From positions 1 to 64,000 of IMG/VR virus record IMGVR_UViG_3300031565_000016: a DNA stretch of 64,000 nt, one strand, 5' to 3'. This document shows positions 1-64,000 of this stretch, one piece after another. The notes under the pieces are model-generated. The model was not told where the DNA came from and did not search any database. It worked only from the letters and a program-made list of their open reading frames with translations. Source of the DNA: a virus. The translations under genes were made by a program, and so were the position numbers. How positions within the stretch are numbered: the stretch's first letter is position 1; the number at the start of each line of letters is the position of its first letter.

Positions 1-2108
1 AACAATTTTTCTGGTTCTTTTTCATCATGAATAACGAGGTCTGGTCTGACTAATTCAACGTCCTCTGCTATTAAACCCAATGTTTTTTCGCCTGTGCCTT
101 CATTTAACCATTCTGGGTTTGTTGGTGTGCTATTTATGCTCTGTTTTCTGTATTCAAATTCAACTGTCTTCAAGTCATGAATCCAATCTGTATTTATACC
201 ATATACTATATTTGTTTTAGCCCTGCCAGTTGAGGTTAGTGTGCCAACTTTACCCGCACTATCTATATACATTGCCCGTGGTGATGCTGTTATTGTTGTC
301 GCATAGGATGTTGGCATATACACTAAACCGTTCGCCTGTGCTTTAAAAATAGTACCTAATGAACTTTGTGCAGCTAATATTAGGTTGCTTGTTGAATTAC
401 TTACTGTAACTAATACACCCACACCAGTGGCACTACTATTTGTTATTGTTGATATGTAATTACCAGCAATTGAAGAAGATATATCAACAAAGCCAGTAGC
501 TGATATAGTTAATCTAAGTAGATTATTAGTTATAACTCTGAACCCAGTGTTTTCATAATTGTTTATTGTGGCACCAGCGGTGTCATCGTACCCAAACAGG
601 CACCCATTCCCAATACCTGTACCTGTTGCTAAGGTTTGATATGCTGTATACGATCCAGTAGTTGCCCCATTATAAATAACCTGTTTGGTTGCTGCACTAC
701 CAAAAGATGTGTCAGTTCCTAATAACAACTCCCCTGATTGCAGTAAACGCATTTGATTAATGAGGGTAGCCACACCGCCATCTGTTCCTTGTGCTGTAGT
801 TGTTACCCAGCTGTGAATACCATTGTATTGCGTATAACTACAGCCATATACTGCATCTGAGCCTAAAAATTTCCAACCAGTACTATAATATAAATGAGTG
901 TTAATATAGCTGAACGAACTTGCTGACTCTGCCAGAATAGATGTCCCCATACCAATCTGTAATGGTTTTGCAGTTGTTCCTGCCCAAATTTTAGGTGCAG
1001 TATTACCAACTGATAATACACCAGATTGTGTTAATTGCATACGTTCAGCTAATGTTGCTACATTACCATCGGTACCTGCTGTAGTGGTTGCACTCCAATA
1101 ATAAGTTCCATTATTGTAGGAGCATAACGACCCATATTTTGAATCAGACCCTAAAAATCTCCAGTTTGAACCATCTGTATATATATGATTCATTATAAAT
1201 AAGGTAGAAGATGCATTTCCAGCTGCAATCGCAGCCCCTTTACCAAGTTGGAGAGCCACTTGTGCGGTGTCCCAAGTTTTTGGTGCAGTATTACCAAGTG
1301 ACATGGTGCCAGCAGAGTTTAATACTGCTGTCTGTACACCACCTGAATAAAATGTAACATCAGTAAGTCCTTTAAGTTGTAAATCAGATCCAGCTATCAA
1401 CGACTCAACTACAACATCATTACCAGAAAGGAACAAACCCCCAGCATTTGCCCCATCAGAAGCACGCCTAATTGTCAGGCTACCCGCTGTACCAGTAGAG
1501 CCAGAAATAATGGTTTTACCGGTTTCAAAGTTTCCCGTGGATGTAATATCAGAAAGGGAGTCAATACCGGCATTAGCATGAAACAACCCTGCTGCTGTAG
1601 TAACACCAGTCGCTGCCACTACTGTAAATTTATTAGTAGCAATATCAAAATTACCATCAATACCAACTGCACCGGTAGCATCAAGTGTGGTACAGTTTAT
1701 TGGGCCACAACTTATTACCCCACCAACCTCTGAGACTAAGTTCACAGCCTGCATTGCAGCACCTGTTGACACAGATTCATTAACACGTTGTGGTCGCATA
1801 GTTGCAACAATAGCCCCAGCCAAGGTAACAACACCAGAACCAATATTAAGCACTTTTAAACTTTTACCAACGGGCAAAAAACTACTCAAAGTAAGTGTAA
1901 TAGTTCCTGTTGCCATTATATTAACATCACCACCATAAGTACTTAAATCTATAGCTGAGGTGGACGAGGCTGTAACATATTTTGCCAACAACCCATTACT
2001 TGCAAGAATATGCCTACTTGCCCCCGATGCAGTGCTTTGTGTCAAATACAGTGCATCAGTTTCCAGTAAGGTGGCCGCTTCTGTATATTCTCTTATGGTT
2101 TTACTCAT
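1..2108 (-). CDS. Tail fibre protein with C-terminal S74-type chaperone domain (C-terminus cut by window edge)
   Basis: Open from ATG at 2108, after an AGGAG site, to the left edge: 702 codons with no stop. The first ~230 residues are Ser/Thr/Gly/Ala-rich beta-type sequence typical of trimeric fibres. Two tandem ~98-residue repeats follow, both with GNTAPK, FLGSD, YNG, TTTAGTDG-like and QSG landmarks. The last visible ~70 residues (RAKTNIVYGINTDWIHDL, then GLIAEDVELVRPDLV) match the intramolecular chaperone of endosialidase-type fibres (peptidase S74), which trimerises the fibre and then cleaves itself off. It lies downstream of the baseplate genes, the usual place for host-receptor fibres. 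The C-terminal end of the chaperone domain is outside the window. Confidence 0.85.
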   Translation of the reverse strand, partial: MSKTIREYTEAATLLETDALYLTQSTASGASRHILASNGLLAKYVTASSTSAIDLSTYGGDVNIMATGTITLTLSSFLPVGKSLKVLNIGSGVVTLAGAIVATMRPQRVNESVSTGAAMQAVNLVSEVGGVISCGPINCTTLDATGAVGIDGNFDIATNKFTVVAATGVTTAAGLFHANAGIDSLSDITSTGNFETGKTIISGSTGTAGSLTIRRASDGANAGGLFLSGNDVVVESLIAGSDLQLKGLTDVTFYSGGVQTAVLNSAGTMSLGNTAPKTWDTAQVALQLGKGAAIAAGNASSTLFIMNHIYTDGSNWRFLGSDSKYGSLCSYNNGTYYWSATTTAGTDGNVATLAERMQLTQSGVLSVGNTAPKIWAGTTAKPLQIGMGTSILAESASSFSYINTHLYYSTGWKFLGSDAVYGCSYTQYNGIHSWVTTTAQGTDGGVATLINQMRLLQSGELLLGTDTSFGSAATKQVIYNGATTGSYTAYQTLATGTGIGNGCLFGYDDTAGATINNYENTGFRVITNNLLRLTISATGFVDISSSIAGNYISTITNSSATGVGVLVTVSNSTSNLILAAQSSLGTIFKAQANGLVYMPTSYATTITASPRAMYIDSAGKVGTLTSTGRAKTNIVYGINTDWIHDLKTVEFEYRKQSINSTPTNPEWLNEGTGEKTLGLIAEDVELVRPDLVIHDEKEPEKL
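716..1306 (-). repeat. Two tandem ~98-codon repeats inside the tail fibre gene
   Basis: Approximate units 1013-1306 and 716-1012. Each begins with S(L/V)GNTAPK and ends with a QSG(V/E)L motif, and both contain FLGSD and (T)TDG(N/G)VATL. The units have diverged at DNA level, so the duplication is not recent. They probably form repeated shaft or receptor-binding modules. Confidence 0.7.
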
Positions 2109-2118
2109 TTTTTACTCC

Positions 2119-2649
2119 TTACCCAACAGATGATAAATATTCACCATCGTTCCCTATTAAATTTATACCGTCATTGCCAATAATATAATCTCCAAAACTA
2201 ACACCAACTCCCGCAGCACTTATGCGCTCTAATTCGAGTTGTGTTATAGTTGCGTCTGTTATCACATAATACTCAGCTTCACGCCCAATGCCATACATCC
2301 AATACCCTTCAGCATAGGTTGCACCAAATTGTGTCAATAAAGCACTTAATATTTCTGGCATTGTTCCACTACTGGTTCTACCTGCAGCAATTAATATTTC
2401 AGCCCGTAATGCTGCATCTGATTTGCCGCTGCGGTACACATTCCATACTTTACCGAGTATTGTTAATTCCATGTCAACAGCATCTTGTATCCAAAAGCCG
2501 TCTCTGATTTGGAAATTTGGTAAATTCATTCTGTCAAACATTAAACCTATGAATGCTGCTATTTTTTGGAATTCAGGTTTTTGAAATTGGCTGGAAAGCA
2601 TTTCATTTGCAATTTCACCATTATCAAATATTTCTAATTCTGCTGCCAT
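2119..2649 (-). CDS. Baseplate/tail protein, DUF2612- or gpI-like
   Basis: 176 residues, ATG after AAGG. It sits between the baseplate J protein and the fibre, where P2 gpI or the Mu gp48 equivalent links baseplate to fibre. The N-terminal half is helical and resembles the DUF2612 tail family (MFDRMNLPNFQIRDGFWIQ, then AEILIAAGRTSSGTMPEIL). The C-terminus ends in a short repeat (YIIGNDGINLIGNDGEYL) that could be a fibre-contact tip. The family is inferred from position and general resemblance. Confidence 0.6.
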   Translation of the reverse strand: MAAELEIFDNGEIANEMLSSQFQKPEFQKIAAFIGLMFDRMNLPNFQIRDGFWIQDAVDMELTILGKVWNVYRSGKSDAALRAEILIAAGRTSSGTMPEILSALLTQFGATYAEGYWMYGIGREAEYYVITDATITQLELERISAAGVGVSFGDYIIGNDGINLIGNDGEYLSSVG

Positions 2650-2659
2650 TATAAAAACC

Positions 2660-4105
2660 TTAAATTATGAAAATACGTGATGTGTCGAACGCAGCAACTT
2701 CACTTGGGCCAACTGCTAATGTGTCAGTTTCAACCCAAGATGGGGTATCACCTGGGGCTGCTGTTATTGCATATTCTATTTTTGTCATAATGCTGCCTGG
2801 CACACTATAGAATGGTATTGCAAACTCTGTTTTTACTAAATCGTCACCAAGTTGATAACGCGAAGTTGCAAAAGCAGCAGTGGCTTCTTTCACTTGTGTA
2901 TCACCGTCTGATGGGTACACTTGTTCAGGGTTTGCAATACGTGTATAGCGTATATGCGCATAAGTTGTTGTTGGTCTGCTGAACAATATAGTGAAACTTT
3001 GCCCATTGCTTGGGTCTGTTGCTGTGCCACTATGCCCACCACGCCCAAAAGGTTCCATGCCAGCAGCTATATTTTCATATATTGCCTGTGCAACGTCATC
3101 GTCGTCCCCACCTGCAATAATTGATTCAACTGATTTTTTTGGTTGCCCGTCAACGGTTGCATCCGTCCTGTTACTAATAACTGAAACACTTGAAACATTA
3201 TCAACTTTAATCAATTCGGTTTGCATTGCGGATTCTGTGGCCTTCCCCTTAATCAATTCTATTTTTCTGCGCACTAGCAATTCTGCATCTGTTTCTTCAT
3301 TTTCACCCGGCACACCCGCAACTGGGTTTATTGCAGTCTGCCAGCCAGCAGTTGTTGAAATAATAACAGTTAGTGAATTTATTGGTATTGGTATTGGCCC
3401 AGTTTGGTTTGCAACAAAATTACCAGCTGCCCAAAGTTCCTTTTTTGTAAAGGTAACAGACCAACTTATATTCATATCTAAAACACTAACAATTTCAATA
3501 GTTTTTGTGTCAATTTTTGTGCCTGTATACGAAGATGAGGGCAATTGTGTTATTATATCATCAATGGCATCTTCTTGGTCTTCCCCAACACCTGTTGTGT
3601 AGGTGTAAGGCGTTGAATCAATTGTAATAGTATATACAAATCCTGCACCACTGTTTTCATCGGCTTCAAGTACAAGTTTCCGACATGCTGTTTTTGTTAT
3701 GGTGATTGGCACAGTTGATAAAAATTCAAGCCCTGCTGGTGGCAAAAAATCTGGGCCTTGGGTTAACTTAGAACTAGCAGCAATTACAGTACCCTCAGTG
3801 CCCTTAAGCAATACATTGCTTGCAACACCAAAAGTGGCTGGTCTTCTATAAGTTCCAGTTTCACCAGAAAGTTTGGTCGCACTCACACCTGTGGCATTAT
3901 CAGGGTCACGCGTCCAATATATACTTTCCTGCACATCGTCATTAGTATTTGCCAGGCGGGCAAATATTGCGGCAATATGCCCCCAAGGCCCCGCAGGGTC
4001 TAAGTCCACATCATTTCCTTCAAGCCCTTTTATATAAGTTTCTGAAACTTCAAGCCACTCTCCAAAACTTTCTTTTCTGTACCCATCTGTTGTCATTTCT
4101 CCCAT
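2660..4105 (-). CDS. Baseplate J-like protein
   Basis: 481 residues, ATG at 4105 after AGGAGG. Baseplate J proteins (P2 gpJ, Mu gp47) form the wedges around the tail hub. Family features visible are the N-terminal segment ending in DNATGVSATKL, the core GTEGTVIAASSKLTQGPDFL, and the conserved NEETDAELLVRRKIELIKGKATE helix. Between residues ~135 and ~235 lies a beta-rich stretch (YTITIDSTPYTYTTG) resembling domains inserted in other virion proteins of this phage. Flanked by the gp25/gpW-like and gpI-like genes as in Mu-type baseplates. Confidence 0.85.
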   Translation of the reverse strand: MGEMTTDGYRKESFGEWLEVSETYIKGLEGNDVDLDPAGPWGHIAAIFARLANTNDDVQESIYWTRDPDNATGVSATKLSGETGTYRRPATFGVASNVLLKGTEGTVIAASSKLTQGPDFLPPAGLEFLSTVPITITKTACRKLVLEADENSGAGFVYTITIDSTPYTYTTGVGEDQEDAIDDIITQLPSSSYTGTKIDTKTIEIVSVLDMNISWSVTFTKKELWAAGNFVANQTGPIPIPINSLTVIISTTAGWQTAINPVAGVPGENEETDAELLVRRKIELIKGKATESAMQTELIKVDNVSSVSVISNRTDATVDGQPKKSVESIIAGGDDDDVAQAIYENIAAGMEPFGRGGHSGTATDPSNGQSFTILFSRPTTTYAHIRYTRIANPEQVYPSDGDTQVKEATAAFATSRYQLGDDLVKTEFAIPFYSVPGSIMTKIEYAITAAPGDTPSWVETDTLAVGPSEVAAFDTSRIFII

Positions 4106-4106
4106 T

Positions 4107-4496
4107 TTATGCCTCCTGTGGGAATTCTGTCCCAGCTTTGAAAATACCTGCTGCTGCTTTTATTTCCATTGTAACAACTAATCTGCGCAGGTACCCTTCC
4201 CCAATATATTGGCTGGTGTAACTTGTAATACTTTGAACAAACGGCCTTGAAAGTACAGCCTCTCTTATAATTGCATTTTTAAAATCAATGTCAAAACTTT
4301 TATTGGTCATCAAATAAAGCCAGGGAATGCCTATTGTTGGGTCAATAAAAATTTCAGTTTCATTTGTTTTAAGGAACACATTTATATTTTGTGCCAATGC
4401 TTCTAAATTGGTAGGTGCTACATCAATTACACGGGCAAAATTATTACCGCGTTTAAATAAATCACCAGTCGTTTGGTCTACTTTTAAATTTCTCAC
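4107..4496 (-). CDS. Baseplate wedge protein, gp25/gpW-like (Mu gp46 type)
   Basis: 129 residues. The start is GTG at 4494-4496, directly abutting the preceding TAG; the TTAGGTG context supplies only a weak ribosome site, so translation probably depends on the upstream gene. NINVFLKTNETEIFIDPTIGIPW followed by an AIIREAVLSRPFV helix is the pattern of the gp25-like lysozyme-fold wedge proteins. The position immediately before baseplate J agrees. Confidence 0.75.
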   Translation of the reverse strand: MRNLKVDQTTGDLFKRGNNFARVIDVAPTNLEALAQNINVFLKTNETEIFIDPTIGIPWLYLMTNKSFDIDFKNAIIREAVLSRPFVQSITSYTSQYIGEGYLRRLVVTMEIKAAAGIFKAGTEFPQEA

Positions 4497-4802
4497 CTAA
4501 GATACCCCACCAGTTGAACCATCCGCAGTGCCACCAACTGTTGCGGCTTTCCATGCTGTTTGTAATGCAGCACCACCGTCAGTTGGGGCAGGTGCCCCAC
4601 TACTAAATATAGTATTTAAACTTGTATCTAGGGCGGCAGTAACAACCATGTTAGTAACTATATGGTCAAAAATAACACCAATAAAAAATTCCCAATCGTT
4701 TCTTAAGGTTGCTTTAGTTGCTGCATTCATGCCTGTCAATTTGCCAGCATTCTCAAAAGCTGTGAGCATTTCATTGGCGCATGTAACTTTACTTATAGCC
4801 AT
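4497..4802 (-). CDS. Small unknown protein of the baseplate block
   Basis: 101 residues, AGGAG-led ATG. No family recognised. The N-terminal two thirds are helical; the last 30 residues are Gly/Ala/Thr-rich low complexity. It lies between the spike and the gp25-like gene, so a minor structural or assembly role is likely but inferred from position only. Confidence 0.6.
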   Translation of the reverse strand: MAISKVTCANEMLTAFENAGKLTGMNAATKATLRNDWEFFIGVIFDHIVTNMVVTAALDTSLNTIFSSGAPAPTDGGAALQTAWKAATVGGTADGSTGGVS

Positions 4803-4806
4803 TATT

Positions 4807-5466
4807 TTACTCCTTCAGTGTGTCCAAGCGTGTTTTTAATGCTAAAAAATCAGTAATTGATTGTGGAAAAAATGGTTGTGGGCCAATTCCAGTAATAATC
4901 TTTGCGGTAGAAAGTGTTTGCAAAAACTCTGACAAAAGTGATATTAATTCTTCAGACACACCAGCAATTCCTATTTTACCACCTGCATTTAATCGTATAG
5001 CTGCATCATTGTTTGTAAAAATTATATTACCGTCTGCTAAAATTTCAATTTTAGGTGCTGCGCTTAAGTCAACACCATCTGGTTGCAAACCGCACACAAC
5101 AACCGCATTTGTAAGCATGTGTGCAGCATTATCGTCTGGTGATGGTACGGAAGCCCCATCACTTGCTTTATACCCTCCTATACCATAGTCTGTAAACCCA
5201 ACCAATACATTATCACCAGCTTGGTATTCAATGTCAATAACAAGGCTTTTCCCACCCATAAAACCAACAGGCACATCTTCTATACTGCCCAAATCTATTT
5301 CTTGCCCTTTGTGATTTACATATTTAAGCAATGGTGTTACTTTTGCCCGTTTTGTTCCAATATCATAGCTTTCTATTTTGGCAGGCAAAAACACATGCAA
5401 ATTATACATCATTCTTTTTATGAAGGTTGGTATTGCCCCAGCCATTGTTTCGCGTTCTTGTTCCAT
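4807..5466 (-). CDS. Baseplate spike/hub protein, Gp138-type N-terminal domain (Mu gp45/P2 gpV role)
   Basis: 219 residues. The ATG overlaps the previous stop as TAATG, with AGGGG upstream. Residues ~20-130 have the Gp138-type OB-fold pattern (PAKIESYDIGTKRAKVTPLLK, DVPVGFMGG, AGDNVLVGFTDYG). The remainder (IEILADGNIIFTNNDAAIRL) looks like the repeated strands of a membrane-piercing needle. The spike caps the tail tube and pierces the outer surface of the host. Confidence 0.8.
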   Translation of the reverse strand: MEQERETMAGAIPTFIKRMMYNLHVFLPAKIESYDIGTKRAKVTPLLKYVNHKGQEIDLGSIEDVPVGFMGGKSLVIDIEYQAGDNVLVGFTDYGIGGYKASDGASVPSPDDNAAHMLTNAVVVCGLQPDGVDLSAAPKIEILADGNIIFTNNDAAIRLNAGGKIGIAGVSEELISLLSEFLQTLSTAKIITGIGPQPFFPQSITDFLALKTRLDTLKE

Positions 5467-6326
5467 TACAAAGCCCCTATTGCTTCGCCCTTTACAGTGA
5501 ATTGGCTTGCGCCAAAATTAGCCCCTGTAAAAGTGCATTTATCCACAACATACAAACCATTTATGTCCCGCCCGTTGTCAACCTGTATATGCCTATTTGG
5601 CCCTATTTGTTGGTTTAAAATAGATACAAATGTTATTTTATTTGCCAATTTGTTTTCTTCCGCTTTGCCTTTATCTTTTGTACTATTTAATTTTTTTGCT
5701 TGCAATAAACCTGTTTCCACCCTTAAATCTGTAACACCAACTTCTGGTGGGTCAACTTCTGGTGATACTATTAAAGATTCATTGTCAATAAAAATAATCA
5801 AACCTTCTTTTTTTATAATATCTGCGCAATAATCAAGTGCTGATTTTGGTGCACCAGTAAAAACATACCCATTTTTTAATGCCACACCAGAGGCATGTTC
5901 TAAACCATAGGGTGCCAAATTCATAATAGTTGCTAGGTTTTTTAATACACTTATAACTTCTGTTTCTTTTTTGTAAGATAATGAAATTATAGTTGATGCC
6001 AAATCCTCAGAAGTTCCCTGCAAACTATTTGAAACTATATCCAATACTGTGTCTGGGCCTTCACGCCCTGGGGTGCTTGTTGTTATTTGGCCGATATAAA
6101 TAACACCAGTGCCTTCATCTTCATACCCTGCTTCTATTACAATGCTTTTGCCTTTTTGTAATACATTATTGATGGTACTTTGGCTTGGATTATACACCCG
6201 TATTGTTGCATTATTTGCCTTAAATTGCCTGTCACGATTAACTTCAAACTTAAAATGCAAATCACTTATCAACAGTGCCTGGTTCAAATCACCAGCTTTC
6301 AAAGATGCTTTCCGATTAAAGGCCAC
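5466..6326 (-). CDS. Baseplate hub protein (gp27/gpD-type role)
   Basis: 286 residues. Start is GTG at 6324-6326 after AAGG; it overlaps the previous gene by 11 bp. RATIRVYNPSQ-like, GYEDEGTGVIYIGQI and TVKGEAIG-like strands resemble the tail hub proteins that bind the spike trimer (Mu gp44, P2 gpD, myophage XkdQ type). Location directly before the spike gene fits. The exact family is uncertain. Confidence 0.65.
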   Translation of the reverse strand: MAFNRKASLKAGDLNQALLISDLHFKFEVNRDRQFKANNATIRVYNPSQSTINNVLQKGKSIVIEAGYEDEGTGVIYIGQITTSTPGREGPDTVLDIVSNSLQGTSEDLASTIISLSYKKETEVISVLKNLATIMNLAPYGLEHASGVALKNGYVFTGAPKSALDYCADIIKKEGLIIFIDNESLIVSPEVDPPEVGVTDLRVETGLLQAKKLNSTKDKGKAEENKLANKITFVSILNQQIGPNRHIQVDNGRDINGLYVVDKCTFTGANFGASQFTVKGEAIGAL

Positions 6327-6666
6327 TTAGTACCTTCCATTCTGCATATTCTGTTGGGCTTAAATAAAATAAATCCCAGCCATTACCAAAATCATCATAA
6401 TTAATATAGGTGCCCATGTTATTATTCGTTTTACCAACCATCAAAGCCCCCTGTAATGTTGTGGGTACATTTTCAGTTATAGGGTACTGTGGAATGACTT
6501 TTACACCTGTAAAGCGTTTACCCGTGTCTGGCTCTAAATATTCATTAACTACCCAGTACTCAATTAGGGTGTCCCACATAAACCTTATTTTCACCCTGGT
6601 GTTTTCTACTAAAAAATTAATTGTAAAATCGGCACTAACTAATGGTAATACATTTATACGATACAT
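6316..6666 (-). CDS. Baseplate plug-like protein (Pam3 gp18/DUF6983 type)
   Basis: 116 residues. I choose ATG at 6666, six bases after GGGGG, rather than the TTG two codons upstream. Small all-beta protein (YRINVLPLVSADFTINFLVE, GVKVIPQYPITENVP, then GWDLFYLSPTEY) resembling the plug between hub and tube in cyanophage Pam3. Encoded between the Dit-like gene and the hub, as in related myophages. Assignment is from general pattern. Confidence 0.55.
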   Translation of the reverse strand: MYRINVLPLVSADFTINFLVENTRVKIRFMWDTLIEYWVVNEYLEPDTGKRFTGVKVIPQYPITENVPTTLQGALMVGKTNNNMGTYINYDDFGNGWDLFYLSPTEYAEWKVLSGL

Positions 6667-6668
6667 TA

Positions 6669-7370
6669 TCAACCCCCAAAAAATGCGTTGCCAACAGGTG
6701 TACTATATTCACCACCGTAGTCACTACTTAAAAACCTAACGGGCTTTTGTTCCCCCCCATTAGCATTGGGGCTTCTGCGTTGTGCATCTTTGCTGCTTTT
6801 TAATTCTTCTGAATTTGGTCTTTTTACTTGTGTTGTTTCAATATTGGCTTCTTTAAGTTGTACTGTTTTGAATTCCTGAAATGTGATAGCAAAACCCTGC
6901 TCTTCTCCTGTTGTCCCGTCACGTTTTGCTTTTACACTGGTTATTACATAATTTTTGTATACTTTTAACCCTGTTACAATTGTAACAGGTTCAACATTTT
7001 CCCTGTAGTTTTCAAGGGCGTCAAATGTTGCCTGTGCAGCATTTTCACTTTGTGTTTTTTCTGAACCAGTTGTGCTTGCATTTGGTAAATCAGAACCAAT
7101 TGAAAATGGGCCACGTGTCAACCCAAAATTGGTGATATAACCAACCATGCCACCTTTACGTAATAATTTTTCAACATGGTCTGTGAATGGTGCACCATCT
7201 TCAACCGGGTGTGTGGTTGGCCTAACTTCCCACCCATGGCTTTCTTCCAGTAGCATGTCCCATTTAATCAATGTTTTACCTGATTCAATAGAATCAATAG
7301 TTTTTTTACGGTTACGGCCAGCAAACATTGTCTGCGGTATTGCCAATAGTGTAGCAGCAGATAAAGCCAT
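6669..7370 (-). CDS. Dit-like/tube-initiator tail protein
   Basis: 233 residues, TAATG overlap with the tape measure stop and AGGAGC upstream. The segment around residues 50-90 (HPVEDGAPFTDHVEKLLRKG, then SIGSD) is the pattern of the Dit-like phage tail family N-terminal domain. The C-terminal ~50 residues are charged and Gly-rich. Its place between tape measure and plug/hub indicates a ring joining tube to baseplate. Confidence 0.7.
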   Translation of the reverse strand: MALSAATLLAIPQTMFAGRNRKKTIDSIESGKTLIKWDMLLEESHGWEVRPTTHPVEDGAPFTDHVEKLLRKGGMVGYITNFGLTRGPFSIGSDLPNASTTGSEKTQSENAAQATFDALENYRENVEPVTIVTGLKVYKNYVITSVKAKRDGTTGEEQGFAITFQEFKTVQLKEANIETTQVKRPNSEELKSSKDAQRRSPNANGGEQKPVRFLSSDYGGEYSTPVGNAFFGG

Positions 7371-9559
7371 TATTCGTGCTCCTGTAATAAATCATTTAAT
7401 TGGGCAGCAATTTTATCATTAATTTGTGTTGCAATTTCTGCTGGTTCCGCATCGGTTCCACCAATAATTACATCAGTTTTTATTTCACCAATATGTATTT
7501 GTCTGCTATTTGTATTTGTAGTATTGTTGGTGCTGCTTGGCATACCAGCAAATGCTGGTATTGGTGCCCCAATTGGCCCTCCAACATTGCCTGTTGGCCC
7601 TGAAAATAGCCCACCGATATACTCTAAACCAGAAGTAAGTGATTCCCCAATTGAATTTGTTGCAGAAGCTGCATTGGGGAACATTTGTGCAAGTGTATTA
7701 CCAACATTTTCTGGGTCAAATATTCGTTTAATTTTGTTGGTATTTATTCCAAGTGCTGCACCTGCACTTCCTTCTTCCTTTTTATTGTCCCCCGCATCTA
7801 TGTCACCAACCAAAAATTTAACAACTTTAAAAAACAAACTATTTTCTGCTAATTTATTAAGTGCTGCATTAAACTTTTCAGCAGCCCCAGGCAAGCGCAA
7901 TAAAAACACATTAAGCAAAATGTCCATTACTTCCAAAAATGGGTTCATTTCTTTGAGTATCCCATGCGCCCAATCGCTCCAACCCTTTGCCCATTTTTCT
8001 AGTAACCCAAGCAGACCCGACATTGGGCCGTCTTCCACGTCACCCATTACACCAAAAAACTTTTCAGCGCCTGAAAGCACCCTGCCAATTATAGTTGTTA
8101 ATGGTGCTAAAAATATTTTAATTATGTCGATTAATTTTGAAGCTGTGTTTATAATTGGTTTTGCAACACCACCTATAATTACAGAAGCAAACCTCAATAA
8201 CGAAGTAAACCCTTTTACAATAGCACCAAGTGGGCTCAAAAGTACACCAAGCCCTTTAACTAGTGGTGGCAATAATTGTACTGCAATTGCCACCACATCC
8301 TCAAATATACCTGCAAGCCCTGAATCTTTCATGAAGCTTATCATTGCAGTTTCCATTTTAGATTTAAATAAGGCTATCTGCCCACCAAGCCCTTGGAATG
8401 CTACTTCTGATGCCTGTGCTGCAATGCCACTTGATGCCCTTATTTCTGCTAAATTTGCAATAAATTTATCTGAAGAACTTACTAATGCTAAAAGTGCACG
8501 TTTGCCCCTGCTTGATTGGTCAAAACCACCACCTACAAATGTATTTAGAGCAACTTCATCAAGTTCCCCTAGTTTTGCAATAAGCCCTTCAAAGTTTGTA
8601 AATTTGCCAGTAGCTTCATTAAGATAATTGGCAATATTGACACCGGCTTTTGCCATTGCCTTTTTTACTTTTTTACTTTTTAATTCATTGATCATGTTCC
8701 TGAATAAGGTACCACCTAATTCATTTTTCTGCCCAGCACTTGCCTGAATGCCCAAGGCTGCCCCTAATGTTTCAATTTCAATGCCTGCTAATTTGGCTTC
8801 TACACCTACTGTGGCAAATCCAGACCCCAAACCTTCAACTGTTGTAGTGGCTAATGTGGCGCTTTTAACAAGCATGTCATTTATACGGGTTAACCCTGTA
8901 ACTGCAATACCTTGTGCACTCATTATGTCGGTTGCAATATCAGCAGCACGCCCAAGGTCTATATTAGCAGCAGCAGCAAGTTGTAATGTACCAGGTAATG
9001 CGCCAATAACCTCGTCAACTTTTAAACCTGCCTGTGCAAGGAACTTTTCAGCTTCCGCTGCTTGGCTTACTGTGAAAATACTCGCTTCACCAGCTTTGAG
9101 TGCTGCTTTTTCAAGTTTTCCCATGTCATCAGCAGAAGCTAATGTAACACGCTGTACACTTTTCATACCAGATTCAAAATCAATGAACTTTCTCGTTGCT
9201 GCACTTATGCCTTGAATTGCTTTTACAATACCAAAAATAGCCAAACCTGTTGCAATAGCCACTGGTGTAAGTCCACTGAGTAAAGAACCCACCAATGGTA
9301 TTTGATTTGCCATTTCACGCATTGGGCGCAAAACACCACCAAAACTTTGTTCAATGCGGGCATTAAACCCATTCATTTTTCCAACCATGGATTCAAGCCC
9401 CTGGCCTATTTTCATTTTGGTGTGTGTTGCGAACTTTTGGTATTTATCGTCAAGTTTAGAAAGTCCTTTACGTGAATTATCAATATTTTTGTCCCACTTG
9501 TCAAGTTTAGCCTTGTCAACTGAGATACCAAATTTTGTGAGCAGTTCGCGTATTATCAT
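7370..9559 (-). CDS. Tail tape measure protein (TP901 type)
   Basis: 729 residues, the longest structural protein here. N-terminal charged helices lead to a membrane-like stretch (residues ~95-120, then GLAIFGIVKAIQGI) and the TP901-type core (FIDFESGMKSVQRVTLASADD, EKAALKAGEASIFTVSQAAEA, FLAQAGLKVDEV). Further hydrophobic segments lie at ~420-480. The protein sets tail length and is ejected with the DNA. It follows the frameshifted chaperone pair, the invariant order in long-tailed phages. Confidence 0.9.
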   Translation of the reverse strand: MIIRELLTKFGISVDKAKLDKWDKNIDNSRKGLSKLDDKYQKFATHTKMKIGQGLESMVGKMNGFNARIEQSFGGVLRPMREMANQIPLVGSLLSGLTPVAIATGLAIFGIVKAIQGISAATRKFIDFESGMKSVQRVTLASADDMGKLEKAALKAGEASIFTVSQAAEAEKFLAQAGLKVDEVIGALPGTLQLAAAANIDLGRAADIATDIMSAQGIAVTGLTRINDMLVKSATLATTTVEGLGSGFATVGVEAKLAGIEIETLGAALGIQASAGQKNELGGTLFRNMINELKSKKVKKAMAKAGVNIANYLNEATGKFTNFEGLIAKLGELDEVALNTFVGGGFDQSSRGKRALLALVSSSDKFIANLAEIRASSGIAAQASEVAFQGLGGQIALFKSKMETAMISFMKDSGLAGIFEDVVAIAVQLLPPLVKGLGVLLSPLGAIVKGFTSLLRFASVIIGGVAKPIINTASKLIDIIKIFLAPLTTIIGRVLSGAEKFFGVMGDVEDGPMSGLLGLLEKWAKGWSDWAHGILKEMNPFLEVMDILLNVFLLRLPGAAEKFNAALNKLAENSLFFKVVKFLVGDIDAGDNKKEEGSAGAALGINTNKIKRIFDPENVGNTLAQMFPNAASATNSIGESLTSGLEYIGGLFSGPTGNVGGPIGAPIPAFAGMPSSTNNTTNTNSRQIHIGEIKTDVIIGGTDAEPAEIATQINDKIAAQLNDLLQEHE

Positions 9560-9562
9560 TTT

Positions 9563-9853
9563 TTAACCTGTTGCTATATTTTTTAGTCTTTCTAAATCTG
9601 CAGCGAAGGCTCTTTTGCCCTCATCTGCTAATTTATAAGCCTCATCCATGTCTAGTAATGCATTTATTTTTAAAAGTTCGGGGTACGTAATGGTCTCATA
9701 ATCGTGCAGGGTGACTTTGCCCAATTTATAAGGTCTCCAAAACATCCATTCACTTTTAATTTCATCATTTAATACCCCAACATCACCGAAACCATCTACA
9801 ATTATTCTCCGTTCAGTAATTCCTCTTTCAATGTATTTATTTTGTTCAGCCAT
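9563..9853 (-). CDS. Tail assembly chaperone, T-like extension (read by -1 frameshift)
   Basis: 96 residues if begun at its own ATG, but the frame is open upstream to the slippery site at 9880-9886. It is probably made mainly as the C-terminal half of a fusion with the preceding gene, as with lambda G-T and P2 E-E'. RIIVDGFGDVG, EWMFWRPYKLGKVTLHDYE and a helical C-terminus are visible. The chaperone fusion coats the tape measure during tail assembly; the tape measure gene follows immediately. Confidence 0.7.
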   Translation of the reverse strand: MAEQNKYIERGITERRIIVDGFGDVGVLNDEIKSEWMFWRPYKLGKVTLHDYETITYPELLKINALLDMDEAYKLADEGKRAFAADLERLKNIATG

Positions 9854-10347
9854 GCGCCAAAATCGCCTGTCACCCCCCTCAAAAAAGGGAATCTATTATA
9901 CCGCATTACCTCAATAGCCAAAATTAATATCTTGTCTGGTGGGCACCCCATGAAAGCTTTGTCAAAGTCTTCCCCTGTTTGAATTCTGAAATTTGGTTGC
10001 CCTGGGGCATCAACTGCCATGCCTTCAAAAAGTACCAATAATAAATCAACGAGTTCATCTGGTGAAATAGAATTTGTTAATTCTTTCAAAGCTGTGGTTG
10101 CATCATTAATTATTGGTTTCATGTCAATATCAAGTGTCATGAATTCTGTGAGTGCGAATTTTTTGCTTAAAATGCCCTCATTCTTTAGCTGTTGGAATAA
10201 ATCCCATGCCATTCGTGCGGGGCCATTTAATAATGATACCATGGGCGTGCCCAATTTCCAAGCACACTTCATGACGCTGCGACCTTGGAGTAAACTATAT
10301 GTATACTCCCTGTCGTCAATTTTGTATTTTTGTATATTTAATGCCAT
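9802..10347 (-). CDS. Tail assembly chaperone, G/E-like
   Basis: 181 residues. The ATG at 10347, with AGGTG six bases upstream, is preferred over the in-frame GTG at 10356. The first domain is a small beta fold (QKYKIDDREYTYSLLQGRSV); the rest is helical (SPDELVDLLLVLFEGMAV). Near the 3' end the zero frame reads CCT TTT TTG AGG, offering a slip into the downstream gene that overlaps by 52 bp. Most ribosomes would make this short form and a minority the ~261-residue fusion. Confidence 0.75.
   Translation of the reverse strand: MALNIQKYKIDDREYTYSLLQGRSVMKCAWKLGTPMVSLLNGPARMAWDLFQQLKNEGILSKKFALTEFMTLDIDMKPIINDATTALKELTNSISPDELVDLLLVLFEGMAVDAPGQPNFRIQTGEDFDKAFMGCPPDKILILAIEVMRYNRFPFLRGVTGDFGAWLNKINTLKEELLNGE
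9880..9886 (-). other. Programmed -1 frameshift site T TTT TTG
   Basis: On the minus strand the heptamer TTTTTTG lies in the zero frame as T TTT TTG, the same slip sequence as P2 E/E'. A -1 slip gives GAG GGG GGT GAC AGG and stays open to the stop at 9563. The G-rich sequence just downstream (GAGGGGGGTGACAGG) may stimulate slipping. Frames were checked codon by codon. Confidence 0.75.
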
Positions 10348-10370
10348 TTTAATCACCTGCCTGATTTAAA

Positions 10371-10805
10371 TTATAACAATGTACCACCTGTAAAAACTGC
10401 TGCTGGGCCTGTGTCGAATGTCCACACCATGCCATCACTTTCACGTTTCAATGAAATTTCTGCCTGTTTTGTAATCCATGCCCGTAAAATACCAACAGTT
10501 GTTAACCCGTCAAGGTCTTTTGTCAACCATGGCAGTTTGCTTGTGTTCAACCGTGCATCAACTTCATGCAGCCCACTTAATATTCCATTTAATGGGTTTG
10601 TTTTAAATAAATTAATAACAATTTGCACATGAAAGTTGTTTAAGTTAGCACGTTCACGCTCTCCCTCACAACCTGTTTTTGCCCCAAACATATCATCTGG
10701 GCGGATAATTGTAATACCTTCCTCATCAAAGCCTGTAATGGGGACACCACCCCAAACATGCTTGTAATTTTTAAAATCGTATGTTCTAACTTCTCCAGTT
10801 GCCAT
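10371..10805 (-). CDS. Tail tube protein (DUF3277 type)
   Basis: 144 residues, AGGAG-led ATG. RTYDFKNYKHVWGGVPITGF, then DMFGAKTGCEGE and FDTGPAAVFTGGTLL, are the pattern of DUF3277 myophage tube proteins. These polymerise as rings forming the inner tail tube. The gene sits between sheath and chaperone as expected. Confidence 0.85.
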   Translation of the reverse strand: MATGEVRTYDFKNYKHVWGGVPITGFDEEGITIIRPDDMFGAKTGCEGERERANLNNFHVQIVINLFKTNPLNGILSGLHEVDARLNTSKLPWLTKDLDGLTTVGILRAWITKQAEISLKRESDGMVWTFDTGPAAVFTGGTLL

Positions 10806-10824
10806 TTTTTAACTCCTTTTACGG

Positions 10825-12321
10825 TTATGGGTAAACCACACCTTGTATAACAAATTCTTCAAAAGCACCCTGAAGCCTTGCGCTCCAATTAAGCCCAGTA
10901 AGTTTTCTATCTGCACGGTCACTTGCAGTTGTTTCATCAATTTTTGGTATTGTTAATACAACAGTAGTCCCGTCAATGAACCAAACTGAAGCTTCTTCTA
11001 ATGCTGCACGTAATTCATTTTCTACCAAAGTTATGCCACCATCGGTTGCTGCAACTTTACGTTGTCCAGATGCAGAACGTTTTAATAGGGTATAAAGTTT
11101 GGTTTGTATTAAATCATTAAGCCAATCTGTACCACGCACAACGTCAATTGGTGTGCCGTCTGTCATACGGCCTTTCCATGTCATGTTCAACCCTTTCACA
11201 CGTGTGTATATGTTACCACTGCGTGGGGTTGTTCCTGTTGGGTCAAAAACAAAATCCATTATTGTTTCATCAACTGTAGTAGGTAATACCCCTGTTAATG
11301 TTTTAAATGCAAATGTTTGCTCTGCTGGTTCAAAAGGAAATCCTTCTGCCATTTGCGCAATTGCAGCCCATTCAACAGTGGCTGGTGTAATGTGCTGTGC
11401 ATCCTGCTCATTTGGGTTATAGGTCAAAAATGTTCTTCCCAAACCAAAAGCGCCAAAATAAGTAAAAAGGTCGTCAGTACCAGGGGTGTTCCCTGCATCA
11501 TAACCAAGTTCTACTGTTGCACCAGCCAAATTAAACAGGGTTGCTGTTGTAATGTCAGTTCCAGCTAGTGGGGCTGATATTGTAATTGAACTAGTTGAAT
11601 CAACTGTTGAACTGGCAATTTTTAAACGGGTACCAACAACAGTACATGTTGCCCCTGTTAATGCTGTGTCAATTACGGTTGCAATTTCTGCAAGTGAAAC
11701 AACTGGTGTTGAAAAATCTAATGCTGTAATCTGTGCAACTGCTGCGCCATCAATAGATATACCAAAAGAACCATCTGCTATTGCCACCCAATTGGCAACC
11801 GCACCTGCTGCACCACCTATGGTGTAACCTGCACTGGCAACACGTGTATAATTAATGCAACCTTCATCCGCTGTAGCGTGCCCAAAAATGCGCTCTTTGG
11901 TTTCAACCCAGTCAGCAATTGCTTTTAAGTTAGTTTTGCGTGTGGCAGCTGTCCACCCAGTGTCCTCTACTATTGCAAGCCCATACCACCCACTGTATTC
12001 CGCATGCACGGCTGCAAGTGCTTCTGGCCAGCCAGCGTCACCAGAATCTTTTCTACCAAGAACGAATGCCCCTGGGTTTGGGTTTTGCGCAAATAAACGC
12101 AATGCAGCTGCGTATACATCGCTATCACTTCCCCAACCGTCTGCTATTACTGCGTCAATACTAGCGTATGAGCGGTGGCGAGATTCATTATTAAGAAAGG
12201 GCACCGTTGTGTCAAATTCGTCAAACTGTTTGACGAGTATAACAACACCGAAACCAGCTGCTGCTGGAAATGCCAAATCCCCTGTAATGGTGGATTGAAT
12301 TATTTTGTCAATAACTGCCAT
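10825..12321 (-). CDS. Tail sheath protein (DUF3383 type)
   Basis: 498 residues, AGGAG-led ATG. N-terminal GFGVVILVKQFDEFDTTVPF and RHRSYASIDAVIADGW, middle WVETKERIFGHATADEG and C-terminal DRADRKLTGLNWSARLQGA with FVIQGVVYP match DUF3383 sheath proteins. The sheath contracts around the tube to drive it through the cell surface. Residues ~185-265 are a variable beta domain (DGSFGISIDGAAVAQITALD) typical of the sheath's exposed insertion and similar to domains in other virion proteins here. Confidence 0.85.
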   Translation of the reverse strand: MAVIDKIIQSTITGDLAFPAAAGFGVVILVKQFDEFDTTVPFLNNESRHRSYASIDAVIADGWGSDSDVYAAALRLFAQNPNPGAFVLGRKDSGDAGWPEALAAVHAEYSGWYGLAIVEDTGWTAATRKTNLKAIADWVETKERIFGHATADEGCINYTRVASAGYTIGGAAGAVANWVAIADGSFGISIDGAAVAQITALDFSTPVVSLAEIATVIDTALTGATCTVVGTRLKIASSTVDSTSSITISAPLAGTDITTATLFNLAGATVELGYDAGNTPGTDDLFTYFGAFGLGRTFLTYNPNEQDAQHITPATVEWAAIAQMAEGFPFEPAEQTFAFKTLTGVLPTTVDETIMDFVFDPTGTTPRSGNIYTRVKGLNMTWKGRMTDGTPIDVVRGTDWLNDLIQTKLYTLLKRSASGQRKVAATDGGITLVENELRAALEEASVWFIDGTTVVLTIPKIDETTASDRADRKLTGLNWSARLQGAFEEFVIQGVVYP

Positions 12322-12336
12322 TTTTCAGTTCTCCTG

Positions 12337-12990
12337 TTATTCCTGATCTGTTGTGTAAGTTCCAGATATTATTGTTGCCCCAAGTGCACTCAAACCATAA
12401 TAGTTCCCACTTATACCAGCAATAAAATCTTGATTAAATGTTATATTTTCATTTCTTCCTAAATAAACCACCATCATACTTTCTTCATGGTAGCTATTAC
12501 CTGTTTTATATGGTACTGATAAAATACCACCTTCAAACCCCCGTACTGCCATACTTTTAGAACGGAAAAAAGTTTGTACCACTGGGTGTTGTAATGTCAT
12601 TCTTAATATATTTAATAGTCCACCACTACCATTAACTTCCCTTATTTCAACCCATGTTTCATTTTCACTGATATGGGTATCTGTTGCATAAGTAGCTTCA
12701 ACGTCTGGTGTATCAAAATCATAATCTGTGCTTACACCCAACTCCATTAAATCAAGCCCACATTGTTTGTCCTTGTCTGGGGTGTACCCAATAACAATAT
12801 GTTTGCCTTCCAATGTGCCTTCATTGTGGTGGCTTCGTACTATTGGAATAACTAGAGAAGCAGGTAAAATTCTGCTTCCATTAAGTGTACCCGGTGCCCC
12901 ATTATCTTTTACAATAGTAACTGTTGCCCCATTTAATACAAGGTCACACCAATCATACAAATTATTCCGAACTTGGTCTAAAGTGCTCAT
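12337..12990 (-). CDS. Neck/tail terminator-like protein (LIC_12616 type)
   Basis: 217 residues, ATGA overlap with the preceding gene. Helical N-terminus, the beta core GKHIVIGYTPDKDKQCGL and VQTFFRSKSMAVRGFEG, then SYHEESMMVVYLGRNE. It resembles the LIC_12616-type neck proteins encoded just before the sheath in this class of myophage. They close the tail end and bind the head. Moderate certainty. Confidence 0.6.
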   Translation of the reverse strand: MSTLDQVRNNLYDWCDLVLNGATVTIVKDNGAPGTLNGSRILPASLVIPIVRSHHNEGTLEGKHIVIGYTPDKDKQCGLDLMELGVSTDYDFDTPDVEATYATDTHISENETWVEIREVNGSGGLLNILRMTLQHPVVQTFFRSKSMAVRGFEGGILSVPYKTGNSYHEESMMVVYLGRNENITFNQDFIAGISGNYYGLSALGATIISGTYTTDQE

Positions 12991-13343
12991 AGCCCAACCT
13001 CTGCATTGGTGCGGGGTTCTGCTATATATTTATAATGGTCAATTACTGCAAAAGCACCCCCAGCTTTATAAGGCATACTAGCTGCAACTTCATACCATTC
13101 ATCGTCAAACTCAATAAATGTACCTGTTTGGCCACTTTTTTTAACGTCCAACTTCACTTCACTATAAACTTTAACACTTCCAACGCTCCAGTTACCTTCA
13201 GCGCCTACCTGCAAGTCACGGCCTTTCACAGGTTGTACATTTCCAACAAAAGTTGATTGAACCCATGTTTTAGTGTAATCAAGTTTTACTTTTGTCTCTG
13301 CATAATCTCTGCGATTAATATTATGTCTAAATAGTAAGCCCAT
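12987..13343 (-). CDS. Head-tail joining protein (putative)
   Basis: 118 residues, TAATG overlap upstream and ATGA overlap downstream. Beta-rich (GRDLQVGAEGNWSVGSVKVY, FIEFDDEWYEVAASMPYKAG), the usual look of stopper or connector proteins. Identity is inferred from position between the gpS-like and terminator genes. Confidence 0.5.
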   Translation of the reverse strand: MGLLFRHNINRRDYAETKVKLDYTKTWVQSTFVGNVQPVKGRDLQVGAEGNWSVGSVKVYSEVKLDVKKSGQTGTFIEFDDEWYEVAASMPYKAGGAFAVIDHYKYIAEPRTNAEVGL

Positions 13344-13864
13344 TATTTCCCGCCTTTAGCGTTAAACATGGCGTCTACAAAGGTAGTGCTTCCGTACTGT
13401 ACTTTTGATTTGATTGCGTTTCTAAGCGTTGCAGTGTCAACCAGGGGTGTACTGTCTGGTGTAACTGCTGCACCACTTGGGCGCTTCTTATAATTTGGGC
13501 TAAGTCTTGCAAACCTGCGTTTTGTAAATTGTTCTTTTAATAAACCTTCATATAAAAGGCCAATTCTTTTTGCAGCAACATACGGTGATATTTTACCAGC
13601 AAGAGCCATTGCCCACAATTTAGCAATAGTTTTATGTATTTTTATTGCATAATCATGGAATGTTGTTTGGTATACTGGCCGTGCGGGTATATTTCGTTTT
13701 TTGCTTCCAAATTCATGGGTGGCCATAAGTTCCGCGAGTGCAATTTCCCCGTCTTTTGTTTTACCCGAATCAGAAAAATGCCCAATTGCAACAACCATCC
13801 CGTTGGTCTTTGCAAAATTGCCAATTATTTTCTGCATGCCCTTATCAGTATCTTTCACACTCAT
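13343..13864 (-). CDS. Tail completion/virion morphogenesis protein (gpS/HK97 gp10-like)
   Basis: 173 residues, ATGA overlap with the preceding gene. Contains the family motif THEFGSKKRNIPARPVY followed by a helix and RRFARLSPNYKKRP and PLVDTATLRNAIKSKV, as in Mu gpG and P2 gpS proteins, which complete the head-tail junction. Confidence 0.75.
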   Translation of the reverse strand: MSVKDTDKGMQKIIGNFAKTNGMVVAIGHFSDSGKTKDGEIALAELMATHEFGSKKRNIPARPVYQTTFHDYAIKIHKTIAKLWAMALAGKISPYVAAKRIGLLYEGLLKEQFTKRRFARLSPNYKKRPSGAAVTPDSTPLVDTATLRNAIKSKVQYGSTTFVDAMFNAKGGK

Positions 13865-14559
13865 CCGTTGGTACCCCCAAGGCTCATGCTACCTGATGTC
13901 ATCATTGAAAAATTAGCAGATGCTCGCAAAGCGAATAATGTAAGACCATATTGTGTCCTGCTTAAATCAGCTTTTATTGCCCCACGTGTGGAACCGCTGT
14001 CATTTTCTGATATTGAACCATAGGCAATTGCCAAATCCCCTTGATCAAGGCTTTTAATTGAGCCATTACCTGCAGCAGTTGCACCACCCATACTCAATAA
14101 TTGTGAATTTTGTGCATCTAATTGCAAAAGGTGTGCAGCACGTAATGCAATAGCATAATTGTATTTGCCTTTGTACCAAAGTTCATTTGTTTGTAAAATA
14201 GCCAAAGATAAAAAGCTATCTTGTGTATCTGTATTTAATACACCGGTTGTGATAACCGCTTGCGTAGCGCCACCTGTTACGATGGCGCTCAGTAAGATTT
14301 CATCACGGATGGTTGTAACTGTAATAACTAAACCACTTCTTGTTGCGGTTGAAACAATAGGAAGTGCAGCAATACTTATTACAAAAGCATCTAATGTCGT
14401 GTCGGAATCTGTTGCAAATAGTGCAACTGCAGTTTGCCCATTAACTGTACAGCTAATGGTGTTGCCTGTTACCAATACACCATCAAGGCTGAGCCAATTT
14501 GCTCTTGCATTGAATTGTGGTGCAATTAGTTCCAGGTATTCTGCTGCAGTTGTAGCCAT
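13861..14559 (-). CDS. Head-tail connector, DUF4054 type, with inserted beta domain
   Basis: 232 residues, AGGAA-led ATG. The helical connector core is split: FNARANWLSLDG at the start, then LAILQTNELWYKGKYNYAIA and AAHLLQLDAQN further on. Between them (residues ~26-110) is a beta-rich insertion (VLVTGNTISCTVNGQTAV, LFATDSDTTLDAF). Nearly the same pattern occurs in the cement protein encoded at 16276-17064. Role: adaptor ring below the portal. Confidence 0.65.
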   Translation of the reverse strand: MATTAAEYLELIAPQFNARANWLSLDGVLVTGNTISCTVNGQTAVALFATDSDTTLDAFVISIAALPIVSTATRSGLVITVTTIRDEILLSAIVTGGATQAVITTGVLNTDTQDSFLSLAILQTNELWYKGKYNYAIALRAAHLLQLDAQNSQLLSMGGATAAGNGSIKSLDQGDLAIAYGSISENDSGSTRGAIKADLSRTQYGLTLFALRASANFSMMTSGSMSLGGTNG

Positions 14560-14562
14560 TTT

Positions 14563-15225
14563 TTAGATTTCCTTTCTTTTTCCGTCGAATTTTTCGATAC
14601 TATCAATTTGATTCAGCACACATACCCGTAATGACTCATCCTTGAATTTCTTTTTCCAAGTGGCGAGTGTTTCTGGGTTGTATGTGTCTTTGATAATTTC
14701 TTCAGCTTCGTCAAGATCCATTTTTTCAATATCACGAACTTTTAGTTTTGGGCTTGGTGCTCCACCCATTTTTTCCAAGTATAAACCGTAGGCCGAAAGG
14801 ATTGCATCCTCTGAACTTGATTTTACCCGAAAAGAACGAATTTCACCTGGTGGGAGTTGTTTTGCATCAACTGTGTCTGCAAGTGTAACCAAAAAATGGC
14901 CACCAGTTTCGGGTTTAACACCGTCACCACCTGCTGCAATTACTTCAAAAAACTTTTCCAATGTAAGAATTTTATTAACCTGTGCCTGTTCGGGTGCTTT
15001 TACTTCACCTTCTACATTTACTTCAATTAATACACCTTTACGAATATATTGTTGAATAACAGATATTTTTCTTACTTCTTCCCAAACTGCTTTTGGAATT
15101 AGATTGTGGCCAGCATATAAAGAAAATTCCTTTACAATAACTTTGCCATCAATTTTTGCCTTAATAGAGGGGAGGCCTATTAAGCCATGCCCCGCTTTTT
15201 TATTATCAATTATTACATTTTCCAT
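14563..15225 (-). CDS. Unknown protein between capsid and connector genes
   Basis: 220 residues, AGGATGG-led ATG. No family recognised. The N-terminal half is beta (GLIGLPSIKAKIDGKVIVKE); the second half is helical and charged, ending KKFKDESLRVCVLNQIDSIE. Many myophages carry a similar-size gene of unknown function here. Could be a minor head protein. Confidence 0.6.
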   Translation of the reverse strand: MENVIIDNKKAGHGLIGLPSIKAKIDGKVIVKEFSLYAGHNLIPKAVWEEVRKISVIQQYIRKGVLIEVNVEGEVKAPEQAQVNKILTLEKFFEVIAAGGDGVKPETGGHFLVTLADTVDAKQLPPGEIRSFRVKSSSEDAILSAYGLYLEKMGGAPSPKLKVRDIEKMDLDEAEEIIKDTYNPETLATWKKKFKDESLRVCVLNQIDSIEKFDGKRKEI

Positions 15226-15245
15226 TTAATGCCATCCTGTTAATG

Positions 15246-16262
15246 TTAAATTCCTACAGCCTTCACAACAGATTGTGGGTATGGTATAGATACACCACCT
15301 GTGCGTGCTATTTGTGTTACAACGTATTCCATGTTTTTATACTCCTGAGGTAATGTCATCATTGGAACAGGTCTGTTTTGGTAAAGATTACGTGGGCTTT
15401 TCACATAACCGATCATAATGTCTTCACCAAGTGCACCTGCACCAGCGCATTCTTCCACCCAATCAACACTTACACCTGGGTGCGTGTTGAGAAAAAACTG
15501 AAGCACTGAAATATCAGACGCTGTACTATTCTGCTTAGTTGAAATTATGTCATGCTGAGCAATTGGCATAATTATCTGGTTTACAATACGTTTTCCGCGT
15601 GTTGTAGTTTTAACTAAACGTGTCATACCATTAAGGTCTGCAATTTGTTCAGCTGCTGTTTTTGTTGAAAATTCAGGGTTACCGCCTGTACCATTTGGAA
15701 TTACATATTCCAAAATACCTGGAAAATCAAATAAACCTTGGAGGCCATCATTAGCAGAGCCATACCATGCAGCACGGTCAAGGCGTTCCATGATTGCTTC
15801 TGTTGCTGTTTGTGCTCGTCTGGTTGCAAGATTGATATTTGTACGTTGTGCACGTGCAATTTCAAAAATGTTGTACCCATAAGCTGCTGCAACTGTTTTT
15901 ACTGAAACAGTAACTTCTTCCCCAAGGATGTCAACCCGTGGAATGTCAGTTGCATAATCAGATATAATTTTTGCATAACCACGTTTGCTGAATCTTCGAT
16001 ATGTGATTGTTTCAACACCAAGGTCGCCCTCAGTATTAACAGGTATCAAACTGTCAGCTTTTAATTCATGGTATTCATAATCAAAAGTTTCTGTTTTAAT
16101 CAACTCTAATTGGCGAGCAAAGAAAATCTGGCCTTGTGAGTCAAGTACCAAAGTACCAGCAGAATCTTTTTTGAAGGTTCCTTCAGCAAAACCAGCCACA
16201 TCGTTGACGTTTCCGCCTCCGCTGAGAAAAGAAGGCTTTGCATCTAAATTTAATATTTTCAT
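15246..16262 (-). CDS. Major capsid protein (DUF2184 type)
   Basis: 338 residues, AGGAG-led ATG. The DUF2184 capsid pattern is clear: FFARQLELIKTETFDYEYHE, ADSLIPVNTEGDLGVETITY, ARAQRTNINLATRRAQTATE, and C-terminal YKNMEYVVTQIARTGGVSIP. The protein adopts the HK97 fold and forms the head shell. It follows the protease/scaffold and cement genes in the usual order. Confidence 0.9.
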   Translation of the reverse strand: MKILNLDAKPSFLSGGGNVNDVAGFAEGTFKKDSAGTLVLDSQGQIFFARQLELIKTETFDYEYHELKADSLIPVNTEGDLGVETITYRRFSKRGYAKIISDYATDIPRVDILGEEVTVSVKTVAAAYGYNIFEIARAQRTNINLATRRAQTATEAIMERLDRAAWYGSANDGLQGLFDFPGILEYVIPNGTGGNPEFSTKTAAEQIADLNGMTRLVKTTTRGKRIVNQIIMPIAQHDIISTKQNSTASDISVLQFFLNTHPGVSVDWVEECAGAGALGEDIMIGYVKSPRNLYQNRPVPMMTLPQEYKNMEYVVTQIARTGGVSIPYPQSVVKAVGI

Positions 16263-16275
16263 TTTTCATATCTCC

Positions 16276-17064
16276 TTAGATAGCGGTAAGTCCGCCCTCA
16301 AGTTGTACAACATATAAGTTGGTAACTGATGGGTCTTCAATATAATGCGCGTGCACCAATTGGTTGCCGGATGAAGTAGCAAATGCGGTAAATTTACCAA
16401 CACCAGCAACTGTTTTTAAAATGTTACATTGTGTTTGTGCCAAAATGGTTGTTCCATCTGTTTCAACAACAATTGCACCTAGGTTCAAAATAGAAACAAC
16501 TTCACCTGGATCGTTTTCTGTTGCACCAGGGGCAAAACTAGCATCAGCATAAGTTGGTGCATTTGTTTGTTTCTGCAAAGAAGTAGAAACACCCAAAAAT
16601 GCAAGGGAGCCAGAAATTGCAGCGGTGCCAGGTGTAACAGTTGCCTGTGTAGCTCCTAATGTAATAGCACCAGTTGTTGTAATAGCAGCACCTTTAGTGG
16701 TAATTGTTATTACTAATGAGTTAAGTGATGCAAGTATACCAGTTACAGCATTAAGTTGTGCAACAAGCGCAGCAAGTGTTGTGGCTGAATCAGTTGCAAA
16801 TGTTTCTGCATAAGCAGTCCCATTCACTGTCACCGTAAGCACATTACCTGTAACAAGCACATCTGAAAGGGTTAATGTATTTGTGTCAACTTTTGGTAAA
16901 CACACAAATTGGTCGTCGCCTTCATAACCAAAAACCGCACGCCCAAAAGGGATTGCATCTGTTCCGATCACTTTTCGGCTTAAAAATTGTTTTGGGCCGG
17001 TTCCGTAAAGAGATCCTGCACGTGCTCTTTCTAGGTAGCCCCATTCGCCATTGGAAATAGTCAT
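16276..17064 (-). CDS. Structural cement/decoration protein (Gp24-like) with inserted beta domain
   Basis: 262 residues from ATG at 17064, chosen because GGGAG lies eight bases upstream and it begins just after the preceding stop; an ATG five codons earlier would overlap that gene. N-terminus GPKQFLSRKVIGTDAIPFGR and C-terminus THAHYIEDPS-like/VVQLEGGL suit cement proteins that lock the capsid lattice. Residues ~70-155 hold the beta domain VLVTGNVLTVTVNGTAYAET, FATDSATTLAAL. Confidence 0.7.
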   Translation of the reverse strand: MTISNGEWGYLERARAGSLYGTGPKQFLSRKVIGTDAIPFGRAVFGYEGDDQFVCLPKVDTNTLTLSDVLVTGNVLTVTVNGTAYAETFATDSATTLAALVAQLNAVTGILASLNSLVITITTKGAAITTTGAITLGATQATVTPGTAAISGSLAFLGVSTSLQKQTNAPTYADASFAPGATENDPGEVVSILNLGAIVVETDGTTILAQTQCNILKTVAGVGKFTAFATSSGNQLVHAHYIEDPSVTNLYVVQLEGGLTAI

Positions 17065-17066
17065 TT

Positions 17067-18401
17067 TTATTTCTCCCATTTAGCAGCAAGATCCTGCTTT
17101 AATTTTAGTTCTGCACTTATTGCATCACTCTTGTCTTCTTTTTTTGTCACTGGTGTAACAACTGCATCATGCACAACTTGTGCATTTGCAATATCTGCTT
17201 CCACTAAAGTGTCAAGTTTTTTACAAATCATTGCAAATGCACCATCAATAAAACCTTCAGATACACTATCAAGTTTTGCTTCTGCGTCCATTGCAAGAAT
17301 AACAGCTTTCTTTTTATCAAGGTCTGTTGCATCTTCTGCCACAACTGCCTTTGATTTAGTAACTGCTGCATCTAATTTCTGAGCCTTTGCTGCAAATGCT
17401 GCCACTTCTGCTTTTGGTATGCAATCGTCAAGTTTTGCCTTGAGTTCCACAACTTCTTTTTCAGATTGGTCAAATTTACCTTGTAAAGTGTCTCTTTCTG
17501 TTGTAACCTCTACCAATGCTTCATCTGCCTTTAGCTTTGCAGCCTCAGCGTCTTTTGCACCGGCAATGGCTTTGTCAAGTGTAATTGCTACATGCCCAGG
17601 CACTGTATAAGTGAGGCCATCTAGCACGATATCCTTGTCCATGCCGTCTCCTTTTTTCTTTGGTTTGTTTTTTTCGTTTTTTCGTTTTGTGCCACCGCAT
17701 TCTTCGGCAACCATTGCCCCGTCCATTTTAAGCACTGCGTCGTCCCCAGCACGCCCTTCATCAACAATAGCTAGGTGATTATACCTAATATTGGTTTGAA
17801 TAGCATCATATGCCACCCCACCCCAAATACCAGGCCGTTCCACCACATCAGTAGTATAACCACATGAAAGTCCACGTTTACCAGCTTCTACATCCTGCAC
17901 GGCCTTCTTTTGTTGGATAGATACAGATGTTGAAATAAAACCGTGCATTTGATCAGCAGTTACTTCTTCACCAACGTTACCAACTGTGTACTGCCCAACA
18001 TTGTCTGCTGTTACAGCAACACCAGGTGGGTGGTCATTTGTTATTGGTACCATTTTAAGGCTTGCAACGCTATCTGGGTGGTATACGTGTTCGGGTGCCC
18101 GTAGTTCTCTTCTAACAGATCCGTCGGCCTGTAGGTAAGGGAATACACCGATTGTGGTGGCCACGGCTCGGCCAAGTAAAAAACCTTCATCATTTTTTTC
18201 AAGTGGTTGGTAGTCCCATTCTTTTTCCATGCGGGATCTTTCATTGAACCAGTCAACTTCTTCCCCTTTAGAAATCAAGCCACCCAAAAAGTCAGTTCTT
18301 TTAATACCTTTATCGACCCTAAAATTAATTTCAGCACTATCAAAGCGCATTGTGGGTACTGCTAATATTACTTCATTGAATAGAGTATTTAATTTAGCCA
18401 T
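17067..18401 (-). CDS. DUF2213 capsid maturation protease with C-terminal scaffold
   Basis: 444 residues, ATG after AGAGG. Residues ~70-230 follow DUF2213: GVFPYLQADGSVRRELRAPE, MVPITNDHPPGVAVTADNV, KRGLSCGYTTDVVE, YDAIQTNIRYNHLAIVDEGR. NDHPP and SCGY are the conserved blocks. After a Lys-rich linker (KRKNEKNKPKKKGDG) residues ~260-444 are Ala/Lys/Glu-rich coiled coil, a built-in scaffold removed on maturation. Confidence 0.85.
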   Translation of the reverse strand: MAKLNTLFNEVILAVPTMRFDSAEINFRVDKGIKRTDFLGGLISKGEEVDWFNERSRMEKEWDYQPLEKNDEGFLLGRAVATTIGVFPYLQADGSVRRELRAPEHVYHPDSVASLKMVPITNDHPPGVAVTADNVGQYTVGNVGEEVTADQMHGFISTSVSIQQKKAVQDVEAGKRGLSCGYTTDVVERPGIWGGVAYDAIQTNIRYNHLAIVDEGRAGDDAVLKMDGAMVAEECGGTKRKNEKNKPKKKGDGMDKDIVLDGLTYTVPGHVAITLDKAIAGAKDAEAAKLKADEALVEVTTERDTLQGKFDQSEKEVVELKAKLDDCIPKAEVAAFAAKAQKLDAAVTKSKAVVAEDATDLDKKKAVILAMDAEAKLDSVSEGFIDGAFAMICKKLDTLVEADIANAQVVHDAVVTPVTKKEDKSDAISAELKLKQDLAAKWEK

Positions 18402-18585
18402 TACGAACCTCTTTCTTTTTTGTCTCTGGTTCTTTCACCGGCTTTTTTGGCGTTTGTATTGCAAGATTATTGCCAGTTCTAAATTCTTTCACTATAAGCT
18501 CCGGATTTTGCCTTAATGAATTGCTATAACTTAAAGGTATTTTAATAGTTAATGAACTTTTGGTATTTATGTTAAAACAAAACAA
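18394..18585 (-). CDS. Small basic protein upstream of the protease; start uncertain
   Basis: The frame is open from 18585 (TTG) and overlaps the protease ATG by eight bases (ATGGCTAA), a spacing seen at several gene joins here. The sequence looks coding (SLRQNPELIVKEFRTGNN, then TPKKPVKEPETKKKEV), but there is no ATG. Candidate starts are TTG at 18585 or GTG at about 18492, which has CGGAG six bases upstream and would give ~32 residues. No family recognised. Confidence 0.35.
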   Translation of the reverse strand: MFCFNINTKSSLTIKIPLSYSNSLRQNPELIVKEFRTGNNLAIQTPKKPVKEPETKKKEVRNG

Positions 18586-18756
18586 AACTTTATATTTTTA
18601 TTGTATTAACATTTATATTTTTTAAAAAAGTATTTGCTTTTGCTATTTTGTTGGTTATATTTTAAATATGTTCCTTTTGTAGTGGTACACTATGCAGCTA
18701 AGAAGATTTGACCAAAATAAAAAACATGTGTGAACTTAACAAAAGAATGGACGTGA
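18402..18756. other. 355-bp gap between head morphogenesis and protease genes
   Basis: The proximal part probably encodes the small protein above. The rest is AT-rich and holds a plus-strand copy of the 22-bp-spaced promoter (18618-18666) facing the end of the head morphogenesis gene. A 29-codon plus-strand frame (18726-18815, ATG TGT GAA) follows, overlapping that gene's 3' end, but it has no ribosome site. I see no minus-strand terminator. Confidence 0.5.
18618..18666 (+). promoter_or_regulatory. 22-bp-spaced phage promoter, plus-strand copy
   Basis: TTTTTTAAAAAAGTA at 18618-18632, 22 bp, then TTATATTTTAAA. Box and spacing match the other copies; the -10-side octamer is less perfect. It would make an RNA antisense to the end of the head morphogenesis gene. 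Confidence 0.4.
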
Positions 18757-19776
18757 TTATTGCAAAAATGGATTATTTGCAATATGCTTATCGGTTGCTT
18801 TTAAAAGCTCCCTGAATATAGGTATGTATGTGCACCTGCATTGGAATGCTTTGCCTGCCTGTAATGGTTCTTCCATTGGTGTTTTTTTGCGCCAAGTTTT
18901 CCCGCCATCATCGGATATAACTGTTTTATCTTCTAAATTTATTGTTTTGCTGTTCATTGCATAGTGGCTTGGTTTTGCTTTAGGGTATTTGCCACGTGGG
19001 TTGCCCCTGACACGTTCATCCCCAGCAGTAAGCCACTTACCAAGGGTGAGACCTGCTTCTTGCATGCGCCTGGTTGTTAAATCACTATTTAATGACCCAG
19101 TTTCATTTCGTGCAATAAGGTTTGCCCTGGCAACATTGTTCATTGCCCCTGATTTTGCCTTTGGTAATATGCCAAGTATTTTGTCACGTGTATTAGTCCA
19201 AAGTAGCCCATTTTCTACCCCATTGCGAACTATTTGCATGCTATTATGCAAAAATTCACGTGTAACATTTAGCCATACTTCTTCATTGCGTTCAATCCAA
19301 CTATCAATCACCTGCTGGTGCCATGTCTCATGCGCCATAACAATAGTAGTCTTTTCGTCCCCCCCAAGTATAGTGCCTGTGAATTTCCCCCACTGTGTCA
19401 CATTAAAAGCGTCTATTTCCATGGCCTTTTTTAATAGGTAAGCTGACCTATACGCAGTAACTTCCCCAAATATTTCTTCCTGTATGGAATTTACAAATTG
19501 TTCTAGGTCTTTAATGTCCCCCTGGTATGCGTCACCATGGAAATCTGACACCCAATTATTATACTGGGGCTTTGTGAAATCTATAACACCTTTAATTAGT
19601 ACTCGTATGTATTTTGATAATGTATTGGAATATTCACGTTCAGCAGATTTTGGAAATAACCACGGCATGTTGTACACACCGTCCTGTGTTCGTTCCCTGA
19701 CGGCTTTTGGCATTTTTGCCCTGTGCCTAACCAACGCTGGGAAGAGGTAGCTATTTTCTGGGTTAACAGCAGCCAT
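18757..19776 (-). CDS. Head morphogenesis protein (SPP1 gp7/Mu gpF-like)
   Basis: 339 residues, TAATG overlap with the portal stop. The C-terminal half has the family signature: ARANLIARNETGSLNSDLTT, AGLTLGKWLTAGDERVRGNP, HYAMNSKTI and CRCTYIPIF, that is RNET, DERVR and the CRC end. The protein is a minor head component entering with the portal and needed for DNA delivery. Its place right after the portal is standard. Confidence 0.85.
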   Translation of the reverse strand: MAAVNPENSYLFPALVRHRAKMPKAVRERTQDGVYNMPWLFPKSAEREYSNTLSKYIRVLIKGVIDFTKPQYNNWVSDFHGDAYQGDIKDLEQFVNSIQEEIFGEVTAYRSAYLLKKAMEIDAFNVTQWGKFTGTILGGDEKTTIVMAHETWHQQVIDSWIERNEEVWLNVTREFLHNSMQIVRNGVENGLLWTNTRDKILGILPKAKSGAMNNVARANLIARNETGSLNSDLTTRRMQEAGLTLGKWLTAGDERVRGNPRGKYPKAKPSHYAMNSKTINLEDKTVISDDGGKTWRKKTPMEEPLQAGKAFQCRCTYIPIFRELLKATDKHIANNPFLQ

Positions 19777-21383
19777 TATTTGCCAGTCATTCTTTTAAGT
19801 TGTTCTGGGTTAAAATAACCGCAATTTTGTAAAACTTCATATTGTAAATTTTTGTCATAATTGTCAAACCCTTTAGCCTTTAAATCTGCAATAATGCCAT
19901 CTATTTTTTCATCAAGTTTCTGTTGGTTAATGCCGTCCATTGCTTTCATATAATCTGCAACATCCTGTTCTAATTCTTCTGCTGTGGTCTCTTCTACTTC
20001 TTCTGCCTCAGGTGCTTCTTCCTGTTGCAGCACTGTGTCAAAACTATAAGATTCACCACCAAAGCGACTTTTCCGTACTTCGTCAGCAAATAGTGCTGCA
20101 ATGTCGAGTGTATACATTTTATCAATTTCTGCCTGTATTTTTTTCATTTCTAATAGTTCTTTCTCTGACGGCATATCAGGGTGGTTGAAACTAACTTGGT
20201 GCCTTGATTTCCCCTTGGTAATTAGGTCAATTAAATACTGTACCCCAGGCTCAAGGTCTTCTTGCACACCAATGGTAAAATCATTATAATTTTTTGCGTC
20301 ACTTTCACCTGTTGAATTTTCACCAGCTGGGGATCTCCCAAATAGTTTTGTAATTGGTATTTCTGACATACCAGCAATTTGCATTTGGTTTAATGCCATT
20401 ATATCAGGTATTCCAGAAAAGTTTATCTGCTCCCTTTTAAAATCCTCGCCTGATTCTGCATCCAACAAAATAGATTGTATGACACTTTTGGTGAGTACCA
20501 TAGCTTTTATGCGCGCTTGAAATTTTGACCAAGCCTCTGTGCTGGCTTCACTATCACTATCACCCATGTCAGCAAGCAAATCTTTAAGGCCAGCCATTAT
20601 AAACTTTCCAACTGTACTTTCTTGCATCATTGTTGCAATTGCTTTCATACCTGTGCCATAGTACCCAAGTGCCTCCATTATTGGTTCTAATACACCACCA
20701 CCCCAAAATTCCTCTTCTATAGTGTTATGTATAGACCCAGCACCTTCGTTGACCCTGTCGTATTTCTCGCCCTTCATAATAATAAGCCGTGAATGGTGTA
20801 CTGGGAAAACACCACCAAGGCGCTTTCTAATTTTAAATATTTCTATTTCTTCGTACATTGAGCTTGTTGGGTCTTGATTTAAATCACCTTCAATGATTTC
20901 AAATTCCCCACGGTTGAAGTTTTTAAGCCCCACAATTTCTGTTATCCCATTTATGTCTAGTGGTTTTTCTAACTTGTCCGCATTTTTAGTCTGAATTAAA
21001 ATAGCACCACCACCAAACTTTCTGGCATGTATTGCTAATTGTGTGAATGCTTTTTTTGCTTTAAGGTGCTTTAAGGTGTCAAGCAATTTATTATCAGTGT
21101 CATCACTGATTTTTACCCAGTTTTTAGTGGCATCTTTGGCAGGCGCTTTTACTATTGTCCGTGCAATGCCGTCTTTTCTGTACATTGATTCAAATATTGC
21201 AATGGGGGTTGCATACCCTCCTGTAAATGCATTGTACTCACTTTTATCATCCGCAGTGCCAATGCCACTTGCAAAATTAGTCCAACTGTCACCGCGTGCC
21301 CCACTTTTAGTGCTTCCACCAAGCAGTAACATTGCCTGTTCTAATGCAACTTGCATATCAACTTTACTCATTCCGTCCGACAT
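19776..21383 (-). CDS. Portal protein (DUF1073 type)
   Basis: 535 residues, ATG at 21383 after AGGGAA (an in-frame ATG four codons later is possible). The diagnostic block is IPITKLFGRSPAGENSTGES followed by DAKNYNDFTIGVQEDLEPG, with VFPVHHSRLIIMKGEK upstream. The acidic C-terminus (EEAPEAEEVEETTAEELEQD) is unusual but plausible as a tail. The dodecameric portal is the DNA gate and terminase docking point, yet here the terminase genes lie 9-17 kb away. Confidence 0.9.
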   Translation of the reverse strand: MSDGMSKVDMQVALEQAMLLLGGSTKSGARGDSWTNFASGIGTADDKSEYNAFTGGYATPIAIFESMYRKDGIARTIVKAPAKDATKNWVKISDDTDNKLLDTLKHLKAKKAFTQLAIHARKFGGGAILIQTKNADKLEKPLDINGITEIVGLKNFNRGEFEIIEGDLNQDPTSSMYEEIEIFKIRKRLGGVFPVHHSRLIIMKGEKYDRVNEGAGSIHNTIEEEFWGGGVLEPIMEALGYYGTGMKAIATMMQESTVGKFIMAGLKDLLADMGDSDSEASTEAWSKFQARIKAMVLTKSVIQSILLDAESGEDFKREQINFSGIPDIMALNQMQIAGMSEIPITKLFGRSPAGENSTGESDAKNYNDFTIGVQEDLEPGVQYLIDLITKGKSRHQVSFNHPDMPSEKELLEMKKIQAEIDKMYTLDIAALFADEVRKSRFGGESYSFDTVLQQEEAPEAEEVEETTAEELEQDVADYMKAMDGINQQKLDEKIDGIIADLKAKGFDNYDKNLQYEVLQNCGYFNPEQLKRMTGK

Positions 21384-21495
21384 ATGAAAATTCCCTATTT
21401 GTATTACTTTAAATATAAAATATAAAACCGTTACTTTTTGTATTACCTTTTTTGGTGAAAAATCAATCTAAACTATTTTGTTAAAAAGTTTACTA

Positions 21496-21543
21496 TTTTT
21501 TAAAAAGTAGTTGTGTTTATATGTTATTTTGTATATATTATAA
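21496..21543 (+). promoter_or_regulatory. 22-bp-spaced phage promoter before the plus-strand cassette
   Basis: TTTTTTAAAAAGTA at 21496-21509, exactly 22 bp, TATATATTATAA at 21532-21543, then AAGGGG and the ATG at 21558. Part of the box (TTAAAAAGTTTACTA) is duplicated just upstream. Confidence 0.6.
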
Positions 21544-21557
21544 AAAAGGGGTACATT

Positions 21558-21695
21558 ATGCTTATCATATACAATACACACACAGGCGCACAAGTTACAG
21601 TAAACAGCACAGAATGGGATTTATGTATAGCATGTGACTTGCTTTACACAGAAGGCGAAATATTAAAAGATTTAATTGTAATATATTGTTCATAG
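21558..21695 (+). CDS. Small unknown protein 1 of plus-strand cassette
   Basis: 45 residues, ATG seven bases after AAGGGG. Begins MLIIYNTHTGAQVTVNSTEW and has two Cys (CIACDLLY). No family recognised. Isolated plus-strand genes between two minus-strand blocks, driven by their own promoter, are often early host-directed proteins; that is inference. Confidence 0.6.
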   Translation: MLIIYNTHTGAQVTVNSTEWDLCIACDLLYTEGEILKDLIVIYCS

Positions 21696-21703
21696 GGGGC
21701 AAC

Positions 21704-21862
21704 ATGAAAAGAAGTAGAAAAGAAATTCAGCGTCATAATTTATTGCATTGGGCAAAAAAAGAACTTTGTGATATAGTTATTAGTGCAAAAGATGTAATTG
21801 CAGAAAATGGGCAACCAATAACAGGGTATGGGCAATTCTACACTGGTGGTAATAATGGCTGA
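21704..21862 (+). CDS. Small unknown protein 2 of plus-strand cassette
   Basis: 52 residues, ATG after AGGGGGCAAC, eight bases after the previous stop. A basic helical start (MKRSRKEIQRHNLLHWAKKE) leads to a Gly/Asn-rich tail (GYGQFYTGGNNG). Overlaps the next gene by eight bases, so the two are probably coupled. Function unknown. Confidence 0.6.
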   Translation: MKRSRKEIQRHNLLHWAKKELCDIVISAKDVIAENGQPITGYGQFYTGGNNG

Positions 21863-22016
21863 CAATGAAATAACTGGTGCCCTACAGTGGAGAATTTCCA
21901 GATTAAAAATGGAAAGTGTTGCACGTAGGCGAGAAATAGTATATTACTGGGTGCTATCTAAAGCTATAACACTGCATCAATTTTGCACAATAATTAAGTT
22001 TGTTGAATTAAATTAA
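21855..22016 (+). CDS. Small unknown protein 3 of plus-strand cassette
   Basis: 53 residues from ATG at 21855, an eight-base overlap with the previous stop. Helical and basic (RISRLKMESVARRREIVYYW). A longer frame from 21828 would lie within the preceding gene and is less likely. A hairpin terminator follows at once. Function unknown. Confidence 0.55.
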   Translation: MADNEITGALQWRISRLKMESVARRREIVYYWVLSKAITLHQFCTIIKFVELN

Positions 22017-22020
22017 ATAA

Positions 22021-22044
22021 TGGCTCTTTTTGAGCCAATTTTTA
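22021..22044. terminator. Hairpin terminator between convergent genes
   Basis: TGGCTC TTTTT GAGCCA followed by ATTTTTAT: a perfect 6-bp stem with a T-rich tail on the plus strand. It ends the plus-strand cassette and may also serve the sigma factor gene arriving from the other side. Confidence 0.75.
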
Positions 22045-22857
22045 TGCGTATAAACGGGACAAAGTAGCAATGCATTCTTTATCCCGTTTTCTAAATGGCC
22101 TTTGATATTGTAGTTCTGCAATGCCCATATTCATTAATTGCCGTATACGTTCCCTGGTTACACCATATAATTCACCAACCTGCCCCATTGTTTTTGGTAC
22201 CCCATCAGATATACCATAATAACAATCCAAGATACTTGCATACCGTTTTGTTATCCCCCCAAGCCGTTTTTTAACATAGGCCTCAATTTCTATTAATTCA
22301 ATAGCTTTATCTGGGGCATCTGTATTACTTGCCAGCTTATGATGGAGTTCTTTATCATCGCTGTCATCTTCGCTTTTTTTAATTCCGTCCAGGGACAATG
22401 TATTATCTCTAATCTCAGTATATTCCAACAGGTGCTTTGGCCAAAGTTCCTTTGGAACATCGTCATTCACCAACTTATTCATTACACGGTGTAAATTTTG
22501 TGGAATACGTATAATAGAACCAGAATCTTGTATTGTGCTTGTTATTTTTTGCCTTACCCACCATACGGCATATGTAATAAATTTGAAACCCTTATTTGTG
22601 TCAAAATTGTCACGGGCTTGTATAAGCCCAATAATTCCTATACTAATAAGATCTTCAAAAGCATATGGTGAATTCCTATAGGATAAGGCAACTTTTAGAA
22701 CAAACCGCAAATTTGCTGTAATTAGGAGGTCACCTGCTTTTTTATTCCCATTTTTGAATGCAGTAAATAGTTCATATTCCTGCTTTTTTGTTATTGGTTT
22801 TGTCTTTGCAATATCTTTCATGTATTTAACAAGCAATTCACTGTCAATTCTAACCAT
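22042..22857 (-). CDS. RNA polymerase sigma factor, primary (RpoD-like) type
   Basis: 271 residues, ATG after AGAGGG. Region 1.2-like start (ELLVKYMKDIAKTKPITKKQ), region 2 FEDLISIGIIGLIQARDNFD followed by KGFKFITYAVWWVRQKI (the WWxRQ core-binding and -10 melting segment), and region 4 TMGQVGELYGVTRERIRQLM (the -35 helix-turn-helix). This is the layout of a housekeeping-type sigma, reduced in length. It would direct host polymerase to phage promoters. A second sigma-like gene lies at 45960-46595. Confidence 0.9.
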   Translation of the reverse strand: MVRIDSELLVKYMKDIAKTKPITKKQEYELFTAFKNGNKKAGDLLITANLRFVLKVALSYRNSPYAFEDLISIGIIGLIQARDNFDTNKGFKFITYAVWWVRQKITSTIQDSGSIIRIPQNLHRVMNKLVNDDVPKELWPKHLLEYTEIRDNTLSLDGIKKSEDDSDDKELHHKLASNTDAPDKAIELIEIEAYVKKRLGGITKRYASILDCYYGISDGVPKTMGQVGELYGVTRERIRQLMNMGIAELQYQRPFRKRDKECIATLSRLYA

Positions 22858-22861
22858 GTAA

Positions 22862-23110
22862 CTACCCTCTCTTTACTTTCATTTTTAGCCAATAAGCGCG
22901 TGCTTTTTTATTATAACGTGACAAAAGGCAGCCTGATTTTGAGTGCGAGTCGCCTACACAATGAATGCAGGAACTTGTGTGCATCTTTATCTTTTCACAC
23001 TCAACGTTGAAACATGTAAGCTGGTGTGGTGGTACATCTTCCATCCCATCTTTTACCTGGGGCAGCCTTAATCCAAGTAATAACTTTTCCATTTTTTCGT
23101 CAATCTTCAT
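22862..23110 (-). CDS. Cysteine-rich unknown protein
   Basis: 82 residues. The middle is CFNVECEKIKMHTSSCIHCV, then HSKSGCLLSRY: five or more Cys plus His, suggesting a metal site. ATG after AGAGGG, overlapping the end of the small membrane protein upstream. No family recognised. Confidence 0.6.
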   Translation of the reverse strand: MKIDEKMEKLLLGLRLPQVKDGMEDVPPHQLTCFNVECEKIKMHTSSCIHCVGDSHSKSGCLLSRYNKKARAYWLKMKVKRG

Positions 23111-23237
23111 GTTCCCTCTTTGCCTTTTGTAATTTTAGCACTAATTCTGATAGTGCAATTGCAATTACCCATACACTTAACCCACCTATTAATGGTGCTG
23201 CTATTGATAATAATACTATTTCAATTTGTGTAACCAT
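23100..23237 (-). CDS. Small single-span membrane protein
   Basis: 45 residues, start ATG at 23237, stop inside the next gene (11-bp overlap). Residues 5-33 are one hydrophobic helix (IEIVLLSIAAPLIGGLSVWV), then a charged tail (KLQKAKREHED). A TATAAT-containing element lies just upstream at 23251-23266. Small membrane proteins of this form can be holin-like or superinfection factors; nothing here decides. Confidence 0.5.
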   Translation of the reverse strand: MVTQIEIVLLSIAAPLIGGLSVWVIAIALSELVLKLQKAKREHED

Positions 23238-23250
23238 GTTACTACCTACT

Positions 23251-23266
23251 ATTATTATAAAAACTT
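23251..23266 (-). promoter_or_regulatory. TATAAT-type promoter element
   Basis: Minus strand reads GTTTTTATAATAAT, a perfect -10 hexamer preceded by a T run, about 15 bp before a gene start. Repeated at other gene starts in the window. No clear -35 element. Confidence 0.4.
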
Positions 23267-23272
23267 TAACAA

Positions 23273-23821
23273 TTAAACACCTGCATTAATCCACTTAACA
23301 ACCCCAAGTGGTAGGTGCTTCACTTTATTTGCAGCAAAAAACTCATCTAATTCTTTGTCTATTTCTTTAGAAGCTTCTTCATGCCCATACTCACTTTCTT
23401 CTTTCTTTGCTTCCGCCCACCCTTGCAAAAATTCAGAAATGGGCATTGTTTGAATTAATTCTACTTGTTCCTTTAGTTCTCTTTTATTCATTGCTTTTTC
23501 TAAAATGTAATCAGTGTGTTTTTGCACACTAGAGTCAAAGTTACTTATTCCAAGTATCAACCTTGAAATTTCAGCGCGCACTTCATCGTCGGTCTTCCTT
23601 TTTCCCGTTTGTTTTTCAAACCTACTTACACCATAGGAATTTGCAACCTGTGTCAATGCTTCGCCTATGGCTATAACCCCCATATCCCCTAATTTTTTAT
23701 TATACCTGGCCTTTTTATAATGCCTGTATTTAAGCAAAATAAAAGGTATTGCTTTGTCGAATACAATATTTATAAAGGTGACCCAAATAATTGTAACTGC
23801 AACATAATCTGACATTCCCAT
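23273..23821 (-). CDS. Membrane-anchored unknown protein
   Basis: 182 residues, ATG at 23821 after AAAGGGG. A hydrophobic N-terminal anchor (residues 5-30, VAVTIIWVTFINIVFDKAIP) is followed by a basic stretch and a soluble helical domain rich in Glu and Lys (EYGHEEASKEIDKELDEFF). Family not recognised. Confidence 0.55.
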   Translation of the reverse strand: MGMSDYVAVTIIWVTFINIVFDKAIPFILLKYRHYKKARYNKKLGDMGVIAIGEALTQVANSYGVSRFEKQTGKRKTDDEVRAEISRLILGISNFDSSVQKHTDYILEKAMNKRELKEQVELIQTMPISEFLQGWAEAKKEESEYGHEEASKEIDKELDEFFAANKVKHLPLGVVKWINAGV

Positions 23822-24121
23822 TTATTCCCCTTTAGGTAGGTACCAATTATTTATTGTATTGATATCCTTTACAGTTCTTTCAACTTTAACTTCAATTAAA
23901 TTTATAGCTTCTTGTTTTGCTAAATTTAGGTCTTTTGAAGATAGCAGCCTTTGTGTAAAACCAAAGCCAGTAAGCAACCAATCGTCTTTCTCAAAATGAA
24001 TATTCCTATGTATGCTGACCTTTTTACCATTTATATATATCTCTGAAGCTATAATTATTGAATCTGGGAAACCTTTTAACTTGTCTCTCCATATACAGTT
24101 ACTTTTATTTCGCCCTATCAT
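23822..24121 (-). CDS. Unknown protein
   Basis: 99 residues, ATGA overlap with the preceding gene. Mixed alpha/beta (SIIIASEIYINGKKVSIHRN, then LAKQEAINLIEVKVERTVKD). No family recognised. Confidence 0.55.
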   Translation of the reverse strand: MIGRNKSNCIWRDKLKGFPDSIIIASEIYINGKKVSIHRNIHFEKDDWLLTGFGFTQRLLSSKDLNLAKQEAINLIEVKVERTVKDINTINNWYLPKGE

Positions 24122-24903
24122 AATTTACCCTCCCAAATAATATCTGCATTCTTACCACTATGTAGTCTCCAAGAAGTACCATCATAACTCGGAACGAGAC
24201 CTTTATTACAAAGTTTAATGCAAGAAGAAAAATCATACTCGAATTCTATATTTGGAAATAGGGAAGTGCTGTATGCATAGACTGAAGCCCTGACTGAATC
24301 ACCAACTGAAACCGGTACTGAACCATAGACTGCATTACAGACTGCACCATAGACTGCATTACAGACTGAACCATAGACTGCATCACCAACTTCCTCACCA
24401 ACTGAATCCACGACTAAATCCCAGACTAAATCCACGACTGAATCACTGCCTGAATCACTGCCTGAATCACTGACTGAAGCCCATTCCTTGAGTAACTCTA
24501 CATCCTGTTCTGTTACTTTAGTTACTTTAGGTAATTCCAAAGGATTGATTGGAAATAGAGTATTATAGAAGTTCCAACCCATCTTCTTATTTTGTTCAAA
24601 AACCAAAGCTTTAACCTCACTTAAAGGCACTTCTCTGATAATTTTTTGATATTCATAGCGGTTCTTGTATGGAGGGTGCAAGACCTCCTGACCCCAAACC
24701 TCTACCTCAAATACTTTTCTACCTTTTGCTAGATTAGTATAAAGTAACCCCTCTACACCTGTGGCATAGAATCCATTGGAACAATCTGTACTTTGGTCAT
24801 TGTCAAAGTCTTCACAATGGCACTCTGCCCCGATCTCATATTGAAAGCCTTGGAAGTGGGACGTTAGGTCTTTGTTAAGTATTTTGTACATTGTCTTTTT
24901 CAT
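24118..24903 (-). CDS. DUF7666-like protein with Ser-Val-Asp repeat region
   Basis: 261 residues, GGGG-led ATG. The N-terminal ~100 residues (YKILNKDLTSHFQGFQYEIG, then CSNGFYATGVEGLL) look like the DUF7666 domain common in phage proteins of unknown role. Residues ~145-210 are short repeats of SDSGSDS and (A/G)(V)YGSVCN type. A conserved-looking tail follows (PSYDGTSWRLHSGKNADIIW). Similar repeat-bearing proteins occur in many phages; function unknown. Confidence 0.6.
   Translation of the reverse strand: MKKTMYKILNKDLTSHFQGFQYEIGAECHCEDFDNDQSTDCSNGFYATGVEGLLYTNLAKGRKVFEVEVWGQEVLHPPYKNRYEYQKIIREVPLSEVKALVFEQNKKMGWNFYNTLFPINPLELPKVTKVTEQDVELLKEWASVSDSGSDSGSDSVVDLVWDLVVDSVGEEVGDAVYGSVCNAVYGAVCNAVYGSVPVSVGDSVRASVYAYSTSLFPNIEFEYDFSSCIKLCNKGLVPSYDGTSWRLHSGKNADIIWEGKL
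24279..24482. repeat. Short tandem coding repeats (6-12 bp multiples)
   Basis: Plus strand shows GACTGAATCAC, CTGCCTGAATCAC and AGACTGCATTAC units in series, encoding the repeat region of the DUF7666-like protein. Units are exact or near-exact, so copy number is likely to vary by slippage. Confidence 0.75.
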
Positions 24904-24920
24904 ATTATTTACCCCTTATG

Positions 24921-24936
24921 GTTATTATAAAAACTT
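24921..24936 (-). promoter_or_regulatory. TATAAT-type promoter element
   Basis: Minus strand AAGTTTTTATAATAACC, 18-33 bp before the ATG at 24903 and overlapping the end of the preceding small gene. Confidence 0.4.
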
Positions 24937-25035
24937 ATTTGGTAAGTGTGCTGCAATAAACAATATGGCACAGGCACCCATAATAATTAGGCATGCAACC
25001 AGTGCAACCAGCAGTATTGTTGTGAATAGTATCAT
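24925..25035 (-). CDS. Very small membrane protein
   Basis: 36 residues, ATG after AGAGG, ATGA overlap with the preceding gene's stop. Almost wholly one hydrophobic helix (MILFTTILLVALVACLIIMG, then ACAILFIAAHL). Function unknown. Confidence 0.5.
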   Translation of the reverse strand: MILFTTILLVALVACLIIMGACAILFIAAHLPNKFL

Positions 25036-25226
25036 AAAAGCCACCTCTTACACAATACCTCTAATTTGCATATTGCTATCGATAACTCAGTTGCTTGGTC
25101 ACCATGTTTAGTATTCATAAGCCTTAACCATGCACAATGTACATGGTATGATGGTGAAAAAGATTCAACTAATTGCAGGTGGTCATATATTGATTTTACC
25201 TCCGCTTTAAATTCAGATAATTTCAT
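25032..25226 (-). CDS. Unknown protein
   Basis: 64 residues, helical (KLSEFKAEVKSIYDHLQLVE) with several His, Cys and Trp (YHVHCAWLRLM). Coupled by ATGA to the small membrane gene. No family recognised. Confidence 0.5.
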   Translation of the reverse strand: MKLSEFKAEVKSIYDHLQLVESFSPSYHVHCAWLRLMNTKHGDQATELSIAICKLEVLCKRWLL

Positions 25227-25227
25227 A

Positions 25228-25470
25228 TTATACCTCTATTATAGCATTGTTACTTTGCGCCCATGCCACTATTTCTTTATCTGTTGCCCTTGTTATCAAA
25301 TATGTAGGCATTGGGCCAATATAACAATTACAACCATCTTTGTGCTTAATAATTTCAATATCAGTACCTGGGATACTTATATGCTTGAAATAAAATTCAT
25401 TTTGGTTTGATGGCAAACTTGTACCCTCCAATGCAAGTTCTTGTTCGCCTTTTATTCTTTTATTATTCAT
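25228..25470 (-). CDS. Unknown protein
   Basis: 80 residues, stop one base from the next start. HKDGCNCYIGPMPTYLITRA carries a C-x-C pair. No family recognised. Confidence 0.5.
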   Translation of the reverse strand: MNNKRIKGEQELALEGTSLPSNQNEFYFKHISIPGTDIEIIKHKDGCNCYIGPMPTYLITRATDKEIVAWAQSNNAIIEV

Positions 25471-25475
25471 AATAA

Positions 25476-25730
25476 TTACCTATTAATCCTAATAACTTTT
25501 ATAACTGTGTCACGTACTACCAATGTATCCCGTATATAAAGCCTTTGCACCAATGTATCTATTTTTGTAATAGTTAGTGTATCCACTATAGTAAAAGTGT
25601 CCACAGGTGCCACAGGTGCCTTTATTTCATAGGGCACCTGTGTTTCTTTTTCATTATCTATGTTATTATCAACACTTACAATGTTACAGGCTGATATTAG
25701 TGTTATGAGTATTATTAATAAGTATTTCAT
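25476..25730 (-). CDS. Small lipoprotein
   Basis: 84 residues. The first 15 residues are a lipoprotein signal (MKYLLIILITLISAC) with Cys15 as the expected acylated residue. The remainder alternates Val, Thr and Asp (VDTFTIVDTLTITKIDTLVQ), probably extended. It could be an outer-membrane spanin-like protein or a superinfection lipoprotein, but no partner gene is evident. Confidence 0.6.
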   Translation of the reverse strand: MKYLLIILITLISACNIVSVDNNIDNEKETQVPYEIKAPVAPVDTFTIVDTLTITKIDTLVQRLYIRDTLVVRDTVIKVIRINR

Positions 25731-25742
25731 TTGTTGCCCCTT

Positions 25743-26027
25743 TTAAATTTCACCTTGTTTATTATAAATTCTTAGTCCAAGTTCTTTTAAACCCATTAAA
25801 AATTTTGTTTCGTCCATGCTTGATGGTATTTTTTTATTAAATGTGTCAAATTCTTTAATATCCCCCCATATACTGAGCATACACCTTATATCATCTACAT
25901 CATTCCCATAGGCTACTGCACCGCTTTGTGGCCAAAGAACAGCAAATTTATAATCCATATCTTTTACTGTGTTTATTATTTGTAATACTTTAGTTGGGTA
26001 CACTGGTTTATTATTTGGCTCATTCAT
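25743..26027 (-). CDS. Unknown protein
   Basis: 94 residues. FAVLWPQSGAVAYGNDVDDI then a helical end (DETKFLMGLKELGLRIY). GGGGCAAC precedes the ATG. No family recognised. Confidence 0.5.
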   Translation of the reverse strand: MNEPNNKPVYPTKVLQIINTVKDMDYKFAVLWPQSGAVAYGNDVDDIRCMLSIWGDIKEFDTFNKKIPSSMDETKFLMGLKELGLRIYNKQGEI

Positions 26028-26039
26028 TTGTTGCCCCTT

Positions 26040-26267
26040 TTAATCTAAGCAATTTGGGTTTGATTTGTACCAATTACGTGCTTCTATTTGTATTTCTGAG
26101 TAATAGCCTTTTTTACCTACTATTTGGCTTAATTTACCAAGTTTGCCTTCAACTTCAATAGCACCATCTTTTCCAAGTATTGCCCAAGTCCAAGGGTCAA
26201 TTTGTAACATTTCTATTGTGTCCCCTGTTACTTTGTTTGTGTAAGTTGTTGTAGTTGTAGTTGTCAT
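26040..26267 (-). CDS. Unknown protein behind duplicated promoter
   Basis: 75 residues, starting with a Thr run (MTTTTTTTYTNKV) whose first codons lie within a 96-bp sequence repeated exactly at 29787-29882. The body (QIDPWTWAILGKDGAIEVEG) is unrelated to the second gene behind that repeat. GAGG seven bases before the ATG. Function unknown. Confidence 0.6.
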   Translation of the reverse strand: MTTTTTTTYTNKVTGDTIEMLQIDPWTWAILGKDGAIEVEGKLGKLSQIVGKKGYYSEIQIEARNWYKSNPNCLD

Positions 26268-26349
26268 TTTTGGTGCCTCGTTGCTCTGTTCCCTTACTTA
26301 TAATATATACTAAGTTTATAGTAAAACCTAATACTTTTTTAAAATATAT
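26254..26349. repeat. 96-bp exact direct repeat, copy 1 (promoter, leader, first codons)
   Basis: Identical base for base to 29787-29882. It contains the promoter, the untranslated leader with its GAGG site, the ATG and about four Thr/Val-type codons. Confidence 0.9.
26298..26344 (-). promoter_or_regulatory. 22-bp-spaced phage promoter
   Basis: Minus strand: TTTTAAAAAAGTA (26344-26332), 22 bp, TATATATTATAA (26309-26298), then GTAAGGGAACAGAGCAACGAGG leader and the ATG at 26267 (leader motif shown across the start region only). Confidence 0.65.
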
Positions 26350-26368
26350 TAACTTTTATTAAAATAAA

Positions 26369-26393
26369 AAAGCACAGGTATACCCCATGCTTT
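26369..26393 (-). terminator. Hairpin terminator after the 26421 gene
   Basis: Minus strand AAAGCA, 13-base loop containing GGTATACC, TGCTTT, then TTTATTTT. It separates the upstream small-gene run from the promoter at 26298-26344. Confidence 0.6.
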
Positions 26394-26420
26394 ATTTTTT
26401 ATAGTTACTGTGTAAAATTA

Positions 26421-26861
26421 CTACTGTGGGGAATCTTTATTTGGGTCAAAGTCAACAGTTATTTTGCCACTTTTTGCGCTTTTAATTAATACATACCCTT
26501 TATCTGTTAACATGTACAATAATGCATGATTAACCAACCCACCACCATCACTGTAGGAAACAGGGGATGAAGTTATCTGTACAACTTTACCATATTTACT
26601 AGTTGAATCAACTTTCTTTGCTTTTACTTTACGTGGCACTGTTAAAAGTTCTAATTTGCGGCATGGTATTTTAACATACTTTTGAATTTTCCTTCTGCTT
26701 ATTTCAATATCTGGCAGGAGGCATCGTAAATGCACACAGGGCACCCCGAACATTTGGGTAATTTCACTTGATGTTAGAATAAATTCTAAACCTGAGTACT
26801 CAGGGTGGTGTACATCCGCATACTTAACACGCCTGTCTTTTTTAACTTCCCAACTATACAT
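26421..26861 (-). CDS. Unknown protein
   Basis: 146 residues. N-terminus MYSWEVKKDRRVKYADVHHP; Lys-rich middle (RKVKAKKVDSTSKYGKVVQI); C-terminus LLYMLTDKGYVLIKSAKSGK. It is the last gene of the run ending in the terminator at 26369. No family recognised. Confidence 0.55.
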   Translation of the reverse strand: MYSWEVKKDRRVKYADVHHPEYSGLEFILTSSEITQMFGVPCVHLRCLLPDIEISRRKIQKYVKIPCRKLELLTVPRKVKAKKVDSTSKYGKVVQITSSPVSYSDGGGLVNHALLYMLTDKGYVLIKSAKSGKITVDFDPNKDSPQ

Positions 26862-26869
26862 AATAACCC

Positions 26870-27130
26870 CTATTCAAATTCTTTTAAAAAATCTTTTACC
26901 TTAACTCTGTGTAAATGTTCTAACATATTTGCTTTTTTGATATTGTAAGCACTTTGAATAAATATTAAGTCGTCTATCTTTGTCCAAAATAACCTTCCTG
27001 AAACCCTTGTTCTTAGTTGAGCCATTCCCCTACTCCAATCTAATTTTGCCAATACAAAGCGCATACCGCTTTCTTTTTGCCATGTGGTGTGATAGTTGCA
27101 CCCTGGTACATAACGCTGCTTGGCACACAT
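26870..27130 (-). CDS. Unknown protein
   Basis: 86 residues, basic (KRYVPG-like start; MAQLRTRVSGRLFWTKIDDL). The ATG overlaps the preceding stop by one base. No family recognised. Confidence 0.5.
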   Translation of the reverse strand: MCAKQRYVPGCNYHTTWQKESGMRFVLAKLDWSRGMAQLRTRVSGRLFWTKIDDLIFIQSAYNIKKANMLEHLHRVKVKDFLKEFE

Positions 27131-27384
27131 TACAATACCAAATTAACTGCATATGGTACGTATATTATCACAAGCCTAAGAATAAGCAATAAAAATAGCC
27201 AACATGAAAAATTAAACAATGCTAATAGTGTGATATAAATACCAACCCACAGTTTGTCTGCTTTGTAACTTGGTGGCACATTATCACAATACACCGTTGA
27301 CCACTCCCCCCACCATAACAATGCTAGGATGCACCCAACAAACCATATTAATAATACTATTCCAAATTTTTTAATAATTTCCAT
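27130..27384 (-). CDS. Two-span membrane protein
   Basis: 84 residues. Hydrophobic helices at ~6-27 (KFGIVLLIWFVGCILALLWW) and ~48-80 (YITLLALFNFSCWLFLLLIL), with a short polar loop between them (YCDNVPPSYKADK). Function unknown. Confidence 0.55.
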   Translation of the reverse strand: MEIIKKFGIVLLIWFVGCILALLWWGEWSTVYCDNVPPSYKADKLWVGIYITLLALFNFSCWLFLLLILRLVIIYVPYAVNLVL

Positions 27385-27385
27385 T

Positions 27386-27547
27386 TTATACCCCTAAATC
27401 GTCGTCGTCGATGTCTTCGTCCCAAAATAAGTTATCACCTTCATATTCTTTTTGTGGTGCAACAATGCAATCACAATCTTCAAAGTCATTGCCACACAGT
27501 TCACAATAATCTTCAAATTTATCATATTCCACTTCGCCCTTAGCCAT
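27386..27547 (-). CDS. Small acidic Cys-rich protein
   Basis: 53 residues, ATG at 27547 after AAAGGTG, with an eight-base overlap (ATGGCTAA) with the preceding stop. YCELCGNDFEDCDC gives a C-x2-C-x6-C-x-C cluster suited to zinc, followed by a very acidic tail (EDIDDDDLGV). No family recognised. Confidence 0.55.
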   Translation of the reverse strand: MAKGEVEYDKFEDYCELCGNDFEDCDCIVAPQKEYEGDNLFWDEDIDDDDLGV

Positions 27548-27809
27548 ATATAACACCTTTAATTTTACAATTTGTAATAAACCCTAATTGCTGCACTTTT
27601 ATTACACCGTGCTTTATATAATCCTTATAATCTACTGGGAGTATTCTATACCCTGGGCACACATCTTCCATTTCTATATTTGTATTTGAAATAATAGTAT
27701 CAAAGTTTATCTGTGTAATTGGCACATTTGTACCAACTTTATTACGAAAAGCCTTTATCTCCTTTGATAATAGTTCCCATGCTTTTGTTATGACAAATTC
27801 TTCTGTCAT
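27540..27809 (-). CDS. Unknown protein
   Basis: 89 residues, TAATG overlap with the preceding stop. EFVITKAWELLSKEIKAFRN then VGTNVPITQINFDTIISNTN. No family recognised. Confidence 0.5.
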   Translation of the reverse strand: MTEEFVITKAWELLSKEIKAFRNKVGTNVPITQINFDTIISNTNIEMEDVCPGYRILPVDYKDYIKHGVIKVQQLGFITNCKIKGVIYG

Positions 27810-28081
27810 TAATGGGCACCTGGTATATTGCTCAAAGTAGCAGGCGAGTATTTTACAATTTTAATGTGTTTTATTTCGGTGTAATTCAATAAAAACCCAC
27901 TACAGAGAAACAACCCTAGGTTGCTATTTTTCGGTACACCTTTAATTTTAACGTAGCAACTATACCTACTGAATGAGCAAAAAGCAACCACTTTCCCAAT
28001 TGCACCTGTACGCGCCCATTTAGGGTTTAGAAAGTGTGGTCTTACTATCCTAACTGTGTCACCTATTTTAAAATCTGCCAT
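27809..28081 (-). CDS. SH3/KOW-like small protein
   Basis: 90 residues, ATG after AGGAGG. FKIGDTVRIVRPHFLNPKWA, TGAIGKVVAFCSFSRYSCYV is the pattern of small beta-barrel (SH3/KOW-type) proteins, common as accessory phage genes. A TATAAT element lies 16-29 bp upstream. Confidence 0.5.
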   Translation of the reverse strand: MADFKIGDTVRIVRPHFLNPKWARTGAIGKVVAFCSFSRYSCYVKIKGVPKNSNLGLFLCSGFLLNYTEIKHIKIVKYSPATLSNIPGAH

Positions 28082-28096
28082 ATTGCCTCCTGTGCT

Positions 28097-28110
28097 TTTA
28101 TTATAAAAGG
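28097..28110 (-). promoter_or_regulatory. TATAAT-type promoter element
   Basis: Minus strand CCTTTTATAATAAAA in the short gap between the 28112 and 28081 genes, followed by AGGAGG and the ATG. Confidence 0.45.
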
Positions 28111-28111
28111 T

Positions 28112-28537
28112 TTAATTATTAAATAGTTCTGGATGGTAATAATACAATAGCATTTTACATTGTTCACTTAATAAATCATCGTGCATTGGAATATCTGACC
28201 TAGCTTCCGCCCACCCTGTTATGTGGTATTTGCACATACATTCCCACTTATCAACCTGCAGGTATCCTTTTCCACCTATTGTAAGCACTCCCATGGCATC
28301 CTCTGAGACATAGTCACCTTGGCGTGCTGCTTGGCTTAATGCAAAGGCTTTCCAGTTATAAAAGTCATCTTTTGTACCTAAAACAGCGACATATGGTTTA
28401 TCGTCTATTGCCACCTGCTTTATTTCTAAGGTAGCAGGGTCATATTTCCTAATTACCCTAGTATCTTCTGGGTTTTCTACACAAGCCCTTCCACGTGTCA
28501 CCCGCTTAGTGGGGAATAATTCAAAAAACTCAGCCAT
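28112..28537 (-). CDS. Unknown protein
   Basis: 141 residues, eight-base overlap with the preceding gene. RVTRGRACVENPEDTRVIRK; VDKWECMCKYHITGWAEARS. No family recognised. Confidence 0.55.
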   Translation of the reverse strand: MAEFFELFPTKRVTRGRACVENPEDTRVIRKYDPATLEIKQVAIDDKPYVAVLGTKDDFYNWKAFALSQAARQGDYVSEDAMGVLTIGGKGYLQVDKWECMCKYHITGWAEARSDIPMHDDLLSEQCKMLLYYYHPELFNN

Positions 28538-28811
28538 GTGTGTGCATCTCCTCTAATAAAGATCTAACAATACCAGCAAGGTACTCACGGTCACCTGGGT
28601 GCACGGTTTCACCTATTAGTTCCTTAGTTCGCTCTTCATAATAACTATCTAAATTTTCTGGCTCAGATAATTGATACCAAAATACAAGCTGTGTCTGCCC
28701 AGTTGTTGTTTTAGTATAGACCTGCTGCAAACTGTGCCTTTGTTCAAGTTTTACGTATGTTTTGCCGTCTAACAAAACTATTTTGTTCTTTTTGTAATCC
28801 AAATAATCCAT
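28530..28811 (-). CDS. Unknown protein
   Basis: 93 residues, one-base overlap with the preceding stop. KNKIVLLDGKTYVKLEQRHS beta start, helical end (DREYLAGIVRSLLEEMHTHG). No family recognised. Confidence 0.5.
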   Translation of the reverse strand: MDYLDYKKNKIVLLDGKTYVKLEQRHSLQQVYTKTTTGQTQLVFWYQLSEPENLDSYYEERTKELIGETVHPGDREYLAGIVRSLLEEMHTHG

Positions 28812-29530
28812 TAATATATTTCCATTATTGTTTTTATGATTGCTTCTGTTAATATACTTAAACTTGGGGATGCATTTGGTATGTTTATTACACTTAGTTC
28901 TTTTTTATTTGCTATATCTTGATAGTAATCCAATACCTTTTTTGTTAATTCAGCCACTTTACACTCTTTGTCTAAGTCCTCTGGTTCTTTTGGCTCAAAG
29001 TTAGCAGGTTCCCCACTCGCAGCACACCCAGTGCACCCAGATGGACATATACACTGGTTCCCATCGTGCTTGCAATTTACACAAGGCACACGTGTGCCAT
29101 GCACTAATTCTAATTCAGCCAACCATCTTTGATATAAACTAAGTTCCCCCCGTGTCCTATTTGGCAATGATTCAATTAAGTGCATTAGTTCCTTTTTGTA
29201 ATAGGCAATATCAACCCCAAATCTATTAATTGCTGGTTGTGTGGTTTTTTGTTCAAACCTAAATTTACCATCAATCCCAAGGCTGCTGCGTGGTTTTAAT
29301 GTTAACTGCGCCAACCTTAAATACACAACACCTGTGCCACTTAACCCAGAATCAGGTACAATTGTTCCTGTAATTGGGCTGCCCTTATGGTTTCTACAAA
29401 TGCACCACACTGGTGGCCGCTGGCTTCTTGAATTAGGTACAACTTTAAATATTTCCCACTCCCCACTGTAATTTGGGTTTGGACAATTTGCTATTACAAT
29501 AGCACCTTTTTTGCATTCGGATAATTTCAT
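28811..29530 (-). CDS. Unknown protein with Cys cluster
   Basis: 239 residues. Beta-rich N-terminal domain (AIVIANCPNPNYSGEWEIFK). Around residue 150 is a dense metal-type cluster, VPCVNCKHDGNQCICPSGCT then GCAA, with C-x2-C spacing. The C-terminus is helical. No family recognised. Confidence 0.55.
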   Translation of the reverse strand: MKLSECKKGAIVIANCPNPNYSGEWEIFKVVPNSRSQRPPVWCICRNHKGSPITGTIVPDSGLSGTGVVYLRLAQLTLKPRSSLGIDGKFRFEQKTTQPAINRFGVDIAYYKKELMHLIESLPNRTRGELSLYQRWLAELELVHGTRVPCVNCKHDGNQCICPSGCTGCAASGEPANFEPKEPEDLDKECKVAELTKKVLDYYQDIANKKELSVINIPNASPSLSILTEAIIKTIMEIY

Positions 29531-29545
29531 TTTATACCCCTAAAT

Positions 29546-29800
29546 TTAAAGCTCTTCTATACTGTCACAGCTATCCAGTTCATTACACCCCGTGCAATCT
29601 GTGCAATCTGTACACCCAACACAATTTTCACAATTTTCACAACTTGTGCAATCTTCACAATTAGTGCAATTTGTTAATGTACTACTTATTCTGTACGCAT
29701 CATCAAATGTGTAATTAATTTTGTTCCAGCTATTATTGTTTTCGTCTATCCAAGTTGTTGCTGTTTCAGTTATGCAAGTTATTTTTGTTGTAGTTGTCAT
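29546..29800 (-). CDS. Cys-triplet repeat protein behind duplicated promoter
   Basis: 84 residues. Residues ~44-78 place a Cys every third position (NCTNCEDCTSCENCENCVGC, then TDCTDCTGC): eleven or so Cys with acidic or Asn/Thr spacers, suggesting a metal-binding or disulfide ladder. The N-terminus (MTTTTKITC) falls in the 96-bp duplicated segment. Similar C-x2-C arrays occur in uncharacterised phage proteins. Confidence 0.6.
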   Translation of the reverse strand: MTTTTKITCITETATTWIDENNNSWNKINYTFDDAYRISSTLTNCTNCEDCTSCENCENCVGCTDCTDCTGCNELDSCDSIEEL

Positions 29801-29882
29801 TTTTGGTGCCTCGTTGCTCTGTTCCCTTACTTATAATATATACTAAGTTTATAGTAAAACCTAATACTTTTTTAAAATATAT
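29787..29882. repeat. 96-bp exact direct repeat, copy 2
   Basis: Same sequence as 26254-26349, offset 3533 bp. It also supplies the stop region of the gene upstream at 29872-30189. Confidence 0.9.
29831..29877 (-). promoter_or_regulatory. 22-bp-spaced phage promoter
   Basis: Identical to the promoter at 26298-26344; drives the Cys-triplet repeat gene starting at 29800. The box overlaps the last codons of the preceding gene. Confidence 0.65.
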
Positions 29883-30189
29883 CACTTTTTATTATTATAT
29901 GCTCTGTAACACCTTTTTGCAGCAATGACACCGTTCTACTTTTTCTATATGCTGAAACAGTTATAGGACTTATTTCGAATTCATCTGTGTATTTTGTGAA
30001 TTCATCCTGCACCCCTTTTATTATTGTGTTCAAGGCTGTTTGTGTTAAGGTTGAGGTGACATTTCCACCTGTTGCACTCTCCCACCTTATAACATGTTTG
30101 CTCATAATATTATTGGCTACTATTAAGGCAAAACCCCACCTGGTATTAAAATTATCAAGGCATACATTCATAATTTCTCTATTGGTCAT
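29872..30189 (-). CDS. Unknown protein
   Basis: 105 residues. FNTRWGFALIVANNIMSKHV; EISPITVSAYRKSRTVSLLQ. Its last codons (ATA TTT TAA) are part of the duplicated promoter segment, so the 3' end was probably set by that insertion. Function unknown. Confidence 0.55.
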   Translation of the reverse strand: MTNREIMNVCLDNFNTRWGFALIVANNIMSKHVIRWESATGGNVTSTLTQTALNTIIKGVQDEFTKYTDEFEISPITVSAYRKSRTVSLLQKGVTEHIIIKSDIF

Positions 30190-30216
30190 AGGGGCCTACA
30201 CTTAAAAAATAACCTG

Positions 30217-30232
30217 TTTTTATTATAAAACC
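30217..30232 (-). promoter_or_regulatory. TATAAT-type promoter element
   Basis: Minus strand GGTTTTATAATAAAAACAGG in the gap between the terminase stop and the 30189 start. Confidence 0.4.
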
Positions 30233-30234
30233 TT

Positions 30235-31719
30235 TTACCACAAACCTTCACCATTATTACCTTCAAACATACAACGGAATAAACTCGCCATACTATCAGG
30301 GCCGTCATTCAACTCTTCGCCGTCTATATACATTATAACCTGGTTTATATACGCATGGCCATTTGGCTGGGTTCCTGTTGTGTCCCAGCCTTGTGATAAA
30401 CTCATGGCCTTATCCCACATTACTTGGTAAAAATGCCTTTTACCCCAACTTTGTATTTTTGTATCTTTATTGGTTGATTCATGGTACCCACGGAACTTTG
30501 TTTTGCATCTGCGTTCTTTTGCCAGTTTATTTAAATCACGTAATACCAACCCCTTGTCTGCATTTTCTTCCATCCAACATATACGCACATTATGGGCAAG
30601 GCACGTTGTAATGATAAATTCATACTGTTCATCTACATGGTTCTCAAATACCCAACCCCTGCCACCCCATAAATCGTCATCACGCTTTTGCAACAATGTG
30701 ATTGCACCTGTATGGTCACCTTTATATTTGCCATCAATATGCATATAACTGGGTTTTTTTGTCCTTTTAAATTTCTCATAATTAGGTGAACCAAATATCT
30801 GGTCGTCACTTGCAATATGTTTCAATAGTTGATTACAGGCAAATTCTACTTTGGTTAAACCAGGTACATGCCTGCCTTGCTTGTCTGTATACCCATCACG
30901 CATTTTTACTATTTCTTCTTCTGTACGGAGGCCACTTTGGTAACAATTAACTGTAAAATCTGGAGGCCACTCACTGGTCGCATCTTCCATATGCCAGGTG
31001 GTGCCCTCCATTAATACGTTTGCTTTTGGGTCTTTTATGTTATTTTTAACCTCCCGTATAAATGCCTTTGTTTTTTCCCGTTTCGCACGGCTGGTGCGGT
31101 CATCTATAGTAATAAGGTCACATAGTACCATCCTGTCGTAATGGTACCCTGTGGTGCCTAACATGCCCCAACTGTCAAGGTTGCCTTCTTTCCTACTGCG
31201 GAATTCAGGTTCCATAAATTCCCACTTAATACTTTTTTCCCTGCCTGTTATTTCAGTAAGCCCCCTGTATAATGGGCATTCTGTTAGCATAGCAATAATA
31301 CCAGGCAAGTGGAACCAGTTGCGCACTACACGTGTCACATCTATAGATTGTCCTTGTGCAGGTCTGAAAATAGCAATACGGTGGTTTGGGTTAAACACTA
31401 AATCACGCATTGTACCAACCTGTGTTACACTTGAAGTTTTTAAAGACCCCCGGTGTGCCATCATGTGCCGGTCTTCCCCCGGTTCCAAATTGTCCCACAT
31501 CAATTTGATCCATTCCCCATGCATAGGTATTAAATCACGGAACCCACAAAGCTTACCAAGTTCCTCTGGTCTGTCCCATATTAATTGCAACATTTTAATA
31601 CGTATGTCACGTTCTTTGATGGCTTCTTCTGTTTCTGCAACCCTGGCACCTGTTATTTCTTCAATACGGTTATAATAGCTCCTGCAGGTCTGAATTCCAT
31701 AGTTGTCAATTTTGGGCAT
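30235..31719 (-). CDS. Terminase large subunit
   Basis: 494 residues, ATG after GGAGG. ATPase half: a deviant Walker A, AHRGSLKTSS (residues 88-97), and a Walker B-like DRMVLCDLITIDD (~195-207). Nuclease half: HIDGKYKGDHTGAITLL supplies the first acidic residues, RICWMEENADKG the next, and the C-terminal region the last. It packages DNA into the prohead and cuts it. Unusually, it is about 5.7 kb from the small subunit and 9 kb from the portal. Confidence 0.85.
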   Translation of the reverse strand: MPKIDNYGIQTCRSYYNRIEEITGARVAETEEAIKERDIRIKMLQLIWDRPEELGKLCGFRDLIPMHGEWIKLMWDNLEPGEDRHMMAHRGSLKTSSVTQVGTMRDLVFNPNHRIAIFRPAQGQSIDVTRVVRNWFHLPGIIAMLTECPLYRGLTEITGREKSIKWEFMEPEFRSRKEGNLDSWGMLGTTGYHYDRMVLCDLITIDDRTSRAKREKTKAFIREVKNNIKDPKANVLMEGTTWHMEDATSEWPPDFTVNCYQSGLRTEEEIVKMRDGYTDKQGRHVPGLTKVEFACNQLLKHIASDDQIFGSPNYEKFKRTKKPSYMHIDGKYKGDHTGAITLLQKRDDDLWGGRGWVFENHVDEQYEFIITTCLAHNVRICWMEENADKGLVLRDLNKLAKERRCKTKFRGYHESTNKDTKIQSWGKRHFYQVMWDKAMSLSQGWDTTGTQPNGHAYINQVIMYIDGEELNDGPDSMASLFRCMFEGNNGEGLW

Positions 31720-31901
31720 TTTTAGCCTCCAATTTTATTTTTGAAAAAGTGAATGTGGTGCTTTTTAGTGGTTTGTTTTATCCCACAGTACTTTTTAAAA
31801 TAAGTAACAGGGCACATAAGTGCCCCTGTAACATGCATAAGGTGTAAATAAGTAACAGTGCCCACCTTGGCACCTTTGTGCAAATATATCATGTAACCTA
31901 G
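31720..31901. promoter_or_regulatory. Terminase leader with two tandem hairpins
   Basis: 182 bp. Strong hairpin at 31807-31829 (ACAGGGCAC, ATAA, GTGCCCCTGT with one bulged C) and a weaker one at 31858-31873 (GTGCC/GGCAC). On the minus strand each is followed by GTTACTTATTT, so the unit looks duplicated. They may terminate or attenuate transcripts entering the terminase gene. Confidence 0.45.
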
Positions 31902-32207
31902 TTATTCATTTGGTTGCTCGCTAGACTCTATTAGTTTTACAGCCTTTTCCAACCTAAGCACATTATGGCCTTGCATGCCTTGAATCGAAAGAGACTCTAT
32001 AACATGATCTAATATTGTTAAAACTTCCAAATGCTTCAATTCTGTTGCGTTCTTGTCTGTTTTCATTTTCGGCTTTACACTCTCAAGCATCTCTTTCACT
32101 TCTGGGTGATTGACGAATCTCTCAATAGCAACATCTTTTGAGAATGTACCGCTTTCAAACATCGTTAAAGATGCCTTGTATATCTCTTTCATTCGTTCTT
32201 TGTTCAC
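31902..32207 (-). CDS. Unknown helical protein with duplicated segment
   Basis: 101 residues. Start GTG at 32207 in a GTGA overlap, with AAGGGGG upstream. In mid-protein it contains MKTDKNATEL, encoded by a 34-bp sequence that forms the start of the gene at 34272, so the C-terminal half may derive from a once separate gene. Rest helical (LTILDHVIESLSIQG). No family recognised. Confidence 0.5.
   Translation of the reverse strand: MNKERMKEIYKASLTMFESGTFSKDVAIERFVNHPEVKEMLESVKPKMKTDKNATELKHLEVLTILDHVIESLSIQGMQGHNVLRLEKAVKLIESSEQPNE
32035..32068. repeat. 34-bp direct repeat, copy 1
   Basis: Matches 34241-34274 with one mismatch (GCG/GTG). In copy 2 it carries the start codon of a gene; here it is internal to a coding frame. 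A shorter version (~22 bp) lies at 34047-34070. Confidence 0.8.
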
Positions 32208-32287
32208 CCTTCAACCCCCTTAGAACTATTCAGCCATGCTACGAACTTATCCACGTATTTTTCTATTAATTTATCAATTTTTTTCAT
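32204..32287 (-). CDS. Very small protein
   Basis: 27 residues (MKKIDKLIEKYVDKFVAWLN...), ATGA overlap with the upstream stop and GTGA overlap with the downstream start. The double coupling supports it as a real gene. One amphipathic helix. Function unknown. Confidence 0.45.
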   Translation of the reverse strand: MKKIDKLIEKYVDKFVAWLNSSKGVEG

Positions 32288-32973
32288 AAACACTCCTTAT
32301 CACAGAAGACCTTACTCTCGCTATACATTAGCTCGTTAGTCTCTGGGTTTATTTTGTTCCATCTATATTCATGTAAACGGTCTTCATCAAAACAATATTG
32401 GCTCCATAAATCGGAAATACCTTCAGGAACTGTATCAACTAAAACAACTTCCTGCTGCTGATGGCACCAGTTCATTATCTGGAGCCTATCAGTCCATGGC
32501 TCGGTTGATGGTTGTGTAGCGCATTCGCAAGCCTCTTTAAAACAGTCGGAGCATACATTTATTGTTTTTGGTAGGTTGCGTTTTAGTTCGAGCTCATCAG
32601 TATTTCCACTTACAAAACACCAATCGTATATTACGTGTTCTGAACCTCTTGAAAGCGCTATACCAAAATTACCAACAAGTAATAGTTTTCCATAGATAAA
32701 CCTAAACTCAATCCCCTCTTTTGGAACATGTATTCCTTTGTGTGGGTATAGTGGTGGGGCTTCTGCTAAGTCTACCCCAGAGAAGTCAACTTCAGTATGA
32801 TTTCCACTTTGATTAAATAGTTTACTGTCAATTAAAAATGTGAATATATTCCCACTAGATTTAAAATCATCATTATCGTGTTGTTCATATTCACTGAAAT
32901 TACGGTATTTAGTACCTTTAGGCAAAACCCATTCACCCTCGGCAAGTACATTTATTCGTTTGTTATTCATCAT
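32284..32973 (-). CDS. Unknown protein
   Basis: 229 residues; two adjacent ATGs at 32973 and 32970 after AAAGGTGG. The N-terminal beta domain (NVLAEGEWVLPKGTKYRNFS) is followed by a C-x2-C-x3-C-x-C motif (NVCSDCFKEACECA) and a Trp-rich end. No family recognised. Confidence 0.55.
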   Translation of the reverse strand: MMNNKRINVLAEGEWVLPKGTKYRNFSEYEQHDNDDFKSSGNIFTFLIDSKLFNQSGNHTEVDFSGVDLAEAPPLYPHKGIHVPKEGIEFRFIYGKLLLVGNFGIALSRGSEHVIYDWCFVSGNTDELELKRNLPKTINVCSDCFKEACECATQPSTEPWTDRLQIMNWCHQQQEVVLVDTVPEGISDLWSQYCFDEDRLHEYRWNKINPETNELMYSESKVFCDKECL

Positions 32974-32982
32974 TCGCCACCT

Positions 32983-33069
32983 TTATAGTTCTTTTTCAAC
33001 TTTCACTTTTACTGTAAAGTTTAATAGTTTATCTACAAGCTCAATAGCTTCTTTTAGTTTATTGTTCAT
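32983..33069 (-). CDS. Very small protein
   Basis: 28 residues (MNNKLKEAIELVDKLLNFTV...), AAGAGG-led ATG with ATGA overlap at the preceding stop. Single amphipathic helix. Function unknown. Confidence 0.45.
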   Translation of the reverse strand: MNNKLKEAIELVDKLLNFTVKVKVEKEL

Positions 33070-33269
33070 GATCGCCTCTTATCTATTCTCATTGCTGCAA
33101 CTTCATTTTTAAGAGTATCAAGGCTTTCAGCGTAGCAGAAAATCTCTCCTGCTTCGTAGCTTACGTAAATAAAACCAGAAGGATTACCTCTTTCTTTTTC
33201 GTACTGCTCAATGTATCTGCATATTAATTTTCCAATCTTGTGCGCTATTTTTTTCAATTTATCACTCAT
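33066..33269 (-). CDS. Unknown protein
   Basis: 67 residues, one-base overlap with the preceding stop, ATGA to the next. Basic helical start (MSDKLKKIAHKIGKLICRYI) then a beta segment (PSGFIYVSYEAGEIFCY). No family recognised. Confidence 0.5.
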   Translation of the reverse strand: MSDKLKKIAHKIGKLICRYIEQYEKERGNPSGFIYVSYEAGEIFCYAESLDTLKNEVAAMRIDKRRS

Positions 33270-34069
33270 TATTGCGCTCCTTTTGGTGGTTTAGGTTTAT
33301 AGTTAACATCAGTCCACCACTCTTGCTTACACGCTTTACAGAGTCGGAAACCTTCACCTAGTAAATTTTTATTCACATACAATCTACACCCACATTCTGG
33401 GCATTCTTTAGTTTCCACCCACTCAGAGCTTTTTAGTGTGGGTTCTGGGCGAGTATTAAGATGTGTCGAGCCTTCATCTCTATTCACATAACTGCACTCA
33501 TTACACCAAATTTTAGCTCTTGGATGCCTAAAAGTATTTGTATTGGTACTTCCACAACTAAAGCACACTCTACTATTCAACTCTATTACTGCTTCATCTT
33601 CATCAAGTATTTTAACTTTACCATCGCTCGCTGTTTCGGTGGGTGTCACTGTCGCTCCTTCGCTTTGCTTGGTGGTTATGGTGGATATATGTGATATTAT
33701 GTGATCAACTATTTTAGCTGAGCAGTACTTAGAGTCTTGTCCTCTATATTCGCAACCATCAATAATTGCTTCAACTTCGCCTGCTAGAGGGTGCCAGTTT
33801 TTATGATAGCTTAAGTGTTTCACCAACCCCACAGAGCTTTTTAGTGTCGCTAAAGCTTCTTTCCTACCAATAGCAATACCCTCTTGTAGTCCCTCGTGGT
33901 AGTCGCCTTTTGTGGGCTCGGGGCGAGTGTTCATTAGTGGCATTACGACTTCAATGAACTTATCTTTTGTCATCGCCATCTCATCATCACATATACTACT
34001 CATTGTATAGCAATCAAAATTATTTTCAAACAACTTCTCCAGTCGCTTCAATTCTGTTGTGTTACTCAT
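33269..34069 (-). CDS. Zinc-ribbon protein with NTRPEPT repeats
   Basis: 266 residues. Two zinc-ribbon-like modules: CFSCGSTNTNTF...IWCNEC (~168-195) and CPECGCRL...LCKAC (~230-250). NTRPEPT occurs twice (~53 and ~207), each opening a new segment, and TLKSS also recurs. The form suggests a mosaic of small modules, as in phage Ea22/restriction-alleviation-like proteins. Function not known. Confidence 0.55.
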   Translation of the reverse strand: MSNTTELKRLEKLFENNFDCYTMSSICDDEMAMTKDKFIEVVMPLMNTRPEPTKGDYHEGLQEGIAIGRKEALATLKSSVGLVKHLSYHKNWHPLAGEVEAIIDGCEYRGQDSKYCSAKIVDHIISHISTITTKQSEGATVTPTETASDGKVKILDEDEAVIELNSRVCFSCGSTNTNTFRHPRAKIWCNECSYVNRDEGSTHLNTRPEPTLKSSEWVETKECPECGCRLYVNKNLLGEGFRLCKACKQEWWTDVNYKPKPPKGAQ

Positions 34070-34272
34070 TATAGACTCCTAGAATATTCTTCGGTTACTG
34101 CTTCAAGTGGCGTCATTCCTTCTGAAAGTTCAAAATATTCATCAAAATTAAAATCAGATGGATTCATTGTTATTCCTAACCTCTCTAACATAACTACGCA
34201 AAATTCTTTAATCCACTGATCCCAATTGTCTTTTGTTAAATTCAATTCTGTTGTGTTCTTGTCTGTTTTCAT
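34069..34272 (-). CDS. Unknown helical protein
   Basis: 67 residues, ATGA overlap with the preceding stop. MKTDKNTTELNLTKDNWDQW start, acidic end. The start lies in the 34-bp repeat. TATAAT-type element ~30 bp upstream. No family recognised. Confidence 0.5.
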   Translation of the reverse strand: MKTDKNTTELNLTKDNWDQWIKEFCVVMLERLGITMNPSDFNFDEYFELSEGMTPLEAVTEEYSRSL

Positions 34273-34274
34273 TT
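34241..34274. repeat. 34-bp direct repeat, copy 2
   Basis: Contains the ATG of the 34272 gene and its first ten codons; see copy 1 at 32035-32068. Confidence 0.8.
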
Positions 34275-34481
34275 AGTGCCATCAGCCCTTTTTATATATG
34301 TATTATAACAAGTTATAGAACAAAAGTCCCCATGTTTTGAAACAATTGCACCACTACTGCGTAATGTTCTATCTATTACTCGTTTATCCTTATATGGTAG
34401 GTGGTCAATTGCACATGGTAGGTGGTCAATTGCACACCTACATTCATCACATACTATTTCAATTATTTTGTAGCGTGGTAT
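34269..34481 (-). CDS. Zinc-finger-like small protein without a normal start codon
   Basis: The frame is open from 34532 to a TGA at 34269 that overlaps the next ATG as ATGA. The product looks genuine: IIEIVCDECRCAIDHLPC, then GDFCSITCYNTY, i.e. paired Cys of a treble-clef or ribbon finger. No ATG, GTG or TTG exists in the frame. ATA at 34479-34481, six bases after AAAAGG, is the best-placed initiator. Alternatives are a -1 shift from the overlapping upstream gene or a sequence error. Upstream boundary uncertain. Confidence 0.4.
   Translation of the reverse strand: MPRYKIIEIVCDECRCAIDHLPCAIDHLPYKDKRVIDRTLRSSGAIVSKHGDFCSITCYNTYIKRADGTK
34301..34318 (-). promoter_or_regulatory. TATAAT-type element with inverted repeat
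   Basis: Minus strand CTATAACTTGTTATAATA; TATAAC and GTTATA form an inverted repeat. The same 18 bases precede the helicase gene at 43173. Confidence 0.45.
34394..34435. repeat. 21-bp tandem repeat, two copies
   Basis: ATGGTAGGTGGTCAATTGCAC twice in tandem (34394-34414, 34415-34435) within the start-less zinc-finger frame, adding seven residues (CAIDHLP type) in frame. Confidence 0.85.
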
Positions 34482-34729
34482 ATAATACCTTTTGCTGGTT
34501 TTTCTATATATACAGGTAATGTTGGCATTACCTTATTAATTATGTAATATCCGTTACCTTCATCTTCACTATTTGAATTATATTCTGGGTTGCATGTGAA
34601 AAATCCTCGTTCATGTAGTGATGGTGGTGCAAAATGGCTGCCTGGTTTTCCGCAGGCTATGCATGGGGTTCTGTCTTCATTTAATTTATTTACCCAAGGC
34701 AGCTTGCGCCCTTTATACCTTTTACTCAT
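34463..34729 (-). CDS. Unknown protein with Cys pair
   Basis: 88 residues, basic N-terminus (MSKRYKGRKLPWVNKLNEDR) then TPCIACGKPGSHF and, further on, a Cys in FFTCNPEYN: possible zinc site. ATGA overlap with the preceding gene. No family recognised. Confidence 0.5.
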   Translation of the reverse strand: MSKRYKGRKLPWVNKLNEDRTPCIACGKPGSHFAPPSLHERGFFTCNPEYNSNSEDEGNGYYIINKVMPTLPVYIEKPAKGIIYHATK

Positions 34730-34956
34730 AGTTTAATTCTCCAAGCTTTAATTAAGTGTTTTATGCAAATAGGTAATACACATGCACCTGGTAAAAATAT
34801 ACACACTATTGGGAAAATTAAACCTATTGGCCCATCTGTATTATAATCGTGTATTGCCCAAAATGGTGCTGCTGCCAAACCTATCAAATTTATGGTGGTA
34901 TAAAATAGTTCTTCAGTTACTTTTGAAGCTTTTAACCATAGTTTTTTGTTATACAT
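34726..34956 (-). CDS. Two-span membrane protein
   Basis: 76 residues from ATG at 34956, five bases after AAGGTG (preferred over ATG at 34977). Hydrophobic segments at ~20-38 (YTTINLIGLAAAPFWAI) and ~47-70 (PIGLIFPIVCIFLPGACVLP). Function unknown. Confidence 0.5.
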   Translation of the reverse strand: MYNKKLWLKASKVTEELFYTTINLIGLAAAPFWAIHDYNTDGPIGLIFPIVCIFLPGACVLPICIKHLIKAWRIKL

Positions 34957-34970
34957 AATACACCTTAAAA

Positions 34971-34986
34971 AGGCCATTTTCAGGCC
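34971..34986 (-). terminator. Weak hairpin terminator
   Basis: Minus strand GGCC TGAAAAT GGCC followed by TTTTT, just after the 34994 gene. The stem is only four pairs, so termination would be partial. Confidence 0.35.
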
Positions 34987-34993
34987 AATATTA

Positions 34994-35467
34994 TTAATCT
35001 TTTTTGAATTTATCTTTTGGTTTTTGTGCTGTTGTTTCAGTTGTTTCCGTTGGGTATGGCTCTAATGTGCCCACCATTACCCCAGTCCAATCATTTGCAT
35101 CTACATCCTGCTCAATTGGTAATAGATATACATTTATTATTTTTACCATGTTGTCAACTTCATATTCTGTTGTAATACGTGGTGAATATGGGCCTTCTGT
35201 TATTGAGCGCTCTTCAAATAAATCTGGTTCTTTTATTATAAAATCAGCATACAAGGCATCTTTTTCAATTACAAAATTATGTGCCCTGCCTATGTGGTCA
35301 GATTTTGGTATTTTGTCAAAAGGGAATATATTATCTGCACTGTACACAAGTGGTACATTTATTTGATTTTGTAAGTGCACTTCAAATTCTGATTTTTCAT
35401 GCCTTACAGCATTATTAGGGTTTATTTTGCCCAATATTGCCACTTTTACTTTTTTGATTTGTTTCAT
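34994..35467 (-). CDS. Unknown protein
   Basis: 157 residues. KVKVAILGKINPNNAVRHEK; DNIFPFDKIPKSDHIGRAHN; a central beta core (ITTEYEVDNMVKIINVYLLP) and a Thr/Lys tail. The look is that of a small virion or capsid-protease-like phage protein, but no family is recognised. Confidence 0.5.
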   Translation of the reverse strand: MKQIKKVKVAILGKINPNNAVRHEKSEFEVHLQNQINVPLVYSADNIFPFDKIPKSDHIGRAHNFVIEKDALYADFIIKEPDLFEERSITEGPYSPRITTEYEVDNMVKIINVYLLPIEQDVDANDWTGVMVGTLEPYPTETTETTAQKPKDKFKKD

Positions 35468-35479
35468 TATTTACTCCGT

Positions 35480-35995
35480 TTATGTTATTTGTTTGATTAA
35501 ACGTTTAATATTTTTGTATGTGTCGCTTTTTGATACACCATGGAATATGGGGTATAAGGCAACCCTGCCCCAATCTACACAACTATGCACACCTGTTGAC
35601 ACAGATTCTACTGGCAACCATGATAATTGCTCATTTAGCAGTAACAAGTATATTACACAGCGTATTGGGGCTTTTGTTTGTACACTTCTTATTAAAGGTA
35701 ATATATCACCTTTTTCGCAGGTAACATCCATTACTATAGACGTGTGGTACACTTCCCCACTTCCCAATCTGTGGCCTATACATTCTGTTTGTATTTTTGC
35801 GTTGTTGTCAATTGATATTTGTACGTTGTTGTCAATTTGCCCCAAAATATCAATGCCTTTACTTTTTGCCCATTCCCGCACAGAAACTAAAATATACCTT
35901 GTTGGGTTGTCAGAGTTTTCAATGTGGCATTGGATGTTTTGTAATAAACCCTCTCTTCTGCCCCATTCTTCTATTGGTTCAAGTTCTTTTTTCAT
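35480..35995 (-). CDS. Unknown protein
   Basis: 171 residues from ATG at 35995 (AAGGAA seven bases upstream; the frame extends six codons further to a TTG). LVSVREWAKSKGIDILGQID and SDTYKNIKRLIKQIT suggest an alpha/beta domain. No family recognised. Confidence 0.5.
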   Translation of the reverse strand: MKKELEPIEEWGRREGLLQNIQCHIENSDNPTRYILVSVREWAKSKGIDILGQIDNNVQISIDNNAKIQTECIGHRLGSGEVYHTSIVMDVTCEKGDILPLIRSVQTKAPIRCVIYLLLLNEQLSWLPVESVSTGVHSCVDWGRVALYPIFHGVSKSDTYKNIKRLIKQIT

Positions 35996-35999
35996 TTTG

Positions 36000-36209
36000 T
36001 TATTCCTTGTCAAATGGTTCTACTTGGTTCCCATTGTTATCTAAAACTTCCCACCTACATTTGTAATTTTTTATTGGGTTATATGAATTAATATAGGAGC
36101 CATCTCGGGCACTGAGATTAAAAAGCAGCATACCTATTGTCTCCTTTAGTGCTTTTATTAAGCCTTCTTTACTATCAGCTTTTGCCCATAATTTTAATTC
36201 GTATTTCAT
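36000..36209 (-). CDS. Unknown protein
   Basis: 69 residues. MKYELKLWAKADSKEGLIKA then KCRWEVLDNNGNQVEPF: a compact beta-alpha-beta form. Adjoins the nuclease-like gene without a gap. No family recognised. Confidence 0.5.
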   Translation of the reverse strand: MKYELKLWAKADSKEGLIKALKETIGMLLFNLSARDGSYINSYNPIKNYKCRWEVLDNNGNQVEPFDKE

Positions 36210-36725
36210 TTAGCAACCCCTAGCAACCCCTATATCTGCAATTTTTTGTTTCAATCCCCAAATTCGCATCGCACCAAGGTGTGCCAACTTTAGTTGTTCC
36301 TCTGTTGTTACTTTTCTTGCCGTTTTCAATGGGGTACACGCCTTTAAAACCCTGCACTGCATGTCACGTGTTACAATTATAATTCCAGCCCTGTCGGGTA
36401 CATTATCAAGGGCAAAGTCTAATAGTTCCACAGGTACTGCAAAGTAAAAGTTCTTTATGCGGTCTAATTTATCTATGTGCTGGTGTTGTTTTCTACCGTC
36501 TGCAATAAAGTCACTTTTACTTATTTTTATTTCAACTTCAGTGCAATACCCAGCTTCATTCACCATCAATAAATCACACTCATGTATCCCCCAACCAAAC
36601 CCAACACAAGGCACAACAATGTTTCGCACAAATTTTAAACATTTTGCAACTGCTATTTCCATTTGTAATGTTGTAAGGGCTGGCAATTCAGCCCTTTTTT
36701 GGCACCTATTGCCGACAACACCCAT
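36210..36725 (-). CDS. PD-(D/E)xK nuclease-like protein (MmcB-like)
   Basis: 171 residues. GIHECDLLMVNEAGYCTEVE then IKISKSDFIAD reproduces the E/D...D...E-x-K core of PD-(D/E)xK nucleases, nearest by eye to MmcB-type proteins; KLDRIKNFYFAVPVELLDFA and PDRAGIIIVTRD complete the fold. It may process or repair DNA. Start ATG follows the preceding stop by a one-base overlap. Confidence 0.65.
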   Translation of the reverse strand: MGVVGNRCQKRAELPALTTLQMEIAVAKCLKFVRNIVVPCVGFGWGIHECDLLMVNEAGYCTEVEIKISKSDFIADGRKQHQHIDKLDRIKNFYFAVPVELLDFALDNVPDRAGIIIVTRDMQCRVLKACTPLKTARKVTTEEQLKLAHLGAMRIWGLKQKIADIGVARGC

Positions 36726-37036
36726 TATTCACCCAACTTGTATATAGATAGTATAGGGTATGATTTAAAACATTTCTGCTTTGTTTTAAATGGGAAGCTT
36801 TTCAGATTGTCCACACGCTTTTTCCTGCCGTAACACCTGTGTTGCATTGGGCCTGAATAATGGTAATAATGTTTACAAAATAGGCAGCAGCCATTCGCCC
36901 CATTAAGGAATTTGCTTCTGTTTTTGTAATACTGGTCTATACTTATCGGCAATGTGCCAGCCCCATTAGAAAATATACCCCTTACCATTAATAAAACCAT
37001 AGGCAAAATCAAGGCAAAAACAATAATATTAATCAT
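36725..37036 (-). CDS. Membrane-anchored Cys-rich protein
   Basis: 103 residues from ATG at 37036 after AAGGGG, eight-base overlap with the preceding gene. N-terminal anchor (INIIVFALILPMVLLMVRGI), then GCCLFCKHYYHYSGPMQHRC and a further Cys: possible zinc site exposed on one side of the membrane. Function unknown. Confidence 0.55.
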   Translation of the reverse strand: MINIIVFALILPMVLLMVRGIFSNGAGTLPISIDQYYKNRSKFLNGANGCCLFCKHYYHYSGPMQHRCYGRKKRVDNLKSFPFKTKQKCFKSYPILSIYKLGE

Positions 37037-37397
37037 AATCAACCCCTTTAACCCCTAAACCAAAGGGGTGTTTGAGGGCATTTACCTGCTTTTCTATGAG
37101 ATCCAAAGTTTCAATTTTTTCCTTTTTAACACCTGCCCTGTCTTTTTCTATCTGCACAGCCCTGTTTATGGCAGGGATGCACTCTAGTAAATCATTATCT
37201 GTTGTACCTTTGCCCCGTATGCCAGCACATAATAACTTTTTAATTGCATGTTGTGCCCCAGCATTTGTTACATTAAAAGCTTCTATTACCGCATACACAT
37301 CAACCCCAGTCAATTTTACACCCTCTGTATTTCTGATAGTACGTAGGTACTTATTACCAGAATTTAACCCTTTTTCTATTTTTGGCGTTTCTTGCAT
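37029..37397 (-). CDS. Unknown DNA-associated-type protein
   Basis: 122 residues. VDVYAVIEAFNVTNAGAQHA IKKLLCAG is a pattern shared with small phage proteins that accompany terminase small subunits or replication genes; RAVQIEKDRAGVKKEKIETL is coiled coil. Encoded just after the terminase small subunit. Role unknown. Confidence 0.5.
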   Translation of the reverse strand: MQETPKIEKGLNSGNKYLRTIRNTEGVKLTGVDVYAVIEAFNVTNAGAQHAIKKLLCAGIRGKGTTDNDLLECIPAINRAVQIEKDRAGVKKEKIETLDLIEKQVNALKHPFGLGVKGVDYD

Positions 37398-37416
37398 TTC
37401 GTTGCCCCTTTTATTG

Positions 37417-38265
37417 TTATTTGCCTGATGTTATTTGTGCCAGAAGTTCCATGCCCTCTTTGGCTTTTTGTTGTGTTGTGTTTATATTATTTTGTGTAAA
37501 ATTAACTGACATGTTACTTTCATGCCACATACCTGCAATTTTGCCCATTATTTCAATTGCCTTTAATTTATCCGGCAACTTTATTTCGTGGCTTTCAGCT
37601 GTGGAATATAAAGGCTTTCCATCACAGCTTTCACCACTTTGGTACAAGGTTGTCTTTTTCTTCATTGCTTGCAGCAAGCTTCTCATTTCTTCTGGTACTT
37701 CTTCCATTGGCAATAAATTACCTGCCTCATCTGTATAGTCGTATAAGTCAGCTGTTATAACATTATGCAAAAAATCAATACATGTAGGCAATATATCACT
37801 TTCAAATGTTTTTATTTGTAATAAATTAAGTTGCCTAACTGCTTCAATTATATGGGGGCGTCTTAACATGTTTTGTGCTTTTCCCCACGCATTTTTGTGT
37901 GATTTACAATTTCCGTAGGCTGCTGAAGCACTTTTCACTTTATTGCGTGTCCTTACATATAGCATTACAAATTCACGGTCGGCTTTATCAACAAGTTGGT
38001 CAACATAAAGGCTATCAGGTATTGTATCAATTTCAAATTGTGTTAGTATTTCTGTAGATGCCAGCCTGTTCTCCATTTGTGCATGTAGTTCTGGTTTTGT
38101 TGCTTTTTTTGCTTTTTGCTTTTTGATTGTGTTTAGTGGTATTTTCCCCCATTGCCAAAGGGTCTTTGTCGTGACCCCGTATTTTTTAGCAATTTCAACT
38201 TTAGAAAGTGCCCCAAGGCTGATTTCTTCTAGTGCTTGTAATTTCCTGTCTTCCGAATGTGACAT
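37417..38265 (-). CDS. Terminase small subunit (putative)
   Basis: 282 residues. N-terminal helix-turn-helix (LSKVEIAKKYGVTTKTLWQW), then VRTRNKVKSASAAYGNCKSH, AWGKAQNMLRRPHIIEAVRQ and C-terminal DKLKAIEIMGKIAGMWHESN: the order of Terminase_2-like small subunits, which recognise the packaging site. Separated from the large subunit by about 5.7 kb of small genes. Confidence 0.7.
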   Translation of the reverse strand: MSHSEDRKLQALEEISLGALSKVEIAKKYGVTTKTLWQWGKIPLNTIKKQKAKKATKPELHAQMENRLASTEILTQFEIDTIPDSLYVDQLVDKADREFVMLYVRTRNKVKSASAAYGNCKSHKNAWGKAQNMLRRPHIIEAVRQLNLLQIKTFESDILPTCIDFLHNVITADLYDYTDEAGNLLPMEEVPEEMRSLLQAMKKKTTLYQSGESCDGKPLYSTAESHEIKLPDKLKAIEIMGKIAGMWHESNMSVNFTQNNINTTQQKAKEGMELLAQITSGK

Positions 38266-38424
38266 GAGCTAGTTCCGTAGGTAATAGGCATTACTTTTAA
38301 TATACAACATTTTTGTAAAAAGGTAATACATAGGTGGGAAAAAGGTAACACTTGGCGCATTTTGTAATGGAAATACTAACAAAAACACCCCCATATTTAG
38401 GCTAAAAAACGGCATTTTTATTTC

Positions 38425-38580
38425 TTAACTTCCATTATTTCGTGCTGCTGCTGCATTACAATCTTTGTTAAATCTTACGTTTCTTCTTATTTTTCTCTCT
38501 TCACCTGAGCGCTCTTTGAATGGCTTTTGTTTGCTTACCATTCTATTGGTTGCTTTTATAATTTTATCACTATTTTTCAT
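38425..38580 (-). CDS. Small basic protein
   Basis: 51 residues from ATG at 38580, ten bases after AAGGAT. Strongly basic (NRMVSKQKPFKERSGEERKI, then RRNVRF), so nucleic-acid binding is plausible. No family recognised. Confidence 0.45.
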   Translation of the reverse strand: MKNSDKIIKATNRMVSKQKPFKERSGEERKIRRNVRFNKDCNAAAARNNGS

Positions 38581-38596
38581 TATGTTTTTATCCTTT

Positions 38597-38884
38597 TTAG
38601 ATTACTCTAATAACTGAAATATCAACGTAGTAACCTCTGTTTTCATCTAACTTAGTAACTTCATGTGCAGTTACATGTTGTTTGTAAATTTTTGTGTCGC
38701 CTGCTATTCTGTATATGATAGTATATTTTTCTAATTCCTTTGCTTCATACCAATCCCTAAAACTTTTGGCCTGGGTGCTGGTGCACCAATCTTGTGCAAC
38801 ATCTTCTGCTGTCCTATTTGTGAGGCTTGCAACTTGTTTAAATATTTCTATTTGCAGCTGGTTGATTGTTACTTTGTTTATCAT
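38597..38884 (-). CDS. Unknown protein behind 22-bp-spaced promoter
   Basis: 95 residues, GAGG-led ATG. Helical N-terminal half (INQLQIEIFKQVASLTNRTA), beta C-terminal half (GDTKIYKQHVTAHEV). Its leader (AAAGAGGCACCCGAAATG) resembles those at 26267, 29800 and 46595. No family recognised. Confidence 0.55.
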   Translation of the reverse strand: MINKVTINQLQIEIFKQVASLTNRTAEDVAQDWCTSTQAKSFRDWYEAKELEKYTIIYRIAGDTKIYKQHVTAHEVTKLDENRGYYVDISVIRVI

Positions 38885-38914
38885 TTCGGGTGCCTCTTTG
38901 TTGTATCCCCTTAC

Positions 38915-38960
38915 TTATAATATATATTAATTATGCAAATAAACCTAACACTTTTTAAAA
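38915..38960 (-). promoter_or_regulatory. 22-bp-spaced phage promoter
   Basis: Minus strand TTTTAAAAAGTG (38960-38949), 22 bp, TATATATTATAA (38926-38915), then GTAAGGGG. The GTR of the box is GTG here. Confidence 0.6.
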
Positions 38961-38972
38961 TATAATAACTTT

Positions 38973-40400
38973 TTATTTATATAACTCGTTTCTTCCTATG
39001 TTTGTGTCATTCAAAAACCTACTGTCAACGTGCCACATACCCAAGCTTAATGCATGCAGCACAATTGCTTCACCACCTTCAACACTGCCGTCATCCCTCT
39101 CAACCCCCTCAAACAGCCCAACACGTGCATAGCATTGCTTTTTTTCCTCTTCCCCCATGGATAGGTATATCATTTTACCAACATGTGCCAACTTTTTAAA
39201 CGTTCCACCTAGTGCTTTTATTTTAATTTTTTTGCCACCATAACTATCCCTATTTCCATGTGTTGGTGCAAAAATACAGGTGTGTGTTGTCTGCGCCCAT
39301 CCTGCAATATCTATCCATGTTTGCTCTTCATCTTTGTTTTCATTTCCATAATTACCCTGTGCCTGGTGCCTCATTACATCTGGGTTATCAATTACAATTA
39401 AATCAGGTATAAACCCCATTTCTTTTTCTAGTTGTTCTTTTTTACTTTTCAGCATCTGCATGGTGGCAGACCCGCGCGCAAATGTTGCAACTTTGATTTT
39501 GCCACGTTTCTGCAATTTTAATGATTGGGCACGCTTTTTTATTTTATCTGGTTCAATAATAAGGTCGGAACTTTTTGATAGTATTTCATCATAATATATG
39601 TCACCATCATCACCAAAGTGCGGTAATTTGCATTTTACATCAGCTTCTTTTGGCATTGCATTCAAATTTTGCCAAATACGTCTACCAAACTGCTCTTTTG
39701 TAACTTCGAGATTGAAGTATAAAACATTTAAACCAGCGTCAAGTGCCACACTTTCAATAAAAATAGACATCCATGTTTTGCCTGCTTTCTGGGGTGCTAC
39801 CATGCCAACAACATCACCACGTAGAAACCAACCAAGCACTGAGCCCAATGCACCAGGCAGCCTGAATAATCTTTCTTCTTCTATATTAAAAAATTGTGCT
39901 GTTTGTTCGTGGTCTGTGAATGGGTCGTATACATCACATTCTGTCTTTTCAACCCGTGTGAATTTTTGTAATAATTCTAGGGCATATTTTACATCTTTTG
40001 TTCTATTTGCAATTTTTAAACTTTTTTCAAGTTCTTCTAATGCACGCCAATTGAAATATTTTATAATGTTTTCTGTGTTGTGCCCTACATTATTTATTTT
40101 ATATTTTTCTTCGTCCCCTGAAAGGCTTTCCAATATTTTTTGTATATTATTTGCAACGTCTTCATCTATGGTGTCTTTATATTTAACAAAAATACTGGTG
40201 GTGTCTGCCCCTGGTGCACAACCTGTCACATCATAGTACTCTAATAACCACCTCAAAATCTGTTCTGTATACTTATTGCTCATTAATTCTGGTTTTAAAA
40301 CACTCCTGCATGCACTTAATAAATTTTCATTAGTAAGTAATTGGTACAAATAAAGGCGTTCCTCATCATAATTATGGCCTGTGTCGCGTTCTATTTTCAA
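38973..40400 (-). CDS. DnaB-like replicative helicase
   Basis: 475 residues. RecA-type ATPase from ~185: Walker A APQKAGKT (202-209), the DnaB-like NVLYFNLEVTKEQFGRRIWQ, Walker B-like PDLIVIDNPDVM (~345), and ALGGTFKKLAHVGKMIYLSM near the C-terminus. The N-terminal 150 residues are helical, as in DnaB N-domains. It unwinds the fork together with the primase encoded in the same transcription unit (43292-44194). ATGA-coupled to the methyltransferase gene. Confidence 0.75.
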   Translation of the reverse strand: MKIERDTGHNYDEERLYLYQLLTNENLLSACRSVLKPELMSNKYTEQILRWLLEYYDVTGCAPGADTTSIFVKYKDTIDEDVANNIQKILESLSGDEEKYKINNVGHNTENIIKYFNWRALEELEKSLKIANRTKDVKYALELLQKFTRVEKTECDVYDPFTDHEQTAQFFNIEEERLFRLPGALGSVLGWFLRGDVVGMVAPQKAGKTWMSIFIESVALDAGLNVLYFNLEVTKEQFGRRIWQNLNAMPKEADVKCKLPHFGDDGDIYYDEILSKSSDLIIEPDKIKKRAQSLKLQKRGKIKVATFARGSATMQMLKSKKEQLEKEMGFIPDLIVIDNPDVMRHQAQGNYGNENKDEEQTWIDIAGWAQTTHTCIFAPTHGNRDSYGGKKIKIKALGGTFKKLAHVGKMIYLSMGEEEKKQCYARVGLFEGVERDDGSVEGGEAIVLHALSLGMWHVDSRFLNDTNIGRNELYK

Positions 40401-41413
40401 AATAACCCCAAAGCATGCGCATATTTTTTTTGTTTATTTTCATCATGTATTCTGCGTAAAATATGTGCAATTACATCCACTGTCCATCCGTTTCCTATCA
40501 TTTTGTAACGCTGGGTGTTACTTACACCTGCTGTGTAATTATCTGGCAGTGTTTGTAAACGCTCACATTCCAATACTGTCAATTTCCTTACATGCAAATT
40601 ATCAACTGAGTCCCACTCGTGTCTGTCGTAACTTTTATGCCCACTACTTCTCACACATTTAGATTTTTCCCTAATAGCATGGCCAACTAAAAGACCCCAT
40701 TTATCTCTGGTAACCATACTCTTTGCGTTTTCCTTATATATGGTAGCCAATAGTGTTTGTGATTTATTTTTGAATACAATTTGCCTCCTGCTTTTTTCTA
40801 AGTAGTTCCGCAGGTTGCCACCTTTCCAGTAGTTTGCATCTATGCAGTATGATTTATCCCTATCCACTACACCTTCCTCTAATATATCACAAAGTAGTAT
40901 ATTCTTATCTTCTGGCTGCACAACATTATTAATGTTTGTCCAGTAATATCTATTCCTGTTTTGTGCAGATACTAGGGCTGAATTAATTAAGATAGGCTGT
41001 ACATTAAAAAGGTCATCACTTATGTATTTCATAAACTCTTTCTTCATTTTAACATTTTCAAATAAGAATTTCATGTTTGGATTTTTAGATTTTATCCCTT
41101 GCCATATGGCTATCAAGTCGTGTACTAATGCCCCTCGTGGATCAATGTCACCAGCCTGTTTCCCAGCAATACTCCAGGCCTGACACGGGAACCCAGCTAA
41201 TAATAGGTCGATACTTGAAAAATCTATGTCCCACTCTCTCCATTTAGTTACATCACCTAGTCTTATTATATCTGGGTAGTTATTACATGACACGGCTGTT
41301 GCATACTTATCAATCTCTGATGCATAGTAAGTACCTACTGGTATGCCCGCTCTCTCTAAAGCTACCATTCCACAACTCATGCCGTCAAATAAACTTAATA
41401 CATTAGTTTTCAA
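40397..41413 (-). CDS. DNA (cytosine-5) methyltransferase
   Basis: 338 residues, ATGA overlaps at both ends. All main C5-methylase motifs are visible: SLFDGMSCGMVALERAG (AdoMet site), GFPCQAWS (catalytic Cys77), FENVK (ENV), AQNRNRYYW (Q-x-R-x-R), and the C-terminal GNGWTVDVIAHIL. No restriction partner is adjacent; it lies between two helicase genes, so a self-protection or anti-restriction role is likely. Target site cannot be read. Confidence 0.9.
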   Translation of the reverse strand: MKTNVLSLFDGMSCGMVALERAGIPVGTYYASEIDKYATAVSCNNYPDIIRLGDVTKWREWDIDFSSIDLLLAGFPCQAWSIAGKQAGDIDPRGALVHDLIAIWQGIKSKNPNMKFLFENVKMKKEFMKYISDDLFNVQPILINSALVSAQNRNRYYWTNINNVVQPEDKNILLCDILEEGVVDRDKSYCIDANYWKGGNLRNYLEKSRRQIVFKNKSQTLLATIYKENAKSMVTRDKWGLLVGHAIREKSKCVRSSGHKSYDRHEWDSVDNLHVRKLTVLECERLQTLPDNYTAGVSNTQRYKMIGNGWTVDVIAHILRRIHDENKQKKYAHALGLF

Positions 41414-43173
41414 AACATACCTCTACTACTTTTTTGCGGTGGCCCTGCATATTTTATAAAAAGTTGTTGCATTAAGTCATCCCCTGAACTGCATTCTTTT
41501 CCTTCCACTATCTGGTCAATCATTTCTCGTTTAATGTCCCAGTTGGCCATAATATCCATATCAATTGTTCCATCAGCTGGTAGGTAGAAGCATGTTACAG
41601 GGTTCTTCTGCCCTGGCCTTAGCACACGGTCTTCTGCCTGGTCACTATCCGCTGGGCTATGTGTAAACTCAATAAATACGGTGGTGTCGCACACATGTTG
41701 CATCCCATCCAACCCAGTACCTGCACTTTGTGCATTACCAATAAAAAATGTGCAACTTTCATCTTCTAAAAACTTATCGAGGGCTGCAGTTTTATTCTTT
41801 TGTGACATGCCTCCATAGTACAGCACACTTTCGTTTTTATAATATTCATGTATGTACTCAACCACTGCGCGGTGCCATGCAAATATCACTAATTTTTTAC
41901 CAGGGTTAGTTTCTTTGTAATCATCCAGCCATTGCATAACAGCAGCTTTTTTTATATCAAAGGCACTGCTCATTAGGGCTTTTACTGCAGCTTCTATTTT
42001 TATTGCTTCACTTTGGGCAATACCTTTTGTTTCTTCCTTAAATAAGGCTACACGTTTATTCCATTCGCCACTATCTATTTCCATGGGAACAATTACCCGT
42101 GTTTTTTCTGGCAGGTCTTTTAGTACGTCTGTTTTTCTAAAACGTATCATAACATTTTTAATTGCGTTATGAAGTACCTTTGGGTCTTTGCACCCCGGCA
42201 ATTCATGGTCACCATACCCATCATGTTTTATTATGCAAAATTTACGTTTAAACGTTGTTAGTTTTGGAAACCTGGTATTATCACAAAGGTTTAGTGGTAA
42301 CCAAAATTGACTTGGTTTTGTTTTTATTGGGGTTCCAGATAAAGGTATAAAATTTGGTATTGCGTTTGCAATTTCTTTGAGGGCTTTACCACGCACTGTT
42401 TCTATATTATTGCAAAATTGTATTTCATCCGCAATTGCTGTTTTAAACCCGGCCTGTTTTATAAAACGGTACCAACTATCCTTCTGCATTTCTTTAACTT
42501 TGTTATTAACTTCCCTGCCATTTTTCATTACTTTTTTAGTGACTTCCTTTCTATAACCTAGAATGTCCCAGTTTATTACATAGGTCATCCCGCGTTCTAA
42601 TGGTCTCCCACGTCTCCCACTCAAAATTGTCACCGGTGCACCAACCCAATCAGCCCAATATTTTGCCCATTGTAATCTCAAAGTAGCAGGGCATATAATA
42701 ACTGCAGGCATATGTGCCTTTTTCATTTTGCAATATAGTGCAGCAATAACACTTTTACCAAGCGCCATGTCCAACCCCAGAAACCCACGGCCGTGACGCC
42801 ACACTAAAAATTGTAGACATTCATATTGGTAATCCCAAGGGTGGAGCCCATTAGCACCAGCAACAACCCCCAAATCTAATTTTTTCCATGGTTTATCATC
42901 TTTTTGATTATTAAATTCAGGCCCATCACCCTCTATTTCAAATGCATAAAGTGGGCTTTCAATAAGTTCTCTATTTTCAGGTAAATCAGGGCATTCCCAA
43001 TACCCACCAGCTGAGTTCCATTCCCATACTAAATTACTTGCTGGTGGTCTTAAACGCATATTCCTATTTTTAGATCGAATATCTTCAATCATTTCTTTGT
43101 CATAGGGCGAAAATAGATGTATTTTACCATCTTCTATTCTCGCCCATCTATCATTTAAGTTTACGTCTGCCAT
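41410..43173 (-). CDS. SNF2-type DEAD-like helicase
   Basis: 587 residues. Walker A region GLDMALGKSVIAAL (133-146), ICPATLRLQWAKYW (motif Ia), ADEIQFC (motif II), PLSGTPIKTKPSQFW (motif III) and SDQAEDRVLRPGQKNPVTC (motif VI), the SNF2 form. It acts as an ATP-driven DNA translocase in replication or recombination. A short unknown N-terminal domain (~1-100) precedes the motor. Confidence 0.85.
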   Translation of the reverse strand: MADVNLNDRWARIEDGKIHLFSPYDKEMIEDIRSKNRNMRLRPPASNLVWEWNSAGGYWECPDLPENRELIESPLYAFEIEGDGPEFNNQKDDKPWKKLDLGVVAGANGLHPWDYQYECLQFLVWRHGRGFLGLDMALGKSVIAALYCKMKKAHMPAVIICPATLRLQWAKYWADWVGAPVTILSGRRGRPLERGMTYVINWDILGYRKEVTKKVMKNGREVNNKVKEMQKDSWYRFIKQAGFKTAIADEIQFCNNIETVRGKALKEIANAIPNFIPLSGTPIKTKPSQFWLPLNLCDNTRFPKLTTFKRKFCIIKHDGYGDHELPGCKDPKVLHNAIKNVMIRFRKTDVLKDLPEKTRVIVPMEIDSGEWNKRVALFKEETKGIAQSEAIKIEAAVKALMSSAFDIKKAAVMQWLDDYKETNPGKKLVIFAWHRAVVEYIHEYYKNESVLYYGGMSQKNKTAALDKFLEDESCTFFIGNAQSAGTGLDGMQHVCDTTVFIEFTHSPADSDQAEDRVLRPGQKNPVTCFYLPADGTIDMDIMANWDIKREMIDQIVEGKECSSGDDLMQQLFIKYAGPPQKSSRGMF

Positions 43174-43174
43174 A

Positions 43175-43196
43175 TTATTATTATAACAAGTTATAG
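43175..43196 (-). promoter_or_regulatory. TATAAT-type element with inverted repeat
   Basis: Minus strand CTATAACTTGTTATAATA immediately before the ATG at 43173; the same 18 bases occur at 34301-34318. With the start codon this close, it may be an operator-like element or drive a short or leaderless RNA. Confidence 0.35.
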
Positions 43197-43295
43197 TGTT
43201 AATTGTTTTTGTAATGTGTTTATACGAGCCTTAATTTTGTGCAACGACCCTATTGAATATTTTAAATTTTGTGTAGCTACAAATTCTTTTTTCAT
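43191..43295 (-). CDS. Very small protein
   Basis: 34 residues (MKKEFVATQNLKYSIGSLHK...), ATGA overlap with the primase stop, AGG six bases upstream. Basic helical peptide between primase and SNF2 helicase genes. Function unknown. Confidence 0.45.
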   Translation of the reverse strand: MKKEFVATQNLKYSIGSLHKIKARINTLQKQLTL

Positions 43296-44194
43296 TTTAT
43301 ACCTGCTAATTGTTTTAATATTCTGCAATCTGTAAACCCAAGCTCGTCTGGGTCTTTCAAACTATCCCACCTTATACGCTCAGAATTTACACCCATTGCC
43401 TTAAGTTCTAGTACATGCTTCCCAGCTTTTTCCCAAGCACGTTCATCACTTGGGTCAAAAAGGAACACAACTTTATTAAATCTTTCTGCTAATTTATTTA
43501 TCTGCCCGTCTGTAAGTGCAGAGCCAAAACCTGTACCAACACCCTTTCCCATTCTAAAAACGTCAAAAGCACCCTCTACAATACCAACTGTTTTACTATG
43601 CCAGTCATCCAACCCGAATATTATATCCTTATAATGTATTAAACTTTCTTCGGGTGTGGCACTCAACCAACGTTTTCTGGGGTCGGTACCCAAAACATCA
43701 CGCCCCTGGTAACTCACAACGCGGTGTTCCCATGTTATCGGTATTATAACTTTATGTTCCCACCCAATATCACCACCATGTGTAAAATGCAACTGATATT
43801 TTTTTGTCAAATATTCTGGGCTGTACCCACGTGATTTCAGGTATTCTATGTGGCTTTGTCTAGGTTCTGGGTGCCCTGGCATATGCAATATAGTTGTATT
43901 TTGCCTTTTTTCTTTTATATAATGGTTTTGCCCAGAATTACCATACCCCTGCAACAGGCCAAAAGCTTCACCTTTGCCGATATTAAGTAATTCACTGATT
44001 ACATCAACATTACCAACGCCACCACATGACCAGCAGTTGTAACCGCCTGTTTTTACATCAAAACCACCAAAATACTTTGTATCACCACCTTTGTGGTTTA
44101 ACCTAAACGGGCAGCATATATTCAACCAGCCAGTACTATCCTGCCTATATTGTATTCTGTAATCATTTAGAAATTTTAGTACGTTCCAAGCCAT
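43292..44194 (-). CDS. DNA primase (CHC2 zinc finger and TOPRIM)
   Basis: 300 residues. Zinc finger: CCPFRLNHKGGDTKYFGG with CWSCGGVG (residues ~27-60). TOPRIM: GIVEGAFDVFRMGKG (~209) carries the catalytic Glu and VVFLFDPSDERAWEKAG (~255) the D-x-D-like pair. Shorter than bacterial DnaG and without the helicase-binding C-domain. Makes RNA primers for lagging-strand synthesis. Confidence 0.85.
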   Translation of the reverse strand: MAWNVLKFLNDYRIQYRQDSTGWLNICCPFRLNHKGGDTKYFGGFDVKTGGYNCWSCGGVGNVDVISELLNIGKGEAFGLLQGYGNSGQNHYIKEKRQNTTILHMPGHPEPRQSHIEYLKSRGYSPEYLTKKYQLHFTHGGDIGWEHKVIIPITWEHRVVSYQGRDVLGTDPRKRWLSATPEESLIHYKDIIFGLDDWHSKTVGIVEGAFDVFRMGKGVGTGFGSALTDGQINKLAERFNKVVFLFDPSDERAWEKAGKHVLELKAMGVNSERIRWDSLKDPDELGFTDCRILKQLAGIK

Positions 44195-44200
44195 AGTGTA

Positions 44201-44443
44201 TTACCAGTCACTGTTTAATGTGCTGTGCTCTATAAATCGTATTATAGCACTGTGGGCTTCTTCCAAACTTAAAATTTCAACTTTATAGTTACGGGTATTG
44301 TACGAATTACCATCTTTGGTGCGGATATAAGGTGCATCCCCACTATTGTTGAATTTTAATAAATCAATTTCATGTTCTGGTATAAAACGCACAGGGCACT
44401 CATTTGGTGAATCGCCTTTATATGTTAATTTGTAATAGTACAT
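44201..44443 (-). CDS. Unknown protein
   Basis: 80 residues from ATG at 44443, seven bases after GGGAG; the frame begins four codons earlier. KLTYKGDSPNECPVRFIPEH then LEEAHSAIIRFIEHS. No family recognised. Confidence 0.5.
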   Translation of the reverse strand: MYYYKLTYKGDSPNECPVRFIPEHEIDLLKFNNSGDAPYIRTKDGNSYNTRNYKVEILSLEEAHSAIIRFIEHSTLNSDW

Positions 44444-44464
44444 TATTGCTCCCATTTTTTAAAT

Positions 44465-44674
44465 TTAACATTCTAATTTAAATTCAGCCACGTGATTTCG
44501 TAACCATTTTAATTTTGTTATAAAGGTTGTACCAGGTATAAAAGCTATTTCTGGTATTGCAAAACCTTCCAAAACACATTTATCTCTTAACCCACGGAGT
44601 ACCATGCCTGCGTTAGCCTCATCATTAAAGTTGCCGAACCTATTTCCAAAACCTATCATGCCAATTCTTTGCAT
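44465..44674 (-). CDS. Unknown protein
   Basis: 69 residues, AAGGTGG-led ATG. MQRIGMIGFGNRFGNFNDEA, AIPEIAFIPGTTFITKLKWL. It is the first gene of the primase-helicase unit; a TATAAT element lies ~20 bp upstream. No family recognised. Confidence 0.5.
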   Translation of the reverse strand: MQRIGMIGFGNRFGNFNDEANAGMVLRGLRDKCVLEGFAIPEIAFIPGTTFITKLKWLRNHVAEFKLEC

Positions 44675-44693
44675 ACTATTACCACCTTATTGA

Positions 44694-44710
44694 TATTATT
44701 ATAAAAAGAA
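44694..44710 (-). promoter_or_regulatory. TATAAT-type promoter for the primase-helicase unit
   Basis: Minus strand CTTTTTATAATAAT at the edge of the non-coding island, about 20-35 bp before the ATG at 44674. Confidence 0.45.
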
Positions 44711-45127
44711 AAGTATGAAACTTCATAATTCTGCAATATATATGTAACTTATATACTCTAATACTTATATACTCTGATATAATATATATATATATGCCTT
44801 TTGGAAATTTTAGGTATAGCTTACCCAGACTAGTAAAAGTCTAGGCATCTGCTTCTTTTGGTGAATCCCAAGGCAAATGCTCTGTATTGATTGTGGTTTT
44901 AGCTACCACATGGCCCTTTTTACGCACTTCACAACCTACAATACAGCCCAGTAGTGGTTGCCCACTAAAACGGTGTCATTTTGGTAGTAGCACATTATTA
45001 TGCATTATTCACCCAGCAATTGGTGACCTGCACTACTCCGCAAGTATCGACGGCCTGTCTGTAACTGCTCCGCCTGGGCCATTGTTTCAAATGCATGGTG
45101 CACAATGACTCACAAAATGCATATCGA

Positions 45128-45199
45128 GCCCATTTCAGTTGCCATCACGGGTTGCAAATTGCTTAAAACTGGTATTCCGTGCCCCAGTTTCTAATGGGC
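45128..45199. other. Interleaved-stem RNA/DNA element
   Basis: Outer stem GCCCATT/AATGGGC (45128-45134 with 45193-45199) encloses CACGG (45146-45150), AAACTGG (45166-45172), CCGTG (45177-45181) and CCAGTTT (45184-45190). The two inner pairs interleave, so they form a pseudoknot or two mutually exclusive stems. Confidence 0.5.
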
Positions 45200-45292
45200 A
45201 TATAATAAACGATTATTTGCTCTTTTAATCTGAAAAAATATAGTTGATAATAAGCACAACTTTTGATCTTCACTACTACTGCCGAAAGATTA

Positions 45293-45362
45293 GGGGGGTG
45301 TAACCCCCCCATTCAGACGAAAAGTAGGCGTTTTGATTGTTGGGAGCAACTCCAACCGCCTA
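45293..45362. terminator. Two strong hairpins beside the 45401 gene
   Basis: GGGGGG TGTAA CCCCCC (45293-45309) and TAGGCG...CGCCTA (45325-45362) with an inner GTTGG-bulge-AG/CT-CCAAC stem. They lie just after the minus-strand gene ending at 45401; neither has a long T tract, so a terminator role is only possible. Confidence 0.4.
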
Positions 45363-45400
45363 TATTCAAATATACAACAATTAAATATACTTTGGTAGTA

Positions 45401-45946
45401 TTATTCACCAATAAGGTAATAATATTCTGAAGTTTTTATTTCTGTGCAATCTTCAGGCATTTCACCAAGTGAACCTATACAGGGTGAAATAAGATACCCA
45501 CCTATCATTTCTTTAATAGGGCAAGATTCCCCTATTATTTTAAATCTTGCAATTTCTGTATTAATAAAGTCTGAGCCAAGTACTGTGCGAACTTTAAACC
45601 TAGGCACTTCTTTTAACGCATTTATTTCTTTTTTTAATTCTCTGCCTAGTTTTGTTTTTAATGCAGGAACCCACATTGAATTTTTTGCATCCCACCTAAC
45701 ACTTCTTGGTACTTTTCCATAGGTAATTGCCTGTTTTTCATCTTTTATACAGTATTCACCATTTTTACTTGCAAAACGAAAACCAGCAATACCACCAGCT
45801 AAGTAATAGGAGTTGCAAATAATTTCAGTTGCCCCCATTGATTTCCCGTAATTTAGGTTTTCGTTTTTTACCAGTTTTACATGTTTTCTGAATTGTTTTA
45901 ATTTTTCAGCTGTTACACTGCCTGGTTTTGTTTTATAATACATCAT
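45401..45946 (-). CDS. Unknown protein
   Basis: 181 residues, GGGGGAACT before the ATG. Basic N-terminus (AEKLKQFRKHVKLVKNENLN), central RSVRWDAKNSMWVPALKTKL, beta C-terminus. Downstream of the sigma-like gene in the same transcript. No family recognised. Confidence 0.5.
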   Translation of the reverse strand: MMYYKTKPGSVTAEKLKQFRKHVKLVKNENLNYGKSMGATEIICNSYYLAGGIAGFRFASKNGEYCIKDEKQAITYGKVPRSVRWDAKNSMWVPALKTKLGRELKKEINALKEVPRFKVRTVLGSDFINTEIARFKIIGESCPIKEMIGGYLISPCIGSLGEMPEDCTEIKTSEYYYLIGE

Positions 45947-45959
45947 AGTTCCCCCTAAT

Positions 45960-46595
45960 TTAATTTAATTGATTATGTTTGTAACATATACCACCTGGGT
46001 CTACTGTATTGTCGAAAATTTCGTAAATGAAATCACGCAAATCAGCTAATGCTTTTTTTAAACGGCTTGAGTCCCAGCCCCATTTCGAAACTAATTCTAA
46101 TAAATTGTTATATGTCAACCGTAATTGTTTCCCCAAATTTGAAAGAAGCTGCCCAGATACAAGTTCACCATGTAATTTTTTTGCATCCACAGTCAATTCT
46201 GTGTAAAGCATGTTCATATCTAAGGTGCATGCTTCATCAAATGGCTCAAATTCAACCAACTCACTGTCACCATTTGCTGCGGTATTAAATATGGCATTAT
46301 AATCACTTTGCATTGCATGTTGCTTATTATATTTAAACAAAAAGGCTTTGTCCTGTTGTTTGTACCAGTACCTATAATTAAGCTTTTTAAGGTGTATTAC
46401 AAGGTGTGTGATAAATTTGGCACCCTTAGTACTATCATAGCAATTAAGTGCTTCAAAGAATATTAAAACACCTTCTTGCACCATGTCCTCAAAATGTTCT
46501 TCACTTGGTTTTAATTTCATAACTGCTTTTTTTATAGTGCCCATATATTTATTTATATCTTCACCATGTGTTGTTTTTATTTCTAAATTTTTCAT
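45960..46595 (-). CDS. Sigma-70-like protein (second sigma factor)
   Basis: 211 residues. Region 2 is recognisable: HFEDMVQEGVLIFFEALNCY then DSTKGAKFITHLVIHLKKLN, the helix that binds core polymerase and melts DNA. The C-terminal 60 residues (LLELVSKWGWDSSRLKKALA) could be a region 4-type helix-turn-helix. Short like ECF or phage late sigmas. It sits behind a 22-bp-spaced promoter, so it may control its own regulon. Confidence 0.7.
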   Translation of the reverse strand: MKNLEIKTTHGEDINKYMGTIKKAVMKLKPSEEHFEDMVQEGVLIFFEALNCYDSTKGAKFITHLVIHLKKLNYRYWYKQQDKAFLFKYNKQHAMQSDYNAIFNTAANGDSELVEFEPFDEACTLDMNMLYTELTVDAKKLHGELVSGQLLSNLGKQLRLTYNNLLELVSKWGWDSSRLKKALADLRDFIYEIFDNTVDPGGICYKHNQLN

Positions 46596-46626
46596 TTTTT
46601 TGCCTCGTCTGTTTGCTCTTTAATAG

Positions 46627-46670
46627 AATATATAATAAAGCACAAGTAAAAACAAGCACTTTTTTAAAAA
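46627..46670 (-). promoter_or_regulatory. 22-bp-spaced phage promoter before the sigma-like gene
   Basis: Minus strand TTTTTTAAAAAAGTG ending at 46657, 22 bp, TATATATT (46634-46627). The leader has GACGAGGCAAAAAAATG, close to the leaders of the other copies. Confidence 0.6.
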
Positions 46671-46707
46671 ATAATAATTTTAATTATATATTTATATTTA
46701 TTTTTGA

Positions 46708-47712
46708 CTATTGCTCTATATAACCAGCCATTTTTATTTTTGGGAGCACTGTTTTTCTCCACTCTTCATGATTTGTTATTTTTAAACGGAGTTCTTCACT
46801 GGTCTGTATGTAATTAGCTATTTTTTTAACTGTAGTACTTATTTTTTCTGGTTGCAATTCCACCCCATACCCCCTACTCATCCAATCTAAAAAACCACGG
46901 AAAAGTTTTTTATTTGCATCATCAGCCACTGGTTTTGGGAATACGGTAAAATCACCATGCCATATTTCTTCTATATAATACCCAAACATATTCAGAAATT
47001 TGTCTGTTGTAGACACATAAGCCCACCCAGGGGGTACAACACCAATTTCTTGTAATTTTTTCTTTTTGTCATAATACCAATCTAAAAATGGCAATATACT
47101 TTCTAGTAAAATGCCACGTTGGGTTGGGGTATTGTTTTCACCTAATTTACTCAAAAAGTAACTAATAGTATTCCTATGTACATTTTGTGCAATTAGAATA
47201 TGCAACAAAAATTTAAAACGCTCCTCAGGTTTGCTTGGCAAAGCATCTTTATTTAACCAGAATAATGCAAGAGATTCTGGCAATGCTTTTGAATATTTAT
47301 ATGGTTTAAAATATAAAAAGGTATTTAATGTTATTCTGTCATGCCTAATACCACAGGCATTTATATTTTTAGCCAAACGTGCCCTAGTGTATTTTTTAGC
47401 TAGGTGCTCTATTACATTAAGTATTTCATTTCTACTCGTGTCACAGAGGTCTTCCATACTTTGCCCAGCATTTAAAGGGTTGCTTAATTTTAATTTATGG
47501 TATGTATTATTATTTAACATCATAATTATTGTATTCAAGTCTGTAACCCATGAAGTTTCTGCGCTTTGTGGCAGAATAAACGGTGTATCTTTTGGGTCAA
47601 GCCCATTTTCTGCTGCATCACTTTTCCAAATATTATTACATGTTGTTGATACATTCACAATAAATGAATATAATTCTGATAAATTTTTATTTGTGTCTTC
47701 AAACAAGCTCAT
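46708..47712 (-). CDS. Unknown protein
   Basis: 334 residues. Largely helical: NAGQSMEDLCDTSRNEILNV, RARLAKNINACGIRHDRITL, GLDWMSRGYGVE-like C-terminal third. First gene of the minus strand at the divergent region. Its size and place suggest a replication-associated or regulatory protein, but no family is recognised. Confidence 0.6.
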   Translation of the reverse strand: MSLFEDTNKNLSELYSFIVNVSTTCNNIWKSDAAENGLDPKDTPFILPQSAETSWVTDLNTIIMMLNNNTYHKLKLSNPLNAGQSMEDLCDTSRNEILNVIEHLAKKYTRARLAKNINACGIRHDRITLNTFLYFKPYKYSKALPESLALFWLNKDALPSKPEERFKFLLHILIAQNVHRNTISYFLSKLGENNTPTQRGILLESILPFLDWYYDKKKKLQEIGVVPPGWAYVSTTDKFLNMFGYYIEEIWHGDFTVFPKPVADDANKKLFRGFLDWMSRGYGVELQPEKISTTVKKIANYIQTSEELRLKITNHEEWRKTVLPKIKMAGYIEQ

Positions 47713-47808
47713 TAAAACACCCCAATACTACTTTATTATATTATAAAAATTTATTTTACTATAATAGTATAAAGTTTACTTTTGGACTTTTTATAATAAA
47801 AATAGAAA
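47713..47808. promoter_or_regulatory. Divergent promoter region between minus and plus halves
   Basis: A minus-strand TATAAT element (TTTTTATAATATAATAAAG, 47733-47751) faces left and a plus-strand one (GGACTTTTTATAATAAA, 47786-47802) faces right. Transcription direction changes here for the rest of the window. Confidence 0.5.
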
Positions 47809-47958
47809 ATGGTTGTTTTAGTTAAATCTAAATTAGATTATCATGAAAAAGTAAAAGAACCAGAATTTAATGGTGTTAAACTAGACCCAATTTACGAAGC
47901 AAAATGTATTGAATTTATAAAAGACAATGACATTTTATGGGTAATTGGGCACAGATAG
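47809..47958 (+). CDS. Small unknown protein
   Basis: 49 residues ([20 protein letters not shown]...), first gene of the plus-strand half. No ribosome site; the ATG lies ~12 bp after a TATAAT element, so the mRNA may be leaderless. No family recognised. Confidence 0.5.
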
Positions 47959-47966
47959 GAGTAAAA

Positions 47967-49292
47967 ATGAAACAATATTTAGATTTATTGCAGCAAATAA
48001 AAGACGAAGGAAATCAAAAGGGGGACAGAACAGGTACCGGGACGATAAGCATTTTTGGTGCTCAAATGCGGTTTGATCTTTCAAAAGGGTTCCCATTGGT
48101 AACAACTAAAAAAGTGTTCCTAAAGGGAATTATACACGAGCTATTGTGGATTATTTCAGGAGATCCTAATATTAAGTACTTGCAGGATAATGGTGTTAAT
48201 ATTTGGAATGAGTGGGCTGATGAGCACGGTGATTTAGGGCCTGTATACGGCAACCGTTGGCGTAAATGGGGCAAACCTGAATCTGTTATACAAAAAAAGC
48301 CAAAACTAAGAAAAGGTGTTAAGCCCACATACCTAGGTGTAGGTAATGGGAAAGGCAAGGAAGGGCATTGGTTAGCAAAAACCTGGGAAGGTATGATGGC
48401 ACGGTGCTATGATAAAAATAGCAGTATGTATAAAAATTACGGTGGCAAAGGTGTTTCTGTTAGTGATGAATGGCTTGAGTTTATTGTGTTTGCTGAAACA
48501 GTCAAAAATATACCTGGGTATGATTTAAAAGTAAAAAACAAAAAAGCCTTTGAAGTACAGCTTGACAAAGACATAATGGGCAATGGTTTTCTCTATTCAC
48601 CTGAAACTTGTATGTGGGTAAAAGCTTCTGACAATATACTCCCAACACATGAGTATACAGTGGTAAAAAATGGGGTGGAATATAAATTTACAAAATCAGT
48701 GAAATTCTGCGAAGAACACAAAATTGAACCCAAAAACTTTTCCGACTTATGGACAGGTAACAAAAATGCTAAAAGTAGAGGTGGTTTTTCCTTTGTTTCT
48801 AAACGCTGCTTACACCCAAAAATAGATCAATTGGCAGATGCTATACATAAAATTAAAAATAATCCAAATGATCGTAGAATTGTAGTGACAGCGTGGGATC
48901 CTTCCTATATTGAAGACATGGCCTTACCCCCATGCCATATGTTTTTTCAATTTTATGTAAATGATGGAAAGTTAAGCTGCCAAATGTACCAACGCTCTGC
49001 TGATATGTTCCTTGGTGTTCCTTTTAATATTGCATCCTATGCATTATTAACAATGATGGTTGCACAAGTATGTAATTTGACACCTGGTGCATTTATTCAC
49101 ACAATTGGTGACGCTCATATTTATAATAACCATATAGAACAAATAACTGAGCAATTAACAAGGGAACCAAAAAAACTACCAACAATGAAAATAAACCCAG
49201 AAGTTACAGATATTGATAAGTTTAAATATAGTGATTTCGAATTAGTTGGGTATGAACACCACCCAGCAATAAAAGGCAAAGTTTCTGTATAA
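47967..49292 (+). CDS. thyA: Thymidylate synthase ThyA with in-frame endonuclease-like insertion
   Basis: 441 residues from ATG at 47967 after AGGAG. Residues 1-102 and 283-441 together (~261) match ordinary ThyA (264 in E. coli): [47 protein letters not shown], then [20 protein letters not shown], the catalytic [11 protein letters not shown] (Cys323), [20 protein letters not shown] and GDAHIYNNH. The ~180 residues between are foreign to ThyA. All catalytic residues survive. Makes dTMP for phage DNA synthesis if the insert is tolerated or removed. Confidence 0.9.
48273..48812 (+). other. Inserted homing-endonuclease-like segment within thyA
   Basis: About 180 in-frame codons. First module: [55 protein letters not shown], the W..M..RC..Y..YG..G..V...W and LD-N-Y-P-x-C-x-W pattern of phage HNH-like proteins. 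Second module: [33 protein letters not shown], like the small DNA-binding modules of homing endonucleases. The ends lack intein signatures (no Cys/Ser start with His-Asn end). Confidence 0.65.
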
Positions 49293-49314
49293 ACACAAAC
49301 GAAAAGGATAATAA

Positions 49315-50442
49315 ATGCAAATAGAAAAAAATGCACTTATAAGTGCAATAGATAGGGTTATGCCTGGTATAAGCAAGGGGAAAACCGACCTTGCAGGCAT
49401 GGACACAATAATAATAGACGAAGTTGGCCTCCATGCGTTTAATGGTACAATTTGTGCAACTGTTGCACTTGATACAGGTGGTATAAAGGGCGCTGTTGTT
49501 GGTGATAAGTTTTTTAAACTTGTGAAAAGTTTAAAAGGTGATGATGTGTTGTTGGAGCATACCGATGCAGGGCTACTTGTAAAATGTGGCAGAAATAAAA
49601 CCACATTATCATGGATAGTTGATATTGCTACCCCAGAATTTATCGCTGAATATCATAACATGGAACCAAGTATTCCCTTACCAGAAGATTTCCAAGATGC
49701 ATTGCGTGTTTGTAACATACCTACAAATACAAAAGATTATGCAGGTACAATTTTCTGTGATAATAATGTATACAGCACAGACCAAATCAGATCTAATATT
49801 TACAAATTTGAGACACCATTATTAGATGATGCTGGGGCACCAGCTAAATTTTGGGTAAGTTTGCAAAATAGTTTACAACTGTTAAAATTGAATGACAAAT
49901 TCACACACTACACCAAACGGCACACTCTAAGTGATGGCACGGTGGAAGAGGACGTTTGGGTGCATTTCAAAACATCAGAAGGGACAATATTTAGTTGTAC
50001 CTTACTAAATATGGAACCTGCCAATGTTGTTATTCCGTTCCTTGCCAACTTTGGTGCATTGCAAAAAGAAGAAGGAGAGACTGAGGGCATCTTGCCACAA
50101 GATTTTCCAGATGCAATCAAACGTGTTGGTGTTGTTAGCAGCAAAAGCCAGGATGGTGCACTTGATTTTGTCAAATTAACTTTCAGCAAAGAAAGTTTGG
50201 CAATAAATTCAAAAAGTAAAGCTGGCACTTCGGATGAAGTATTAGATTGGCCTACTGATGGAATTAAGATCAAAGAATCATTCAGTTGCCTGTACCCTGT
50301 TTCTTATTTAACAGAAATATATGAAAAAGCGAAGGAATTTTTTGTTAAAGAACTGCAAGGTGGAAACGGCCCAGTTACTGTTTTAATTTTTAATTCTGGT
50401 GGTTACAGACACCTGGTTAGCAATTTAAGCGACCCAGGTTAA
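49315..50442 (+). CDS. Sliding clamp (DnaN-like)
   Basis: 375 residues, AAAGGA-led ATG. Length and ends fit bacterial beta clamps (366 in E. coli): MQIEKNALISAIDRVMPGIS start, three repeats of a beta-alpha-beta domain (LLVKCGRNKTTLSW, DFPDAIKRVGVV), and a C-terminus GGYRHLVSNL like the conserved YR-x-L-V end. It tethers the phage polymerase to DNA and partners the clamp loader at 55027-56004. Confidence 0.75.
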   Translation: MQIEKNALISAIDRVMPGISKGKTDLAGMDTIIIDEVGLHAFNGTICATVALDTGGIKGAVVGDKFFKLVKSLKGDDVLLEHTDAGLLVKCGRNKTTLSWIVDIATPEFIAEYHNMEPSIPLPEDFQDALRVCNIPTNTKDYAGTIFCDNNVYSTDQIRSNIYKFETPLLDDAGAPAKFWVSLQNSLQLLKLNDKFTHYTKRHTLSDGTVEEDVWVHFKTSEGTIFSCTLLNMEPANVVIPFLANFGALQKEEGETEGILPQDFPDAIKRVGVVSSKSQDGALDFVKLTFSKESLAINSKSKAGTSDEVLDWPTDGIKIKESFSCLYPVSYLTEIYEKAKEFFVKELQGGNGPVTVLIFNSGGYRHLVSNLSDPG

Positions 50443-50495
50443 TTAGAAATTGGACGCTTATGGGTAAGCCCAATCAAATAAAATAAACCCACAAT

Positions 50496-50516
50496 AGGGG
50501 TGCAATGCCCCTTTTA
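50496..50516 (+). terminator. Hairpin terminator after the clamp gene
   Basis: AGGGG TGCAATG CCCCT TTTATT, nested in a longer inverted repeat CCACAATA...TATTGTGG. Separates clamp and polymerase transcripts. Confidence 0.7.
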
Positions 50517-50587
50517 TTACCATATATTGTGGTTAACATTCATAATGTATATAAAATTTATTATATTTAGAAAATATAAAGGTATGT

Positions 50588-53203
50588 ATGTCTCTTTTTG
50601 CAACCCCAAACGATAATAAAAAAACAAAAGGTAACGCGCTGCAAGGGTGTGACGGTTGTAACTACCAATACACGGCTAAAACCCCAAAATTAAAAGTTGC
50701 GGGCAGTGGCAAAAAAGGCATAATGATTGTTATTGACACACCAAGTGAGTGTGAAGATTTGGCTGGTGAAATATTAACAGATGCAATATATCAACCATTA
50801 AAAGATGCATTAAGGAAATATAATGCACATCCAACCAAGGATTGCTGGGTTACTACTGCTGTTCGGTGCCATTGCCCAGGCGCCAATAAAAATAATTTAA
50901 CAATAGAACAATGTGCCCCTAATTTGATTAGTGAAATTAAGCATTTAAAGCCCCGTGTGGTTATTTTAATGGGGCGTGCGGCTGTGCGTAGTGTTATTAC
51001 AAGAAGGCTTACAGGCCGTTTAGCTGGAACAGCATATAATGCATTTTATGGTGAAATGATACCAGATCAAGAACTTGGTGTATGGTTGTGCCCAACATAC
51101 CACCCACAAGAAATTGAAAGTACAAAAAATAAAAAGACTAATAAAGTTGACCCAGTAACATTACTACACTGGGACAGGGACATAGAATCAGCTATTGCAA
51201 AGGCAACTGAAAAAGATTATGTTTTTCCAGACCATGAACCAAAAGAAAAAGATACACGAATAATATGGAACGTAGAAGATGCCATAGATTATTTGGAACT
51301 CATGGTTGGAATATGGGCAGCTGCTGGTGAATATATTGAATTTGATTTTGAAACAAGTGGCAGAAAGCCCCAAGCTGACGGGCATTTTATAGAATGTGTA
51401 TCAATTGCAGACGATAAAGAAAGTGTTTGTATGCCGTTTTTTATTAAAAATGAAAGGTTTTGTAATGCATTTAAAGCCATAATGGTACACCCAAAAATAA
51501 GTAAAGTTGCACATAATGACCCATTTGAGGACAGCTGGGTATATTTTCGTGCTGGGTACAAACAAGTGCCATATAAAGTGGTTAATTGGGGTTGGGACAC
51601 AATGCTTGCTGGACATTTCATTCACAATCAAAAACCGGTAAATCAAAAATTTTTAGTGTATGTTAATTATGGTGTACTTAATTATGATGAAGACATTGCT
51701 CATTTTTTAGAAAGCGACAATGAAGGTGATTGTAATGCCTTTAACACAATAGACAAGGCACCAAAACCAAAATTGTATAATTACTGCGCATTGGATTCTT
51801 TTTTCTGCCGAAAATTACGTAAAATGCAGCAAAAGTGGTTATCACAACACCCACACCTTGATTTCCTATTTTTGTTAGAGGGTCAAATGGAGGCCTGCAG
51901 CGAACTTCACATACAGGGGCAATATTTTGACATAGAGCATGCTATAACCCAAAAAGTACAAATAGAAGAAGAAATAAAAGAAAGAATTGAAAAACTTCTT
52001 TTAGGTGAATTTGGCCAAGGGTGGAACGGAAAAACAGGTGGTAAAAACCTATATAACCATGTGTATAACACACTGGGGCTTAAAAATATAGATAAAAAAC
52101 AAGCTGGAACAGGTAAAAGTGGGAAACAAGCACTCGACATTGAAGTTATGGAAAAAATGGATCACCCATTCACTAAAGAACTATTAGAAATTAAAAAATT
52201 GGAAAAAATAGTCGGCACTTACTTAGACGGGTACCTCCGTGAATGTGTTAATGGGAAAGTTCACCCATTTTATAAATTGCTGACAAAAACATTACGGGGG
52301 AACAGCAGTAACCCAAATGCACAAAATGTTCCAAAGCATAATAAAAAAATTAAAAATATAATAAGAAGTTGTATTAGGCCAGGGGAAGGCCGTAGGTTCA
52401 TGGCCTGGGATTACAAAGCACTTGAAACAATGATTGCTGCCTGTAATTACCCAGATAAAAACTGGATATCCTATGCCTCAGACTTAACCAGTGACATGCA
52501 TTGGGATTGGTGCACTAATTTATTTGAACTGGAGAATGATTTCATTGAAGTTCTAATTGAGGAATCAGTGCGTGGTGAGGTTAGACAATTAACTAAAGGG
52601 GGTGCTGTATTCCCCGGAATCTATGGCTCATCCTCATTCAGTATTGCCCACAGTTTATATAAAGACATGAAACAAATACCAACAATGTGGGATTATTTTA
52701 GATCTAAAGGTTGGGATAATATTAAAAATTTCACGGAACATGTAGTTGAAAAATACAAATGGTACTGGGGGGAGTGGTTCCCCGAATACAGAAATTTAAG
52801 GGAAGCTGATTATGAAAAATACTTAATAGATGGCTATACAGACACACTCAATGGGTGCAGGTACCAAGGGCCAATGGGGTACACAGAATTTTGTAATTGG
52901 AAGACACAAGGCCCCGCAAGCCACATAAAATTGTGGACAATGGCGCAAGTTAATAAGGAAATAAGGGAAGAGGGTATGGGTAGCATGTTAGCCTGGGAAA
53001 TACATGATGAACTTGCTGCTTCGGTTCCTTCTGGTGAAGAAGATGAATTAAATAGAATTGTAAACTATTGGGGAACAACTGGTGTTATGGAGCACTGGAA
53101 ATGGATTATTGTACCTTTAGTACTAGACGGTGAAATGAGTGAAATTAATGGTGATTGGTCTGTAATGACTGGGTTTGATGTTAATAGTAATTGTATTGCG
53201 TAG
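50588..53203 (+). CDS. DNA polymerase A with N-terminal uracil-DNA-glycosylase-like domain
   Basis: 871 residues, AAAGG-led ATG. Residues ~18-205 follow family-4 UDG: GCDGCNYQYTA, IDTPSECEDLAGEILTDAIY, TTAVRCHCPGANKN, CAPNLISEIKHLKPRVVILM, CPTYHPQEIE. Then a DnaQ-like 3'-5' exonuclease (FDFETSG ~255, YCALDSFFCRKL) and the polymerase A palm: motif A FMAWDYKALE, motif B RQLTKGGAVFPGIYG, motif C WEIHDELAAS. The same layout is known in SPO1-type phages. Main replicative polymerase. Confidence 0.9.
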   Translation: MSLFATPNDNKKTKGNALQGCDGCNYQYTAKTPKLKVAGSGKKGIMIVIDTPSECEDLAGEILTDAIYQPLKDALRKYNAHPTKDCWVTTAVRCHCPGANKNNLTIEQCAPNLISEIKHLKPRVVILMGRAAVRSVITRRLTGRLAGTAYNAFYGEMIPDQELGVWLCPTYHPQEIESTKNKKTNKVDPVTLLHWDRDIESAIAKATEKDYVFPDHEPKEKDTRIIWNVEDAIDYLELMVGIWAAAGEYIEFDFETSGRKPQADGHFIECVSIADDKESVCMPFFIKNERFCNAFKAIMVHPKISKVAHNDPFEDSWVYFRAGYKQVPYKVVNWGWDTMLAGHFIHNQKPVNQKFLVYVNYGVLNYDEDIAHFLESDNEGDCNAFNTIDKAPKPKLYNYCALDSFFCRKLRKMQQKWLSQHPHLDFLFLLEGQMEACSELHIQGQYFDIEHAITQKVQIEEEIKERIEKLLLGEFGQGWNGKTGGKNLYNHVYNTLGLKNIDKKQAGTGKSGKQALDIEVMEKMDHPFTKELLEIKKLEKIVGTYLDGYLRECVNGKVHPFYKLLTKTLRGNSSNPNAQNVPKHNKKIKNIIRSCIRPGEGRRFMAWDYKALETMIAACNYPDKNWISYASDLTSDMHWDWCTNLFELENDFIEVLIEESVRGEVRQLTKGGAVFPGIYGSSSFSIAHSLYKDMKQIPTMWDYFRSKGWDNIKNFTEHVVEKYKWYWGEWFPEYRNLREADYEKYLIDGYTDTLNGCRYQGPMGYTEFCNWKTQGPASHIKLWTMAQVNKEIREEGMGSMLAWEIHDELAASVPSGEEDELNRIVNYWGTTGVMEHWKWIIVPLVLDGEMSEINGDWSVMTGFDVNSNCIA

Positions 53204-53248
53204 GGTAATATTATTACAAAAATAAAGTGGCATAATTGGGGTTACTAA

Positions 53249-53743
53249 ATGAATATATTAAAATTTGTCAGCGGTAAAAGAAGCGCGGAAATAAGAAAGG
53301 AGAAAGGTGGGATTGATGGTGTAATGTGGGAAACTGTAGAAATACCAAAGGAGGAAGTAGAAGAGGAATTTGAATGTTGTGGCTATGACTTTTTTATAAG
53401 AAAAAATATGTCAACTTACCAGGTTTACGAAAAAACAACAAGTACAGTCATGGGCGTTGCCTTCTATAGAAAAGTTCAATGCTTTGAGATAACAAAAATA
53501 CATATTATAGACCAAGTAAAACAGGGGCTTTTAGAAAAAACAATAAGGTACCGGATTGGCCAGCGAGGGTTTATAAATGGGGGGCCAGAAGATTTGCCTT
53601 TTGATATAAATTTGATTGAAAATACAAAAAATACAAAAATTAAGGAAGAAACAACGTATAATAGTAATACAGAAGTTACTAAAGTAAAAATAACAAATGA
53701 AGCCCCAGTTAAAGTTGTAACGTCAGGTGGGGGGCTTTTCTAA
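53249..53743 (+). CDS. Unknown protein
   Basis: 164 residues, GGGG eight bases before the ATG. ILKFVSGKRSAEIRKEKGGI; the second half (RYRIGQRGFINGGPEDLPFD) is followed by a Lys/Thr linker and a Gly-rich end. TAATG overlap with the next gene. No family recognised. Confidence 0.55.
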   Translation: MNILKFVSGKRSAEIRKEKGGIDGVMWETVEIPKEEVEEEFECCGYDFFIRKNMSTYQVYEKTTSTVMGVAFYRKVQCFEITKIHIIDQVKQGLLEKTIRYRIGQRGFINGGPEDLPFDINLIENTKNTKIKEETTYNSNTEVTKVKITNEAPVKVVTSGGGLF

Positions 53744-53898
53744 TGGAAAATAAAATTGAAACAGAAGAAAGAACAAAATGTGAAATTTGGACAAGAGTTA
53801 TGGGGTACCATAGACCTATAACACAATTTAATATTGGAAAAAGAGCAGAGTACCACGAAAGAAAAGAATTTATAGAAGAAAAGGGATTAAAGGAATGA
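53743..53898 (+). CDS. Stand-alone NrdD C-terminus-like small protein
   Basis: 51 residues, TAATG overlap before and ATGA overlap after. KCEIWTRVMGYHRPITQFNI then GKRAEYHERKEF closely follows the C-terminal end of class III anaerobic ribonucleotide reductases, whose R-V-x-G-Y glycine carries the radical, followed by N-x-G-K..E...R. The catalytic body of NrdD is absent. Similar short proteins are found in other phages; role unproven. Confidence 0.65.
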   Translation: MENKIETEERTKCEIWTRVMGYHRPITQFNIGKRAEYHERKEFIEEKGLKE

Positions 53899-54287
53899 CA
53901 AAAGTTAAAATACAGGAAGTTTTCAAAGTTGGGAACCCACCAAAAGACCCAAAATTAATTGCAAAAATACAGCACCCAAAAAACAATAAAAAGGCTGTTC
54001 GTTGTGTGCTGCAAAATAATGAATTATTTTTTAATGTTGGTGATTTTTTGCAGCCATTTAAAAATAAACTTTATGAATACGCAATAAAATTGTGCCTCCC
54101 GTCACATGCTAAAAATCTAAAAAAGGTATGGATGGCACAGCGTGCGTGGGATTCAATTCAAAATATTGTGGAAAAAAAGCTTTCTAAAAAAGAAATAGAA
54201 GATGCTATTATAGAAGGTGTTAATTCAAGCACATTATTTGCACTGCCCCCAGAAATTAAAGACGAAAATAATGTAGGAGAGGAGTAA
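53895..54287 (+). CDS. Unknown protein
   Basis: 130 residues, ATGA overlap. VKIQEVFKVGNPPKDPKLIA, then a basic helix (KKVWMAQRAWDSIQNIVEKK). Within the polymerase operon. No family recognised. Confidence 0.5.
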   Translation: MTKVKIQEVFKVGNPPKDPKLIAKIQHPKNNKKAVRCVLQNNELFFNVGDFLQPFKNKLYEYAIKLCLPSHAKNLKKVWMAQRAWDSIQNIVEKKLSKKEIEDAIIEGVNSSTLFALPPEIKDENNVGEE

Positions 54288-54289
54288 AT

Positions 54290-54511
54290 ATGAAAAGAGG
54301 TATATTAAGTGCACTACTTGCTAAAATTGCTGTTGCAGCACAAGAAAGTGGCGAAAAATCACAAATAAGACACGCAAAAGGTTCTGGTGTGTTTTTCCCA
54401 AAAAGAAGTGCAAAAATAAAAAGTAAGATTATTTCTGCAAGGAATCGACGGGCAAATAAAAACAGTAAAACAAAAAGTTCATATGCATCAAAAAGAAGCA
54501 GTTGGCATTAG
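54290..54511 (+). CDS. Very basic small protein
   Basis: 73 residues, GGAGAGGAG-led ATG. The C-terminal half is Lys/Arg/Ser-rich (KRSAKIKSKIISARNRRANK), suggesting nucleic-acid binding. No family recognised. Confidence 0.55.
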   Translation: MKRGILSALLAKIAVAAQESGEKSQIRHAKGSGVFFPKRSAKIKSKIISARNRRANKNSKTKSSYASKRSSWH

Positions 54512-54520
54512 GTTCTTTAT

Positions 54521-54799
54521 ATGGCAGAAAATAAAAAATTAAGCATTGCGTTGGGTATACCAACAAGCGTTGCAAAGGATATTGCAAGTGCTTTTGGTTA
54601 CCCTCAGGTTGTTATTGTTGCTTTTGATGTAGGTAACAATAAGCAAAATATAACTACCTATGGGGAAGGCCCTATTGGTAAATTTCAAAGCGCAGAGGCT
54701 GGGGAATATATAATGGGTGCTATGGGATGGGAAAAAGTGACATGCAAAACTTTCCCAGAAATAAAAGCGAAGGGTAAAAATGGAACAGACACAAATTAA
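54521..54799 (+). CDS. Unknown protein, small alpha/beta type
   Basis: 92 residues. PQVVIVAFDVGNNKQNITTY, EGPIGKFQSAEAGEYIMGAM: a pattern met in small phage proteins of unknown function. Overlaps the acyl carrier protein gene by 20 bp, so the two are probably translated together. Confidence 0.5.
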   Translation: MAENKKLSIALGIPTSVAKDIASAFGYPQVVIVAFDVGNNKQNITTYGEGPIGKFQSAEAGEYIMGAMGWEKVTCKTFPEIKAKGKNGTDTN

Positions 54800-55031
54800 T
54801 AGAATTAAGATAGTTGTGGGTGGTATTTTGGGTATTTCACCAGAAGCAATAAAAGAAAGTGATCACATTGTGGACGACCTTGGTGCAGATTCCTTGGATG
54901 AAGTTGAAATTAGTATTGAACTAGAACTTGCATTTGACATTGAAATTTATGATTCAGAATTAAATGCTTGTGGAAAAACAGTGCAGGAATTAAATGCACT
55001 TATTACAAAAAAGGTTGGTTTTAATGAGTAA
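54780..55031 (+). CDS. acpP: Acyl carrier protein
   Basis: 83 residues, the usual length. INRIKIVVGGILGISPEAIK then DDLGADSLDEVEISIELELA gives the D-S-L phosphopantetheine site with Ser38, the acidic helix II and the C-terminal helix of AcpP. As an acyl or protein-partner carrier it would need the host holo-ACP synthase. It lies between an unknown gene and the clamp loader, overlapping both, which ties its expression to replication. Confidence 0.85.
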   Translation: MEQTQINRIKIVVGGILGISPEAIKESDHIVDDLGADSLDEVEISIELELAFDIEIYDSELNACGKTVQELNALITKKVGFNE

Positions 55032-56004
55032 TAATACATTCGGTTTCGATAAAATATATAGGCCAGCTATTTGGCAAGAAGTGCGCGGAAACGCAGCTGC
55101 AGTAAAACAATTACAGCAGGAATTAAATGACCCACAAGGTCAGCATGTATTTCTTGTTACAGGCCCAAGTGGTTGTGGGAAAACTACATTAACACGTATT
55201 GCAGCAGATCACCTAGGGTGCAATAATATAATGAACTTAACAGAGTACAATGCAGTAACAATGGGTGGCATTGACATGGTGCGCGAAATAGAGCAGTTGG
55301 TTCGCACTAATGCTATGGGAAACCGCTGCTGGTTTATTGATGAAGCCCATGAACTGACGGCAAAGGCACAAGAAGCATTTTTGAAATTATTAGAAGAATG
55401 CCCCAAAAATGACTATTTCTTTTTCGGCACCACCGACCCCCAGGGGTTTAAACCAACCTTTATGCGCAGGGTGACAAAAATAATTGTCAAACCACTTTTA
55501 GACCGTGAATTATCAGATTTATTAGAGGAAGTCAGTGACGACGAAGGTTTAACAATTGCTGATGCTGTTTTAGAAAAAATTGTGGAATTAGCAGGTGGAA
55601 GCCCCGCAATTGCACTAAACATGTTACAAAGTATCTCCAAGTTGGACGAAGAACTTGCACTTGAAAGATTAAGTGACGAAAGTAGCGTTGCAACAATGAA
55701 TGCGGATTCAAAAGAAATGGGTGAACTAATAACCTCAATTTTTTGGCCACGTGGTGTTGTTAAAACCAGTGAGGTGATGAAACTTGTTGCTACCATTAAA
55801 AAAGATGGAAAGGAAACACCAGAGGGAATCAGGTGCGCATTGGTTGGCATAGCTGGGAATAACCTGATAGCTGGTGGAAAGGGTAGTAATTGTAATATTG
55901 ATGTAATAGACAATTTACTAGATGCAACACCTTTTTATCATAAAGCAACCGCCTGGGCAGCACTTGCACTTAAATTGCATGATATATTAGAACCTGAAGA
56001 TTAA
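55027..56004 (+). CDS. Clamp loader ATPase (DnaX/RFC-like)
   Basis: 325 residues from ATG at 55027, which overlaps the ACP stop (ATGAGTAA). AAA+ motifs: GPSGCGKTT (47-55), CWFIDEAHEL (~105), FLKLLEECPKNDYFFFGTTD and FMRRVTK (sensor and Arg finger region), then the lid (ELAGGSPAIALNMLQ). It opens the sliding clamp and loads it on primed DNA. Confidence 0.85.
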   Translation, partial: SNNTFGFDKIYRPAIWQEVRGNAAAVKQLQQELNDPQGQHVFLVTGPSGCGKTTLTRIAADHLGCNNIMNLTEYNAVTMGGIDMVREIEQLVRTNAMGNRCWFIDEAHELTAKAQEAFLKLLEECPKNDYFFFGTTDPQGFKPTFMRRVTKIIVKPLLDRELSDLLEEVSDDEGLTIADAVLEKIVELAGGSPAIALNMLQSISKLDEELALERLSDESSVATMNADSKEMGELITSIFWPRGVVKTSEVMKLVATIKKDGKETPEGIRCALVGIAGNNLIAGGKGSNCNIDVIDNLLDATPFYHKATAWAALALKLHDILEPED

Positions 56005-56029
56005 AATATATTTTTTAAAAAAGTATAAA

Positions 56030-56060
56030 AAAGGTTGGCTATTTGCCAGCCTTTCTTTTT
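56030..56060 (+). terminator. Strong hairpin terminator after the clamp loader
   Basis: AAAGGTTGGC TATTT GCCAGCCTTT: ten base pairs with one G-T, then CTTTTTAT. Ends the polymerase-clamp loader transcript. Confidence 0.85.
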
Positions 56061-56074
56061 ATAATAATAATAGA

Positions 56075-56170
56075 AGCTAGTTGGGCGCATAAGCGCATGG
56101 GCAACACACCCTATTGTTGGCACGTTGTGTTTTTATAACCGGTGATTCAAGTGTAAAACTTGCACTAGCT
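56075..56170 (+). ncRNA. Putative structured leader or small RNA
   Basis: 96 nt closed by a perfect 7-bp stem AGCTAGT/ACTAGCT. Inside are GCGC ATAA GCGC, GGG CAACACA CCC (or CAACA/TGTTG) and GTG..CAAGT GTAAA ACTTG.CAC. The outline is four-way and tRNA-sized, but D-loop GG, U33 and a T-loop are missing, so it is not an ordinary tRNA. It lies between a terminator and the TTG start at 56191. Confidence 0.4.
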
Positions 56171-56190
56171 ACTTTTTACAGAGGTTTATT

Positions 56191-56949
56191 TTGGAAACTA
56201 TTAGACTATTAAGTAAAGATATGCAAATAGACAAAAGTGATATGGTATCTTGCTGGGAAAATTTTTCTAACATATCTCATTATTGGACGACACTTCAATC
56301 TGATGCAAAAATTAAAGTAAAAAAATTAAGTAAACTTATAAAAAAGAAAAGAAGTGAATACAGGTTGCAAATAATAGAAAGGTATAAACACACGTTCTCA
56401 GAAGAAGACATATCACCTATTGTAAAAAACTACCTGCTTGCCAAAGAACGGTTAAGAGAAGCACAAGCTGAACTAGAATTAAATAGGGCAGAAGCTCGCA
56501 AAATTGTAGCACTGCAAAAGGTGAAAACGCCAATGGGGAAAGAAAAAGACCCAACAAAGGAAGATATAGACACGTATATAAAAACATACCCAAATGTATT
56601 AAGTGCAATAGAGGAATTAAATATTGTAACAGCGGAGGTAGAATTATATGAAGCACAAGGCAGACAGAATATAAAAGTAAAAGAACCAACACGGGAAGAT
56701 ATTGATGCAAAAATAGATATGGAACCAGAAATTGCTGGTTTAGAAGATGAACTTCTTCAGGCAGAAATTGAAAAAATAAAATATGACTCCGCAGTTGACC
56801 AAATATCTGATTTAAAACACTCATTAGACGCAATGCTTACACTATGGGTGAAAAATTATTGGAGTGACCCCCGCATTTTACCGGGGGCAACTTCAACCGA
56901 AGAATCAAATGCAATGGAACGTAAAAAAAGAGAAATGTTAAACAAGTAA
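56191..56949 (+). CDS. Coiled-coil protein of the recombination operon
   Basis: 252 residues, TTG start eight bases after AGAGG. Mostly charged helix (SKLIKKKRSEYRLQIIERYK; KERLREAQAELELNRAEARK). Two related segments, KDPTKEDIDTYI and KEPTREDIDAKI, suggest an internal duplication. Followed by the single-strand binding protein gene; possibly a recombination or replication mediator. No family recognised. Confidence 0.55.
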   Translation: METIRLLSKDMQIDKSDMVSCWENFSNISHYWTTLQSDAKIKVKKLSKLIKKKRSEYRLQIIERYKHTFSEEDISPIVKNYLLAKERLREAQAELELNRAEARKIVALQKVKTPMGKEKDPTKEDIDTYIKTYPNVLSAIEELNIVTAEVELYEAQGRQNIKVKEPTREDIDAKIDMEPEIAGLEDELLQAEIEKIKYDSAVDQISDLKHSLDAMLTLWVKNYWSDPRILPGATSTEESNAMERKKREMLNK

Positions 56950-56964
56950 AAAAGGAGCAACACC

Positions 56965-58122
56965 ATGGCAAGAGCCAGAAAATTAAGCGATAAAAGAAGA
57001 AAAAGGGGGGAAGAAGCAGTTGGATCAGACGGAATAGGTCAAAGTGTTGGTGGGCACTCTGCCCTTCAGGGCATCCCATTCCCACGGTATGACGTACAGC
57101 AGGGGAAAAACACACTTGACGTAATACCCTATTATATTTCCAACAAAGAACACCCCCATATTTTAAAAGATGTGAATGATTTGGATTGTCTAGAATTCAA
57201 TGTTGATGTTAATGTGCACCGAAGTGTTGGTGATGACAAAGTTAATTTCATTTGTTTAAAAGACGCAGGTATACAGCCCACATGTTTTTTATGCAATGAA
57301 ATGTGGGATATTTGGAAAAATGCTGGGGGCAAGGGCGCTGACAAAAAAAGTAAAGAATATGGTAGATTTAGTTCATTACGTCCAAGCAGACGTTGGTTTA
57401 TTTTTGTAAGACCAACAACAGGGGCACAAGCTGGCCAGATATGTTACTGGGATGCACCATATGCTGGCAAAAGTGCAGCATGGGGAAAACAACTTGAGAA
57501 TAAAATAGCAATATTAAAATCAGAAGAGGGTCGTGTTATTGATTACCAAAGCCTTGACTTGGATGGGTGCTCTATTGAATTTAGAGCCGACAAAGAAGAA
57601 AAGGCGAATTGGTTTGATTATAGCGAATTCAATTTCCCTGCACGTACCATACCTGTGACAGACGATCTTGTTGAAAGTATGCCAGATTTGAGCACTTTTA
57701 TGGTTAAATGCACAAACGAAGAAATGGAAGCTTATTACATGGATGGTATAATACCTGGTTCATTTAAAAAGGGTTCTTCCAAACCAAGTGCAACAGTTTC
57801 CACCACGCCAACATCAGAGCCAGAAGAGTATACTGGGCCAACAGCAACAAAAACAATGAGGGAAGACACACCAACACCAGAACCTGCACCAGAACCTGCA
57901 CCAACACCAGAACCTGCACCAGAACCTGCACCAACACCAGAACCTGCACCAGAACCTGCACCTGCACCAACACCAGAACCTGCACCAGAACCTGCACCTG
58001 CAAATACAGGCGATTGCCCACGAGGTAGAAATTTTGGGCCAGACTACCGTGGGTGTGAACACAAAAAAGGTTGCCCTGTTGTTAATGAGTGTTATGCTGC
58101 AAAAAAAGCTGTGGCAAAGTAG
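56965..58122 (+). CDS. Single-stranded DNA-binding protein (gp32-like)
   Basis: 385 residues, AGGAG-led ATG. Core ~60-230 includes a zinc-type segment (NFICLKDAGIQPTCFLCNEM) and SRRWFIFVRPTTGAQAGQI with CYWDAPYAGKSA, comparable to the gp32-like SSBs of large myophages. Residues ~300-360 are PEPAP repeats, a flexible linker. A short Cys-bearing tail follows (GDCPRGRNFGPDYRGCEHKK). Coats single strands and recruits recombination partners. Confidence 0.7.
   Translation: MARARKLSDKRRKRGEEAVGSDGIGQSVGGHSALQGIPFPRYDVQQGKNTLDVIPYYISNKEHPHILKDVNDLDCLEFNVDVNVHRSVGDDKVNFICLKDAGIQPTCFLCNEMWDIWKNAGGKGADKKSKEYGRFSSLRPSRRWFIFVRPTTGAQAGQICYWDAPYAGKSAAWGKQLENKIAILKSEEGRVIDYQSLDLDGCSIEFRADKEEKANWFDYSEFNFPARTIPVTDDLVESMPDLSTFMVKCTNEEMEAYYMDGIIPGSFKKGSSKPSATVSTTPTSEPEEYTGPTATKTMREDTPTPEPAPEPAPTPEPAPEPAPTPEPAPEPAPAPTPEPAPEPAPANTGDCPRGRNFGPDYRGCEHKKGCPVVNECYAAKKAVAK
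57876..58005. repeat. PEPAP-encoding tandem repeats
   Basis: CCAGAACCTGCA and CCAACACCAGAACCTGCA units repeated about ten times; nearly identical, so length should vary between relatives. Confidence 0.85.
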
Positions 58123-58125
58123 GGT

Positions 58126-58542
58126 GTGGTGAGACCACATAACCATGTAGGCACAGCGGGCTTTCTCAGGATGACTGGGGAAGCTGGCCTGCCCTATAAG
58201 CAGGAAACTGCCAGATATTTTTTAAAACAGCATTCATCCCTTGGGAATATTACCCAAGAAGTTGGCAAAAGTAAAAAATATACATTCTATAGAGACAAAG
58301 TTGAGGAATTTATTTTTTTCAAAAAGAATATCCATATGGAATGGTACAGCCTTGCAGCACTTACGAAAGAAACAAACCATAAAAAAATAAAAGAATCATT
58401 GTGGAGACATAATTTCCAATACTTATTAGTGTATAAACTTGGCATAATACCAAAGAAGATATATGGCATGGCTTTTGTTCCACGTGAAAAAGTTGACGGG
58501 ATAAAACAATATATTAACCCAATAAGGAGCAATATCAGATGA
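58126..58542 (+). CDS. Helix-turn-helix-like protein
   Basis: 138 residues with GTG starts at 58126 or 58129 after AAAGTAGGG; an internal ATG at 58171 is less likely. Residues ~20-60 (AGLPYKQETARYFLKQHSSL, then KYTFYRDKVEEFIFF) resemble an excisionase/MerR-type DNA-binding fold, repeated in the second half. ATGA-coupled to the recombinase gene. Confidence 0.55.
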   Translation: MVRPHNHVGTAGFLRMTGEAGLPYKQETARYFLKQHSSLGNITQEVGKSKKYTFYRDKVEEFIFFKKNIHMEWYSLAALTKETNHKKIKESLWRHNFQYLLVYKLGIIPKKIYGMAFVPREKVDGIKQYINPIRSNIR

Positions 58543-59702
58543 GCAAGAAATCTGTAGAAGTTACTAAAAAAGACCAATTAGCAGATATTGATGAGGTGTT
58601 TGAAGATGTTTCTTTCCTAGAGCAATATGAAGTTGAAGACCCCTGGGGGCGTGCTAGGACAAACACCCTTTTACTTGATTTACAGGCGGGAGGTAAAAAA
58701 GGAGTATTGGGCTACCCATACGGCTGGATTATTAATTACGTAGGAGATAAAAGCAGTGGTAAAACATTATTTGCGCATGAATTAACTGGGTACCAAAATC
58801 ATATACAAAAAAACTTCAAATACTTGTTTATGCCCACTGAATTTGGTGATAGTTTTGATACAGAAGACCTCTATGGCTATAATGCAACCATGCCATGGGA
58901 TGAGGTACCAAAAACAGTACAAAAACTTGACACAACAGTACGTGAATGGGTTGATAATTTAAAAGTTGACAAAGAGGGGAACCCCATAGAGGTTGGTGTG
59001 GCCACTGTGGACAGCCTAGATGGTGTTGGGTCAATTCAATTGGACAACATGGCCATTGATAGAATGAAAAAACACAAAGCTGGCAAAGAAGTTATGGATG
59101 AAGGTAGCTACCAAATGGAAAAACCAAGGTTCCTTTCCAGCAGCCATTTTCCCAAAATAGCTTGTGAAATGCGCCATAAAAAAGCATTATACCTTATTTT
59201 ATCCCAGTTGAGAGACAATCCTGACCCAAACAGCCCAGTAAAAGAAAAACGAAGTGGCGGTCGTGCAATGGATTTTTACTGCCACACTGTTCAATGGTTA
59301 TACGCAGTTGATAAAATATTTGCTACTGTAAAGGCCCAGAAAGACGGAAAAAGTTGTGGTGGCATTACACGCGTGGTAAATAAAAAAAGCAAAACACCAA
59401 GGCCTGGGCGCATAATTTATGTGTTGTTCTATTATTCTTTTGGCATTGATGATGTGGGTACAAATTTATTATACCTATTTGATTTACTTTCTGACCGTGG
59501 TAAAATGACGATAAAAAACCCACCTGTACCATGGAATGGCGAAACACGTAAATTTTTGGAATTACGTGATTGGTTTTATGAGCATGAAAACAAGGCTGAA
59601 CGTGACAAACTAGACCAAATGGTAATTGAACGCTGGGAAAAAGAGGAAGATGCTGCACTTAAACCAACACCTGGTTCTGGTTTATTAAGGAAATATAGGT
59701 AA
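58539..59702 (+). CDS. RecA/UvsX-like recombinase
   Basis: 387 residues. Walker A GDKSSGKT (69-76), Walker B-like GVATVDSLDGVG, and YLILSQLRDNPD at the L1/L2 region followed by a SGGRAMDFYCHTV loop, as in phage RecA-like proteins. A charged C-terminus follows. It would pair homologous strands for recombination-dependent replication and repair, with the neighbouring SSB and resolvase. Confidence 0.8.
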   Translation: MSKKSVEVTKKDQLADIDEVFEDVSFLEQYEVEDPWGRARTNTLLLDLQAGGKKGVLGYPYGWIINYVGDKSSGKTLFAHELTGYQNHIQKNFKYLFMPTEFGDSFDTEDLYGYNATMPWDEVPKTVQKLDTTVREWVDNLKVDKEGNPIEVGVATVDSLDGVGSIQLDNMAIDRMKKHKAGKEVMDEGSYQMEKPRFLSSSHFPKIACEMRHKKALYLILSQLRDNPDPNSPVKEKRSGGRAMDFYCHTVQWLYAVDKIFATVKAQKDGKSCGGITRVVNKKSKTPRPGRIIYVLFYYSFGIDDVGTNLLYLFDLLSDRGKMTIKNPPVPWNGETRKFLELRDWFYEHENKAERDKLDQMVIERWEKEEDAALKPTPGSGLLRKYR

Positions 59703-59706
59703 ATTT

Positions 59707-60204
59707 ATGAGAGTACTTGGTGTTGACTATGGGGCGGAGGGTGCAATATCCCTCATTGACACAATAACAGAAGAGCATTTGGTGTGGGATATGCCATTTG
59801 AAGATACTGAAGTTGATGTTATTGCATTAAACAAAATTTTACAAAACATAATGCCACCAGTAGATTCAATTTGGGTGGAGCATGTTATTGCAAATGGTCC
59901 TAATGCAGGAAAAAAAGGCTTACTTAAGCAGGGCAAGACAATTGGCAAAGCTGAAGCTGTTTTAATATTGTTTTCTTTTCAATGCAAAATACCCTTTATG
60001 GATGTAAGCGCACAGCGTTGGAAAAGGTACCAAGGGTTGTGGGGGGAAGTTAAAAAAGGCAGCTGCATTATGGCTTCTGAAAAGTACCCAATGTTAAAAA
60101 CAGAGTTTTATGGTGCCAGAGGTGGGGCAAAAGACGGAAGGGCAGAATCAATATTAATAGCAGACTATGGGGTTAATCATCATGATGAAACTAAGACAAC
60201 ATGA
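59707..60204 (+). CDS. RuvC-like Holliday junction resolvase
   Basis: 165 residues. RNase H-fold catalytic acids visible: LGVDYGAEGAISLI (Asp7), IWVEHVIANGPN (Glu), and KDGRAESILIADYG (C-terminal Asp/Glu). VSAQRWKRYQG is the family's middle segment. Cuts four-way junctions before packaging. Overlaps the next gene. Confidence 0.8.
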   Translation: MRVLGVDYGAEGAISLIDTITEEHLVWDMPFEDTEVDVIALNKILQNIMPPVDSIWVEHVIANGPNAGKKGLLKQGKTIGKAEAVLILFSFQCKIPFMDVSAQRWKRYQGLWGEVKKGSCIMASEKYPMLKTEFYGARGGAKDGRAESILIADYGVNHHDETKTT

Positions 60205-60391
60205 CAAGTGCATAATGTGCCATAGGCCACTTAAAACGTATGAAAGCCGTGTTGCAGGTATGGGGCCAACCTGCTTAAAACGGGCAAATGAACCAGAACG
60301 CACAGAAGGTGTTGAGGTGCAAAGTATATTTAAAGATGGTGGAAAAGATGAAGATTGCCATGACAAAAGAAATTTTATTAGAATTACTTGA
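60182..60391 (+). CDS. Small zinc-finger protein (DUF6011-like)
   Basis: 69 residues from ATG at 60182 (a second ATG follows at once). DKCIMCHRPLKTYESRVAGM then GPTCLKR is the C-x2-C-R-P-L...G-x-G-P-x-C pattern of DUF6011-like fingers, common in phages. Overlaps resolvase and next gene. Confidence 0.6.
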   Translation: MMKLRQHDKCIMCHRPLKTYESRVAGMGPTCLKRANEPERTEGVEVQSIFKDGGKDEDCHDKRNFIRIT

Positions 60392-60533
60392 AAGTGAAGC
60401 AAAAGCAACAAATACAATTTTCAAAGCAACTGGTTCCCGTGTTTTTGGTGTACTTGAAAGAAAAATAAAAGATAAAAAATCAAGGGTTGTTTTATTTGAA
60501 GCATTAAAAAAGGCGGTAAGTGCTAATGATTAA
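60348..60533 (+). CDS. Small helical protein
   Basis: 61 residues from ATG at 60348; other in-frame ATGs at 60336 and 60360 are possible. TKEILLELLESEAKATNTIF, then a basic helix. Overlaps the SbcC-like start by eight bases. No family recognised. Confidence 0.45.
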   Translation: MKIAMTKEILLELLESEAKATNTIFKATGSRVFGVLERKIKDKKSRVVLFEALKKAVSAND

Positions 60534-61902
60534 ATCAGCGCGTGGTGTAAACCTAAAATCATGGGAAGACCTCCAACTTGATTTTGTGCCTGGGATTAAC
60601 ATGTTGATTGGCCATACAAGGGCTGGGAAAACAAACATGTACCGTGGCGTTAAGATTATAAACGAAAATAAGCCCTCTGGTTTAAATTATGTCAGCAAGT
60701 GGGCGGTGGAAAAAAATAAAAAGGGTGACATAAAAATAGTTGATAATTTCAGGTTTGTTTTAACACTTGATAATGGCACTATTGAAAGATTCCGTGGCCC
60801 TGGTGGTGCAAAAGAAAATTTATATATAATAGACGACAAACCATTAAAAGCTGTTGGTGCTGGTAAACCCCCAGAAGAAGTTACAAATTTACTAAATATG
60901 AATGAAGTTAATTTTGGAAGCCAGCACGGAGACCCATTTCTACTGAGGCCTGATGGGACAGGTGGGGCAGAGGCAAGCAGGTTCCTTAATGGGCTAATTG
61001 ATTTTACAGACGCGGATGATGCAATTGCAAAATGTGACACACTAAAACGTGCAGCTGAAACAGAACAAAAAAGGTTAACTTCTAACTTAGCAGAAATGAA
61101 AGCTAAATTAGATAAATTTAAAAATTTAGAAGAATTACAAGAGTTGGTGGAAGATGCGACAGATTTGGAACAAAATATTAGTGAGCTTAATGATAGCCTC
61201 AATGCTTTGGTTGGCCTTAAAACTAGGATGCAAGAACTTAATACCAAAAAAAGTAATTTGCCCAATATTATCAAAATTGAAACACTGTTGTGTATTATTG
61301 AAAAACATGAACAGGAAATTAATACAATTAGAAAAAAATGCGGGCATTTACATGAAATCAAAGAAAAACTAAGCAATTACATGCTTATTAAACAAAAAAC
61401 AAAAAACAATACAAAAATTGGTGAAATACTGCCAAAAATAGAACAGTATAACCTAGAAATAATTAGTAGTGTCAAAATACTAAAAGAATTGCCATCACTA
61501 AAACAAAAATTACAGCAATGCATAAAAATAAAAAATGACACTAAAGATAATGAACGTGTTGGTGAGCTACTTAGTAATATATCAAGTGTATCCCGTGGGG
61601 TAAATGCCCATAATGGTAAAATGGTGGAACTAACAAGATTATCTTCTGTATTGAAAAAATGTAATACAACAAAATTGGCTTTGCCAAAAATAGAAAATAT
61701 CCAAAGTTTATTACTTGATGTGGAAAACTTAAATAAAGAAATTGCTATAATAGAAACAAGAAGTAGTGCTTTGATTTTGTTAAAAAATAGGCTGCTTATG
61801 CTACATGAAAGAAAGGCTGCAGTAATGCTCGAAGTTACAGAATTAGAAACACAAATTGGCAATATTTGCCCAGAATGCAATGGTACTGGGAGAATTGTGT
61901 AA
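60526..61902 (+). CDS. SbcC/Rad50-like half protein ending at a zinc hook
   Basis: 458 residues from ATG at 60526. N-terminal ATPase lobe: LDFVPGINMLIGHTRAGKT (Walker A 29-36), Q-loop region NFGSQHGDPFLL. Then ~300 residues of coiled coil, ending NICPECNGTGRIV, a C-x2-C hook. The C-terminal lobe with signature and Walker B motifs is absent from the frame. Paired with an SbcD-like gene by a TAATG overlap, so a Mre11-Rad50-type nuclease role is likely. Confidence 0.75.
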   Translation: MIKSARGVNLKSWEDLQLDFVPGINMLIGHTRAGKTNMYRGVKIINENKPSGLNYVSKWAVEKNKKGDIKIVDNFRFVLTLDNGTIERFRGPGGAKENLYIIDDKPLKAVGAGKPPEEVTNLLNMNEVNFGSQHGDPFLLRPDGTGGAEASRFLNGLIDFTDADDAIAKCDTLKRAAETEQKRLTSNLAEMKAKLDKFKNLEELQELVEDATDLEQNISELNDSLNALVGLKTRMQELNTKKSNLPNIIKIETLLCIIEKHEQEINTIRKKCGHLHEIKEKLSNYMLIKQKTKNNTKIGEILPKIEQYNLEIISSVKILKELPSLKQKLQQCIKIKNDTKDNERVGELLSNISSVSRGVNAHNGKMVELTRLSSVLKKCNTTKLALPKIENIQSLLLDVENLNKEIAIIETRSSALILLKNRLLMLHERKAAVMLEVTELETQIGNICPECNGTGRIV

Positions 61903-62783
61903 TGAAATTCTTAAATGTTTCCGATATACATTTGGATATAAAACGACCAATATGCAGAACTGACATTGATTGGGTGCAAAGCCAACAGGAGCTTATTGAT
62001 TATATTATATCTGTTGCTGTGTTCGAAAAAGTTGATTATATAATTGATAATGGTGATACATTTGACGTTGCCACGCAGCCAACAAAAATTGTTGATATAA
62101 TACCAACAGCTCTGGAGAAACACGGGTACCCAGTTCCTTGGATTTGTATGCCAGGCAACCATAGTTTGCCCTACCACCAAATGAAAAATTTACCAGGCAG
62201 TGCATTGCAGAGCCTTGGTTTCATGAAAGGCGTTACACTATTAACAAATTGCAGTGATGAATTTGAGGGAAGTTTCGCAGGTATTCCAATTGTGCACCGT
62301 TTAATATTTCCAGATTTGGATGCTGTTCCATGGTACATCAAAGACAAAGGCACTTTTGAGCATGCAGGAATTTTACTGGAAAAATTCCCACACCATGATT
62401 TAATACTTACAGGCGATTACCACCATAGTTTCCATTTTGAAAAAAACGGACGGCATGTGGTAAACCCAGGTTGTATGAACATACAAGATGTTAAAATGAT
62501 AGGGTACCAACCAAAATTTGCTATAATTGAATATGAACCAAATACAATATTTAATATTAAATGGGTGGACATACCTGACCAAATAACAAAAACAACAAAT
62601 GAGCATATTACAAAAGTTGTTGAAAGCGAAGAAGGTATAAATGCAATATTAGCAACATTGGAAAACCCAGAAAAATTAACAATGAAATTCTGGGATGATA
62701 TGCAAAATTACCTAGAAAAAAGTAACATTAAACAAGAATTAAAAGAATATATCATGAACAAAATACGCCCCAGGGCATTATAA
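61902..62783 (+). CDS. SbcD/Mre11-like metallophosphatase nuclease
   Basis: 293 residues from the ATG overlapping the SbcC-like stop (TAATG), GGGAG upstream. All metallophosphatase motifs are visible: SDIHLD (8-13), DNGDTFD, CMPGNHS, LTGDYHHS. DNA end-processing nuclease subunit acting with the SbcC-like ATPase. Confidence 0.85.
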   Translation: MKFLNVSDIHLDIKRPICRTDIDWVQSQQELIDYIISVAVFEKVDYIIDNGDTFDVATQPTKIVDIIPTALEKHGYPVPWICMPGNHSLPYHQMKNLPGSALQSLGFMKGVTLLTNCSDEFEGSFAGIPIVHRLIFPDLDAVPWYIKDKGTFEHAGILLEKFPHHDLILTGDYHHSFHFEKNGRHVVNPGCMNIQDVKMIGYQPKFAIIEYEPNTIFNIKWVDIPDQITKTTNEHITKVVESEEGINAILATLENPEKLTMKFWDDMQNYLEKSNIKQELKEYIMNKIRPRAL

Positions 62784-62796
62784 AAAGGTGTGTAAA

Positions 62797-63039
62797 ATGG
62801 AAGCAGAAGAAAGAACAATACAAGCACGTGCAGCATATGAAAAAGCCAGAGAAGCTTCAATAAGGGTTGATTCTGAAACTGAGCAAGTAACAAAAACACT
62901 ACAGGAAAACTATGGTATAAGTACTATAGAAGAAATAGATGCCTTATATGAAAAAGAACTAAATCAAAAAACAATCCTTACTGCACAACGGGACGAAATG
63001 TTGGATGAATGCGATGAACTTTTGCGCGGGAGTATTTAA
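62797..63039 (+). CDS. Small coiled-coil protein
   Basis: 80 residues from ATG at 62797 after AAAGGTG. Charged helix throughout (ERTIQARAAYEKAREASIRV). TAATG-coupled to the next gene. It could extend or modulate the SbcC-like coiled coil. No family recognised. Confidence 0.5.
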   Translation: MEAEERTIQARAAYEKAREASIRVDSETEQVTKTLQENYGISTIEEIDALYEKELNQKTILTAQRDEMLDECDELLRGSI

Positions 63040-63641
63040 TGTTAAAATTAAATGAAGACCAGCAAACACAAATAGGTGCAATGCGTGCACAATTGGTGGC
63101 ACTTTACCCTGAGCAAAAAGTAATAATAGATAAAATGGAAACAGAGGCACTATTAATTTTTATGGAAAATAGCACGCTGCCTGCGTTACTTGGTAGTTTT
63201 GACTCAGTTAGAACCAGTATTATAAATTTACTTATACTATTATCAAATTTGTTGGAACGTGATAAATACCAGGGTTATATTGAAGCACTAGACCACATCC
63301 CAACTTTTATTGACAGTTATAAAGAGCCTTATTTGGCTGATTGTGGGTACTACCAAACTATTGGTAATGAGGGTAATGCAGAGATAAAAGGGTGTACGTT
63401 TGACATTGCCAAAAATATACCATGTGACAGGTGTGCATGCCCACGTCCAAACGAAGACCGCCCTGACATATATAAAATGGAAATTTGCCCTGTGTGTGGT
63501 GGCAAAAGCACGAAACCTTGTCAATTATGTTTTAATTTTGGCAAAGTTGAAATTGGTAAAATTTGCCCTGAATGTAAAGGTGTTGAAATAGAGTGCCACA
63601 CCTGCCGCAACACACGAATAAACCCTATATGGGAGGATTAA
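63039..63641 (+). CDS. Helical protein with DnaJ-like Cys repeats
   Basis: 200 residues. Helical N-terminal two thirds, then EICPVCGGKSTKPCQLCFNF, GKICPECKGVEIECHTC: four C-x2-C pairs arranged like a DnaJ central zinc domain. The location after the SbcC-like gene suggests a partner in the same complex; that is inference. Confidence 0.55.
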   Translation: MLKLNEDQQTQIGAMRAQLVALYPEQKVIIDKMETEALLIFMENSTLPALLGSFDSVRTSIINLLILLSNLLERDKYQGYIEALDHIPTFIDSYKEPYLADCGYYQTIGNEGNAEIKGCTFDIAKNIPCDRCACPRPNEDRPDIYKMEICPVCGGKSTKPCQLCFNFGKVEIGKICPECKGVEIECHTCRNTRINPIWED

Positions 63642-63642
63642 T

Positions 63643-63939
63643 ATGGAAGGAGAATACAGCAGGTATGCACTAATAAAAAGTAAGTTTGCAGGGTTTACAT
63701 GTGAGGTTGTTAATAAAAGCAGTAATGTTGTTGGTATTGGTTACAAGGAAGAAAGCAAAACATTAAGAGTTATGTTTTCGTCCAGTGTTTGCTATGATTA
63801 CACACGTGTACCATTTGAAGCATATAAAAAGCTGCAGGTTGCCAATAAAGAACAAGGTGGCAGTGTTGGGAAGGCAGTACGTCAATGGGTGCAAACAATA
63901 GCCAAAGGCGTTAAGGTTGCTGCATGCTTAGAAGACTAG
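63643..63939 (+). CDS. KTSC-domain protein
   Basis: 98 residues, GGAGG-led. VNKSSNVVGIGYKEESKTLR, VMFSSSVCYDYTRVPFEAYK is the KTSC pattern found alone or fused in many phage and bacterial proteins, function unknown. Confidence 0.7.
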   Translation: MEGEYSRYALIKSKFAGFTCEVVNKSSNVVGIGYKEESKTLRVMFSSSVCYDYTRVPFEAYKKLQVANKEQGGSVGKAVRQWVQTIAKGVKVAACLED

Positions 63940-64000
63940 AATTAATAACTGATAAAGTAAAAGAATTAAATGGGCAAAAAAAGGGTTATGAAAATGATGT
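63924..64000 (+). CDS. Unknown protein, cut by right edge
   Basis: 25 complete codons visible (MLRRLELITDKVKELNGQKK...), overlapping the preceding gene by 16 bp. A charged helical start; identity cannot be judged. Confidence 0.4.
   Translation, partial: MLRRLELITDKVKELNGQKKGYEND

Follow-up and report, generated by a model that had tools for sequence, protein, structure and literature searches.

A predicted large structured noncoding RNA between sigma-like and primase genes of a contractile-tailed phage

What does a compact phage genome keep in a long stretch that holds no credible gene? The question is raised by positions 44675–45400 of the window, by which we mean the whole stretch of DNA analysed (64,000 of the 67,904 bases of an IMG/VR virus record). 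The window encodes a tail sheath, tape measure, portal, capsid, terminase, primase, helicases, DNA polymerase, a processivity factor, a clamp loader, and two sigma-like proteins, and was therefore assigned to a contractile-tailed phage. The phage collection contains no close isolate, and every capsid and polymerase match there was below 60% identity. The island is bounded by ORFs at 44465–44674 (minus strand) and 45401–45946 (minus strand). As a sequence-only reading had stated, it lies between primase/helicase and sigma-like genes. A primase (phrog_47) and a helicase (phrog_62) lie on one side; on the other, a single gene of unknown function separates the island from the sigma-like gene, whose product is a Sigma70_r2 protein. 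Read on the minus strand, the upstream neighbor is a 181-aa gene, the downstream neighbor is a 69-aa gene, and a primase-helicase-methylase-DnaB operon follows on the same strand. Both sigma-factor-like proteins of the window, at 22042–22857 (minus strand) and 45960–46595 (minus strand), belong to phrog_351. The one beside the island matches only Sigma70 region 2 in Pfam and gave no tblastn match at E ≤ 0.01 in the phage collection.

The absence of a credible gene was confirmed. With a greedy choice of ORFs, the island is the largest uncovered stretch in the window. This choice splits it into 212 b and 292 b, with only a spurious plus-strand ORF of 73 aa in between. The true gap next in size (38266–38596), at 331 b the second largest ORF-free stretch, lies just upstream of a small-terminase-like gene. 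An apparent gap at 1–1686 was rejected as an ORF running off the window start. A higher G+C content had been claimed for the whole island, and this does not hold (37.6% versus 37.3% for the window); it is true of the core at 44840–45215 (44.7%), which adjoins an AT-rich flank at 44675–44840 (22.9%). The many stems noticed in the sequence are real. The minus-strand fold reaches −199.3 kcal/mol (z −2.5), a value that none of 20 shuffles equals, and the plus-strand fold has a z of −1.9.

Relatives were found with the capsid protein and a primase alignment; the helicase and the upstream protein missed them as single queries. The capsid search returned three records (86, 71, and 71% identity), and two of these, G001 (74 kb) and G003 (68 kb), cover the island region. 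A DNA search with the island gave a 77% match in G001 (E 1e-61) and a 74% match over about 166 b in G003 (E 1e-23). The element is present once in each, in the order sigma-RNA-primase. The primase homolog downstream is 73% (G001) and 65% (G003) identical, and the sigma-like homolog upstream is 54% and 48% identical. G001 has a homolog of the 181-aa upstream protein with 42% identity, and none was detected in G003. The 69-aa downstream gene is 57% identical in G001, and G003 has a 219-aa ORF in its place. Immediate neighbor genes thus differ in G003, and the element is kept though its neighbors change. The 392-nt core (45204–44813) is 73% identical to G001 and 62% to G003, versus 40–48% at third codon positions of the primase and sigma genes. 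A covariance model of the 5′ half found exactly one copy per genome in the window phage, G001, and G003, and these three are the members so far.

Searches beyond the two relatives were negative. DNA-word scans of viral and genome contigs gave only short chance matches besides G001 and G003, all of them with short and weak nhmmer and covariance-model scores, and blastn of the window island to phage and plasmid collections gave no match. One of these, in contig L021, lies inside a 302-aa ORF. Matches of the G001 copy to Erwinia phages (32 nt, E 0.6) were also rejected as chance. The covariance model did not find the RNA within the 21.6-kb fragment of phage L026, whose primase is 33% identical. 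Directly downstream of the RNA in G003, a 15-nt sequence, AAAAAGGTAACAGGT, is repeated in tandem about four times (L018:5510–5600), and this repeat is absent from the window and G001.

Covariance analysis in relatives had been set beforehand as a test, and it gave a clear yes for the minus strand. RNAalifold was run against column-shuffled alignments and gave a z of −4.2 on the unedited MAFFT alignment of the core and −8.4 on a hand alignment made with the helices in view, which is by its making biased toward structure. The leader alignment has a z of −6.6. Coding controls of similar length carry no signal (z −1.1 to +0.4), and for the core the minus strand outscores the plus strand. Of the cells in the 5′ half of the core, 99% are paired, and two-sided changes occur at 7 of the 33 pairs, a count that 0 of 500 shuffles reach. 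Slid controls of the 5′ half had zero two-sided changes in every case, a comparison in which the real structure is favored since it was partly derived from the same sequences. Across P1, the 5′ half, and H7 (Table 1), slid controls show none or one. There are 10 G-U cells and 0 A-C cells; therefore, the functional strand is the minus strand. Covariation rests on three sequences (window, G001, and G003) and was scored outside a tree. Taken together, the minus strand of the island very probably encodes a conserved structured RNA, and the suggestion of a regulatory RNA holds to that extent, as regards conserved structure.

Table 1. Predicted features of the island RNA, in transcript order
Feature	Position	Strand	Basis
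−10-like box TATATT (G001 TATACT, G003 TATAAT), putative promoter	45369–45374	−	5–6 nt before P1 in 3/3 genomes
Stem P1, proposed RNA 5′ end	45325–45362	−	9 counted pairs, 100% paired, 3/3 genomes
G-rich hairpin P2 (GGGGGG/CCCCCC)	45293–45310	−	Hairpin at the same place in 3/3 genomes
Conserved 392-nt core	44813–45204	−	73%/62% identity, RNAalifold z
Proposed H-type pseudoknot GCCC/GGGC + AAACTG/CAGTTT	45166–45199	−	Pairs in 3/3 genomes
Helix H2, three parts, invariant loop GGCAACTGAAA	45113–45161	−	4 pairs with two-sided changes
Helix H3	45075–45112	−	2 pairs with two-sided changes
Hairpin H4 (GGCGG/CCGTC; G003 GGGGG/CCCCC)	45049–45074	−	100% paired, 1 two-sided and 1 one-sided change
Hairpin H5	45009–45026	−	Hand alignment; weaker
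Hairpin H6 (TAGTGG-GCAA-CCACTA)	44952–44967	−	Hand alignment, two-sided changes
Helix H7 (CTGTATTG/CAATACAG)	44882–44946	−	8 pairs, 100% paired, 2 two-sided changes
Short hairpin H8 (TTGG/CCAA)	44858–44871	−	Hand alignment, 2 of 3 pairs with two-sided changes
Hairpin H9 (CCTAGAC/GTCTGGG)	44824–44845	−	95% of cells paired, two-sided changes absent
Weak AT hairpin with T-run, possible transcript end	44703–44727	−	−3.1 kcal/mol

P1 lies about 120 bases upstream of the core and has two-sided changes at 6 of 9 pairs; by cells, 0 of 500 shuffles match it. The pseudoknot at the 5′ end of the core is almost invariant, shows no two-sided covariation, and is a candidate only. H5, H6, and H8 rest on the hand alignment because MAFFT misaligned the 3′ half. 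The arms of H5 are TCACC/GGTGA in the window, CCCA/TGGG in G001, and TACAT/ATGTA in G003, and H6 fits G003 imperfectly. Enclosed by H7 are a hairpin (44893–44909) and an internal region of high conservation; the shuffle support of H7 is modest (52 of 500). A hairpin similar to the AT hairpin with T-run occurs in G001, and none was seen in G003.

The best explanation is that the island is the gene for a stand-alone, large structured noncoding RNA that acts in trans, with a probability of about 0.6. The −10-like box stands at a fixed distance from P1, which suggests a transcription start at P1 (about 45362), and the promoter would lie just past the upstream stop codon. The transcript would run through P1, the G-rich hairpin P2, a variable AT-rich linker, the core of about 390 nt, and an AT-rich tail. 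It would measure about 540–660 nt, with about 550 nt up to the core end and about 660 nt up to the AT hairpin with its T-run. In line with what is thought of other large phage RNAs, we infer an RNA that would act during infection as a scaffold, a decoy, or a partner of some protein or RNA of the phage or the host. Contact with such a partner may be made through the conserved loops of H2 and H4 and the inner region of H7. An antisense target was sought and rejected, as exact complements elsewhere in the window reach 13 nt at most, the same as for shuffled sequence. Against the trans-acting RNA, the window has no strong promoter match. A promoter scan matched at the −10-like box in G001 (GTAACA-17-TATACT) and G003 (TTGCTA-18-TATAAT) and had no match there in the window itself, and promoter-like matches are no more numerous than in shuffles. 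P1 and P2 could also be terminators of the upstream gene, which would leave an RNA of only core and tail. P2 is terminator-like and lacks a good T-run, and we consider this possible, if unlikely.

The main rival of a stand-alone RNA is a role in cis. The element would then be the leader of the primase-helicase-methylase-DnaB operon and would act by put-like RNA polymerase binding and terminator read-through or as a replication-timing switch. It lies upstream of the primase on the same strand in 3/3 genomes, and this constant position at the head of the operon is compatible with a cis role as well. The gene directly downstream differs in G003, however, and an AT hairpin with a T-run stands between the RNA and the operon in the window and G001. 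Phage HK022 put elements are reportedly short cis elements of about 65 nt each, whereas the island RNA is several times larger and has many helices. HK022 putRNA, a structured phage RNA heading an early operon, nevertheless offers a phage precedent (PMC9378689). On balance, a cis-acting leader is judged rather improbable.

A further rival is a replication origin, as had been proposed, or a single-strand initiation site, with the structured strand working as DNA or primer RNA; an origin gained no positive support. In favor of this rival, the island sits near primase and helicase genes, and the AT-rich stretch lies beside the core. The GC skew turns near 47–48 kb, where gene direction flips, and not at the island, in a test that is confounded by gene direction. 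A search for iterons found no array and one 16-nt pair only, and the G-U cells without A-C cells favor an RNA of one strand. An origin is judged very unlikely. The last proposal was a decayed protein gene, and the window does contain a 45-codon open stretch (44841–44975). Its codons sit within kept RNA helices, all six frames of the core are broken in the window, G001, and G003, and the DNA is conserved rather than decaying. No frame is kept in relatives; the stretch is therefore neither a gene nor a remnant, and a decayed gene is hardly conceivable.

The predicted RNA was compared with known RNAs. At the gathering threshold, Rfam gave no match in the island, G001, or G003. At a relaxed threshold, nothing credible was found, and GOLLD, ROOL, and OLE were not among the matches of any of the three members. 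Group I and group II introns, RNase P, tmRNA, and HEARO had no Rfam match, and ARAGORN detected no tRNA or tmRNA in the window. By the covariance-model test, the RNA is not a GOLLD or ROOL member. It has the features of the general kind, a large structured phage noncoding RNA of several hundred nt with no ORF and a conserved complex fold. It is best read as belonging to the general kind of GOLLD, ROOL, and the ICP1 RNA, with no detectable relation to them.

In vitro, GOLLD and ROOL assemble into RNA nanocages; no function is known for either (PMC12286853). ROOL, with an example of 659 nt, is highly structured, encoded by phages or prophages, and has proposed pseudoknots (PMC12286853). The island RNA resembles it in being large, highly structured, and phage-encoded with a proposed pseudoknot, but has no Rfam ROOL match in 3/3 members and no tRNA in the window. 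GOLLD is likewise a large structured phage RNA, often above 800 nt and near tRNAs (PMC12286853), but has no Rfam match here, and the island has no tRNA neighbors, a proximity that is frequent and not obligatory in GOLLD and ROOL. The ICP1 noncoding RNA is about 800 nt, lies between gp139 and gp140, and is the most abundant transcript of that phage (PMC7567579). Both are large predicted noncoding RNAs in an ORF-less space, ICP1 is a lytic phage without tRNAs, and no tRNA was detected in the window. The ICP1 RNA is located by the lysis cluster and was seen by RNA-seq, whereas the island RNA is predicted from sequence alone. Sequence relation to the ICP1 RNA was compared only by blastn of the phage collection, with no match. 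Abundant lncRNAs are also described in phage K (PMC9241854).

The island RNA appears to represent a new family with its own fold. To our knowledge, no more than a handful of large structured RNAs have been described in phages, and the class is poorly understood. A bolder reading would make it a new RNA class, unrelated in sequence to known ones, with a higher-order architecture of its own, either as an RNA-only assembly or as a ribozyme-like machine, and a direct role in phage replication or host take-over; this is a long shot. The RNA lacks the usual tRNA setting and lies between a sigma-like gene and replication genes, a placement that gives the testable hypothesis of a tie to the timing of replication or transcription. 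As this case shows, an unusually large gap without ORFs in a compact phage genome can expose an unlisted RNA family.

The thymidylate synthase (ThyA) of the window, at 47937–49292 (plus strand), carries an in-frame HNH-endonuclease-like insertion of about 170 residues (about 120–290). Pfam reports no intein domain and Rfam no group I intron. The ThyA frames of G001 and G003 are about 275–280 aa long and have no HNH-like insertion.
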